DNA from: Candidatus Sumerlaeota bacterium
Lineage (GTDB): Bacteria; Sumerlaeota; Sumerlaeia; JAFGJS01
NCBI GenBank assembly: GCA_016928995.1
Contig: JAFGJS010000081.1
Coordinates: forward strand, 1-39,844
Reading direction: 5' to 3'
DNA: 39,844 bases
Shown here one piece after another: positions 1-39,844 of the stretch. Every line of letters begins with the position of its first letter. Positions within the stretch are counted from its first letter, which is position 1. The position numbers and the translations under genes are program-made. The notes under the pieces are model-generated. The model had not been told where the DNA came from, ran no database searches, and worked only from the letters and a program-made list of their open reading frames with translations.

Positions 1-242
1 CGCCCACGCAAAATGTACTTATTCTTCATTGCCATGACTAAAGTTAGATCAACTTCAACGACCCTTGTCTAGTCAAGACCCTAACTGTTTATCAGCTGCC
101 GAGAAGCGAAATCAAATTATTTATTTTTAATGGCGTCGCTGGAGGCGCCAATTAAGATTGTATTCAGGATAAGGAGTTTTTTGCTGTTGCAAACCCCGAT
201 CCGCAGCGCCACAATCCCACAATGCCAAAGCGAGGAACTGCC

Positions 243-1160
243 ATGAATCAGCGCAAACTGGAAAACCTGTCCCTGGAAGACTTGATCCCGCGCGCCGAGT
301 TTCTGATCGAGGCGCTGCCATACATCCAGCAATTCCGCGGCCAGACTATCGTGGTGAAATACGGCGGCAGCGCCCAGCTGGACGAGGAACTGCGCAAGAA
401 CACGATCAAGGATATCGTGCTGATGGAGCTCGTCGGCATGCGTGTCGTCGTGGTCCATGGCGGCGGTCCTGAAGTCAGCAACATGATGAAAAAGCAGGGG
501 CTGGAGCCGCGTTTCGAGGACGGTCTGCGCGTGACCGACAAAGACACCCTCTCCATCACGGAAATGGTGCTCAGCGGCAAGCTGAGCCGGGAAATCGTGA
601 ATATGATCAACATGGTCGGCGGGGCCAAGGCCGTCGGTTTGACCGGCAAAGACGGCGGCATGGTCACTGCGCATAAATTTCAGAACCTGACTCGCGACGG
701 CAAGAAAGGCCCTGATATCGGCTTTGTCGGCGAAGTCGAGCATGTCAACCCATCGATCCTGCACACGCTGATCAACGAAGGCTATATTCCGATAATTTCG
801 CCCATCGCGCCGGATGTGAACGGCCAGACCTTCAACATCAACGGCGATCCCTTTGCGGCGTCGATCGCGCGCGCCCTTGGCGCGGTCAAGTTCGTCCTGC
901 TCACCGATGTCAATGGCATCATGACGGATCCAGACGATCCGAAATCGCTGATTCAATCATTAACGCAATCGGAAGCCGAGGAGCTGATTCGGCAAGGCGT
1001 GATCAGCGGCGGCATGATTCCGAAGGTGATGGCTTGCATTGACGCGTTGGAAGGGGGCGTGCAGCGCACGCATATCCTTGACGGCCGTTTGCCGCATAGC
1101 CTGCTGCTGGAGATTTTCACCCACGAAGGCATCGGCACGATGCTCTTGCCGAATCATTAA
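243..1160 (+). CDS. argB: Acetylglutamate kinase (NAGK)
   Basis: Phosphorylates N-acetyl-L-glutamate with ATP, the second step of arginine synthesis, in the cytoplasm. The 305-residue protein is full length for the family. Visible motifs are VVKYGGSA at residues 37-44 (phosphate binding), HGGGP at 72-76, GLRVTD at 94-99, NINGD at 198-202, TDVNGI at 221-226 and GGMIPK at 256-261. The N-terminal helix of about 30 residues before VVKYGG is characteristic of the arginine-inhibited hexameric type, so feedback control by arginine is likely (inference). An in-frame ATG lies at 222, but GAGGA at 232-236 sits 6 nt before the ATG at 243, which I chose. No other arginine gene is adjacent. The 242 bases upstream show no promoter I can defend. 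A strong terminator follows 40 bp after the stop. Confidence 0.96.
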   Translation: MNQRKLENLSLEDLIPRAEFLIEALPYIQQFRGQTIVVKYGGSAQLDEELRKNTIKDIVLMELVGMRVVVVHGGGPEVSNMMKKQGLEPRFEDGLRVTDKDTLSITEMVLSGKLSREIVNMINMVGGAKAVGLTGKDGGMVTAHKFQNLTRDGKKGPDIGFVGEVEHVNPSILHTLINEGYIPIISPIAPDVNGQTFNINGDPFAASIARALGAVKFVLLTDVNGIMTDPDDPKSLIQSLTQSEAEELIRQGVISGGMIPKVMACIDALEGGVQRTHILDGRLPHSLLLEIFTHEGIGTMLLPNH

Positions 1161-1199
1161 CTGGAACTATACGGCGATACATGAAGAAATTGATCGAGA

Positions 1200-1241
1200 A
1201 CCGCCTTGGAGACAATTGTCATCAAGGCGGTGATTTTTTTT
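1200..1241 (+). terminator. Rho-independent terminator of argB
   Basis: A 9-bp stem ACCGCCTTG / CAAGGCGGT (1200-1208 with 1223-1231) is followed by a run of eight T (1234-1241). The loop contains the perfect palindrome GACAATTGTC, which can extend the hairpin. Confidence 0.85.
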
Positions 1242-1368
1242 CGCGCAAGGATTTCAGCGGCAGCTCGCGGAACTCGCTCTTCGTCATCGAATCTCGCGGT
1301 TGGTATGCATTATTTTTTTCCGCATTTCTCACCACTTAACACATTTTTGGCTGTGAGAAATTGTGTCG

Positions 1369-1456
1369 CTTGCTCGTGCTCTTGCTCGTGCTCTTGCTCT
1401 TCTTGCCCAACCATACACTGTGTTTTAACGAGAGCACGAGCAAGAGCACGAGCAAG
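1369..1456. repeat. Hexamer-built long inverted repeat (GCTCGT/GCTCTT units)
   Basis: The arms 1369-1393 and 1432-1456 are perfect 25-bp inverted copies built from alternating GCTCGT and GCTCTT hexamers, around a 38-nt loop. The element lies in the 329-bp gap (1242-1570) between the converging argB and histidine kinase genes, and nothing else is recognisable in that gap. It can form a cruciform in DNA or a strong hairpin in either transcript. A degenerate relative built from the same hexamer lies at 10255-10325. It has no T-tract of its own. Confidence 0.8.
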
Positions 1457-1570
1457 AATGTCGGTCTCAAGCACGATACAATGACAATTAATTCACCGTG
1501 GTGAGACGACCGGGCTAGAAATATGTCACAATGCGCACAAAAGCTGTGACATGTCATCGTCATGGGGTTG

Positions 1571-2755
1571 CTAATTCTCTTCCAATAGCTTCACTGGTTT
1601 GGTGATGAGCGGCAGGCTGATGGTGAAAATCGTGCCGCGGCCGATTTCGCTGTCCACGTGAATGTTTCCGTGATGTTCATCCACGATGCGATAGACATTC
1701 ATCAGCCCCAGGCCGGTTCCTCCGAATTTCGTCGTGTAATATGGCTCGAAGATCAATCCCAGATTTTCGCGCGCGATGCCGCTGCCGGTGTCTTCCACTT
1801 CGATATGCACGCCGCTGTCGTTGAACCAGGTGCGCACCGTGACGCTTCCGCCGAGTTTGGGATCGATGGATTCGCCTGCGTTTTTGATCACATTAAAGAT
1901 CGCCCGTTTCAACTGCTCGATGTCCACCGGGATGCGAGGCAATTCGGGATCCAGTTCGCTTTTTAGTTCCGTCATGGCCGCTTCGAATTCGGGGCGCAGC
2001 GTCTCCATGGTCTGCCGGATCAGGTCGTTGATCGAAGCGAGCTCCATCACAGGCCGGGTCGGCCGGACGGCGCTGAGGAAGCGCTCAATGATTTTATCGA
2101 GCCGTTTGATCTCTTCTTCCACCACGTCGACTGATTTCTCCAGTCTCGGCACGTCGATTTTATTCGCCTCGCCCTTTGCGTTGTTCAGCATCGCCTTGAG
2201 CATCTGCACATGGATATGCAGCGCATTCAGCGGATTGCGAATGTCATGCGCCACGCCGGCGGTCAATGCGGAGAGCGAAGAGAGTTTTTCGATTTGCTTG
2301 CGCTGCGCTTCCTCGCGGCGGATGTCGGAAATATCGCGCAGAATCATCAGCAGCGAGACCAGCCGCCGGCTGCGATCATCCAGAATCGGATAGACAGAGA
2401 TGGAACAGATCGCCGGTTCAGGCTCTTCCAGGATCACTTCGCCTGTTGTGGTCTTGCTGGGATCAAATTCTTTCCTGGCCAGAAATTCGAAGAGTTCCCC
2501 TTTCGCCACGGACAGCAGCGATTTCCCCTCAAGCGGCCGGCGTGAATGCGGCGTGAGCATTTCATGAGCGCGAGGATTCAGGTAAACAAGCGTCAGCTGA
2601 GGATCAGTGACCAGGATTCCTTCGGCCATGTTCGCCAGCACGATCTCGAAAAAATGCTTTTGCTGCACAAGCCGCCGCAGCACGCGTTCGATTTCCGGTG
2701 AATCGACCTTGTTGAGATTGCTGACGAGTTTTTCGACGAATTCCCGCGTGGGCAT
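1571..2755 (-). CDS. Soluble PAS-domain sensor histidine kinase, NtrB-like
   Basis: A 394-residue two-component kinase that autophosphorylates on histidine and passes the phosphate to a response regulator. No signal peptide or membrane segment is visible, so it should sense a cytoplasmic signal. Order of domains: short coiled N-terminus, PAS fold about 30-145, HisKA dimerisation domain with H box AGVAHDIRNPLNALH (phospho-acceptor His170), then HATPase_c with N box around Asn292, G1 motif DTGSGI at 322-327 and G2 motif GGTGLGL at 345-351. This is the NtrB/AtoS class of sequence. GGAGGAG lies 5-7 nt before the ATG. No response regulator is adjacent; the nearest is at 15043, so it is probably an orphan. 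The ligand is unknown. Confidence 0.92.
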   Translation of the reverse strand: MPTREFVEKLVSNLNKVDSPEIERVLRRLVQQKHFFEIVLANMAEGILVTDPQLTLVYLNPRAHEMLTPHSRRPLEGKSLLSVAKGELFEFLARKEFDPSKTTTGEVILEEPEPAICSISVYPILDDRSRRLVSLLMILRDISDIRREEAQRKQIEKLSSLSALTAGVAHDIRNPLNALHIHVQMLKAMLNNAKGEANKIDVPRLEKSVDVVEEEIKRLDKIIERFLSAVRPTRPVMELASINDLIRQTMETLRPEFEAAMTELKSELDPELPRIPVDIEQLKRAIFNVIKNAGESIDPKLGGSVTVRTWFNDSGVHIEVEDTGSGIARENLGLIFEPYYTTKFGGTGLGLMNVYRIVDEHHGNIHVDSEIGRGTIFTISLPLITKPVKLLEEN

Positions 2756-3027
2756 CTTGCTCCTCCGCTTCGCCCAATTTCGATGATAATGGATATTGAT
2801 CTATATCGATGCTTCAAGCATTATTGTAAATCTCCTGCCGCGCAGGACAAGGAAAAAGCGAAAGCCGCGGTACAGAGCTTGCCCGGAACGGTCCTCAGTG
2901 TTTTTTTCTTCATATTCATCGTGGATTGGATTGGGAAAAATCCAAAAATAGGGTCTGTGGTCATTGTAACGTGAGATATCGCAGGGATTTACGTTTTCGA
3001 AAAAAAACGGAAAAAAATTTCATGATT

Positions 3028-3061
3028 TTGCGGGGAAAGTATTCCTTATATATAAAGAGCA
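3028..3061 (+). promoter_or_regulatory. Candidate promoter of the ECF sigma gene, possibly leaderless
   Basis: The 306-bp gap 2756-3061 between the divergent kinase and sigma genes ends in TATATA (3049-3054), seven bases before the ATG at 3062, with a poor -35 candidate TTGCGG at 3028-3033. If this is the -10 box, the transcript would begin at or next to the start codon. Only a weak AGAG lies before the ATG. The rest of the gap is AT-rich and holds a small palindrome (ATGCTT-CA-AGCAT) near 2810-2822. Confidence 0.3.
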
Positions 3062-4975
3062 ATGAAAGACGTTAACCGGCTGATGTCTGACATGCAACTC
3101 AGCGAGTGGGTTGGACTGGCGCAAAAAGGCGACCAGCAAGCCACGGATGAGATTTACCGGCGTTTCAAGGATATGGCGTTTTCATACGCCTATTCGATGC
3201 TTGGCGACATGGAGTTGGCGGAGGATGCGCGGCAAGAGGCTTTTTTACAGGCCTACTGCGATTTAGTGCAACTCAAAGACCCAGAGGCTTTCCCGCTATG
3301 GTTCAAGCAGATCGTGCGATCCAAATCATTGGCGTTGCGGCGCGGCAGACAGGCGATCCTGATTCCGTTGGAAGACGTTCCGGAACTCGAAGCGACCGGA
3401 GAGGCGGTCGCGGAACGGTTGGATCGCAAACGACGGGAGCAACTGGTGAACCGCTCCATCGGGCAATTGCCCCGTGCCGAACGCGAAGTCGTGCGGTTGT
3501 TTTATCTCGAAGGCTGCTCGATGAAAGCGGTGGAACAGCGGACGGGATTGGCGGTGAAAACGGTGCAGAGCCGTCTGCATTCCGCGCGCGTGCGCCTCAA
3601 AGACAAAGTGATGGGGCATGTCAAGGGCATCGTTTGGCAGGAACGCCTGGCCGGAAGGAGTGAAGCTTTGATCTCCGCAAGCCGCGAAGCAATTAAGCAG
3701 TTCGAGGAGGAGATTCGCGAGGTGGGGATGCCGTCCGATGCGAAACAGGCTCGGGCATGCGATCTGATTTGCGCCAAGGGCCGCTTGTTGCGCTTTATGG
3801 GCGAGCATACCGCGGCGCTCGAGGCGTTCCATGCCGGGATGGAATATCCCGTGCTGAAACGCAGGCCGGAATTGCGCGCGCGGTTCATCGTGGAACTCGG
3901 TCTGACGCTGATGCAGACCGCGGAATACGCCCGGGCGGTCGAGCGTTTCGCCGAAGGGTTGGCGCTGCTCAAGAAATTGAAGGCGAATGACACGGAATTG
4001 CTCCGGGGATTCGCGCTGGGAGGGATGGGCTTCTGCGCATGGCATCGCGGTGAATTGGAACGGTCGCGGAGATATTACAGCGAGATGCAGGCGATCGGCC
4101 GCAAACGGAAGGCGCCGGAGCTCTGCGCGGAATCGATGAACAACCTGGCCGCATTGGAGTGGCGCGCGGGAAAACTGGCCGAGGCCATCCGGCATTTCCG
4201 GACATGTCTGCGCGAATGGACGAAACTGGGCAATCGTTTTGGCGCGGCGATGGCGCGGATGAACCTGGGTATCATCGAGGAAAACCAGGGGCGATTGGAG
4301 CCGGCGCGCAAGAGCTATCTGGAGGCGTTGAGTCTTTCGCGTGAACTGGGCTTTCTCCAGTTGCAGGCGCTATCGCTGGTCAATCTATCGAGTTTGGCGC
4401 TGAACGAAGCGCGGTTTGACGCTGCGCGCGAACGGGCGCTGGAGTCTTTGGATTTGATGCGTAAACTGGGGGGCGCGGGAGAATCGGCGGCGCTGGAGAA
4501 TCTCGCCGCTGCCGAACTAGGACTCGGAAATCTCGAAGTGGCGCATAAACAGCTGGAACAAGCGCGTAAAATCGCGGCGCAGGAGCAGGATCCATCCCGT
4601 CAGCTCTCGTTGGATTTATTGGAGCTTGAACTGCGGTTGACGGAAGCCGCGGGTCGCTGGGTTGGGCCGCGCTCTTCTGCTAAGCGATCTCCCAAAGCCG
4701 GGGGAGAAGATTGGCCAGAGGAGCGTCTGGCCCATGCATTGATTCGGGAATTGCTTTCCAGGATGGCTGCGGCGGAAAAACAGGCGCGCCAGCTGCATTG
4801 CGATCAGGAACTGCCGCGCATCTTACGGCTCCGGGCGATGACGAAGGGCGCCGGAGGCCTGTATGCCGCGGCGCGGAAAACGCTCAAACGCGCGATCAAT
4901 CGGGCCGATGAGCAAAACAACCGAATTGAAAACGAACGGCTCAAGTTATTCCAGGCATGGTTGGAGTTGAAATGA
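3062..4975 (+). CDS. ECF-type sigma factor with C-terminal TPR domain
   Basis: A 637-residue protein whose first 190 residues are an ECF sigma-70 factor: region 2 about 25-93 (helices around FKDMAFSYAYSMLGDMELAE, then a QEAF motif) and region 4 about 123-182 with a helix-turn-helix around EGCSMKAVEQRTGLAVKTVQ. The remaining 440 residues are alpha-helical repeats with TPR spacing, for instance AEYARAVERFAEGLALLKKL and GKLAEAIRHFRTCLREWTKL. ECF factors normally end after about 200 residues and are held by an anti-sigma factor; none is encoded nearby, so the TPR tail probably does the regulating or binds a partner (inference). It precedes three secreted-protein genes on the same strand, but a separate promoter lies between, so control of them is only a possibility. 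ATGs at 3083 and 3092 are alternative starts; none has a good ribosome binding site. Confidence 0.88.
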   Translation: MKDVNRLMSDMQLSEWVGLAQKGDQQATDEIYRRFKDMAFSYAYSMLGDMELAEDARQEAFLQAYCDLVQLKDPEAFPLWFKQIVRSKSLALRRGRQAILIPLEDVPELEATGEAVAERLDRKRREQLVNRSIGQLPRAEREVVRLFYLEGCSMKAVEQRTGLAVKTVQSRLHSARVRLKDKVMGHVKGIVWQERLAGRSEALISASREAIKQFEEEIREVGMPSDAKQARACDLICAKGRLLRFMGEHTAALEAFHAGMEYPVLKRRPELRARFIVELGLTLMQTAEYARAVERFAEGLALLKKLKANDTELLRGFALGGMGFCAWHRGELERSRRYYSEMQAIGRKRKAPELCAESMNNLAALEWRAGKLAEAIRHFRTCLREWTKLGNRFGAAMARMNLGIIEENQGRLEPARKSYLEALSLSRELGFLQLQALSLVNLSSLALNEARFDAARERALESLDLMRKLGGAGESAALENLAAAELGLGNLEVAHKQLEQARKIAAQEQDPSRQLSLDLLELELRLTEAAGRWVGPRSSAKRSPKAGGEDWPEERLAHALIRELLSRMAAAEKQARQLHCDQELPRILRLRAMTKGAGGLYAAARKTLKRAINRADEQNNRIENERLKLFQAWLELK

Positions 4976-4999
4976 GGAGCGAACGCCGTTAATTGTCTA

Positions 5000-5028
5000 T
5001 TGATATTTATTATAAGTTCGGTTGTAAT
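5000..5028 (+). promoter_or_regulatory. Sigma-70-like promoter before the secreted-protein genes
   Basis: TTGATA (5000-5005), a 17-bp spacer and TGTAAT (5023-5028); each box matches the consensus at five of six positions. Predicted start of transcription is near 5035, about 40 nt before the gene at 5076. Confidence 0.5.
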
Positions 5029-5075
5029 GCTTTTATGATATATATCGGTCAGCATATAGAGGAGTTGGATGAAAA

Positions 5076-5660
5076 ATGCAGAGATTACTTTTTTCAGCAA
5101 TCTGCCTGACACTTGGATGCATCAGCGACGTTTACTGCCAGGAAACCACAGACACGTACACCCTGGACTATTCGCAATTCGTCATCGGCGGATCGGTCGG
5201 CGAGAGCACGGATTATGGCGTTGTGGACACGCTCCGGGTCGCCAGCGACGACGCCGAGACGCAAGTGGGGGGATCGTATTTGGTGGAAAACGTGATCGAT
5301 AATGATGATCGCGTGAACATCCCGATCCTCAGCGCTCAGGGCACCAAGGTGCGGCTTGAAATCCCGAGCGAATCACTGCCCAAGGGCGCCGTGGGATACC
5401 GGATTATGCGCGCGTATGTCTACCCCTACGGCGGATCGTTTACAGCGCGCGAATTGGTCGTGGGAACGTACTGCTACATCCATGACGGGCTGTTGACGGG
5501 AGGCGTTTATTACGACTACGTGGAGCCTAACCAATACTATGCGTATTTGATCGAAGTGGAACTTTCGGACGGCACGCGTGTGATTCTGACCGCGCCGATG
5601 TTCGTACAGTCCGGCGAGAGCATCAACACCCACGTGCCGGCATGGGATTTGTACCAGTGA
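5076..5660 (+). CDS. Secreted protein with GG-Y motif module, unknown function
   Basis: A 194-residue exported protein that I do not recognise by name. Residues 1-21 form a signal peptide (hydrophobic LLFSAICLTLG core). Residues 28-72 carry a module of the pattern Y-x-L ... GG ... S-x-x-Y-x-v-x-D-x-L-R-V ... GGSYLV that recurs, more diverged, in the next gene (residues 50-98). The remainder is predicted beta-rich with many Tyr and Val and reads like a fibronectin-type or beta-sandwich fold. The last residues are PAWDLYQ, close to PLWREYR at the end of the next protein. AGAGGAG at 5058-5064 could serve either the ATG at 5076 or the out-of-frame ATG at 5069; only the 5076 frame gives a signal peptide. 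The next gene follows 54 bp later on the same strand. Confidence 0.75.
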   Translation: MQRLLFSAICLTLGCISDVYCQETTDTYTLDYSQFVIGGSVGESTDYGVVDTLRVASDDAETQVGGSYLVENVIDNDDRVNIPILSAQGTKVRLEIPSESLPKGAVGYRIMRAYVYPYGGSFTARELVVGTYCYIHDGLLTGGVYYDYVEPNQYYAYLIEVELSDGTRVILTAPMFVQSGESINTHVPAWDLYQ

Positions 5661-5714
5661 ACAAAGTAAAATCGAGCGGGAAGCAATTCATTCATAGAGG
5701 AGGAGGGATCGAAG

Positions 5715-6068
5715 ATGAAACTCAAACGAAGACAAAGGGCGTATGTTGCTTCGGCAAATCCGAGGGTTTTTGTGACCATGATTGCGTTGGCAGTGGGAAC
5801 TTTGATGCTGCTGAGTGCGACTCGACAAGCGCATGCCGTGGGGCCGTTGCGATCCACGGGTTATGATCTGACGTTTGTCCGGCTCAATCAGGGCGGCGAG
5901 GCGGATTCGCAAAGCACCGGCGGCGCTTATGCCATCACGGATCAAGTGCGAGTGACTGGGACGGAAGCTTCGCCGCAGAGCAGCGAGCGTTACACCGTCA
6001 GCGAAGATTTCGATAGTGCGCCTGCCGAAGAAAGCGCGAATTTGCCCCTCTGGCGCGAATACCGGTGA
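5715..6068 (+). CDS. Small secreted protein paralogous to the preceding gene
   Basis: A 117-residue exported protein. Basic N-terminus (KLKRRQR), hydrophobic segment 18-35 and an AHA cleavage site near residue 41 make a clear signal peptide. The mature part is only about 75 residues and consists of one copy of the module seen in the gene before: YDLTFVRLNQGGEADSQSTG, then AYAITDQVRV and ERYTVSEDF. It resembles the GGG-S-GG-x-Y-x-L repeat modules of large extracellular proteins in planctomycete-type bacteria, from general knowledge. It ends in PLWREYR. A strong AGGAGGAGGG lies before the ATG. Function unknown; a surface or matrix role is inference. Confidence 0.75.
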   Translation: MKLKRRQRAYVASANPRVFVTMIALAVGTLMLLSATRQAHAVGPLRSTGYDLTFVRLNQGGEADSQSTGGAYAITDQVRVTGTEASPQSSERYTVSEDFDSAPAEESANLPLWREYR

Positions 6069-6218
6069 GCGGCGTTTCATGGCTGATGCATCGGATTGAA
6101 GAGCGGAAATTGCATTCATGATTTTACAGCGTCATGCTTTTTTGTGCAGAAGGTAAAAAACAAACCGGCTTTCGGGACATATTGGTTCCGGTTCTTAATC
6201 ACAGGGAGAACGAGGAGA

Positions 6219-7502
6219 ATGGACGCAAGCATCAAACGGAACGCGAAGGCGCTGTTTTTCATCACGTGGGCGGCGCTGATTCTGCTGCTGGCGAATTTCG
6301 CCCAGGCCAGTCAGCAGGTGGAGTTCAACTACAACGGCCGCGTGAAGCATAACGGCGCCCCGTTCGACGGTACGGGTTATTTCAAGTTCGCGCTGGTCAG
6401 CCAGAACGGTCAGATCTCCTATTGGTCCAACGACAGCACCAGCGCCGCGGGCAGCGAGCCATCGGGCTACATCACATCGGAAGTGATCGATGGCTTTTTC
6501 AACGTGGCGATCGGCGACACGCTGATCGGGATGGATCCGCTAGTCCCGACTGTGTTCAATGAAGACGAGCGTATCTATCTGCGCGTGTGGTTTTGCCATG
6601 ACCTTGGCTCCAGTTTCCAACGGCTCAATCCCGACCGCCGTGTGGTGAATCCGGCGTTGCTCGGACAGCAAACCTTTGATGAGGACATCACGCTCTACGT
6701 AGACGCCGATAACGGCGACGACGCCAACAACGGACTGACGACCGACACGGCCAAGCAGACGATCCAGGCGGCATGGGATGTGATACCTCCGTTGGTGCGA
6801 AAGTCGATAACGATTCAAGTCCTTCCCGGCGTCTATCGTGAGATGTTAACGTTGACTGGCAAGACGGTTGTCGGAGGAAATACAATCTCAATCATTGGCG
6901 ACTCGTCTGATCCCACGTCTGTCGTGATATCCGGCGCCGATGAAGGAGCTCCGGGCATGCCCGTGCGAACTTATGGATTTACCATCCTGCAACAACGATC
7001 TGTGATGATACAGGGCTGCCAAGTTGCATACTGCAATACTGCAGGGATCATGGTTCAAGATCAAAGCCAGATTGAAATTCACGATGTTATTGCTTTCCAA
7101 TGCATGCAAGGAGTGAATTCGGGATCGTCGAAAATCACGATAGTCAATTTTGAAATGACTGAGGGATTGACTGGCGCCACAGTCACAAGAGGTGTCAGGT
7201 CCAATGCATATAGTATAATTAACATATATGACAGCTGTTTCGCAAATCTGGGCGAAGGTATGAATTTTAGTAATACTCATTCGAATATTTTTAGCACTGA
7301 AATTGATAATTGCGGAGAGGGCGTCGTCAGCGGATTTAGTTTTGTTCGTTTTCGTCCCGATCAAAATACGATTTCCAATTGCACCCTTGGGATGAGTATT
7401 TTACAGGCCAGCTCAGTGATGGCGTTATCGTCATCGCTTACGCTGACAGGCAACACTACGAATACATACAAAGATTCCAATGTCAGCACAGCTGGTTTTT
7501 AG
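6219..7502 (+). CDS. Secreted right-handed beta-helix surface protein
   Basis: A 427-residue exported protein. The ATG at 6219 is preceded by GGGAG at 6204-6208, and the reading frame from it opens with a signal peptide (KRNAKALFFITWAALILLLA, cleavage after FAQA), so I reject the longer frame from 6096. After it comes a module of about 130 residues (QVEFNYNGRVKHNGAPFDGT and on) of the kind that begins many tail-fibre-like surface proteins, and that also occurs at the start of the protein at 30441-32351. Then LYVDADNGDDANNGLT begins a parallel beta-helix of the pectate-lyase superfold, with repeated I-x-I-x-x-C rungs up to the C-terminus. No catalytic residues are identifiable; adhesion or polysaccharide binding is as likely as lyase activity. 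It ends 82 bp before a bidirectional terminator. Confidence 0.8.
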   Translation: MDASIKRNAKALFFITWAALILLLANFAQASQQVEFNYNGRVKHNGAPFDGTGYFKFALVSQNGQISYWSNDSTSAAGSEPSGYITSEVIDGFFNVAIGDTLIGMDPLVPTVFNEDERIYLRVWFCHDLGSSFQRLNPDRRVVNPALLGQQTFDEDITLYVDADNGDDANNGLTTDTAKQTIQAAWDVIPPLVRKSITIQVLPGVYREMLTLTGKTVVGGNTISIIGDSSDPTSVVISGADEGAPGMPVRTYGFTILQQRSVMIQGCQVAYCNTAGIMVQDQSQIEIHDVIAFQCMQGVNSGSSKITIVNFEMTEGLTGATVTRGVRSNAYSIINIYDSCFANLGEGMNFSNTHSNIFSTEIDNCGEGVVSGFSFVRFRPDQNTISNCTLGMSILQASSVMALSSSLTLTGNTTNTYKDSNVSTAGF

Positions 7503-7583
7503 CGTTGTCGTTTTTGATCGGCGATCGAGGAATCATTCATCCTGCCGCAAACGGCCTTTTGCATAAAACGTATGAAAATCAGA

Positions 7584-7620
7584 AAAGCCGTCAATCGTTC
7601 GTTCGGCGATTGACGGCTTT
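7584..7620. terminator. Bidirectional rho-independent terminator
   Basis: A perfect 14-bp stem, AAAGCCGTCAATCG (7584-7597) with CGATTGACGGCTTT (7607-7620), and a 9-nt loop. It ends in T on both strands and sits between the converging genes that end at 7502 and 7712. A second, weaker hairpin (7-bp arms at 7697-7703 and 7707-7713) overlaps the stop codon of the minus-strand gene and is followed by T on that strand. Confidence 0.85.
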
Positions 7621-7711
7621 AATATTAATGGTGGGAGATGCCAGAATCGGTTGCGTCATAAAAAAATCGACAATTCCAGACCGACTGTTTCTGCAAAAAT
7701 CCTGAAAGGAT

Positions 7712-8575
7712 TTAATAAAGGATCCACTGCGCGTCGGCGGAGGTTTCCGGGACGATGGGGATGTTGACGGTTAAGCTGAAACCTTCCTCGTCATAGCCGG
7801 TTGAACTGCTGCAGCGCAAGGTGATGCCATAGGGGCTGCTGGCCGCGCTGGCTGAGATCCAATCGATTTGTCCGGTCGTTGAATCAATCGTCATGCCAGT
7901 CGGGGACGATCCCTGGAATGACCAAGTGACGTCAAAGGTGCTCGCCTGACTGAGAGACGGCAGCAGCGAATAGGGCTTGCCTTGTTTGATTGTATGGTCA
8001 CTGATGTCGGTGATCATCGGCGGCAATGCCGCTTCGGTTCCGCTGTGCATTTCGTCCAGCAGCATGGATCCGGCGCTCCCGGCGTTGAATTCCATGTTTT
8101 CCAGGGCAGTGGTGCCGTAGGCGTTTCCCAAGCCGGACAAGATCTCGATGCCGTTGACGTACAGATCCCATGTGTTCGTGCTGAAGTCCTGGCGAATCGC
8201 AATGCGCGTCCAATCCGTCACCGCGATGCCGGTCGCGCTCCAGGCGCCCGATCCGGCGCCGTTGCCATCCAGGCAGGTGATGCCGCCGGTTGAATGAAAG
8301 AACAACAGGCAGGTGGCGCCGCTTGCCGCAGGCAGGTCTGGATAATCAGAACTGGCTGTCGGCAGGCATTGCAACTCGAACCAGACAACCTCCTCGCTGC
8401 TGCTGGTTGCATAGACCGCCTGACCGGAAGATGCGATTTCGACCGCCTGACTGCCCGACAGCACCGTGACGATCTGAATGTTGGCGGTATTGGTTGTCAG
8501 CCAGCCTTGCTGTCCATTCAAATCGCCCAGCACATAATCCGGCGATTCGAAACCCGTTGTAACGGGCCAGGCAGC
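7712..8575 (-). CDS. 5'-truncated secreted protein with LamG-like and Ig-like parts
   Basis: About 287 residues of plausible protein, reading leftwards. It begins with PVTTGFESPDYVLGDLNGQQ, a sequence that in related surface proteins follows directly after a signal peptide; it continues as a jelly-roll/LamG-like domain (VEIASSGQAVYATSS, FSTNTWDLYVNGIEIL) and a putative Ig domain of the He_PIG type (GKPYSLLPSL, GMTIDSTTGQIDW). It ends QWILY. No start codon or signal peptide exists: upstream of about 8575 the frame continues only as the antisense of the gene at 8582-10150. Both genes therefore lack their 5' ends at the same place. The longer open frame to 8806 is an antisense artefact. Probably a pseudogene or an assembly or rearrangement product. 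Confidence 0.7.
   Translation of the reverse strand, partial: AAWPVTTGFESPDYVLGDLNGQQGWLTTNTANIQIVTVLSGSQAVEIASSGQAVYATSSSEEVVWFELQCLPTASSDYPDLPAASGATCLLFFHSTGGITCLDGNGAGSGAWSATGIAVTDWTRIAIRQDFSTNTWDLYVNGIEILSGLGNAYGTTALENMEFNAGSAGSMLLDEMHSGTEAALPPMITDISDHTIKQGKPYSLLPSLSQASTFDVTWSFQGSSPTGMTIDSTTGQIDWISASAASSPYGITLRCSSSTGYDEEGFSLTVNIPIVPETSADAQWILY
8553..8566. repeat. Palindrome at a head-to-head gene junction
   Basis: CCCGTT-GT-AACGGG, two 6-bp arms around 2 nt. It lies at the point where two oppositely oriented, 5'-truncated surface-protein genes meet, so it may mark a rearrangement or inversion breakpoint. Confidence 0.5.
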
Positions 8576-8581
8576 GGGAGT

Positions 8582-10150
8582 GTCACGACGATTACGCTGA
8601 ATGGCGATTCGATTTCCGTGGCCGGAACGGGTGTGACGGTTGATGGCACTTCCGCCACGATCACAGCCGGAGGCGACTATCTGATTAGCGGCACACTGAA
8701 CGCCGGTCAAATTCGCGTGGAAAGCGCTGACGATAATATTGTGAAGCTGATCCTGAATGGCGTCAATATCACATCTGCCCTCAACGCTCCGATCAGCGTC
8801 GAACAAGCGGATAAGACCGTGATCATTTTGCCGCCTGGTTCCTTGAATACTGTCACCGATCCCGCTTCATATACCTATGTGAATTCTGGAGACGACGAAC
8901 CCAATGCCGCTATTTTCAGCAAGGATGATCTCTCTATCTGCGGGAGCGGCTCGCTGACCATTAACGCCAATTACAATGATGGATTGTCGTGCAAAGACGG
9001 CCTGGTCATCAACGGCGGCACTCTTGTCGTCAATGCGATTGACGATGGCATCCGCGGGAAGGATTACCTCGTGGTGAAGGCTGGCACAATCACGGTCAAC
9101 ACCGCTGGCGATGCGCTGAAATCGGACAATGATACGGATGCGACGATGGGCTATATTCTCATCGAAGACGGCACGCTCAATCTCACGAGCACAGGCGCGG
9201 ATGGATTCGACGCCTATACCGATGCGCTGATCAAGGCCGGGACGATCACCGTGACAACAGGCGGGGGAAGCGGCGTGACGCCGAGTGATTTGATCTCGAC
9301 GAAAGGAATCAAAGGGACGCAATGCGTTATTGTTGACAACGGAACCTTTACGATCAATTCGTCGGATGACGCGATCCATTCGAATACCGACGTTCTGCTT
9401 GATAACGGCACGTATACTCTTTACACCGGAGATGACGCCATCCACGGCGATGCAACGCTGACCATCAACAGCGGCACGATCAATATTTTGACATGTGTTG
9501 AAGGCATCGAAAGCAATGAAATCACATTGAACGGCGGCGATTATCATGTCACAGCGTCTGATGACGCGATGAATTCAAGCGCAGGCACCGATGTCGAAGG
9601 CGACGACGGGAGTTGTTCCTATGTATACGGCGGACACATCGTCTTAACCGCGACCGTAGGGGATGGATGGGACGGCAACGGCGATCTCGTGATGACCGAT
9701 GGCACAGTCATCATTCACGGACCGTCCAGTGATCCCGAGGTGATCGTCGATTATAATGGGACATTCAATATTTCCGGAGGATTATTCATCGGATCAGGGA
9801 GTTCGTCCAATATGACGCAAGCTCCCAGTTCCTCTTCGTCCCAAAATTCCTTAAAGGTGATGTTCACTTCGTCCTATGCCGCGACAACGCTGTTCCATCT
9901 CCAAACCAGCGCCGGCGCTGAGGTGATCACGTTCCGGCCGACTCATCAGTATCGATCGATTGTTTTTTCATCATCCGCACTTCAGACAGGAACCACCTAC
10001 CAGATTTACATGGGCGGATCGCATTCCGGCGTTAATACGGACGGAGTGTATTCAGGAGGAACCTATACCCCAGGAACACTCTACACGACTTTTACCGTGA
10101 CCCAGCGAGTCACTTCATTAGGATCATCAGGGCCGCCCTCCTTTCCTTGA
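8582..10150 (+). CDS. 5'-truncated carbohydrate-binding-type secreted protein (DUF4353-like)
   Basis: About 522 residues with the DUF4353 / carbohydrate-binding domain pattern. It starts TTITLNGDSISVAGTGVTVD, then ATITAGGDYLISGTL, the conserved DEPNAAIFSKDDLSICGSGS block and many beta-helix rungs with the family signature DD-[GA]-I-[HR]-[GS] (DDGIRGKDYLVVKAGT, SDDAIHSNTDVLL, GDDAIHGDATLTI, SDDAMNSS). A C-terminal region after a serine-rich linker (SSSSSQNS) looks like a small beta-sandwich. Members normally have a signal peptide and often domains before this point; here none exists. The open frame extends left to 8294, but that part is only the antisense of the minus-strand gene. There is no ATG, GTG or TTG at the junction, so this copy is probably not expressed as a secreted protein unless the assembly is wrong. 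Confidence 0.75.
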   Translation, partial: VTTITLNGDSISVAGTGVTVDGTSATITAGGDYLISGTLNAGQIRVESADDNIVKLILNGVNITSALNAPISVEQADKTVIILPPGSLNTVTDPASYTYVNSGDDEPNAAIFSKDDLSICGSGSLTINANYNDGLSCKDGLVINGGTLVVNAIDDGIRGKDYLVVKAGTITVNTAGDALKSDNDTDATMGYILIEDGTLNLTSTGADGFDAYTDALIKAGTITVTTGGGSGVTPSDLISTKGIKGTQCVIVDNGTFTINSSDDAIHSNTDVLLDNGTYTLYTGDDAIHGDATLTINSGTINILTCVEGIESNEITLNGGDYHVTASDDAMNSSAGTDVEGDDGSCSYVYGGHIVLTATVGDGWDGNGDLVMTDGTVIIHGPSSDPEVIVDYNGTFNISGGLFIGSGSSSNMTQAPSSSSSQNSLKVMFTSSYAATTLFHLQTSAGAEVITFRPTHQYRSIVFSSSALQTGTTYQIYMGGSHSGVNTDGVYSGGTYTPGTLYTTFTVTQRVTSLGSSGPPSFP

Positions 10151-10204
10151 GCGATGGAGGATTGTCCCATGAACATGGGCAGCTTATCGGGTGCGTATAA
10201 AACC

Positions 10205-10235
10205 AAACCCGCGCTCATGAGCAGAGCGCGGGTTT
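10205..10235. terminator. Terminator hairpin between secreted-protein gene and tRNA-Val
   Basis: A perfect 12-bp stem AAACCCGCGCTC / GAGCGCGGGTTT (10205-10216 with 10224-10235), 7-nt loop. On the minus strand it is followed by GGTTTTAT, so it may also end transcripts running left from the tRNA gene. Confidence 0.7.
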
Positions 10236-10254
10236 GATAGATCCAAGTTGTCTT

Positions 10255-10325
10255 ACTCTTGCTCTTGCTTGAAAAACAGCATGTTGTGCGTCCAAAAGAG
10301 CAAGAGCAAAAGCAGGAGCAAGAGT
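10255..10325. repeat. Second hexamer-type inverted repeat
   Basis: Arms ACTCTTGCTCTTGCTT (10255-10270) and AAGCAGGAGCAAGAGT (10310-10325) pair at 15 of 16 positions; additional GAGCAA units lie inside. Same hexamer vocabulary as the element at 1369-1456, again in an intergenic position. Confidence 0.65.
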
Positions 10326-10431
10326 GATCATTTTTCAGACATGGAACCACGAGGGATGGTGAGTAACCCGGGCCAGGTAAATCGAACGGGAAGGCCAAGA
10401 GGCGGATAAACGCAAGATGAGAAAAGGAAAA

Positions 10432-10509
<78 letters not shown>

Positions 10510-10586
10510 ACGCTCCGCATTCAGACCGGCGAGCTTGCCGCCCGTCCGTAAAAGGAGCCTGATTCCGCCCGATCCGGCAGGGAAAA

Positions 10587-11114
10587 TCAAGTTCTTTTTT
10601 CTTCTTCTTTAGCGAGGCTTTTTTCCAGATAGGTCAGCACATTTTCGAAGCGCAACTTGTTGTTTGGATCCAGATCGGCCAGCCCCCGGTGCGCTTCCAG
10701 GATATGCACGATCTGGTTGTATTTATCGGTTTCGGGCACTTGCGCGGCCTGAAATTCGTCTTCCGGAAGATCTTGGCCGCCGGTGTCCTGATGGCAATCC
10801 AGGATCTGATTGAGCCCCAGAGTGGAGAGCAGTTTCAGGGTGTGCTGATTCAAGTTCATCACGGAGACTTTGCCCATTCCCCGGCGCATTTGTTTGTTGC
10901 CCAGCAATGCCAGCACGCCCATGAAGGTGCTGTCCATATAACTGCACTGCTCCAGGTCGAAAATATAGCGCACGTCGCGATTTTCGTTCTGATAGAGCTT
11001 GTCCAGTTTTTCCAGCGCCATGCTGTTGTTGAACGTTCCGCGACCTTGAACCCGAATGACGATGATGTCGTCATTCAGTTCCGCATATTCCACGTTGTTT
11101 TCTTCCTGATTCAT
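10587..11114 (-). CDS. STAS-domain protein (anti-sigma factor antagonist type)
   Basis: A 175-residue cytoplasmic protein. Residues 10-110 form a STAS fold: strand IIVIRVQGRGTF, then the phosphorylation loop CSYMDSTFMGVLALLG with Ser62 in the place of the phosphorylated serine of SpoIIAA/RsbV proteins, then GKVSVMNLN. A helical extension of about 60 residues (to LEKSLAKEEEKRT) follows and is unusual for a minimal antagonist of about 110 residues. Such proteins bind anti-sigma kinases in partner-switching modules; no kinase or phosphatase partner lies in the window. I chose the start at 11114 because GGAG lies 7 nt upstream; the open frame reaches 11168 but has no protein-like sequence there. 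Confidence 0.82.
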   Translation of the reverse strand: MNQEENNVEYAELNDDIIVIRVQGRGTFNNSMALEKLDKLYQNENRDVRYIFDLEQCSYMDSTFMGVLALLGNKQMRRGMGKVSVMNLNQHTLKLLSTLGLNQILDCHQDTGGQDLPEDEFQAAQVPETDKYNQIVHILEAHRGLADLDPNNKLRFENVLTYLEKSLAKEEEKRT

Positions 11115-11538
11115 ACCGCCGCTCCGGAGTCTTGAACGCTTCGCCCTCATATTTCGTGATGCTGGCACTATCGACTAGCTTGTCCCATTTCAAACAGTGT
11201 GTCAATCACTTTGCTATCTTCTCTGGCGAAAAAATCATTATTCGCGGCTTGCGGATGTTGCCGCATTGTCCGTCGGATTGATGAACGCGCGGGGAAGGCG
11301 CGATGCAGCAAAGCCGGCGGTATTTTCGCAAATTCGGCGACGCGCCGCAATACAAATACATGGATGGGCGCTGCGGCTCCGCGGCGTTTCGAGCGGGGTG
11401 AAAAACCTGCCGTCCGGCGTAACTTTTTGCTTGCAAGGAAAGAACCGGCCTGTCTTAATCCGGCTTCCATGCGCTTGACGCGGAACTCAGGCCATACCGA
11501 TCTATGCGCCAAATTTTACCGAGGAGGAATAACCGCCG
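11115..11538. other. Intergenic region between divergent STAS gene and acpP
   Basis: 424 bp without a convincing gene; short open frames on both strands have no protein-like composition. It should hold the promoters of both genes. TTGCAA at 11431-11436 with TTAATC 18 bp later is the best, still weak, plus-strand candidate. An imperfect hairpin (CGCTGCGG-CT-CCGCGGCG, 11369-11386) is present. Confidence 0.5.
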
Positions 11539-11781
11539 ATGTCGATCGAAGATAAAGTCAGAGAGATCATCGTCGATGAACTGGATGTAGATGAAGCCAA
11601 CGTGACGGCAGACGCCAAGTTTCAGGAAGACCTGGGCGCGGATTCTTTGGACACGGTGGAACTCGTGATGAAATTCGAAGAGAATTTCGACGTTGAAATT
11701 CCGGATGAAGACGCTGAGAAGATCATCACGGTCGCAGACGCTGTGAATTATCTGAAATCCAAGGGCGTCGCCGACGAATAA
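11539..11781 (+). CDS. acpP: Acyl carrier protein
   Basis: An 80-residue acidic helical protein that carries growing acyl chains on a 4'-phosphopantetheine arm during fatty-acid synthesis. The attachment site is Ser36 in the invariant [13 protein letters not shown] motif, and the following [16 protein letters not shown] is typical of AcpP helix 2-3. Length equals the family norm. GAGGAGG lies at 11521-11527, a little far from the ATG but strong. Other fatty-acid genes usually next to acpP (fabD, fabG, fabF) are absent here, so it is a detached copy. A hairpin about 50 bp downstream is its probable terminator. Confidence 0.97.
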
Positions 11782-11828
11782 GTCTCTTCATCGTTGCGAG
11801 CTCCATTCATTCAGCAGTAATCGATGCA

Positions 11829-11863
11829 CCCCGGCGGCGTATGCAGCCGGGGCGCAGTGTTTT
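11829..11863 (+). terminator. Probable terminator of acpP
   Basis: Stem CCCCGGC (11829-11835) with GCCGGGG (11846-11852), extendable by TGC/GCA across one mismatch, then a short TTTT near 11859-11863. Confidence 0.6.
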
Positions 11864-12062
11864 AAAATGCTGCGCTGCGTTGGGGCGATTGGCCGTACGC
11901 GCCTCACTGGCCGTGACTGGTATCTGAAAAAACCGTGCGGATCGGCGCAAGAAATCCGCTCGTGGGATGTAAAAAAAAGATGAAATGGTGTAAGGTTTCG
12001 ATTCGAAGAACGATTAAGCTTTAGTCGAATCGACAAGGCGCCGATACAATAATGGGGTAATA

Positions 12063-12091
12063 GTGACAGATCGGCCTTTGCGGCATAGAAA
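12063..12091 (+). promoter_or_regulatory. Candidate promoter of a structured RNA
   Basis: GTGACA (12063-12068), 17-bp spacer, TAGAAA (12086-12091). The predicted start of transcription (12098-12101) falls exactly on the first bases of the closing stem of the RNA candidate. Confidence 0.45.
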
Positions 12092-12098
12092 ATAAACT

Positions 12099-12198
12099 AT
12101 GGGACACGTAATCCTGGTTTGGCTGGTTCGTGGATATAACCCAACCCCTTGAGCTTCCGCGCTCACCGGCCCTACTGTGATTTTCCGTGTCCCATTTT
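12099..12198 (+). ncRNA. Candidate structured RNA of about 97 nt, family unassigned
   Basis: The ends pair perfectly over 10 bp: ATGGGACACG (12099-12108) with CGTGTCCCAT (12186-12195), followed by TTTT. Inside, AATC pairs with GATT, GGCTGGT with ACCGGCC (one G-U pair), and the tip is GAGC-TTCCGC-GCTC, giving one long hairpin with internal loops and a large 5'-side bulge. It lies in the 430-bp gap between the converging acpP and def genes and has a promoter-like sequence in register with its first base. Shape and ends recall small SRP or 6S RNAs, but the conserved SRP tip (GGAA tetraloop with AGCAGC) is missing on both strands and the length is too short for 6S. Alternatively it is a large bidirectional terminator. 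Confidence 0.45.
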
Positions 12199-12211
12199 CA
12201 TTATATTGATG

Positions 12212-12778
12212 TCACACTCCGGCTTTTGCCGGGATCTTATTATTCCGTTTCAATTGATTCAATTTTCCCGCCAGCGCCGCCCGTTTGACGAAAGACATCC
12301 GGTCGACGAAAAGCACGCCGTCTAAATGGTCTGTCTCGTGTTGAGCCACTCGCGCCAGCAGTTCCGTCATCGCCTCCGTGTGGATTTTTCCGTCCAGTCC
12401 CTGGTAGCGCATGGTGATCGTATGCGGCCGGTACACTTCGCCCTCGATTCCCGGCAGCGACAGGCATCCTTCGTGAAACGAGACGTCTTCCGGCGATTCT
12501 TCCACGACTTGCGGGTTGATATACACGCGCAGGTTCCTCTTGCCGATGCGCTTGCCGTTTCCGTCCGCTTCCACCCAGTCCACATCGCAGATGAAGAATC
12601 GCTTCATAATGCCAACTTGCGAAGCGGCCAGGCCGATGCCGTCGTTTTCATACATCATGGCGGCCATTCTGTCGATTTGCTGCTTTAATTCCGGATCGTC
12701 AAAATCTTCTACGGGTTCGCACTTTTCCCGCAATGTGGGATTCCCATAGGTTAATATGTCAAATTCTTCCCGGCTCAT
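12212..12778 (-). CDS. def: Peptide deformylase
   Basis: Removes the formyl group from the N-terminal methionine of new proteins; a metal-dependent cytoplasmic hydrolase. All three family motifs are present in the 188-residue product: GIGLAASQVG at 47-56, EGCLSLPGI at 103-111 (metal ligand Cys105) and QHETDHLDGVLF, with the HExxH ligands His147 and His151. Length is normal. An insert around residues 66-82 (VDWVEADGNGKRIGK) lengthens the loop before the NPQV strand. GAGG lies 10 nt before the ATG, and a consensus promoter is found 45-75 bp upstream. The usual partner fmt is not adjacent. Confidence 0.97.
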   Translation of the reverse strand: MSREEFDILTYGNPTLREKCEPVEDFDDPELKQQIDRMAAMMYENDGIGLAASQVGIMKRFFICDVDWVEADGNGKRIGKRNLRVYINPQVVEESPEDVSFHEGCLSLPGIEGEVYRPHTITMRYQGLDGKIHTEAMTELLARVAQHETDHLDGVLFVDRMSFVKRAALAGKLNQLKRNNKIPAKAGV

Positions 12779-12823
12779 GCAGTTTTGTCCTCGAGATAGA
12801 TCCCTGACTCATTTAGAGCAATC

Positions 12824-12852
12824 ATTATACTGGACAATTCTTGATAAATCAA
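12824..12852 (-). promoter_or_regulatory. Sigma-70-type promoter of def
   Basis: On the minus strand TTGATT (12852-12847), a 17-bp spacer and a perfect TATAAT (12829-12824). Predicted transcript start near 12817, leaving a leader of about 38 nt before def. Confidence 0.7.
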
Positions 12853-13135
12853 TCGAAAACTCCTTCAATGTTAATATTTTGGTTTTTTTAGCTGAAAATT
12901 TACAGATTCAAGCTACGGAAATTGAGCAGGAAAAGGCGCAAATAACGCACGGGCGGTTGATTTTTGCGCTGTTGTTATCCTTATTTCTGCTTGCGTTTGG
13001 TTTTTTTGCGCCGAACAATCCATTTTGCGGCGATAAAGTACATGTTGCGCCGTTTATCGGTGATTATGCTTGGTCTGCGCGCCTCCGTCGCCATGGCGCG
13101 GTTTGCGCGGGCAAGCGCTGTCAGGAGAGTCAACA
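12853..13135. other. Gap between divergent def and galU-type gene
   Basis: Together with the def leader the gap is 357 bp (12779-13135). A plus-strand open frame crosses it and contains a hydrophobic stretch, but it begins antisense inside def and runs into the next gene out of frame, so I do not call it. The galU promoter should lie here; I see no convincing one. Confidence 0.45.
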
Positions 13136-14032
13136 ATGCAGATTACAAACGCCGTTGTGCCTGTGGCGGGCATGGGCACGCGATTATTGCCGGCGACGAA
13201 AAGCCAGCCGAAGGAAATGCTGCCCGTGGGCAAGCGGCCGGTGGTGCAATACGTGGTGGATGAGCTGCGGCGCAACGGCTTGCGCCAGGTGCTGCTGATC
13301 ACCGGCTCAGGCAAACATTCCATCGAGAATCATTTCGATGTGGATCCGGTGCTGATCCGCTTCCTGCGCGAGACGAACAAGGAGGCGTTGCTCAAGGAAC
13401 TCGATTTTGAGCGTCAGGACATGCGCTATTTCTACACGCGCCAGAAAATGCAATTGGGATTGGGCGACGCGATTTTGCATGCGGCGGAGTTCACGGGCAA
13501 CAAGCCGTTCGTGGTGGCGCTGGGCGATTCGATCATCGGCCGTCATGCGCAGAGCCGCACGCTGTCGAAGATGATGGAAATCTTCACCAGCGGCACGGCG
13601 GAAGCGGTGATCGCGTTCGAGGAAGTGCCGGAGGAAGAGGTGCATCATTACGGCATCGCCGAGCCGGAGACCATGCCGAAAGACGGCGAGAAATTCGTGA
13701 TTCGCGACCTGATCGAAAAGCCGTCGAAGGATGAAGCGCCAAGCCGGCTGGCGGTGGCGGCGCGTTATGTGTTTTCACAGCGGATCTACGAGGCGTTGCG
13801 CGAGACGAAGCCCGGCAAGGGCGGCGAGATCCAACTGACGGACGCCATCCGGCTGTTGATCCGCGGCGGCGAGCGCGTCGTGGGCGTGAAACTGCCGCCG
13901 GATGAAGCGCGCTACGACATCGGCAACCATGAGTCCTATTTTCAAGCCTTTATTGATTTTGCGCTGCATGATCCGGAGTATGGCGAAAGAATGCGGGCGT
14001 TCTGCCGGGAGCTGCTGAATGAAAATCATTGA
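13136..14032 (+). CDS. galU: UTP--glucose-1-phosphate uridylyltransferase family protein
   Basis: A 298-residue nucleotidyltransferase that makes UDP-glucose, or another UDP-sugar, from UTP and a sugar 1-phosphate. Family motifs: the signature AVVPVAGMGTRLLPATKSQP with KEMLPV (residues 6-32), VQYVVDEL, LGLGDAILHA around 115-125, VALGDSII (metal-binding Asp), LIEKPSKDEAPSRLAVAARY, KGGEIQLTDAI and DIGNHESYFQAF. AGGAG lies about 10 nt before the ATG at 13136; the open frame starts at 13070, but the extra residues are not GalU-like. Its last 14 bases overlap the next gene, a GHMP kinase, which implies coupled translation and a shared pathway. If that kinase makes glucuronate 1-phosphate, this enzyme could make UDP-glucuronate (inference). 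Confidence 0.93.
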   Translation: MQITNAVVPVAGMGTRLLPATKSQPKEMLPVGKRPVVQYVVDELRRNGLRQVLLITGSGKHSIENHFDVDPVLIRFLRETNKEALLKELDFERQDMRYFYTRQKMQLGLGDAILHAAEFTGNKPFVVALGDSIIGRHAQSRTLSKMMEIFTSGTAEAVIAFEEVPEEEVHHYGIAEPETMPKDGEKFVIRDLIEKPSKDEAPSRLAVAARYVFSQRIYEALRETKPGKGGEIQLTDAIRLLIRGGERVVGVKLPPDEARYDIGNHESYFQAFIDFALHDPEYGERMRAFCRELLNENH

Positions 14033-15026
14033 GACGCATGCTCATGCACGAGCCGGACTGATGGGGAATCCTTCGGATGGGTATTTCGGCAAGACGCTCT
14101 CGATTCCCGTGCGTAATTTTTCGGCGCGCATCGTGCTGTACGAGTGGGAGCGTGTGGAGGTGCTGCCCAACCGTCAGGATCATGTGCGCTTCGGCAGTCT
14201 GCAGGAACTGGCGTCCGAGGTCGGACGCAACGGCTACTTCGGAGGCATGCCGCTGATCGCGGCGGCGCTGAAGAAGTTCCATGATTATTGCCAGGAAAAC
14301 GACGTGGCGCTGCCCCGGGAGAATTTCTCGATTCGCTACGAGACCGACGTTCCACGACAGGTGGGGATGGCCGGTTCGTCGGCGATCGTCACGGCCACGT
14401 TTCTGGCGCTGATGCAGTTTTACGAAATCGAGATTCCGCTGCCGGAACTGCCGAACTGGGTGCTGGCGACGGAGGTAGATGAACTGCGGATTCGCGCCGG
14501 ATTGCAAGACCGCGTGGTGCAGTGCTATGATGCGCCGGTGTTCATGGATTTCGACCGTGAGATTATGGAGCGCCAGCGGCATGGCGAATACGAGACGTTG
14601 GACCCGGCGCTTTTTCCTCCGCTGTACCTGGCGTATAAGGAATGGCTGTCGGAGGTGTCGGGGATCGTGCATAACGATTTGCGCGAGCGCTGGGATCGAG
14701 GCGATCAGGATGTGCATGATGCGATGCAGGAATTCGCGCGGCTGGCCACGGAGGCGCGGCAATGCCTGCTCGACGGTCGGCCGGAGCAACTGGGTCCGCT
14801 GATGGATGCGAATTTCGATCTGCGGCGCAAGATTATGAAGGTCAGCCCGGAGAACCTGAAGATGGTGGAAACGGCGCGGAAATGCGGCGCGTCGGCGAAA
14901 TTCTGCGGCAGCGGCGGCGCGATCGTCGGCGTTTGTCCGGATGACAAGACGTTCAACAAGTTGACCACGACGCTGGGACGGCTGGGTTGCACGGTGATCC
15001 GTCCACGGATTTTGCCGGACCATTGA
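14019..15026 (+). CDS. GHMP-family sugar kinase, glucuronokinase-like
   Basis: A 335-residue small-molecule kinase of the GHMP superfamily. The N-terminal substrate motif ARAGLMGNPSDGYFGKTLS (residues 10-28) resembles the GNPSD motif of glucuronokinase and related sugar 1-kinases more than galactokinase. The ATP-binding loop is PRQVGMAGSSAIVTATF at 112-128, and the C-terminal GHMP motif is AKFCGSGGAIVGV near residue 290. The family transfers phosphate from ATP to a sugar hydroxyl. The start overlaps galU by 14 nt and the response regulator gene follows 16 nt after the stop, so the three are probably co-transcribed. Kinase plus UDP-sugar pyrophosphorylase is the logic of a sugar salvage route to a UDP-sugar for surface polysaccharide. 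The substrate cannot be fixed from sequence alone. Confidence 0.85.
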   Translation: MKIIETHAHARAGLMGNPSDGYFGKTLSIPVRNFSARIVLYEWERVEVLPNRQDHVRFGSLQELASEVGRNGYFGGMPLIAAALKKFHDYCQENDVALPRENFSIRYETDVPRQVGMAGSSAIVTATFLALMQFYEIEIPLPELPNWVLATEVDELRIRAGLQDRVVQCYDAPVFMDFDREIMERQRHGEYETLDPALFPPLYLAYKEWLSEVSGIVHNDLRERWDRGDQDVHDAMQEFARLATEARQCLLDGRPEQLGPLMDANFDLRRKIMKVSPENLKMVETARKCGASAKFCGSGGAIVGVCPDDKTFNKLTTTLGRLGCTVIRPRILPDH

Positions 15027-15042
15027 TCATGAGAGGCGCGTG

Positions 15043-15462
15043 ATGGCTTTTCTGAAATCCTTCTTCAGCAAAGAGGCAAAGCGCGAAGTGCTGGTTGTGG
15101 ATGACGATGCGGACATCCGCAGCGTGATGGCGGCTGCGTTGAAGCAGGGCGGATTCGCCGTGCATGAAGCGCGCAACGGCCTGGAGGCGCTGGAGGCTGC
15201 TCGGAAGCGCAAGCCAGCGCTGATCCTGATGGATATCGCAATGCCCGAAATGAACGGTCAGGAGCTGCTGGCGCGCTTGCGCGAAGATGAGGAGACGCGC
15301 GAGATTCCGGTAATCATGATCACCGCGTTGAGCAGCGAAACCGAGCATACCGATGCGGAATGGGCGCGGAAAATGGAGGTGGATGGCTTCATCTCTAAGC
15401 CGTTCGATCCGATGCGCGTGCTGGAATTGGTTCAGTCGATCCTCGAACGGCGCGGGGATTAA
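15043..15462 (+). CDS. Single-domain response regulator (CheY-like)
   Basis: A 139-residue receiver domain with no output domain. Acidic pocket Asp20 and Asp21 (VLVVDDDAD), phospho-acceptor Asp64 (LILMDIAMPEMNG), Thr94 (IMITAL) and Lys119 (FISKPFDP) are all present. An N-terminal extension of about 15 residues (AFLKSFFSKEAKR) precedes the fold. GAGAGG sits 6 nt before the ATG at 15043; a GTG three bases earlier is less likely. It follows the kinase gene by 16 nt. No histidine kinase is adjacent; the orphan kinase at 1571 is a formal candidate partner but lies 12 kb away. It probably acts by protein-protein contact. Confidence 0.92.
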   Translation: MAFLKSFFSKEAKREVLVVDDDADIRSVMAAALKQGGFAVHEARNGLEALEAARKRKPALILMDIAMPEMNGQELLARLREDEETREIPVIMITALSSETEHTDAEWARKMEVDGFISKPFDPMRVLELVQSILERRGD

Positions 15463-15511
15463 AGCAATCCCCTTCAGATGATTTGAGGCTTGGAAATTCG
15501 GGAGAGCAGAA

Positions 15512-16225
15512 ATGTCCACAGAATTTCTGGTGAACGGCTGCGTCTGGTACTTCGTCTTTCTTTTTTCCACGGTGCTGCATGAAGGCGCGCATGCATTGGC
15601 TGGGTATCTCATGGGAGATTCCACAGCTTATCATGACGGGCAGGTTTCGTTGGATCCGCTGCCGCATATGCGGCGCGAGCCGATAGGAATGATTGTATTT
15701 CCGCTGCTTTCCTTTGTGTTCTATTCTGGGAGCTTGATGTTGGGATGGGCCAGCTGCCCCTATGATCCGGAGTGGGCTAATCATTATCCCTATCGCTCGG
15801 CCTTGATGTCGCTGGTTGGTCCAGTAGCGAATTTGCTGCTGGTCATCATTGCGGGCGTCGCAATTTACATCGGTTTGCATACGGGATATTTCTATCCGCC
15901 ATCGCATATTTCAACCAACGCTCTGATTGGAATTGTGCTGGGGGCGGATGGCTTGCCGTTGGCGCTGGCGAAAATTTTCAGCGTAATGTATTCGCTGAAT
16001 ATGCTCTTGTTTCTATTCAACATCATCCCGCTGCCGCCGATGGATGGCGCAACGGCGATCCATCTGTTTTTCAAGGAGGATGCCGCGCGGCAACTTCAGC
16101 AAGTGATGAGCATCCCTGTGGTGCAGCTGTTTGGTTTCATGATCATGTTCCGTTTTTTCTGGTATCTGTATCTTCCCGTTTGGCGTTTTTCCATCGAAAC
16201 GCTGTATCCCGGTCTTTACTATTGA
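15512..16225 (+). CDS. Site-2-type zinc metalloprotease (M50-like), membrane
   Basis: A 237-residue polytopic membrane protein with the hallmarks of intramembrane zinc proteases: HEGAH (23-27) inside the first membrane helix giving two His ligands and the catalytic Glu, and NIIPLPPMDGAT (170-181) in a later helix giving the Asp ligand. GPVANLLL (103-110) matches the conserved GPxxN segment. Six or so hydrophobic segments are visible. It is compact, with no PDZ domain, like the short site-2 protease family members often found as housekeeping orphans. GGGAGAG precedes the ATG by 5-6 nt, and the gene lies 49 bp after the response regulator. Substrate unknown; release of a membrane-held regulator is the family theme. 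Confidence 0.88.
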   Translation: MSTEFLVNGCVWYFVFLFSTVLHEGAHALAGYLMGDSTAYHDGQVSLDPLPHMRREPIGMIVFPLLSFVFYSGSLMLGWASCPYDPEWANHYPYRSALMSLVGPVANLLLVIIAGVAIYIGLHTGYFYPPSHISTNALIGIVLGADGLPLALAKIFSVMYSLNMLLFLFNIIPLPPMDGATAIHLFFKEDAARQLQQVMSIPVVQLFGFMIMFRFFWYLYLPVWRFSIETLYPGLYY

Positions 16226-16232
16226 AACGATA

Positions 16233-17672
16233 TTACGTTTCCCAGAGCGGGGCGTAGGCTCCGGCGTCGAGGCGGAAAGTCCAGGCGACGGCTTCGCGGG
16301 CGGTCTGCGTTTCCGGCGGCACGCGTAGCCAGTGTTCCTTGAACGCGCCGTCCGGCTCGGGCGTGGCATTGATCACGCGAACCATGACGATCGGCTCGTC
16401 ACGGACGACCGGCGCGACGTAAAGTTCGCCAAAGGCGTCGGCATGCAGCCGCTCTCCGCCGGATTCGCGCAGGTAGCGTTGCGCGCCGAAGCGCTCGATC
16501 ATCGCGCGGCGCAATGCGCGCGGCAGGTTTTCCGCTTGCAGATCGCCCACGGTGATGGTCTGTGGCGCGTCGATCAGGCGCGGCGGGACGCGCATCCCGT
16601 GCCAGGCCCAGAGCGCGGATTCATCGGCGTAGAGCGCGGCTGGTCCGCTGGGTGAATGCAGTCGGCCTTCGGCGTCGTAGCGCAGGCGCACGGGGCGGTC
16701 GCAGAGGATCGCCGTGTTCTCATAACACCACCAGGCGGAGCAGAGGTGCTCCAGCGCGACCAGCGGCAGCAGCGCGTCAGCCGCCTGGGTTTGACCGGCC
16801 GTCCATTCCAGCCAGGCCAGTTCGCCGGGGTTGGCCTGATTCCAACTGCATTGCCGCAAGGCGCGGGGGAGCGGCTGGACGGCGTTTGGATCGGCGTCGA
16901 AATCCGCCGGTTGCAGCAGTTCCATGATCTGGTTTTGCTGCAGCAGACATGCGGCGCGCCAGGCTCGCGCTTCGAGGCCTAAGGGCAATTCACGTTTCAG
17001 GCCGCATTGCATACGCCGCGCGATGGACTCCTGCATCTCCCGCGCGGCGCCGTAAATGCGGCCAGCGACGCATGCTTCGCGCTGGAGCACCTGTCCGGCG
17101 CGTTCGGCGCCAGTGTGCGGCGATCCGCACCAGACGATGCGGCGCGGAGCGCTGAGTCCGGCGGCGCGATAGGCGGCGTCGATCCAGCGCCGGGCGCGTT
17201 CGCGGTTCGCCAGCCGATCCGCCACGGAGAGCTGGCGCACGCCAAGCGCCGCGTCCCATTCGGCGGCGATTTCGCCGGCCAGTTCGCGCATGGGCGGATG
17301 GATTCCTGCTGGCAGCGGTTCGGGCGGAGCGGGTGCGTCCGCGCGCAAATCAACCGGCTCCCATGAGTATTCGCGCTGCTTCATGGCGCGATACAGCCCG
17401 GCTTCGAGCGCGAGCGGCGCATGCTCGTCGTGGATCAGCGTGCAAGGCCGGTCGAGGCGCAAGTAGAGTTCGTTATCCCGGTCGTCGGCCGCAAAGACCT
17501 CCGCGGCGGAGTGCGTCTCCGTCGCTTGATCTTCGCATAACGCATGCACGTGGCCTTCGCCTTCGCCTTCGAACAGGATCATTCGTCCATTTTGCGGCTC
17601 GACGGCGCTCAGCAACTCCGGGTGCGGCAGCTGGCTTACAGTTTGGATGAGGATGTCGCCTTGTCTCTGCAT
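16233..17672 (-). CDS. RQGD-domain / DUF6745 fusion protein
   Basis: A 479-residue soluble protein of unknown function. Residues 1-110 match the small conserved protein that starts with an RQGD motif (QRQGDILIQTVSQLP), followed by GRMILFEGEGEGHVHAL and HDEHAPLALEAGLYRAMKQR with EYSW. From about 140 onward the sequence matches the DUF6745 family: AWWCYENTAILCDRPVRLRY, GRLHSPSGPAALYADES, LWAWHGMRVPPRLIDAPQTI, FGAQRYLRESG, and the end block DEPIVMVRVINATPEPDGAF with WLRVPPETQTAREAVAWTF. From memory these two are usually separate neighbouring genes, so this looks like a fusion. The last 80 residues form the best-conserved block. AGGAGG lies 7 nt before the ATG. The preceding gene at 17756 is on the same strand, 83 bp away. 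It ends 7 bp from the converging protease gene. No biochemical role is known to me. Confidence 0.75.
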   Translation of the reverse strand: MQRQGDILIQTVSQLPHPELLSAVEPQNGRMILFEGEGEGHVHALCEDQATETHSAAEVFAADDRDNELYLRLDRPCTLIHDEHAPLALEAGLYRAMKQREYSWEPVDLRADAPAPPEPLPAGIHPPMRELAGEIAAEWDAALGVRQLSVADRLANRERARRWIDAAYRAAGLSAPRRIVWCGSPHTGAERAGQVLQREACVAGRIYGAAREMQESIARRMQCGLKRELPLGLEARAWRAACLLQQNQIMELLQPADFDADPNAVQPLPRALRQCSWNQANPGELAWLEWTAGQTQAADALLPLVALEHLCSAWWCYENTAILCDRPVRLRYDAEGRLHSPSGPAALYADESALWAWHGMRVPPRLIDAPQTITVGDLQAENLPRALRRAMIERFGAQRYLRESGGERLHADAFGELYVAPVVRDEPIVMVRVINATPEPDGAFKEHWLRVPPETQTAREAVAWTFRLDAGAYAPLWET

Positions 17673-17710
17673 GATGTGCGCCTCCTTGGCGGTCTTGATT
17701 CTTTTGGTTT

Positions 17711-17752
17711 CTAAACTCTAAACTCTGAACTCTAAACTCTGAACACTAAACT
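17711..17752. repeat. Heptamer tandem repeat, six copies
   Basis: Six units of CTAAACT with variants CTGAACT and CTGAACA fill half of the 83-bp spacer between the two genes of the DUF6745 operon. Copy number could vary between strains. Confidence 0.85.
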
Positions 17753-17755
17753 CTA

Positions 17756-18046
17756 TTACGCCGTGGCCATGCCGCGATTGGGGATTTCGCGCGCGCATTC
17801 GCGTTCGATGGTTTCGGCGGCTTTGATCAGCTCATCGAAATCCGGCTCGTCGAATTGCTGCATGGACGCGCTGATTGCAGCGAGGTGCACGGCTCGTTCG
17901 ATCTGCGAACTGGTGAGCGGCGAACGCTGCGCCAGATTTCGCACGAGTTCCGGGTTGCTGGCGATCCCTTCGCCTGCGAGCGCGATGCGCCATTCTTCGG
18001 CGCGGCGCAGCATGTATTTCATGTAAATCGTGTCTTCCATCATCAT
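17756..18046 (-). CDS. Small helical protein, partner of the DUF6745 gene
   Basis: A 96-residue, almost entirely alpha-helical acidic protein. Its central part, LAQRSPLTSSQIERAVHLAA with ISASMQQ, resembles the C-terminal helical lid of AAA ATPases (the segment where a helix starting with a Gly or Ser pair selects sensor 2), but there is no Walker A or B here. It may be a detached lid domain or a fragment of such an ATPase (inference). CCTCC on the plus strand (18056-18060) gives a GGAGG site 9 nt before the ATG at 18046; the ATG at 18055 touches that site and is therefore unlikely. The gene is followed by the DUF6745 fusion 83 bp later, and a very AT-rich region lies upstream. Confidence 0.6.
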   Translation of the reverse strand: MMMEDTIYMKYMLRRAEEWRIALAGEGIASNPELVRNLAQRSPLTSSQIERAVHLAAISASMQQFDEPDFDELIKAAETIERECAREIPNRGMATA

Positions 18047-18359
18047 TGCGGTCATCCTCCGGGGTGTTTGTTTTCTTCGCACATCATTTTATATGCATGG
18101 TTCGTGCCAAAAATATAAATATAAGAAAATCAGTGATGAAATAAAAATAAAACTTAAATAAAATCACAAAATTATAAAAATTATATATAAAATATATATT
18201 CTTGCCGATTTCAAGAGTTTTGATTTGAATGCAATATTGGATTGAATCCGATCATGAAGGGCGCTTTCTGTTGAATTTATGTGGAAGGCAGGGGAGCATG
18301 ATTCAGCAGTGTTAATCGAACCGAACGCTATAGATTGAAAGTGATTCAGGCGGTGGGCC
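18047..18359. other. AT-rich divergent regulatory region
   Basis: 313 bp between divergent genes. The part 18107-18215 is almost pure A and T with runs such as ATTATATATAAAATATATATT, in strong contrast to both flanks. It probably carries the promoter of the small helical protein gene, and AT-rich DNA of this kind is a typical target of nucleoid proteins. I see no gene or precise box. Confidence 0.5.
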
Positions 18360-19073
18360 ATGTTCAAGATCGGGAAGTTGGCGAAATTTGCGGAGCAGTC
18401 CGGGCGATGGATCAATCGTGCGGCGATCCTGCTGCTGCTCTTCACCGGGCTGGTTGTGCTGGGCGTGCTGGGTTATGCGGCGCTGCTGGCGAACCGCACC
18501 ATCGCGGAGCTGCTGACGCAGAACGAGACTTTGAAAACCGCGCTGGCGAACCTGGAGGCAGAGTCGGAGATCGGCTATGCCAAGGCGCTGTCGCGCACGA
18601 CGGTCAATGGCCGGACCTTTACCCGGGTGCTGTTTGTGGAGACCGATCCGGCGCAACCGGAGCGGAAATTGCGCGAGCTGGAATGCGAGGTGGAAGGCGA
18701 CGTTGTGCATTTCGACGCGCTGGTGGCGCGATTCGACCGCCAGCTCGTGCGCGACGGCAAGGCGCGGTCGCTGTATCTCTGGCGGCGGATTTACGGCGAG
18801 AACACCCCGCCCGCAAAGGGAATGCCGATTCAACCGGAAGGACAGATCCCGGAACGCTACCGGGCCTTGACGCGCGATCTGCCTCCGGCGGACCGGATGA
18901 CTTTCTGGGGCGCGATCTGGTCGCTGGCGAACGATCCGGAGCGGCTGACGAAGCTCGGTGTGCGCGGCGTGGCCGGGAATGCGGTGTATATTCAGCTGCA
19001 GCCGGGCAAACTGTATGTCTTCACGATCAACCACGCCGGCGGGCTTGAGGTGAAGGTGGAGAACATGCGGTGA
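18360..19073 (+). CDS. Membrane-anchored protein of unknown function
   Basis: A 237-residue protein with one strong transmembrane segment (AAILLLLFTGLVVLGVLGYA, about 21-45), followed by a short coiled stretch (RTIAELLTQNETLKTALANL) and a globular domain of about 160 residues that should lie outside the cytoplasmic membrane. The globular part is charged and regular (VLFVETDPAQPERKLRELEC, RSLYLWRRIYGENTPP, MTFWGAIWSLANDPERL) but I do not recognise the family. Two other frames overlap the same region; this one has the protein-like composition and is coupled to the next gene by a 4-nt GTGA overlap. Ribosome binding site is weak. Confidence 0.7.
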   Translation: MFKIGKLAKFAEQSGRWINRAAILLLLFTGLVVLGVLGYAALLANRTIAELLTQNETLKTALANLEAESEIGYAKALSRTTVNGRTFTRVLFVETDPAQPERKLRELECEVEGDVVHFDALVARFDRQLVRDGKARSLYLWRRIYGENTPPAKGMPIQPEGQIPERYRALTRDLPPADRMTFWGAIWSLANDPERLTKLGVRGVAGNAVYIQLQPGKLYVFTINHAGGLEVKVENMR

Positions 19074-20308
19074 ATCCTGAACTCGAAAATATCGAGGCGG
19101 ACGGCGAGTTGCTGGATTTGCTGTCGGGCAAGCGGGCGGCGCTGTCCTTGAATCGCCGCACGCTGGAGTTTGAATTGCCCGTCGGTGTGTTCAGTTCACA
19201 CGAGGTGGATCGCGGGACGTTGATGTTGCTGCGCGAGCTGGAGAAGGCCGGCGCGCCGCAGGGAGCATGGCTGGATGCCGGATGCGGTTGCGGGCCGATC
19301 GCTCTGGCAGCGCTGGCGAACGGCTGGGCGGAGCGCGCGGCCGGTCTGGAGCGCGACGCGCTGGCGCTCGATTTTGCGCGGCGTAATGCGCGGAGCAACG
19401 GGCTGGTAAATGCGGAGTGGATTGGCGGAGTGGCGTATCCCGAGGGACTGGGGCGATTCGATAGCATCGCGACGAATCTGCCGGCCAAGGCGGGCGATGA
19501 TGTGCATCGTTTGATTCTGCTTGGCGCGGCGAAATTTTTGAAGCCGGAAGGCCGGGCGTGGTGCGTGGTTGTGGCGCCGCTGGGCGAACTGATCGCGGCG
19601 ACGCTGCATGAGCCGGGAGTGGAATTGCTGCATGTGCGCGAGTCGGCGGAATATTGGGTGATGCAATATCGCTTTAAGAGAGCGCCGGAAGTTTCCGGGC
19701 GCCCCTATGATCGGCTGGAAGGCTGGTTTGATTTGCGCGGCGCCTCGTATTTTTTGCGCACGGCGTATGGACTTGAGGAGTTCGACCGGCCGTCGTTTGA
19801 AACGCAGCTGCTGGCGGAGTTATTCGAAAAGGGCGGCGGCTTGGAAACGGAGAGTGTGGCCATCGCGGATGGCGGACCGGGGCATCTGGCGGCATGGTGC
19901 GCGACGGTGTGTTCGCAGTTGAAGACGCTGTGCCTTGTTTCGCGCGACGCGCTGGCCTTGCGGCAATCCTGCGAGAATTTATCGCGCGCGGAATTTTCAG
20001 GAGAAGTCCGAGCGCTGCACAGCGTGGATTTCAGTATAGGCGCCCGCGATGGCTGCGATTGGCTGCTGATGCGCTTGAACGAGAAGGAAGGCATCGGCGC
20101 CGCGCTTTGGCGGCTGCGCCGCTGCCTGGCGGACGGCGCGGCGAAGCGTGTCGCGCTGGTCTGCAATTCCGGTTTCGGCGGCCGTTTGGAGAAGGCCCTG
20201 CGGCGTGAAGGCATGCACATCCCGCGCAAGAAAAAATCAAAAGGCCTCTGGGGCGCGGTGCTGGTTTCGAAATCATTCCAGGATTGCTCGACATCCATGC
20301 TGAATTAA
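19070..20308 (+). CDS. Class I SAM-dependent methyltransferase, RsmC/RlmG-like
   Basis: A 412-residue protein. Residues 30-185 form a methyltransferase-small-type domain: FSSHEVDRGTLMLLREL, motif I LDAGCGCGPIALAAL (SAM binding), RSNGLVNAEWI and the active-site region IATNLPAKAGDDVHRLIL, in which NLPAK stands where rRNA guanine methyltransferases have NPPF. The NxPAKxG variant occurs in a subgroup of these proteins, so the enzyme is probably active on another substrate. The C-terminal 220 residues look like a second, degenerate methyltransferase fold without motif I, as in the two-domain RsmC/RlmG layout but in reverse order. It starts with GTG overlapping the previous stop (GTGA). rRNA or protein methylation cannot be decided. 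Confidence 0.75.
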   Translation: MNPELENIEADGELLDLLSGKRAALSLNRRTLEFELPVGVFSSHEVDRGTLMLLRELEKAGAPQGAWLDAGCGCGPIALAALANGWAERAAGLERDALALDFARRNARSNGLVNAEWIGGVAYPEGLGRFDSIATNLPAKAGDDVHRLILLGAAKFLKPEGRAWCVVVAPLGELIAATLHEPGVELLHVRESAEYWVMQYRFKRAPEVSGRPYDRLEGWFDLRGASYFLRTAYGLEEFDRPSFETQLLAELFEKGGGLETESVAIADGGPGHLAAWCATVCSQLKTLCLVSRDALALRQSCENLSRAEFSGEVRALHSVDFSIGARDGCDWLLMRLNEKEGIGAALWRLRRCLADGAAKRVALVCNSGFGGRLEKALRREGMHIPRKKKSKGLWGAVLVSKSFQDCSTSMLN

Positions 20309-20344
20309 GAAGGATGTCCCGAATGGCGTCCCGAATGGCGCTTA

Positions 20345-20518
20345 CTTAAGGGAACCTCTAAAAATGGTATTCTCGCACGGAGGCACAGAGTACACGGAGA
20401 TTTTTAACATTGTATTTACGGCGGATACAAAATCGGTTCTCTGCACCCTCGCCCGGCGTAACCTTGGCGAAGCCGAGTCTCCGCGCCTCGGCGTTGAATT
20501 TTTAGAGGTTCCCTTAAG
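20345..20518. repeat. MITE-like element with 20-bp terminal inverted repeats
   Basis: The ends are perfect inverted copies of CTTAAGGGAACCTCTAAAAA (20345-20364) and its complement (20499-20518). The interior contains the CACGGAGGCACAGAG-type sequence found in dispersed repeats of many environmental bacteria. There is no coding capacity. No target-site duplication is obvious. It lies just after the methyltransferase gene in the 980-bp non-coding stretch 20309-21288. Confidence 0.8.
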
Positions 20519-20650
20519 CAAGATGCCCATGCCACGTTTGTCAGGTGTAGTTAGAGGGCATAGCCGTTATCGCGGAAAAAGACCGGCTGTCGTTGGCTGC
20601 AGCGTTGCGTGACGTGATATCGTAATCGAAATGCGATGATTTTGATGGTT

Positions 20651-20788
20651 GAGGCAACCTCAAAAAATTCACAACAAAGACACAATGGCACGCAGAACTG
20701 ATTTTATAAACTATATAAAAACAATCCTTCAATCTCTGTGTGCTCCGAGTGCTCTGTGCGAGAATCGCAATTTATAGAGGTTCTCTTA
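20651..20788. repeat. Degenerate second copy of the CACAGAG element, inverted
   Basis: The right end 20731-20788, read on the minus strand, matches the left end of the element at 20345 over about 58 bases (TAAGAGAACCTCTATAAATT, then TTCTCGCACAGAGCACTCGG). The left end keeps AACCTCAAAAAATT. A third fragment (AGTACACAGAGAACC) lies around 20820-20834. Confidence 0.65.
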
Positions 20789-20930
20789 TGTTTTCCTTAG
20801 AATTCACCACAGCACATCGAGTACACAGAGAACCGTCTAAATAGACATCTCACGATTGATTTATCCTAATAGAAAGTGGCCACAGCCGAGTATGATAGTA
20901 GCGTTTTTAAAGGTTTTCGTTTTGCAGGTC

Positions 20931-21063
20931 GCTGAAAGCGCCAGACATACCGTCCTGCGCATCAATATGTTGCGCCCTTTCAGGGCTTGGATGGTTTTGA
21001 TCCACAGACCCAGGGCTGTGCGCGATGCGCTTGCCCTGGGCTGGTATGTCAAGCGCCTTTAGC
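20931..21063. repeat. Palindromic repeat element with nested hairpins
   Basis: Outer arms 20931-20951 and 21043-21063 pair at 17 of 21 positions (core GGTATGTC and GCGC). Inside lie GCCC-TTTCA-GGGC (around 20973-20985) and CCCAGGGC / GCCCTGGG (21009-21016 with 21033-21040). The layout of GCCCTGAAAGGGC and CCCAGGGC blocks matches palindromic elements seen near REP-type transposases elsewhere; no transposase gene is present here. Confidence 0.65.
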
Positions 21064-21195
21064 GCTGATAAGATGAAGTTAAGAGAAGCGAAACCCTTAT
21101 CGCTACTGCCGGGTGCGGCTGTGCCACATCCTGACTCCCCCCTAATGGCCGGGTTCGCACAAAAATAGATGTCGTTGGAGGACGGATATTATTGG

Positions 21196-21214
21196 GTTTG
21201 CACATAAATCAAAC
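21196..21214. promoter_or_regulatory. Candidate operator of the TetR-type regulator
   Basis: Inverted repeat GTTTG-N9-CAAAC located 20 bp upstream of the -35 box of the regulator gene. TetR-type proteins usually repress their own operon from such sites. Sequence evidence alone is weak. Confidence 0.3.
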
Positions 21215-21233
21215 GAACGACTTATTCTTATGA

Positions 21234-21263
21234 TTGACATTGAGCCTTCGTCACGCTTATACT
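21234..21263 (+). promoter_or_regulatory. Sigma-70 promoter of the cecR-ybhGFSR-type operon
   Basis: Perfect -35 TTGACA (21234-21239) and -10 TATACT (21258-21263, five of six) with an 18-bp spacer; predicted start near 21270. The ATG at 21271 would then lie at the transcript start, supporting the downstream ATG at 21289, which has AGGA 9 nt before it. Confidence 0.75.
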
Positions 21264-21288
21264 ACAGACAATGAAGCGAGGAACAGGC

Positions 21289-21990
21289 ATGAAATCTACT
21301 GAATCAAAAAATTCAACGAAGGCTGCTACATCTCAAGCCGGTGATGCTACGCGACGCCGGTTGATTGACGCTGGCATTGATGTCTTCGGGCGGTATGGAT
21401 TTGAGGCGGCCACGACTCGGATGTTGGCCAGGGCTGCCGGGGTGAATCTGGCCGCCATTCCCTATCACTTTGGTGGCAAAGAAGGGCTCTATCATGCGGC
21501 GGTGCTGCAGGTCGTCGATCGTGCGCTGGGCGCCCTTGAAGCGGAGAGGAGGATAGTTTTTGAAACCATGAAAAATCCTGATGCGTCCCGCGATGAGTTG
21601 CTCGGGGCGCTGGAGACCATCATCCGAGGCTTCGGTCGTGTGATGATCTGCTCGGAAATCGGTGGACAATTCGGTCCGATCATCGTTCGTGAACAATTCC
21701 ATCCAACGAGCGCCTTCGACCGTATCTATGAAAGCGAGATGCGAACCTTGCATGAGGCCGTGACTTGTCTTGTGGCGCGCTTGACCGGAGTGTCTCCCGA
21801 AAGCGAAGAGGCGATCCTTCGCGCGCATGCAATCATCGGGCAAGTCGTAGTTTTTCGCGTGATGCGCGAGACTGCATTGCGGCGATTAGAGTGGAATGGC
21901 TTTGATGAGGAAAATACCAGGAAGGTGTGCGATATTCTCATTGAGAATATACGCCGTATTTTTGAGCGCGGCAATGAAAGGGGATTGTGA
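21289..21990 (+). CDS. cecR: TetR-family repressor, CecR-like
   Basis: A 233-residue dimeric repressor. The N-terminal DNA-binding domain (21-67) reads TRRRLIDAGIDVFGRYGFEA, then ATTRMLARAAGVNLAAIPYH with FGGKEGLY, the classical TetR helix-turn-helix. The C-terminal ligand domain contains GGQFGPIIVREQFHPTSAFD, which fits the CecR/DUF1956 subgroup. In Escherichia coli CecR (YbiH) controls the ybhGFSR exporter genes; here exactly that set of four genes follows without gaps, so self-regulation of the whole operon is likely. The stop TGA overlaps the next start (TGATG). An in-frame ATG at 21271 is the alternative start. Confidence 0.88.
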   Translation: MKSTESKNSTKAATSQAGDATRRRLIDAGIDVFGRYGFEAATTRMLARAAGVNLAAIPYHFGGKEGLYHAAVLQVVDRALGALEAERRIVFETMKNPDASRDELLGALETIIRGFGRVMICSEIGGQFGPIIVREQFHPTSAFDRIYESEMRTLHEAVTCLVARLTGVSPESEEAILRAHAIIGQVVVFRVMRETALRRLEWNGFDEENTRKVCDILIENIRRIFERGNERGL

Positions 21991-23036
21991 TGAAGAAAAG
22001 AATAATCGTGTTGCTCTTCATTGTTGGCGCGTTTTTGGCGGCTGCATTTCCGGCTTGGAGGCAATTTCAGGCCATGCAAGCGGCGACTCAAGAAGATGAG
22101 CCGCTTATCATCGCTTATGGCAACATCGATGTCCGTCAGGTCAATCTCGCATTTCGGGTCGAGGGAAGGCTGCAGGAACTGGTTTTTGAGGAGGGTGACG
22201 CGATCAAGCGGGGCGAACTTGTTGGAACTCTTGATCCGGTGACATTCGAAGCGGAAGTTGATTTGCGCAAGGCGGAACTGGCTGCGGCGCGCGCCGGCCT
22301 GCAGCGGCTGGAAGCGGGATACCGGCCGCAGGAAATCGCAATCGCCCGCGCCGCGGTGACGGAGCGCGAGGCGACCTTGGCCACCTTTCAAGCGGAATTC
22401 GAGCGGCGGCAGGCGTTGGTGAATGACGGCGCGATCTCGAAGCAGTCGTTTGACGACATCCAGGCGCGCCGTGACGAGGCCCAGGCGCGGCTGCAGAGCG
22501 CTCGCGAGGAACTTGCGCTTCGCCTGGAAGGATACCGGCAGGAGGACATCGCTCAAGCCCAGGCGCAGATGGCTTCGCGCGAGGCTCAACTTACCATCGC
22601 CCGCACACGTCTGGAAGACACGAAACTCTACGCCCCGACATCGGGAACCGTGCTGACGCGCGTGTTGGAGCCGGGGTCGATTGTCCGCGCAGGGGAGACG
22701 GTGTTGACGGTTTCGCTGGCTGATCCGGTTTGGGCGCGCGTCTATATTCCGGAGCAGGACCTGGGCCGGATTCATCCCGGTATGAAGGCGCTGATCTACA
22801 CCGACAGCCGTCCCGATCACCCATATAAGGGTCAGGTTGGCTTCATTTCGCCGAAGGCGGAGTTCACTCCGAAGAACGTCGAGACTCCCGAACTCCGCAC
22901 GCGGCTGGTTTATCGCTTGCGGGTGGTCGTGGATAATCCGGATGGCGGACTCAGGCAGGGCATGCCGGTGACCGTGAAGCTGAATCCCAATCAGGACGAT
23001 TCTGCCCGGCGGACGACGATGCATCAGGAGGATTAG
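21990..23036 (+). CDS. ybhG: HlyD-family periplasmic adaptor, YbhG-like
   Basis: A 348-residue membrane fusion protein linking an ABC exporter to the outer part of the envelope. One N-terminal membrane anchor (IIVLLFIVGAFLAAAFPAW, 5-23), a biotinyl-lipoyl half (GNIDVRQVNLAFRVEGRLQE, LVFEEGDAIKRGELVGTLDP), a long alpha-helical hairpin (about 88-205, rich in Arg, Glu, Ala and Gln), the second lipoyl half (APTSGTVLTRVLEPGSIVRA) and a beta-barrel with the RTRLVYRLRVVVDNPDGGLR segment. Size and order match YbhG. GGGG lies 6 nt before the ATG at 21990; an adjoining GTG at 21987 is possible. Followed after 2 nt by ybhF, with AGGAGGA inside its own 3' end. Confidence 0.9.
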   Translation: MKKRIIVLLFIVGAFLAAAFPAWRQFQAMQAATQEDEPLIIAYGNIDVRQVNLAFRVEGRLQELVFEEGDAIKRGELVGTLDPVTFEAEVDLRKAELAAARAGLQRLEAGYRPQEIAIARAAVTEREATLATFQAEFERRQALVNDGAISKQSFDDIQARRDEAQARLQSAREELALRLEGYRQEDIAQAQAQMASREAQLTIARTRLEDTKLYAPTSGTVLTRVLEPGSIVRAGETVLTVSLADPVWARVYIPEQDLGRIHPGMKALIYTDSRPDHPYKGQVGFISPKAEFTPKNVETPELRTRLVYRLRVVVDNPDGGLRQGMPVTVKLNPNQDDSARRTTMHQED

Positions 23037-23038
23037 TC

Positions 23039-24775
23039 ATGACTTCGGCCGCTGTCTCAGTCGTGCAATTGACTCATTTTTTTGACCACTCGGAGCTTCC
23101 CGCCCTCGACGGCATCGACGCGGAAATCCGCGCCGGTCGCATCACCGGGCTGGTCGGACCGGATGGCGCGGGCAAGACGACTCTGATGCGGTTGATGGCC
23201 AGCCTGCTCGTTCCGAGTCAGGGGAAGGTTACGACGTGCGGGTTCGATACCCGGTGTGATCCGGGTCCAATCCGGGAACGCATCGGTTACATGCCTCAAC
23301 GCTTCGGTCTATACGAAGATCTATCCGTCATCGAAAACCTGCGGCTGTACGCCGATCTGCGTGCGGTCTTCGGGCGCCAGCGCGAGGAGGCATTCGAGCG
23401 GCTTCTCGCCTTCACCGATCTGAAGAACTTCACCAGCCGTCTTGCCGGTCGTCTTTCGGGAGGCATGAAGCAGAAGCTCGGCCTGGCGTGCGCCCTGATC
23501 CGCCGGCCGCAGGTCTTGCTGCTCGATGAACCGAGCGTCGGCGTCGATCCCATCAGCCGCCGCGAACTCTGGCGCATGGTGCGCGAACTGGTCGACGAGG
23601 AAATGGCGGTAGTCTGGAGCACGGCGTACCTGGACGAGGCTGAGCAGTGCGACGAGGCGTTGCTGCTGAACAGCGGCAAACTGCTCTTCAGCGGCGCCCC
23701 CGGAGCTTTGACGCAGCGCGTGAGTGGACGTGTGGCGCAGGTGCGCGGTCTGCCGGAAAATGTGAAACGTCTGACGCTGGCGCGGCTGCTCAATCACCCG
23801 CGCGTGCTTGATGGGATCGTACAGGGCGCGGCTCTTCGGCTGCTCCTGCGTGACGTGTCGGATGTCGAAGTTGCTCAATTGGACCTGCCTGACGGCGCGG
23901 AGTTGATCCCGGTTTCGCCGAACTTCGAGGACGCCTTCATGGATATCCTCGGCGGCGGTCCCGGCGGCAAATCCGAACTGGCTGAGAGATACGACTCGCT
24001 TGCCGACGATGGAAAACCGGTCGTTGTCGCGCAAGGGTTGACCAAACGTTTTGGCGGCTTTACGGCTGTCCATGACAATAGTTTTTCGATCCGGCGCGGT
24101 GAGATCTTCGGGCTTCTCGGTCCCAACGGAGCAGGGAAAAGCACGACCTTCAAGATGATGTGCGGATTGCTCAAACCGACCGAGGGCATCGGCAAGGTTG
24201 CGGGGATCGATCTGCGCCACGCCGCGAGCAAGGCGCGCAACCGCCTTGGCTACATGGCTCAGAAATTCAGCCTCTACGGCGATCTTTCAGTGCGCGAGAA
24301 CCTGCGTTTCTTCTCCGGCGTCTATGGATTGCGCGGCGCTGAACAACGGAAGGCCATCGAGCAGATGATCGAGGTGTTCGAACTGGGCGCCTACGTGACG
24401 GCGCGGGCAGGCGAATTGCCGCTCGGTTTCAAACAGCGCCTTTCCCTGGCCTGCGCGATGATGCACAAACCGGACGTGCTGTTTCTCGACGAGCCGACCA
24501 GCGGCGTCGATCCGGAGACGCGCCGCGAGTTCTGGAACCACATCAATGGTCTTGTGCAGAAAGGCGTCACGATCCTCGTGACGACGCACTTCATGGACGA
24601 GGCCGAGTACTGTGATCGCATCGGCTTGATCTATAGCGGTGAGAAGATCGCCGAGGGCACGCCGGAGGAACTGAAGCAGAGGGTCGCCAGCGATGAAAAT
24701 CCAGATCCGACGCTGGAAGACGCCTTCATCAGTCTGGTCCGCGCTTCTCATGTGGAAAGGAGCTTGGTCGCATGA
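23039..24775 (+). CDS. ybhF: Tandem ABC transporter ATPase, YbhF-like
   Basis: A 578-residue protein, the same length as Escherichia coli YbhF, with two nucleotide-binding domains. Domain 1: Walker A GPDGAGKTT (40-48), signature LSGGMKQ (139-145), Walker B LLLDEP (160-165). Domain 2: Walker A GPNGAGKST (361-369), signature degenerated to LPLGFKQ (460-466), Walker B LFLDEP (481-486). The H-loop His is present in domain 2 (TTHFMDEAE) but replaced in domain 1 (STAYLDEAE). The two ATP sites are therefore unequal, with one probably non-hydrolysing. It energises export together with the two permeases encoded next; ybhS starts inside its stop (ATGA). In E. coli the system affects tolerance to cationic and antibiotic compounds; the substrate here is unknown. 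Confidence 0.93.
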   Translation: MTSAAVSVVQLTHFFDHSELPALDGIDAEIRAGRITGLVGPDGAGKTTLMRLMASLLVPSQGKVTTCGFDTRCDPGPIRERIGYMPQRFGLYEDLSVIENLRLYADLRAVFGRQREEAFERLLAFTDLKNFTSRLAGRLSGGMKQKLGLACALIRRPQVLLLDEPSVGVDPISRRELWRMVRELVDEEMAVVWSTAYLDEAEQCDEALLLNSGKLLFSGAPGALTQRVSGRVAQVRGLPENVKRLTLARLLNHPRVLDGIVQGAALRLLLRDVSDVEVAQLDLPDGAELIPVSPNFEDAFMDILGGGPGGKSELAERYDSLADDGKPVVVAQGLTKRFGGFTAVHDNSFSIRRGEIFGLLGPNGAGKSTTFKMMCGLLKPTEGIGKVAGIDLRHAASKARNRLGYMAQKFSLYGDLSVRENLRFFSGVYGLRGAEQRKAIEQMIEVFELGAYVTARAGELPLGFKQRLSLACAMMHKPDVLFLDEPTSGVDPETRREFWNHINGLVQKGVTILVTTHFMDEAEYCDRIGLIYSGEKIAEGTPEELKQRVASDENPDPTLEDAFISLVRASHVERSLVA

Positions 24776-25905
24776 CGCTCCACGCTCTCATCCGCATGAA
24801 GGCATTGATCCTGAAGGAGTCGCGGCAGATGGTGCGCGATCCGAGCAGCATCCTGATCGCCTTTGTGCTGCCCGCGATCCTGCTGGTGCTGTTCGGCTAC
24901 GGCGTCAACATGGACGCGCAAAACGTCGAGTTGGGCGTTGCGATGGAGTGCAGCGATCCGGCGGCGCAGCGCCTTGTGGGCGCCTTTCAGTCTTCGCCAT
25001 ACTTTGACGTTGAAGTGGCTCGAGACCGGCGCGAACTGCTGGACAAGGTGGTCAGCGGCGAATTGCGCGGCCTTGTGATTATTCCGCAGGACTTCACCAA
25101 TCGCTTGGCTCTGAGCGAGGCCAGCCCGATTCTGGTCATCACGGATGGCAGCGAGACGAACACGGCGAACTATGTGCGGAACTATGCCGCTGGTGTGCTG
25201 GGAGTCTGGCGCAGCGCGGAGGCTCGCGAACGAGGGTATGACGCCAGCGCGCGAATTCGACTGGAGCCGCGCTTCTGGTATAACGCCGAGTTGAAGAGCC
25301 GTAATGCGCTCATTCCGGGCAGCCTTGCGGTCGTCATGGCGATCGTCGGCACGCTGCTCACATCGCTTGTTGTGGCGCGGGAATGGGAGCGCGGGACGAT
25401 GGAGGCGCTGCTCTCAACGCCCACGAGTCCGTTCGAGATGCTGATCGGCAAGACCATCCCGTACCTCGCGCTGGGTTTCCTTTCGTTGGGCTGCTCCGTG
25501 TTTGTCGTCATCTTTCTCTTTGGCGTGCCGTATCGCGGCAGCGCCCTGGCGCTGATGCTGGCGGGCGGGGCGTTTCTGCTTAGCGCTCTGGGACAAGGTC
25601 TGCTGATCTCAACAGTCGCCAAGAATCAGTTCGTGGCCAGCCAGGGCGCCTTGATCACGGCATTTCTCCCTGCGTTCCTGCTGTCCGGATTCATCTTTGA
25701 TATCGCCTCGATGCCCTGGCTGGTCCGTCATATCACGCGCATTATCCCGGCCCGATATCTGGTGACAAACTTTCAGACGCTTTTCCTGGTGGGAGACGTG
25801 TGGGCTGTGCTGATCCATAATGTCGCGTTCCTGCTCGCGATCGCCGCGCTGCTGTTCGGTCTCACGCTGCGCAAGTCGCCTTCGCGCCTGGAGGGCTCCT
25901 CCTGA
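24772..25905 (+). CDS. ybhS: ABC-2-type permease, YbhS-like
   Basis: A 377-residue membrane subunit. The first helix is about 26-44 (SILIAFVLPAILLVLFGYGV), followed by a large external domain (about 50-170: GELRGLVIIPQDFTNRLALS, ILVITDGSETNTANYVRNY) and five C-terminal membrane helices, starting after the basic loop VVAREWERGTMEALLSTPTS. The last part LSGFIFDIASMPWLVRHITR, IIPARYLVTNFQTLFL is the ABC-2 family signature. Size equals E. coli YbhS. It overlaps ybhF by 4 nt and ybhR by 1 nt, so the subunits should be made in fixed ratio and pair as a heterodimer. Confidence 0.92.
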   Translation: MTLHALIRMKALILKESRQMVRDPSSILIAFVLPAILLVLFGYGVNMDAQNVELGVAMECSDPAAQRLVGAFQSSPYFDVEVARDRRELLDKVVSGELRGLVIIPQDFTNRLALSEASPILVITDGSETNTANYVRNYAAGVLGVWRSAEARERGYDASARIRLEPRFWYNAELKSRNALIPGSLAVVMAIVGTLLTSLVVAREWERGTMEALLSTPTSPFEMLIGKTIPYLALGFLSLGCSVFVVIFLFGVPYRGSALALMLAGGAFLLSALGQGLLISTVAKNQFVASQGALITAFLPAFLLSGFIFDIASMPWLVRHITRIIPARYLVTNFQTLFLVGDVWAVLIHNVAFLLAIAALLFGLTLRKSPSRLEGSS

Positions 25906-27005
25906 TGCTGCCTCGTCTCTGCTCGCTGATTGTCAAGGAACTGCTGGCCGCGCTGAAAGACCCGAAGGCCCGCTTCCTGCTGATCATGCCGCCGTTGATC
26001 CAAACGCTCCTCTTCGCGTTTGCCGTCACGCTGGAAGTCAACAACATGACGCTGGCCGTGCAGAATTTGGACGGCGGCAAATGGAGTTACGAACTTATTC
26101 AGCGGCTCAGCGCCTCACGGACCTTCACAAACGTCATCGCCGTCGAGAGCGAGGAGCAGATCATGCGCGCGCTCGATGAACAGCTGGCCATCGCGGCGCT
26201 TTCGATTCCGCAGGATTTCTCCCGCGCCATCGAGGCTGGGATTCCCGCGGACGTTCAGTTGCTGCTGGACGGGCGGAAGACCAACACGGCGCAGATTGTC
26301 GCGGGTTATACGGAACAGATCGTCGGCGCGCTGCAGCAGGAGTTGTCCGGCGGAGAGCAAGGCAATGTGGTCTTGATCGAGCGGAATTGGTTCAATCCAA
26401 ACTTGAACTACAAGTGGTTCACACTGCCGTCGCTCGTGGCGATTCTCTCGACGCTCATTGCGCTGCTGGTTACGGCGATGTCCGTCGCGCGAGAGAGGGA
26501 GGTCGGCACCTTCGAGCAACTTCTGGTTTCGCCGTTGCGCCCGGTGGAAATCCTGCTCGGCAAGGCCGCCGCCGCGCTGCTGATCGCAACGCTGGAAGCC
26601 ACGGGCATCATCCTGATCGCCGTTTATGGTTTTCGCATTCCCTTCGAGGGTTCGCCCTTGTTGTTATACAGCTCGATGATCGTCTTCCTGCTGTCGATCA
26701 TCGGCGTCGGACTGTTCATCAGCTCCCTTTCCATGACACAGCAGCAGGGCATCCTCGGGGCGTTCACCTTCATGGTCCCGGCGGTGATTCTCTCCGGCTT
26801 CGCCACGCCCATCGAGAACATGCCGGAGTGGCTCCAGTTCATCACACTAGGCGATCCGCTCAGGTGGTTTCTGGTGATCGTGCGCGGGATTTTCCTGAAG
26901 GGCATGCCCGCCGCCGATGTCGCCGCGAACACCTGGCCCTTGGCGATCATCGCGGTCATAACCCTCAGCGCCGCCGACATCCTTTTCCGCAAACGGATGG
27001 AGTAG
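25905..27005 (+). CDS. ybhR: ABC-2-type permease, YbhR-like
   Basis: A 366-residue homologue of the preceding permease with the same plan: first helix about 23-41 (RFLLIMPPLIQTLLFAFAVT), external domain (QLLLDGRKTNTAQIVAGYTE), cytoplasmic loop SVAREREVGTFEQLLVSPLR and five helices ending in the signature LSGFATPIENMPEWLQFITL, GDPLRWFLVIVRGIFLKGM. Its ATG overlaps the ybhS stop (TGATG). It is the last gene of the operon; the next gene follows after 211 bp and belongs to a different family. Only a very weak hairpin before a T-run (27061-27084) could end transcription. Confidence 0.92.
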   Translation: MLPRLCSLIVKELLAALKDPKARFLLIMPPLIQTLLFAFAVTLEVNNMTLAVQNLDGGKWSYELIQRLSASRTFTNVIAVESEEQIMRALDEQLAIAALSIPQDFSRAIEAGIPADVQLLLDGRKTNTAQIVAGYTEQIVGALQQELSGGEQGNVVLIERNWFNPNLNYKWFTLPSLVAILSTLIALLVTAMSVAREREVGTFEQLLVSPLRPVEILLGKAAAALLIATLEATGIILIAVYGFRIPFEGSPLLLYSSMIVFLLSIIGVGLFISSLSMTQQQGILGAFTFMVPAVILSGFATPIENMPEWLQFITLGDPLRWFLVIVRGIFLKGMPAADVAANTWPLAIIAVITLSAADILFRKRME

Positions 27006-27216
27006 CGGATTCCGTACAATCCAGTGGAACTTTGTGTATAGGCAACGAAATTTGTAAATGGCAAAACCAAGTTGCGCTTTTTTTAAATTGATTTTGCTTG
27101 AATTCTGCGGATCAGCGAAGACTTTTTAAAGAAGAGTCTCAATGGCTGTTTGAGTCGAAGAGCCCAAACTTATTGTCACTCTTAGCTCGCGGTTGAAAAT
27201 TGGAAACTCATGAAAG

Positions 27217-29238
27217 ATGGATGAAGCTTCGAATAATACACGCAAAAACAATATGGCAGACCACAATTGGTTGAGTTGGGCGTATGCGATACTGCTCAGC
27301 ACAATCAGCGCATTGTTCGTCTGTGTCGTCACGCCGTACAATAATTTCATCATCGCGAATTCGTATATCTCGGACAGCTATCTGCCGGTCGCATCGGTCT
27401 TTTGCATCACGCTGATCTCGCTGATCATCAATCCATTGATGGGCAAGATCGTTCCGGCGCTCAGGTTGAATTTCAAACAACTGGCCTTGATCTTCGCCGT
27501 GCTGCTCGCTGTCGCCGTGACGCCAAGTTCCGGCTTGCTGCGCGTCGTGCCTTATTTCATCGCGTACATTTCAAACGACACGGCCTCGGATCGGCGTTTG
27601 GCTGACGCGTTCGCGGCGCTTGATCCGCCTGCGTCGCTATTTCCGGACAACCTGACCTACGGCGCCCCGAAGCCTGTGGTCGAACCGTTTATCAAAGAAC
27701 TCAATCCCGGCGAATCCGTTCCCTGGCGCGCATGGATTCCGCCTTTGATCAGCTGGAGTGGTTTTCTGATTCCATACTGGATCATGATGGTCGCGCTGGG
27801 GGTGATCGTCTTCCCTCAGTGGCGCCTGAATGAGCGATTGCCGTTTCCGCTTTTGAGGGTGCAGCAGGAATTGATTCAATCGCCGGAACCAGGCAAAAGG
27901 CTGCCGTCCATCTTTAACAGCACGGCGTTTCGCACCGGTCTGATCGGTGTTTTCATGTTGCACTTCTTGTCGGAATTCGACGCCAATTGTCCGGGGACCG
28001 TGCCGTCGGTCCACCTTTCCTGGAACCTGTCGCGGTTCTTTTCGGAAGACCCGCTGAACTACCTGCCCTACTGGATCAAGGTCGGCCGCATTCATTTCAT
28101 GTTTCTCGGCATCGCGTTCTTCATGCCCAATCGCATCGGCTTTTCCATCTGGTCGTTCCAGATCATCTGGGCTTTATATGTGATGATCTACTCCGCTTAT
28201 TATCCGCCGTGGCAGGAATTAAGCATGGACGATCATAACACGGGGGCGGTCTTCGGCACATTCCTGGTCGTCGTCTGGCTGGGCCGTTCTCACTGGTTGC
28301 ATGTGCTGAAGTGCATGATCGGCAAAGTTAGGGGAGCGGATGATCTTTCCTACTCCATCAGCGGCTGGGCGTTTGCGCTGGGATGCGCGGGGATGGCCGC
28401 ATGGTTGATCTGGGTGAAAACGCCGCTGCCATACGTTTTGTTTCTCGTGTTCATGACGGTTGTTTTCACGCTGGTGATGACGCGCGTCATCGCCGAGTCC
28501 GGTCTGCCGTTGCTTGGAGTGAATCCGGTCACCATCCAACGTCTGCTGCGGCTTGTGCCTGCCGCGTTTCACACGCCGTCGTCGGCTTTTTTCGGCGGAC
28601 TTATTTCGCTGTTCAACGGCTCCAACAACCGGATGTGCGTCGCCGTGCTGACCACTCACGCCATCGGTCTGGAAAGCAAGGCCACGCAGTCCAAACGCAC
28701 GTCCATCGGCGGACTCGTGCTGTTCGTGCTCATCGCCTCCCTGGTCGTCTGTGGCATGGTGCATCTCTACGCCACGTATCATCACTCAACCTCGCTGAAC
28801 GGCATGGAATATCCGATCAGCGTTTGGGGCGGCACATGCATCAACTGGACGGCCAACACGATGCTTTTCGAGCAGCAGCGAGGCGCGATGAGCGTCAGCC
28901 ATTACAACCAGATCGGACATTTGTTTTTCGGCTTTGGCCTGGTGCTGCTGTTGCAATATTTGTGTCTGACTTTCACCTGGTGGCCGCTGCATCCGATTGC
29001 GCTGATGTTCGTGGGCACCTGGTACTGCGAGCAGCTTTGGGTCAGCGTCTTTCTCGGCTGGCTGATCAAGGTTCTGCTGCTGCGTTATGGCGGCTCGCGT
29101 GTTTATCGCAACGCCACGCCGTTTTTTATCGGCATTATCCTCGGAGAAGTCCTGGCGGTCGCCTTCTGGGTGACCATCTCCGGCATCCGCGCCTTCAACG
29201 GCCTGCCCTATCAGGTCGTTGAGATTCTTCCGTATTAG
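27217..29238 (+). CDS. Polytopic membrane protein, DUF6785/DUF6784 family
   Basis: A 673-residue integral membrane protein with at least a dozen hydrophobic segments. The opening (WAYAILLSTISALFVCVVTP, YNNFIIANSYISDSYLPVAS) and the end (PIALMFVGTWYCEQLWVSVF, LGWLIKVLLLRYGGSRVYRN, ATPFFIGIILGEV) match what I know of the paired DUF6785 (N-terminal) and DUF6784 (C-terminal) domains, proteins typical of planctomycetes, lentisphaerae and relatives and distantly like OPT transporters. The function is not established; transport is inference. Conserved-looking loop PTIQ-type residues include RVIAESGLPLLGVNPVTIQR. A second ATG at 27253 (MADHNW) is an alternative start; neither has a good ribosome binding site. 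No adjacent partner gene. Confidence 0.8.
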   Translation: MDEASNNTRKNNMADHNWLSWAYAILLSTISALFVCVVTPYNNFIIANSYISDSYLPVASVFCITLISLIINPLMGKIVPALRLNFKQLALIFAVLLAVAVTPSSGLLRVVPYFIAYISNDTASDRRLADAFAALDPPASLFPDNLTYGAPKPVVEPFIKELNPGESVPWRAWIPPLISWSGFLIPYWIMMVALGVIVFPQWRLNERLPFPLLRVQQELIQSPEPGKRLPSIFNSTAFRTGLIGVFMLHFLSEFDANCPGTVPSVHLSWNLSRFFSEDPLNYLPYWIKVGRIHFMFLGIAFFMPNRIGFSIWSFQIIWALYVMIYSAYYPPWQELSMDDHNTGAVFGTFLVVVWLGRSHWLHVLKCMIGKVRGADDLSYSISGWAFALGCAGMAAWLIWVKTPLPYVLFLVFMTVVFTLVMTRVIAESGLPLLGVNPVTIQRLLRLVPAAFHTPSSAFFGGLISLFNGSNNRMCVAVLTTHAIGLESKATQSKRTSIGGLVLFVLIASLVVCGMVHLYATYHHSTSLNGMEYPISVWGGTCINWTANTMLFEQQRGAMSVSHYNQIGHLFFGFGLVLLLQYLCLTFTWWPLHPIALMFVGTWYCEQLWVSVFLGWLIKVLLLRYGGSRVYRNATPFFIGIILGEVLAVAFWVTISGIRAFNGLPYQVVEILPY

Positions 29239-29293
29239 GCCTTTAAAGGCTGAAATAAAGTAGGGCACTTTTTTTAAAAAACCATGTATATGA

Positions 29294-30076
29294 TTATTTT
29301 GGACCAACAAGAAAGTGAATTACATCTGTACTCATACTATCATCATGAATAACTGTAGGCGGGTAACCGTGCTCTTCAAATAAGGGCAATAAAGAAATTA
29401 TTGAATTCGAGTCAATTTTGCTATTTGTTAAAACGGCGAGGTGGTCTTGAAATGGTTCTGGTGTTACAAGGTTCATTATTCCTAAAGTTACCCATTCAGA
29501 TTCTTCAAATACTTTTTTTATTTCGTTACCATAAGCAAGTGCATCAGTATCTCCTACTGGAACGATGATGCCAACCTTGAGTGGTTTCATTTTCTTCAAA
29601 TTAGAAATAATTTGTTTTTTAGTCTTAAAACTGACAGTTCGTACTCGTTTAATATCTTTTGTTGTTTCTGTCAGTTTGTTAATAGCATCATTAAGGTCTT
29701 CTACTAATAATTCGAGACGCTGATCCGCTGGAGTTTGGGGGAATGTTTTATCCGCTACGGCTAAAAATGGAGCGAGTTTTAGTTCTGCCTTATCACGTTC
29801 ATTTTCTGTACTTTTCAAGCTATTTTCTAAGTTCTCTTTATCTTTTTTCAAATCACTGATCACTTGTTTTAAATCTTTAATTTCATTCTGATGTTTTTTT
29901 TCAATATTAGGTATAGTGAAATATCCTTGATAGGCTGCATAAAAAGCGGGCAGAACAAAAATAATTAGGACAAGTATAATTACAAATGATGCGAGTACTT
30001 TTCGGCGCTTCCACGAATCACGCCAGTCGTCGTATTCGGATTCTGTTTTACGAACAAAAGATTTATCTTCTGCCAT
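29294..30076 (-). CDS. Membrane-anchored coiled-coil protein, unknown function
   Basis: A 260-residue protein: a charged cytoplasmic N-terminus (EDKSFVRKTESEYDDWRDSW), one transmembrane helix (28-50, LASFVIILVLIIFVLPAFYA), a coiled coil of about 50 residues (IEKKHQNEIKDLKQVISDLK and on) and a C-terminal globular domain (165-260) containing KPLKVGIIVPVGDTDALAYG and FEESEWVTLGIMNLV, which has the pattern of an alpha/beta domain found on several uncharacterised bacterial membrane proteins. Lys- and Ile-rich, AT-rich codons set it apart from its neighbours. AGAGG lies about 6 nt before the ATG. It is the second gene of a two-gene unit, 29 bp after the small gene at 30106-30363. Function unknown. 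Confidence 0.75.
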   Translation of the reverse strand: MAEDKSFVRKTESEYDDWRDSWKRRKVLASFVIILVLIIFVLPAFYAAYQGYFTIPNIEKKHQNEIKDLKQVISDLKKDKENLENSLKSTENERDKAELKLAPFLAVADKTFPQTPADQRLELLVEDLNDAINKLTETTKDIKRVRTVSFKTKKQIISNLKKMKPLKVGIIVPVGDTDALAYGNEIKKVFEESEWVTLGIMNLVTPEPFQDHLAVLTNSKIDSNSIISLLPLFEEHGYPPTVIHDDSMSTDVIHFLVGPK

Positions 30077-30105
30077 GATCGCCTCTTACGCATTACTTAT
30101 GTTAT

Positions 30106-30363
30106 TTATTCTTGTTTATTCTCAAGTGCGACCTTAAAATTCATTATGAAGGTTTCTTCATCAATATCTTTAAGAATGTTTGTATGTGAATCGACTTTGA
30201 TGACATCTATTTCAGGATCGCTGATGCATTTAACTCGAAAAGTACACCATTTTCTTATGGGATTCATCTTTCCATTTTGATCAATGATATTTGTGGAAAG
30301 CATATCCGGTTTTATATTTTCTAATCGCCATTTTCTTCCATCGAAAACAAATTCACTGTTCAT
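30106..30363 (-). CDS. Small soluble protein, unknown function
   Basis: An 85-residue protein of mixed alpha/beta character (FVFDGRKWRLENIKPDML, NPIRKWCTFRVKCISDPEID). GGGAGG lies 6 nt before the ATG, a strong site. AT-rich like its downstream neighbour, with which it forms a two-gene unit; together they look like a transferred insert between higher-GC genes. I recognise no family. Confidence 0.7.
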   Translation of the reverse strand: MNSEFVFDGRKWRLENIKPDMLSTNIIDQNGKMNPIRKWCTFRVKCISDPEIDVIKVDSHTNILKDIDEETFIMNFKVALENKQE

Positions 30364-30440
30364 TTTACGCCTCCCAAAAAAACACTGATATGATTCTCAT
30401 CCCTGGATCATTTAGGGTATTTCAAGTACACTCCACTTAA

Positions 30441-32351
30441 TCAGTGTACGTCCAGCAGTAATTCAGTTGTGGAGATGGCTCGGCCGATGTGGGCGCTGCT
30501 TGTCTCGCTGGTCAGGCTGCCGCCGGATGTGGCGAAATAATGCCGCCATGGCGTGAGGCCGGTGTGCTGATCCGAAATGCCCTGCATCACGACTGTGCAA
30601 TCCGCGCCGGCGGATGCGCTGGTTTGTGCGATGCCGGCGACGTTGCCGCTGGAATCTCCCGCCGTGGCAATCACGGCCGTGCCAATATATTCTGAACCAG
30701 TTCCGTCGTCGGCGCCGATCACAGCGAAGTCGCCGTCGCCCAGCGCGACGGCTTGGACAAAGAATATTGCATAGTCCGTGACTGGATACGGCTCGCTCCA
30801 GCTGACGCTATTATGCTCCCAGGAGCCCACGATCGCATAGCCAAAGTAATCGGGATAATTTTCCTGATCGCGAAAAACGGCGACAATGCGTGAGTCGGGC
30901 AATACATCCAATGATGGATACATCGAGGAGACGGGAAAGATGACCTGGGGCGCGCCCGGATCGATGGACAAGCCGTTCGTCCGGCAGATAACAGCCGTGC
31001 CGAAATTGCCATTGTCATAATCGATATATGCAATCAAAACCGAACCGTCCGGCAGAACGGCTGTCGCCGCTTGATCCGCATGATGCTCGCTGAACACATA
31101 TTCATCGCCGAAGTCGATATCGGAGCCTGACAGTGCTCCGATGATCGCCGTGCCGGCGCTTGAATTATCAATATCCCGAAAAGCCGCCAGGAAACGCGTG
31201 TCGCTTTGCCGGGCCAGGGAAACATCCGCGGTGGATCCCGCATTGAACACCGACTCGGCGCCCCAGTAAATCGCGTTGCCCGTGATGCTGCCGGCAATAG
31301 CTGTGCCGTAATACGAATTGCCATCGTCGCGATAGGCCACAACAATGCTTGTCGCCGTCAAGGCCAGTGTGTCAACATAGTAACTCTCAGCGTCGTTGAA
31401 GACCGCCTCCGCTCCCCAGGTAAACGTGCCGCTGGTAATGTCGCCGATCCGGGCCGCGCCCTGATCGACGGATACCCCGTTGTCCCAGTAGGCGACTAGG
31501 ATTCTGTTCTCGGAAAGCGCTGAGACGGAGAGATAACTGCTCGTTCCATTATTGAAAACCTGCGGCGCGCTCCAGGTGATAGTCGCGCCGCTTACGTCGC
31601 CGATGATCGCCGTGCCATAAGATGAATTGCCGCCGTCCCGGTACACCACGACGAAGCGCGTGCCGGACAAGGCGACGGCGTCGATCTGCGAACATTGATC
31701 CGCGTCGAACACCGAGGAGAAGAGCCAGGTGCTCGCGGGATCGTACGGCCGGATCGCGCCGTTGACATAGGCGACGACATCCCCGGCGGTCACGCTTTCG
31801 CCCGCCGCGACGGCAAAGTCGTGCACGATGCTGCGCGCCTGGTCCGCGGTTCCGCTCAGGCTCCCCAGGTTGTGCGTGTGGCCGGCTGCGGCGAACGCCG
31901 TCGAGTCGCTGCCGTCCAGCGTGTCCGCGTCCAGACCGCTGCCGCTTCCTTGCCGCACAACGCTCTGGGCATAAAGCACGCTGTGCACCTGTACCCGGCC
32001 GGGAAACACATCATCTGCATCGATTGATCCATCCGGCGTGGCGGAACTGTCAATGGCCAGTTCGTAATACACGTCCGTGGAACTGAAAACTTCGACCGGC
32101 GGAACGACGTTGATCACGAATCGTCCCGAGCCGCTGACCGTGACTATGCCGGTTAAATCCGCTCCCAGCTGGCTTCCCGACGCAGCCTGATCGTAAAAAC
32201 GCACGCGGTAGGCGCGTTCGCCCGCCAGGGCTTCATCGCCGGCTGAAGCAATCGCGCCTTGAATGGCGATCGTTTGCGGCGCCGCGTTCACGCCGGATCC
32301 AAAGAGCATCAACATTAAGCATGAAACTTTGACCATTCGACGAAAACTCAT
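30441..32351 (-). CDS. Secreted protein with seven-repeat beta-propeller-like region
   Basis: A 636-residue exported protein. I chose the ATG at 32351 because GAGGAG lies 9 nt upstream and a signal peptide follows (VKVSCLMLMLFGSGVNA, cleavage before APQ); the open frame runs 13 codons further. Next comes the same surface-protein N-terminal module as in the gene at 6219 (YRVRFYDQAASGSQLGADL, RFVINVVPP). Then, from about 211 to 570, seven consecutive repeats of about 51 residues follow, each with a core like VVVYRDGGNSSYGTAIIGDV and an aromatic WSAPQVFN-type boundary; seven such units suggest a seven-bladed propeller. The C-terminus (VMQGISDQHTGLTPWRHYFA, then GRAISTTELLLD) resembles the tips of tail-fibre-like proteins. 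Role in adhesion or sugar binding is inference. Confidence 0.8.
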   Translation of the reverse strand: MSFRRMVKVSCLMLMLFGSGVNAAPQTIAIQGAIASAGDEALAGERAYRVRFYDQAASGSQLGADLTGIVTVSGSGRFVINVVPPVEVFSSTDVYYELAIDSSATPDGSIDADDVFPGRVQVHSVLYAQSVVRQGSGSGLDADTLDGSDSTAFAAAGHTHNLGSLSGTADQARSIVHDFAVAAGESVTAGDVVAYVNGAIRPYDPASTWLFSSVFDADQCSQIDAVALSGTRFVVVYRDGGNSSYGTAIIGDVSGATITWSAPQVFNNGTSSYLSVSALSENRILVAYWDNGVSVDQGAARIGDITSGTFTWGAEAVFNDAESYYVDTLALTATSIVVAYRDDGNSYYGTAIAGSITGNAIYWGAESVFNAGSTADVSLARQSDTRFLAAFRDIDNSSAGTAIIGALSGSDIDFGDEYVFSEHHADQAATAVLPDGSVLIAYIDYDNGNFGTAVICRTNGLSIDPGAPQVIFPVSSMYPSLDVLPDSRIVAVFRDQENYPDYFGYAIVGSWEHNSVSWSEPYPVTDYAIFFVQAVALGDGDFAVIGADDGTGSEYIGTAVIATAGDSSGNVAGIAQTSASAGADCTVVMQGISDQHTGLTPWRHYFATSGGSLTSETSSAHIGRAISTTELLLDVH

Positions 32352-32615
32352 AACGGCATTCTCCTCATTCGACACAGAATATTCATTCACAGCCTCTTTG
32401 ATCCATTAATGCTTGTCCCATAGAAGGCGTTTGATATCAAGCAGGAATTCATAGCATCACTAGAAGCGTCAATTGATCGGAAAATTTTAGCTAAATGTAT
32501 TGAAAAAAGATGTTACGCAATGAAGATGATGTCTTGAGCGGATAATTTTTCAATCGATGAGACTGTTGATCAGCGGCGCGTTTCGTGCTGACGGCTCCAA
32601 TCGTTAGTTTGCTCA

Positions 32616-34337
32616 ATGAATGCGATGAACTGGAAAAACACATATCTTGCGCTGATAGCCATCCTGTTGCTTCATGGCGGCTTGGCCTATTGGGGATTCG
32701 GCGGCTATCAATCGATCGACGATTATTGCTATTCGAAAATCGCCTTGTCTTTTTCTGACGCCCATGTCGGCATCAATGATATTCTCTTTTGCGACCTTTA
32801 TTTGAATCGCGTCACGGTCTGGATTCCCACAGCATTTTTATTGAAAGTGTTTTCACTGAATGAATTCACACTTTCACTTTGGCCATTTTTCTGTTCGATG
32901 GTGACAATCGCCCTCGTTTTTTTTATGGGATCGCAATTATCACCACGACAAGAAAATATCACTTTGCATGCTGGAGTTTTTGGCGCAGTCCTGCTGGCGG
33001 TCAATTTAATTCAATTGCAATACGCTACTACGCTGATTCCTGATATTATTGTCTCGATGTTTATGCTTTTGCTGGGATTCGTTCTGCAATACGGACGCTC
33101 CATGGAAAGTAAAATCCGGCAAATCATCCTGGGCATTCTGACGGCAATTTTTTTCAGCGTTGGTATTTTTGCCAAAGCGACTATGATCTGGCTGCTGCCT
33201 CTGATGCTGGGCTTGTTTTTTTATGACGTGATTCGCAAACAGAATGCGCGTTTCTGGATCATGACCATCGCCGCCGAAACATTCTGCGTCATCGTCGTCT
33301 TGCTGTTGTATCAATATTTCACCGGAGATCCATTGCATCGCTTAAGCGTGATCAATGATACACTGAACACCAGCGTTTTCAGTTTTCAGAAGAAAAGCAT
33401 GCTGGATTATGCCAATCGTCTGACATGGCAACCGGCGCTGGTATTGCTGACACATAAAGGCTACGGTCTGGTTTTTGCCGTATCATTATTCACATTGTTT
33501 AATACCTTGATTTCATTTCAACGCACGAACAATCAGCAATTGCATTTCTGGGCGTGTTATTATCTTTCAATGCTTGCTTCTTTCTGGTTCGGCACAACAT
33601 CAATCTCATACTATAATCCCCTGCAACCGGATCCGAGGCACCTGATTGTGATGCTTCCAGCCATGTGTCTGCTGGCCGGCTATGCGCTGTCGAACGTTTT
33701 TGCCGCGGATGACGCTGTTGAAAAACGAACGTCGCATCAGATTGCAGGTTTGCTGGTGATCAGCGCAATATTAGTCGGGATACAAGGCGCCTATAAGCAA
33801 TCGCTCACTTACTTGATCTTTGCCGCCCTGATCGCAATTCAAGCTTTTCCATCCTTCACCAGCGCGGAGGCCTGGAAAAGATGGCTGCATGGCCGCGCCG
33901 CCGGATCTATCATGATCTTTCTTTTAACGATGATTCCGATTTACTTCATTACGGTAAAAGACTGGTTCAATATTCCCGATCACCAAACTGAACAGCAAAT
34001 TGTGCAAAATTATCTTCTCGATCTTCAACAGCCGGTTGTTTTATTGACGGATTTTGCCACGGCCGGATATATCCAGTATTATTTTCAATATCATCTGCCG
34101 GATAAATTGAAAATCCAGCGATGGGACGATTTTGATCCGCATAAACAGCTCAACCCGGAGGTTCAAATTAATCTATTGTTCAACACGCCCCGATCGTTGC
34201 ACGTTGATGAAGTCCATCAAAAACCAACTCCGAAATACATTTATCGAATCATGGAAATGGAAAAACCGGATGTTGATGAGAATGGAGTTCGATTCTATCA
34301 AAATATCGCGTCAGTGGTTTACGCTGCTACTCCTTAA
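32616..34337 (+). CDS. Membrane glycosyltransferase-like protein (GT-C fold, GT39/83 type)
   Basis: A 573-residue polytopic membrane protein with about 11-13 hydrophobic segments and a soluble C-terminal part (from about 450). The first outside loop contains an acidic pair in GGYQSIDDYCYSKIALSF, in the place of the catalytic DD/DE motif of GT-C enzymes that use lipid-linked sugars, and the later loop YNPLQPDPRHLIVMLPAMCL matches the R-x-x-x-P-x-x-P region of dolichol-phosphate-mannose-type mannosyltransferases and ArnT-like proteins. It would transfer a sugar from a polyprenyl phosphate donor to an extracytoplasmic acceptor (family knowledge; acceptor unknown). An in-frame ATG at 32625 is an alternative. 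Codon use is somewhat AT-rich. No glycan genes are adjacent. Confidence 0.65.
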   Translation: MNAMNWKNTYLALIAILLLHGGLAYWGFGGYQSIDDYCYSKIALSFSDAHVGINDILFCDLYLNRVTVWIPTAFLLKVFSLNEFTLSLWPFFCSMVTIALVFFMGSQLSPRQENITLHAGVFGAVLLAVNLIQLQYATTLIPDIIVSMFMLLLGFVLQYGRSMESKIRQIILGILTAIFFSVGIFAKATMIWLLPLMLGLFFYDVIRKQNARFWIMTIAAETFCVIVVLLLYQYFTGDPLHRLSVINDTLNTSVFSFQKKSMLDYANRLTWQPALVLLTHKGYGLVFAVSLFTLFNTLISFQRTNNQQLHFWACYYLSMLASFWFGTTSISYYNPLQPDPRHLIVMLPAMCLLAGYALSNVFAADDAVEKRTSHQIAGLLVISAILVGIQGAYKQSLTYLIFAALIAIQAFPSFTSAEAWKRWLHGRAAGSIMIFLLTMIPIYFITVKDWFNIPDHQTEQQIVQNYLLDLQQPVVLLTDFATAGYIQYYFQYHLPDKLKIQRWDDFDPHKQLNPEVQINLLFNTPRSLHVDEVHQKPTPKYIYRIMEMEKPDVDENGVRFYQNIASVVYAATP

Positions 34338-34510
34338 TGCTATCATCGGTTTGTTCAGCGCTGAAGGGTCATCCAACCGCATCGTTCAGCAATCGTTAAA
34401 ATAACAGTCGAATTGTATTAAATCGTCAGATTTTTGTTGCATAAAATGATCTTAATGGATATGTATATCTATTATCGAGTGTTTATATTTCTGATGGGCA
34501 GGTGAGTATT

Positions 34511-34933
34511 GTGATTTCTCAAACCGCGGAATATGCATTGCGCGCAATCGTCTATATCTCGCAGAACCCGGACGTGGCGCAAACGGCGCAGCAGATCGCC
34601 GGGAAAACGCATGTGCCCAAGGGGTATCTTTCAAAAATCATGCAGTCAATGGCGCGTAGCGGATTGGTCGTGTCGCAACGTGGATTAGGCGGCGGTTTCA
34701 CACTGGCGCGACCGGCGAAGGAGATTTCCGTGTTGGACGTGCTGAGTGCGGCCGATGCTCCGATTCAGCGCATCCAGCGTTGTCCGCTGGGGATCAAATC
34801 GCATGCCGGGCTTTGCCCCGTGCATCGTCTGGTGGATGATGCGATCAAGCAGATCGAAGACGCCTTTCGGCAGGCGAATATCGAGGATTTGGTCAACAGC
34901 ACGAACGGCGTCAAACCGCTATGCGAGGAATGA
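34511..34933 (+). CDS. Rrf2-family transcriptional regulator
   Basis: A 140-residue winged-helix regulator. The N-terminal sequence ISQTAEYALRAIVYISQNPD and the recognition helix VPKGYLSKIMQSMARSGLV with GLGGGFTLARP are classical Rrf2/IscR/NsrR. Cys91 and Cys102 in RCPLGIKSHAGLCPVH and a last Cys near 138 could hold an iron-sulfur cluster, but the usual three-cysteine spacing (C-x5-9-C-x3-C) is not met, so a redox or other sensor role is uncertain. I chose the GTG at 34511 because family members begin at the ISQTAEYAL segment and AGG lies about 8 nt upstream; GTG at 34502 adds three residues. No obvious target operon is adjacent; it sits next to the tRNA-Leu scar. Confidence 0.88.
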   Translation: MISQTAEYALRAIVYISQNPDVAQTAQQIAGKTHVPKGYLSKIMQSMARSGLVVSQRGLGGGFTLARPAKEISVLDVLSAADAPIQRIQRCPLGIKSHAGLCPVHRLVDDAIKQIEDAFRQANIEDLVNSTNGVKPLCEE

Positions 34934-35034
34934 CGCTGATCTTTGCTGATGATGCTTCGCTTGGGCGCAATTGACGTATTCGGCAAGATGATTGAGTTAT
35001 TTTTAGGGTTCAATCTCAGGACAATGTTTTAGGA

Positions 35035-35094
35035 TGGTGCCGAGGGCCGGAATCGAACCGGCATAAGGCGTAAGCCAAAGGGATTTTAAGTCCC
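35035..35094 (-). pseudogene. tRNA-Leu(TAA) 3' fragment, probable att scar
   Basis: On the minus strand GGGA-CTTAAAA-TCCC (35094-35080) is an anticodon arm with anticodon TAA, followed by a long variable arm, a T arm with GGTTCGATTCC, and an acceptor 3' half CCTCGGC-A-CCA ending at 35035. The matching 5' half (GCCGAGG and a D arm) is absent upstream; the sequence there is AT-rich and unrelated. A 3' tRNA fragment with CCA is what integrative elements leave at one end after inserting into a tRNA gene, so chromosomal DNA should lie to the left and the element to the right. Confidence 0.75.
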
Positions 35095-35139
35095 AATTTT
35101 GCACTGCTTAATATTATCGCCAAAACCATTGAAATCAAA

Positions 35140-35171
35140 CAAGATAGCCGCTCAATAGACGGCTTTCCTTG
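35140..35171 (-). terminator. Candidate terminator after the SIR2 gene
   Basis: On the minus strand CAAG-GA-AAGCCG, a 9-nt loop and CGGCTAT-CTTG form an imperfect hairpin followed by TTTG. A separate 8-bp inverted repeat GTAGAAAC / GTTTCTAC (35171-35178 with 35202-35209) lies between it and the SIR2 stop. Confidence 0.4.
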
Positions 35172-35256
35172 TAGAAACATTTTGTAAAAATATCGGAATG
35201 GGTTTCTACGCTTCCAAGTAAAGCAACGCTCAGCATCAGCGACGGAATACCGACTC

Positions 35257-38200
35257 TCAATTCTGCGCCCTCAATACGCCGGTGCGTGCAAATGCCTCGT
35301 CGAGGCGGCTACGAACCTGCGCAGGTATCAGAGGCAGGCGCGCCTCGATTTTTGCCAGGTCGTCCGCATGGTAGCCAATAGCACAGCCGGCAAGATAAAT
35401 CAGCAGCTCCGCTGTTTCGGTGGGAAACCGTGTGACCAGTTCACTCTCACGCAGTTCGAAAAGGGCGTGGCTGTGCTCGATCCGGATCGCAGGGAAGCGA
35501 ACTGCCAAAGCCACAGCATCCGGAAAGGAGTCGCCAAGGTGTGGCAGCCACTCCAACATCATCCGAATTTCGGCCTCGTCCAAGGCAGCAAGCACGCCCT
35601 GCAATCGATTCTCCCAATAGCTATGAAGCCAGTCATCCCACAATTTTCGTTTAGCGGGCTGTTGCATTTGGTGCAGGAAGTATCCGAGGCGCGATGCGAA
35701 CGCCAATTTATCTTTCAACGAGCCGTGCTGAAAAAGCGCAGGTAGCAAGTGCTGTGTCGGATCGGATACATAGAATGCGGCGAGCGCAGTGTAGAACTCG
35801 ATGAATCGCTGTCGGCGGTCATCAAGATCGGCAGCGAGCTTCGGCATCGCGGCAACGAAAGCCGGCAACAGGGCATCGACAAGCGCCGGATATAAACGTC
35901 CCCACATAAGGAAGCCGTCCCATGCCTGAACAAACATTTCCCGCTCTGAATCACTAAACAACGGAATCAGGTGCTGGTGCGTCCATGCTTCATCTAAGCC
36001 GAATAGGAATGCGGTTTGACTGGCAAGCACGCTGCGACCCATACCACCCTTTGAGGTCGCGTCTTGCATTACCAGTGTGAACCAATGGCGGTAATTTTCA
36101 GGCATAACCCGTTCGGCTCCCGTCTTTCCCTGTACAGACAGTGACAGACCGTTTATCCAGTACTCGACGATGATGCCAGCCGGACGGTTAATGGCGTGGG
36201 ATAGCCAATCATCTATTTTTTCGTCCTGGTCGTTAGCCTCCAGGGCTTGCCATACGGGCAGCGCGATGGCGTTCGCTTGCTCCAGCAAGTCGAGCGCAAA
36301 TGGCTTACCGCCATCCCTCACCAAGGCGTAAAGCAGATTCGCAATGTCGTAAGCATACGCCGACTGTAGCACCGGATTGGATACCAATGTCAGCAATTTA
36401 TGCCAGCCTTCCGCAGGAAGTTCGGATTCTTGCAGTCCCCGGATTAATGCTGGCCATAAGTCAGATGACCACAGTTCCCGACCAGCTAGGGCCTGTCCCA
36501 GCGAAAATGCCCAACTGGTGTTCTGTTTGCATGCCTCGCGACCATTGGCCAACAATCCCTCGCGGCTTGGCTCATCGAAGCGATTATCCTCGAAACTCAG
36601 CAAGTCATCAAGCTGTTCGCGAGGCTCCCGGGCGAGGAGTTGCTCGACGGACCAAGGGCTCTCTGAGCCCACCCAATCCACTGATCCAATCCAGTGGGTG
36701 AGGTCTGCATGATCCGACGGCCGCCAGTCTGGATACTGTGCCTTGATTAGTGCCAAGGCTGCATCTACTAGCTCACAATCGGGCTTAGCCTGGAGCAGCC
36801 AGGACAGCCAGTCGAAATGCGAGCGTGCAGTTCGCTCCTCGGCAGACCAACCATTGGAAGCCGGCAGTGTGTGCACCAAGATTGCGTCAAGGACGGCCTT
36901 TCGCGCTGACGCAGCCGCGGCTGCATAACTCAGCGCTACAGCGCGATGGACTTCGTGATGCTCGGAAAGTTCATGAAGGTCTAGGCGATCCAGCAACCAC
37001 TTTAGGCGTTCTTCAGGCGATAGTTCGGAATGCACCGTTATCGCGTGTACGGCCAACCGACGCAGCAGGGGAACATCCGAAGTCACCAGCCTCTCGATCC
37101 AAGCATCGAGCAACACAGGAGAATTTGCTGCGAGCCACTCGAGCGCATCGCGCGCGACGTCAACTAGGACGTCAACGGCATCCGGATGCCGGTCTTGATC
37201 ATGCGGCTCGATAGCCGAACGCCTGTAGCTGACTGGATCCCATTCACGCGATGCCTTGTCCCAAGCTGATAACTCGCTGTGCATCTCCTCTAGGCGTAGC
37301 GCAACACCCGATAACAGCGGCTGCGCAACTCGCGCCAAGTGTGGCCTTAGGTGCTTCGTCCAAACTTCGTTCAGCGACCAGTGATCGGCTCGCAGCGGAC
37401 ACTCCACGTCCAGCCGGCGGTGTTTACTCCCCTCTTCATCGGGCCACACGAAGCCGGGTTTGACGCTGAGCCGGTGTTCGCTCATTGCCATGAACACCAT
37501 CAGCGTCAGTTCGATACACCCCTGGCTCGCACAACGCTCAGCCAACCACGTCAACACGTGGTGATCTGCATTGGCTGGTGCGCTCGTAAGCAGGATGGTG
37601 GCCCAGCGTTTGAGCGCAGGCTCTTCTAGTGGTTTCTCCCTCATGACGCCGATCTTACGACCGATGGACCACCAGAGTGCCGGGCTCAACCGCAGTCCAT
37701 GCGTCGCAACGATCTCGAAGACCTCGTCCGGGTGGTTGATCGCGAAATGCTGCGCTAGCCACTCAGCTAGTAGCATATCCCGCTCGTTAAGGTCAGCAGT
37801 GCCAAAGAGTGCATCGAGATGCTTACGTCCGTTCAGCCACCGGAGCCATTCCGGATCGCGCGCGACATTGAGCAGAAACCGCGTCGTGTACACCTCTCGC
37901 AGTGCCTGCTCGACCTCACTGATCGCTTCTTCATCTGTTGGGGGAGTGCGGCCGCCCATTTCAGCAAGACGCGACTGCCAGTCCAGCGCTCCTCGCGTGG
38001 TTCGCTCGGCGAGTCGCTGCACACCGTCGTAGAGTTCCTTAAATGGATTCGCGCCGATGCCTTTCACGAAGCGGATGGGCGTGATGCCCAGCAACTCCCA
38101 GTTTCCATCCTCATCCGTCAAGGCAAACCGGCCCGCGACACTGTCGGCCGGCAGCGCGCGAGCCAGATAGTTCATCACGACATCGTTGTGTCTGTAGCCG

Positions 38201-38775
38201 ACGAATAGCACTGTGTATTGGCGGAAAACATCCACAAGGAATCGGCGTGCCCAGCCCTCGGTCAGGTAGGCCCGGCCGAAATCCGTATCCGTTAGCACGA
38301 AATCCCGCGCCCGTGGAAGAGCGCCATGAACGTGAACGATGCCAGAAAAGTCGTAGCCGAGAGGTAAAGCGGGTGCCCGATATACATCGGGAATAGTGCC
38401 GAACAAGGTATTGGCGGCGGTCTCGAAGTGTAGATCGAAGTTGGTGGTCACCAGCTTGACGTGGTCTGCAGTCCGAAACAGCCGCAACAGGTCGTGATGT
38501 AGTGCGTTCGGAGCGCTTCCTGCTGGTGAAAGGAGCTGAGCGGCGCGCTCATGAACGGCAACGTTGCGGTAATGCAGCTGGCCCAGAAATCGATCCAGCG
38601 GCTCGCTGGGAGTGAGGCCGGTGCCTTGGGCGATGTCGCAGGTCAGCTTCCAAAAGCTGGCTAGACTCGACGGCGGCCCCATTGAAACGCCGGCACCGGC
38701 GAAGACGATGAGCCGGTCGTCGCGCAGCGCGTCGAGAATTGAGTTCTTAAAATCGATGGCACCTAGCTTCGTCAT
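35257..38775 (-). CDS. SIR2-domain defence protein with large helical C-terminus (DUF4020-like)
   Basis: A 1172-residue soluble protein. Residues 1-260 form a SIR2_2-type NAD-binding domain: LIVFAGAGVSMG (22-33, NAD loop), TTNFD (110-114, Asn112), HVHG (148-151, His150 as the likely catalytic base) and VLFVGYRHNDVVMNYLARAL. Bacterial proteins of this class are phage-defence NADases that kill or arrest the infected cell by consuming NAD. The rest is a long helical repeat region; the end (FPAIRIEHSHALFELRESEL, then LLIYLAGCAIGYHADDL) fits DUF4020, which I know as a frequent partner of SIR2 in such proteins. Start: ATG at 38775; an in-frame TTG at 38781 has GGAG at better spacing. The longer open frame to 38856 crosses an attC-like site and is rejected. 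The ATG lies 38 nt after the attC core, as in integron cassettes. Confidence 0.85.
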   Translation of the reverse strand: MTKLGAIDFKNSILDALRDDRLIVFAGAGVSMGPPSSLASFWKLTCDIAQGTGLTPSEPLDRFLGQLHYRNVAVHERAAQLLSPAGSAPNALHHDLLRLFRTADHVKLVTTNFDLHFETAANTLFGTIPDVYRAPALPLGYDFSGIVHVHGALPRARDFVLTDTDFGRAYLTEGWARRFLVDVFRQYTVLFVGYRHNDVVMNYLARALPADSVAGRFALTDEDGNWELLGITPIRFVKGIGANPFKELYDGVQRLAERTTRGALDWQSRLAEMGGRTPPTDEEAISEVEQALREVYTTRFLLNVARDPEWLRWLNGRKHLDALFGTADLNERDMLLAEWLAQHFAINHPDEVFEIVATHGLRLSPALWWSIGRKIGVMREKPLEEPALKRWATILLTSAPANADHHVLTWLAERCASQGCIELTLMVFMAMSEHRLSVKPGFVWPDEEGSKHRRLDVECPLRADHWSLNEVWTKHLRPHLARVAQPLLSGVALRLEEMHSELSAWDKASREWDPVSYRRSAIEPHDQDRHPDAVDVLVDVARDALEWLAANSPVLLDAWIERLVTSDVPLLRRLAVHAITVHSELSPEERLKWLLDRLDLHELSEHHEVHRAVALSYAAAAASARKAVLDAILVHTLPASNGWSAEERTARSHFDWLSWLLQAKPDCELVDAALALIKAQYPDWRPSDHADLTHWIGSVDWVGSESPWSVEQLLAREPREQLDDLLSFEDNRFDEPSREGLLANGREACKQNTSWAFSLGQALAGRELWSSDLWPALIRGLQESELPAEGWHKLLTLVSNPVLQSAYAYDIANLLYALVRDGGKPFALDLLEQANAIALPVWQALEANDQDEKIDDWLSHAINRPAGIIVEYWINGLSLSVQGKTGAERVMPENYRHWFTLVMQDATSKGGMGRSVLASQTAFLFGLDEAWTHQHLIPLFSDSEREMFVQAWDGFLMWGRLYPALVDALLPAFVAAMPKLAADLDDRRQRFIEFYTALAAFYVSDPTQHLLPALFQHGSLKDKLAFASRLGYFLHQMQQPAKRKLWDDWLHSYWENRLQGVLAALDEAEIRMMLEWLPHLGDSFPDAVALAVRFPAIRIEHSHALFELRESELVTRFPTETAELLIYLAGCAIGYHADDLAKIEARLPLIPAQVRSRLDEAFARTGVLRAQN

Positions 38776-38813
38776 GTGCAAGGGTTTCTCCAAGGCAGGT
38801 GTTTCGCCGGGAG

Positions 38814-38872
38814 GCCTAACGTTTGAACTGTGCGGCGCGGTCCATTGCATCCGCACTAGTGATTGGTTAGGA
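38814..38872 (-). mobile_element. attC: Integron attC-like recombination site (59 bp)
   Basis: On the minus strand the site starts TCCTAAC and ends TTCAAACGTTAGGC. The outer boxes pair (CCTAAC / GTTAGG); the core GTTAGGC fits the G/TTRRRY consensus, cut between G and T. The inner boxes GTGCGG and CCGCAC pair around a 15-nt variable tip, with adjoining AGT/ACT pairs and one unpaired extra base, the asymmetry expected of attC. The ORF before it stops inside the first box (TCCTAA) and the SIR2 ORF begins 38 nt after the last. The outermost base of the first box deviates from the RYYYAAC consensus. No integrase gene or second attC is visible in the window. Confidence 0.7.
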
Positions 38873-39034
38873 GTCTTTTTCGATAAATCCCAACAGTTTC
38901 TTAAACTCGTCCTCTAACTCCTCCAGAATGGGAGGGACATCATTTCGCAGTCGCTTGTATGCCTGTCGCCAGAGCCCAGAATGATCTGGTTTGTAATCAT
39001 GGTCCTGTAGAATCGGATTTCCAGTAAAGTCATG
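38867..39034 (-). pseudogene. 3' end of a truncated cassette gene
   Basis: In one minus-strand frame 55 codons read as convincing protein (GNPILQDHDYKPDHSGLWRQ, then NDVPPILEELEDEFKKLLGF) and stop with TAA inside the attC-like site. There is no start codon; the frame is closed by TGA at 39035-39037, beyond which the sequence changes character. This is the C-terminus of an unknown, charged helical protein from the neighbouring cassette, cut by a junction near 39035. Confidence 0.5.
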
Positions 39035-39151
39035 TCATGCATACAAACCGTGCGAAAGTCAAGTGCAATACCGGAGTGGTCAGTCAAGGGAACTTTATTT
39101 ATAATTATCTGCTTGTCCTCACAAATGAAATTTTGCTAAATCGGAGCCATT

Positions 39152-39388
39152 ATGCGGATTCCGATTTTAATCGCTCTATCCACATTGCTTTTGGCGCTGA
39201 GTGCGATCAGTGTCGGCGCTGTTATGCGGTCTTGCGATCATTCAGCACGAAACAATGTTGTTTTGATCGATGAAAAAGGACGCCCTCTGACAATCGTTGA
39301 ACCTAAACCCGGAGAGCCAGGGGCGCGTCTGATCGATGCAGATGGCAATACTGTTGATTCACCTTCAGGCTGGAAACCCGACGATTAA
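39152..39388 (+). CDS. Small membrane-anchored or secreted protein
   Basis: A 78-residue protein: signal peptide or anchor at 3-24 (PILIALSTLLLALSAISVGA), then about 50 residues outside with two similar turns, VVLIDEKGRPLTIVEPKPGE and ARLIDADGNTVDSPSGW. GGAG lies 5 nt before the ATG. Its stop TAA shares four bases (TTAA) with the stop of the converging gene. Family not recognised. Confidence 0.6.
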   Translation: MRIPILIALSTLLLALSAISVGAVMRSCDHSARNNVVLIDEKGRPLTIVEPKPGEPGARLIDADGNTVDSPSGWKPDD

Positions 39389-39844
39389 TTCCCCACGTCA
39401 CTTGGTATAAGATCGTAATTGATCAACTCTGCCTGGTTGATTGTGATGTCGGCGGCGGCGAAGTGGCAGCAGATGAGGCCGATGGCGGGGTTTTCCCAGG
39501 TGTACTTGTAGTGGTCGATCGTGCCGGTGAAGTGGGTGATGCTGGAGTCGCCATCTGCCCGGCCGCAAAACGATAGGTCGCGGTCAGAATATTGCCCTAG
39601 GATGGACATGCCAACCGCGACAGCGTCGTCGCCTTCGGTGTAGGCGACATCGAAGCCTTCGCCGGAAACGTAGAAACTGAAGCCGACGAACTTGTTTTTC
39701 GCGGACAGGTAGGCGTCGATGAATCCGCTGGCGTCGATCACGAAGTAATTGCCGATCTTCGCGGCCGATGAAACCGCCTGCGACGACAAGACATACGGCT
39801 GCAGGTTGCCGCTCACGAATTTCCAGCCGATCAGGCCCAGCGCG
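39385..39844 (-). CDS. Partial gene running off the window, probably secreted beta-rich protein
   Basis: The last 153 residues of a protein whose frame is open to the window edge (LGLIGWKFVSGNLQPYVLSS and on), so the start lies outside. The GTG near 39816 is internal, not a start. The sequence is beta-rich with Gly, Ser and aromatic residues (IGNYFVIDASGFIDAYLSA, KNKFVGFSFYVSGEGFDVAY, HFTGTIDHYKYTWENPAIGL) and resembles the surface-protein style of the rest of the window, but I cannot name a family. It converges on and overlaps the small gene at 39152 by 4 nt. Confidence 0.6.
   Translation of the reverse strand, partial: ALGLIGWKFVSGNLQPYVLSSQAVSSAAKIGNYFVIDASGFIDAYLSAKNKFVGFSFYVSGEGFDVAYTEGDDAVAVGMSILGQYSDRDLSFCGRADGDSSITHFTGTIDHYKYTWENPAIGLICCHFAAADITINQAELINYDLIPSDVGN

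Follow-up and report, generated by a model that had tools for sequence, protein, structure and literature searches.

Integrons have recently been recognised as reservoirs of antiphage genes, and a 1172-codon SIR2 gene lying just behind an attC-like site in a Candidatus Sumerlaeota genome raises the question of whether a defence gene of this length could have been acquired as an integron cassette. The window, by which we mean the whole 39,844-nucleotide stretch that was analysed, is one complete contig (C124) of a draft genome of 4.55 Mb (161 contigs, 92% complete). With 39 genomes in the collection, the class of its host is small and stands apart from the groups carrying the closest DSR1 homologues; the low numbers for class and phylum alike point to a phylum that has been little sampled. 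The explanation we favour, and consider quite probable, is that this lineage acquired a DSR1-like sirtuin gene, with a putative NADase defence role, on a single integron cassette of unusual size (~3.6 kb) that was later stranded. The features on which this reading is built are listed in Table 1.

Table 1. Coordinates of features in the window and of the attC on plasmid pNHAL01.
Feature	Position	Strand	Description
tRNA-Leu(UAA) 3' fragment	35034..35094	minus	Matches the 3' portion of this genome's intact tRNA-Leu (contig C32) at 94% identity
Putative remnant of the DSR1 cassette's own 3' attC	35222..35245	minus	24 nt, right half, CGCTGATGCTGAGCG/TTGCT
DSR1-like ORF	35257..38775	minus	1172 aa; SIR2_2 and DUF4020; ATG at 38775, stop ends at 35257
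N-terminal SIR2_2 NADase-type domain	about residues 15-235		
DUF4020	about residues 1008-1127		Within the long, apparently alpha-helical C-terminal part
Leader of the putative DSR1 cassette	38776..38813	minus	38 nt; about 90% conserved with Oxalobacteraceae locus L011
attC	38814..38872	minus	R'' TCCTAAC, R' GTTAGGC; end of the truncated cassette that precedes, and 5' limit of the putative DSR1 cassette
GTTAGGC core of the attC	38820-38814	minus	Expected cleavage between 38820 (G) and 38819 (T)
3' end of 5'-truncated ORF, previous cassette	38867..39034	minus	55 codons, no start codon; TAA stop within the attC (translation)
attC at L040, Nitrosococcus halophilus plasmid pNHAL01	3783-3877		22.7 bits; the annotated dsr1 starts about 100 bp downstream

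The gene encodes a DSR1-like protein retained under selection

The original prediction of a minus-strand SIR2 defence-type gene was correct in start, length and strand. Pfam detected SIR2_2 (E 1.1e-16) and DUF4020 (E 7.4e-11) in the 1172-aa protein, and the best PADLOC family was Dsr1 over both halves (E 2.4e-68 and 8.7e-59). Like DSR1 (NF041818, PADLOC Dsr1), it is a single gene with an N-terminal SIR2 domain carrying TTNFD and HVHG motifs, followed by a long, apparently helical C-terminal part with DUF4020. In contrast to DSR1, the protein is 1172 rather than about 1263 aa long, is 23–26% identical to annotated Dsr1 proteins, and scores 266 bits against the NCBIfam Dsr1 model (NF041818), whose equivalog cut-off of 1400 it does not reach, so that it falls outside strict DSR1 membership. 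Because of this score and this level of identity, the protein is, as judged by sequence comparison, DSR1-like and a member of a separate subfamily.

The catalytic-type residues N112, D114 and H150 were invariant in an alignment of 9 homologues and aligned with the NADase domains of ThsA and KomC; in the PDB, the SIR2 profile of the window protein matched ThsA, KomC and DSR2. A dN/dS of about 0.19 relative to its two closest homologues indicates that the gene has been retained under purifying selection. An AlphaFold2 model built from 12 sequences was of low confidence (pLDDT 57.7, with the SIR2 part <50), its C-terminal part alone being usable, and showed that part as nearly all-helical, as had been predicted; a model built from 3 sequences reached a pLDDT of 45. 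When the low-confidence model was searched with Foldseek, it retrieved HEAT-type solenoids, with DSR2 (8wya) at rank 36, at low TM-scores that were mostly 0.1–0.25.

That the protein is instead a regulatory or metabolic NAD-dependent enzyme is rather unlikely. Its function is read from its family, and its score lies below the NCBIfam Dsr1 cut-off; however, Dsr1 is its best PADLOC family over both halves and its SIR2 profile matches the defence proteins named above. Furthermore, its homologue in an Oxalobacteraceae genome lies beside a DS-1-like defence gene pair, and its homologue in a Hoeflea genome lies between hsdM and a GmrSD-like gene. No homologue of the protein was found in phage records. 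A promoter scan upstream of the gene gave no site on the minus strand close to its start, and the number of sites was no higher than in shuffles; this result is consistent with, but no proof of, a promoterless cassette.

The site upstream of the gene is an attC

At the attC, the two core sites are complementary at 6 of 7 bases and the bottom strand folds into the attC cruciform. The original prediction had named an attC covariance model as a check, and we scored the site with our own model, built from 15 attCs of the Oxalobacteraceae integron L024 and of class 1 plasmid integrons, with the window site excluded. The site scored 34 bits, with an E-value of 2e-5 in the locus set (119 kb), 6.6e-6 in the window and 7.5e-4 in the whole genome. 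This score lies within the range of true attCs outside the training set (19.6–44.5 bits), and the runner-up site in the window scored 11.7 bits even with filters off. When 39.8-kb windows were shuffled, a simple attC-like scan gave 0.2 matches per strand. Pattern and covariance-model searches of the entire 4.5-Mb assembly found this site only. Rfam matched no attC-type family in the window; its only matches were a tRNA-Val at another position and a weak tRNA-Sec that falls on the tRNA-Leu fragment. Plasmid DNA, searched with either the attC or the 3' remnant as query, gave chance-level matches alone. Overall, its sequence, fold and score identify 38814–38872 as a genuine attC, as had been proposed.

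The leader between the attC and the SIR2 ORF has the length originally given. The foreign ORF described on the 5' side of the attC is a 5'-truncated fragment with its stop codon inside the attC, and no confident homologue was found for it.

Homology to an Oxalobacteraceae locus begins at the cleavage point

The closest homologues of the protein are encoded at locus L011 of Oxalobacteraceae bacterium OM1 (82% protein identity) and locus L012 of a Hoeflea MAG (79%). Nucleotide homology between L011 and the window extends over 3,554 bp at 83% identity, beginning at 38822, two bases before the G/TT cleavage point, taking in the leader and ending at the 3' end of the gene, with no clear homology upstream. 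At the same place 5' of DSR1, L011 carries its own attC (5903–5958, 25.4 bits), which is different from that of the window; a second L011 attC lies at 2726–2785 (32.8 bits). The 5' boundary in the window is located at the attC R' core (G/TTRRRY), where the 34-bit attC and the L011 homology breakpoint coincide. The original prediction had also looked to relatives for the same upstream sequence outside an integron context, and the relative that shares the leader, L011, is likewise positioned directly 3' of an attC. Both this check and the covariance-model check spoke for the original prediction. The genome that carries L011 encodes two integron integrases scoring over the cut-off and at least 20 attCs, with a long attC array.

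Between its two attCs (2726–5958), L011 carries a two-gene segment of ~3.2 kb that directly precedes DSR1 and lies beside a Tn7/Tn5053-like transposon. The segment consists of an NA37/YejK-type gene and a partner, which resemble DS-1 anti-phage proteins (E 3e-17 and 1e-22) and both score under the NCBIfam cut-offs. Downstream of the L011 DSR1 gene are two TniQ genes and a TniB gene, together with a large ORF where TniA would be expected.

These comparisons bear on the possibility that the attC-like hairpin is palindromic by chance, with no integron involved, to which we attach hardly any weight. It is true that the site is single and that IntegronFinder 2, by default, requires at least two attCs to report a CALIN, which limits false positives (PMC9024848). 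However, the E-values obtained for the whole genome and the locus set, the position of the site exactly at the homology breakpoint and the presence of a second attC at the same place in L011 all argue against coincidence.

A candidate attC remnant and a tRNA-Leu fragment lie beyond the stop codon

At the Hoeflea locus L012, DSR1 is followed by an attC-like site (9581–9638, 9.4 bits) with intact R'', L'' and L' arms and a degenerate R'. In the window, the putative remnant located 12–35 nt after the stop codon is identical at 18 of 20 positions to the right half of this Hoeflea site, compared with 14 of 20 for the best of 60 shuffles. A complete 3' attC of the DSR1 cassette is not present, the right-half remnant being all that was found there. 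Acquisition of the DSR1-like gene as a ~3.6-kb cassette is the most likely account of these data because L011 abuts a different attC, because homology starts at the cleavage point, and because the right half of the Hoeflea attC-like site appears to survive in the window. No attC lies directly 5' of the L012 DSR1 gene, the nearest being 3.3 kb upstream. The order of genes at L012 2783–10243 (partial hsdM, full hsdM, DSR1, and an ORF that reads by eye as a C-terminal piece of hsdM) suggests insertion or recombination inside a restriction-modification locus.

The tRNA-Leu 3' fragment lies 162 bp past the DSR1 stop codon and is a likely att site, marking the far end of an island integrated at a tRNA gene. 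The ORFs adjoining the intact tRNA-Leu on C32 (G000:C32:1788-3179) resemble, by eye, a frame-broken tyrosine recombinase; an island integrase is unproven because Pfam finds no match in these ORFs.

Few other DSR1 loci carry an attC

No credible attC was found at 37 other Pseudomonadota DSR1 loci (207 kb), where the best match scored 14.4 bits (E 1.5). Among 19 viral and plasmid DSR1 loci, a single one, that of Nitrosococcus halophilus plasmid pNHAL01, had a credible attC. As in the window, the pNHAL01 attC lies upstream of the gene; it differs in that the gene encodes a canonical-type Dsr1 that is 26% identical to the window protein and no 3' attC was found, and its association with dsr1 is apparently independent. 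No attC was present in the examined stretches of two further homologues, L029 (71%) and L042 (61%). Cassette mobility is thus not universal even within the subfamily, since L012 has no direct 5' attC and L029 and L042 have none. A single-protein scan of viral contigs found no DSR1 homologue, and an alignment-based scan found 22 loci, of which the closest was L042 (61%, no attC). Within the host's own class, a 42%-identical DSR1 is encoded at L015 (G006:C186, 2936–6517), a locus at which no attC was found and an IetA-like ATPase gene lies upstream of DSR1.

The scarcity of attCs at these loci and the proximity of the tRNA-Leu fragment could be taken to mean that the attC, though real, belongs to the truncated neighbouring cassette and that DSR1 came to lie beside it by chance after a separate arrival, carried for instance by the tRNA-Leu island. 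We regard this as unlikely, while granting it a small share of the probability: the usual contexts of DSR1 do differ from that of the window and the 37 sampled loci lack a credible attC, but L011 homology begins at the cleavage point, L011 independently has a different attC there, and past the stop codon the window shares with L012 the right half of an attC-like site.

The locus reads as a stranded former cassette in its host

No integron integrase scoring over the TIGR02249 cut-off was found in the host assembly (92% complete), the best match reaching 61 bits versus 265. The searches for an intI gene and for additional attC sites that the original prediction had called for were thus negative in this assembly, the latter both by pattern and by model. 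Upstream of the attC, an array could be followed over 1 kb, up to the end of the contig at 39844. As in a CALIN, the attC has no neighbouring integrase; the window differs from a CALIN in holding a single intact attC rather than two, and it has no intI beside an array, as a complete integron would. Of the arrangement first described, the genuine attC and the cassette-style 5' boundary hold, whereas consecutive integron cassettes do not: there is one attC, the 3' attC is a remnant, no integrase scores over the cut-off and a tRNA-Leu fragment lies alongside. The locus therefore reads as a stranded ex-cassette with no working array, perhaps brought in by the island.

We also considered whether an error of assembly or binning could have placed proteobacterial DNA at the DSR1 end of the contig. 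Proteobacteria do supply the closest homologues, and the DSR1 block is at a contig end, yet several observations make an artefact very improbable. The tRNA-Leu fragment on the junction side is closely similar to the genome's own tRNA-Leu (Table 1), the GC3 of the DSR1-like gene (0.63) falls between the extremes seen for the window's other genes (0.51–0.82), nucleotide identity to the proteobacterial copies is only 80–83%, and genomes of the same class bear attCs of their own. Matches to attC were obtained in four scanned genomes of the class, the host included, and one of these, G012, carries a real attC cluster. This cluster (locus L136, G012:C5:28000-46000, 7680–10669, minus strand) comprises three strong and two weak attC matches with no visible integrase. 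The product of one L136 cassette (7744–8670) is a 308-aa protein with a TIR_2/SEFIR domain; a further cassette is present twice in almost identical form.

Discussion

In the cassette reading, an integron integrase would have joined the DSR1 cassette downstream of the attC of another cassette, with the acquired segment running from G/TTAGGC at 38820/38819 to the G/TTGCT remnant at 35227, a distance of about 3.6 kb. Stranding would have involved loss of the left half of the DSR1 attC and of the 5' end of the preceding cassette, in a genome in which the integrase is not found, and the block would now occupy the distal end of an apparent tRNA-Leu-integrated island. NAD+ depletion by DSR2 goes with recognition of a phage tail tube protein, and the NADase of DSR1 inhibits phage (PMC10952713). 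By analogy with this family, the helical C-terminal part of the window protein would sense a phage product and free the N-terminal SIR2 NADase, whose activity would lower NAD+ and thereby block phage replication.

Antiphage cassettes are already known from sedentary and mobile integrons (Darracq et al. 2025, Kieffer et al. 2025 and Getz et al. 2025, as described in PMC12444791 and PMC12409362). In these accounts, as apparently in the window, a defence gene is bounded by attC sites. The two differ in that integron-borne defence systems are described in review as streamlined to small size, with larger systems absent (PMC12409362), whereas the window cassette would measure ~3.6 kb and has been left stranded, there being a single intact attC and no integrase having been found. 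The original remark that a single-gene SIR2 cassette of this kind would be unusually large is well founded, given that the longest cassette in a 2009 cassette database was 1,860 bp (PMC3087341). Integron-borne defence being known, what is new here is how large the cassette would be, that the gene recurs behind different attCs, and the host in which it is found.

A broader proposition, which we regard as evenly balanced, is that integrons move large defence systems (>3 kb) across phyla, such that the DSR1-like subfamily (in the window, in Oxalobacteraceae and perhaps in Hoeflea), the ~3.2-kb DS-1-like pair of L011 and, separately, the Nitrosococcus dsr1 would all have been acquired as cassettes, and the rule of small size would be a tendency and not a limit. 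Taken with the attC matches that four members of the host's class (itself among them) gave, the ~3.6-kb DSR1 cassette and the ~3.2-kb DS-1-like cassette suggest that the limits on cassette size and on integron hosts may be looser than has been thought.
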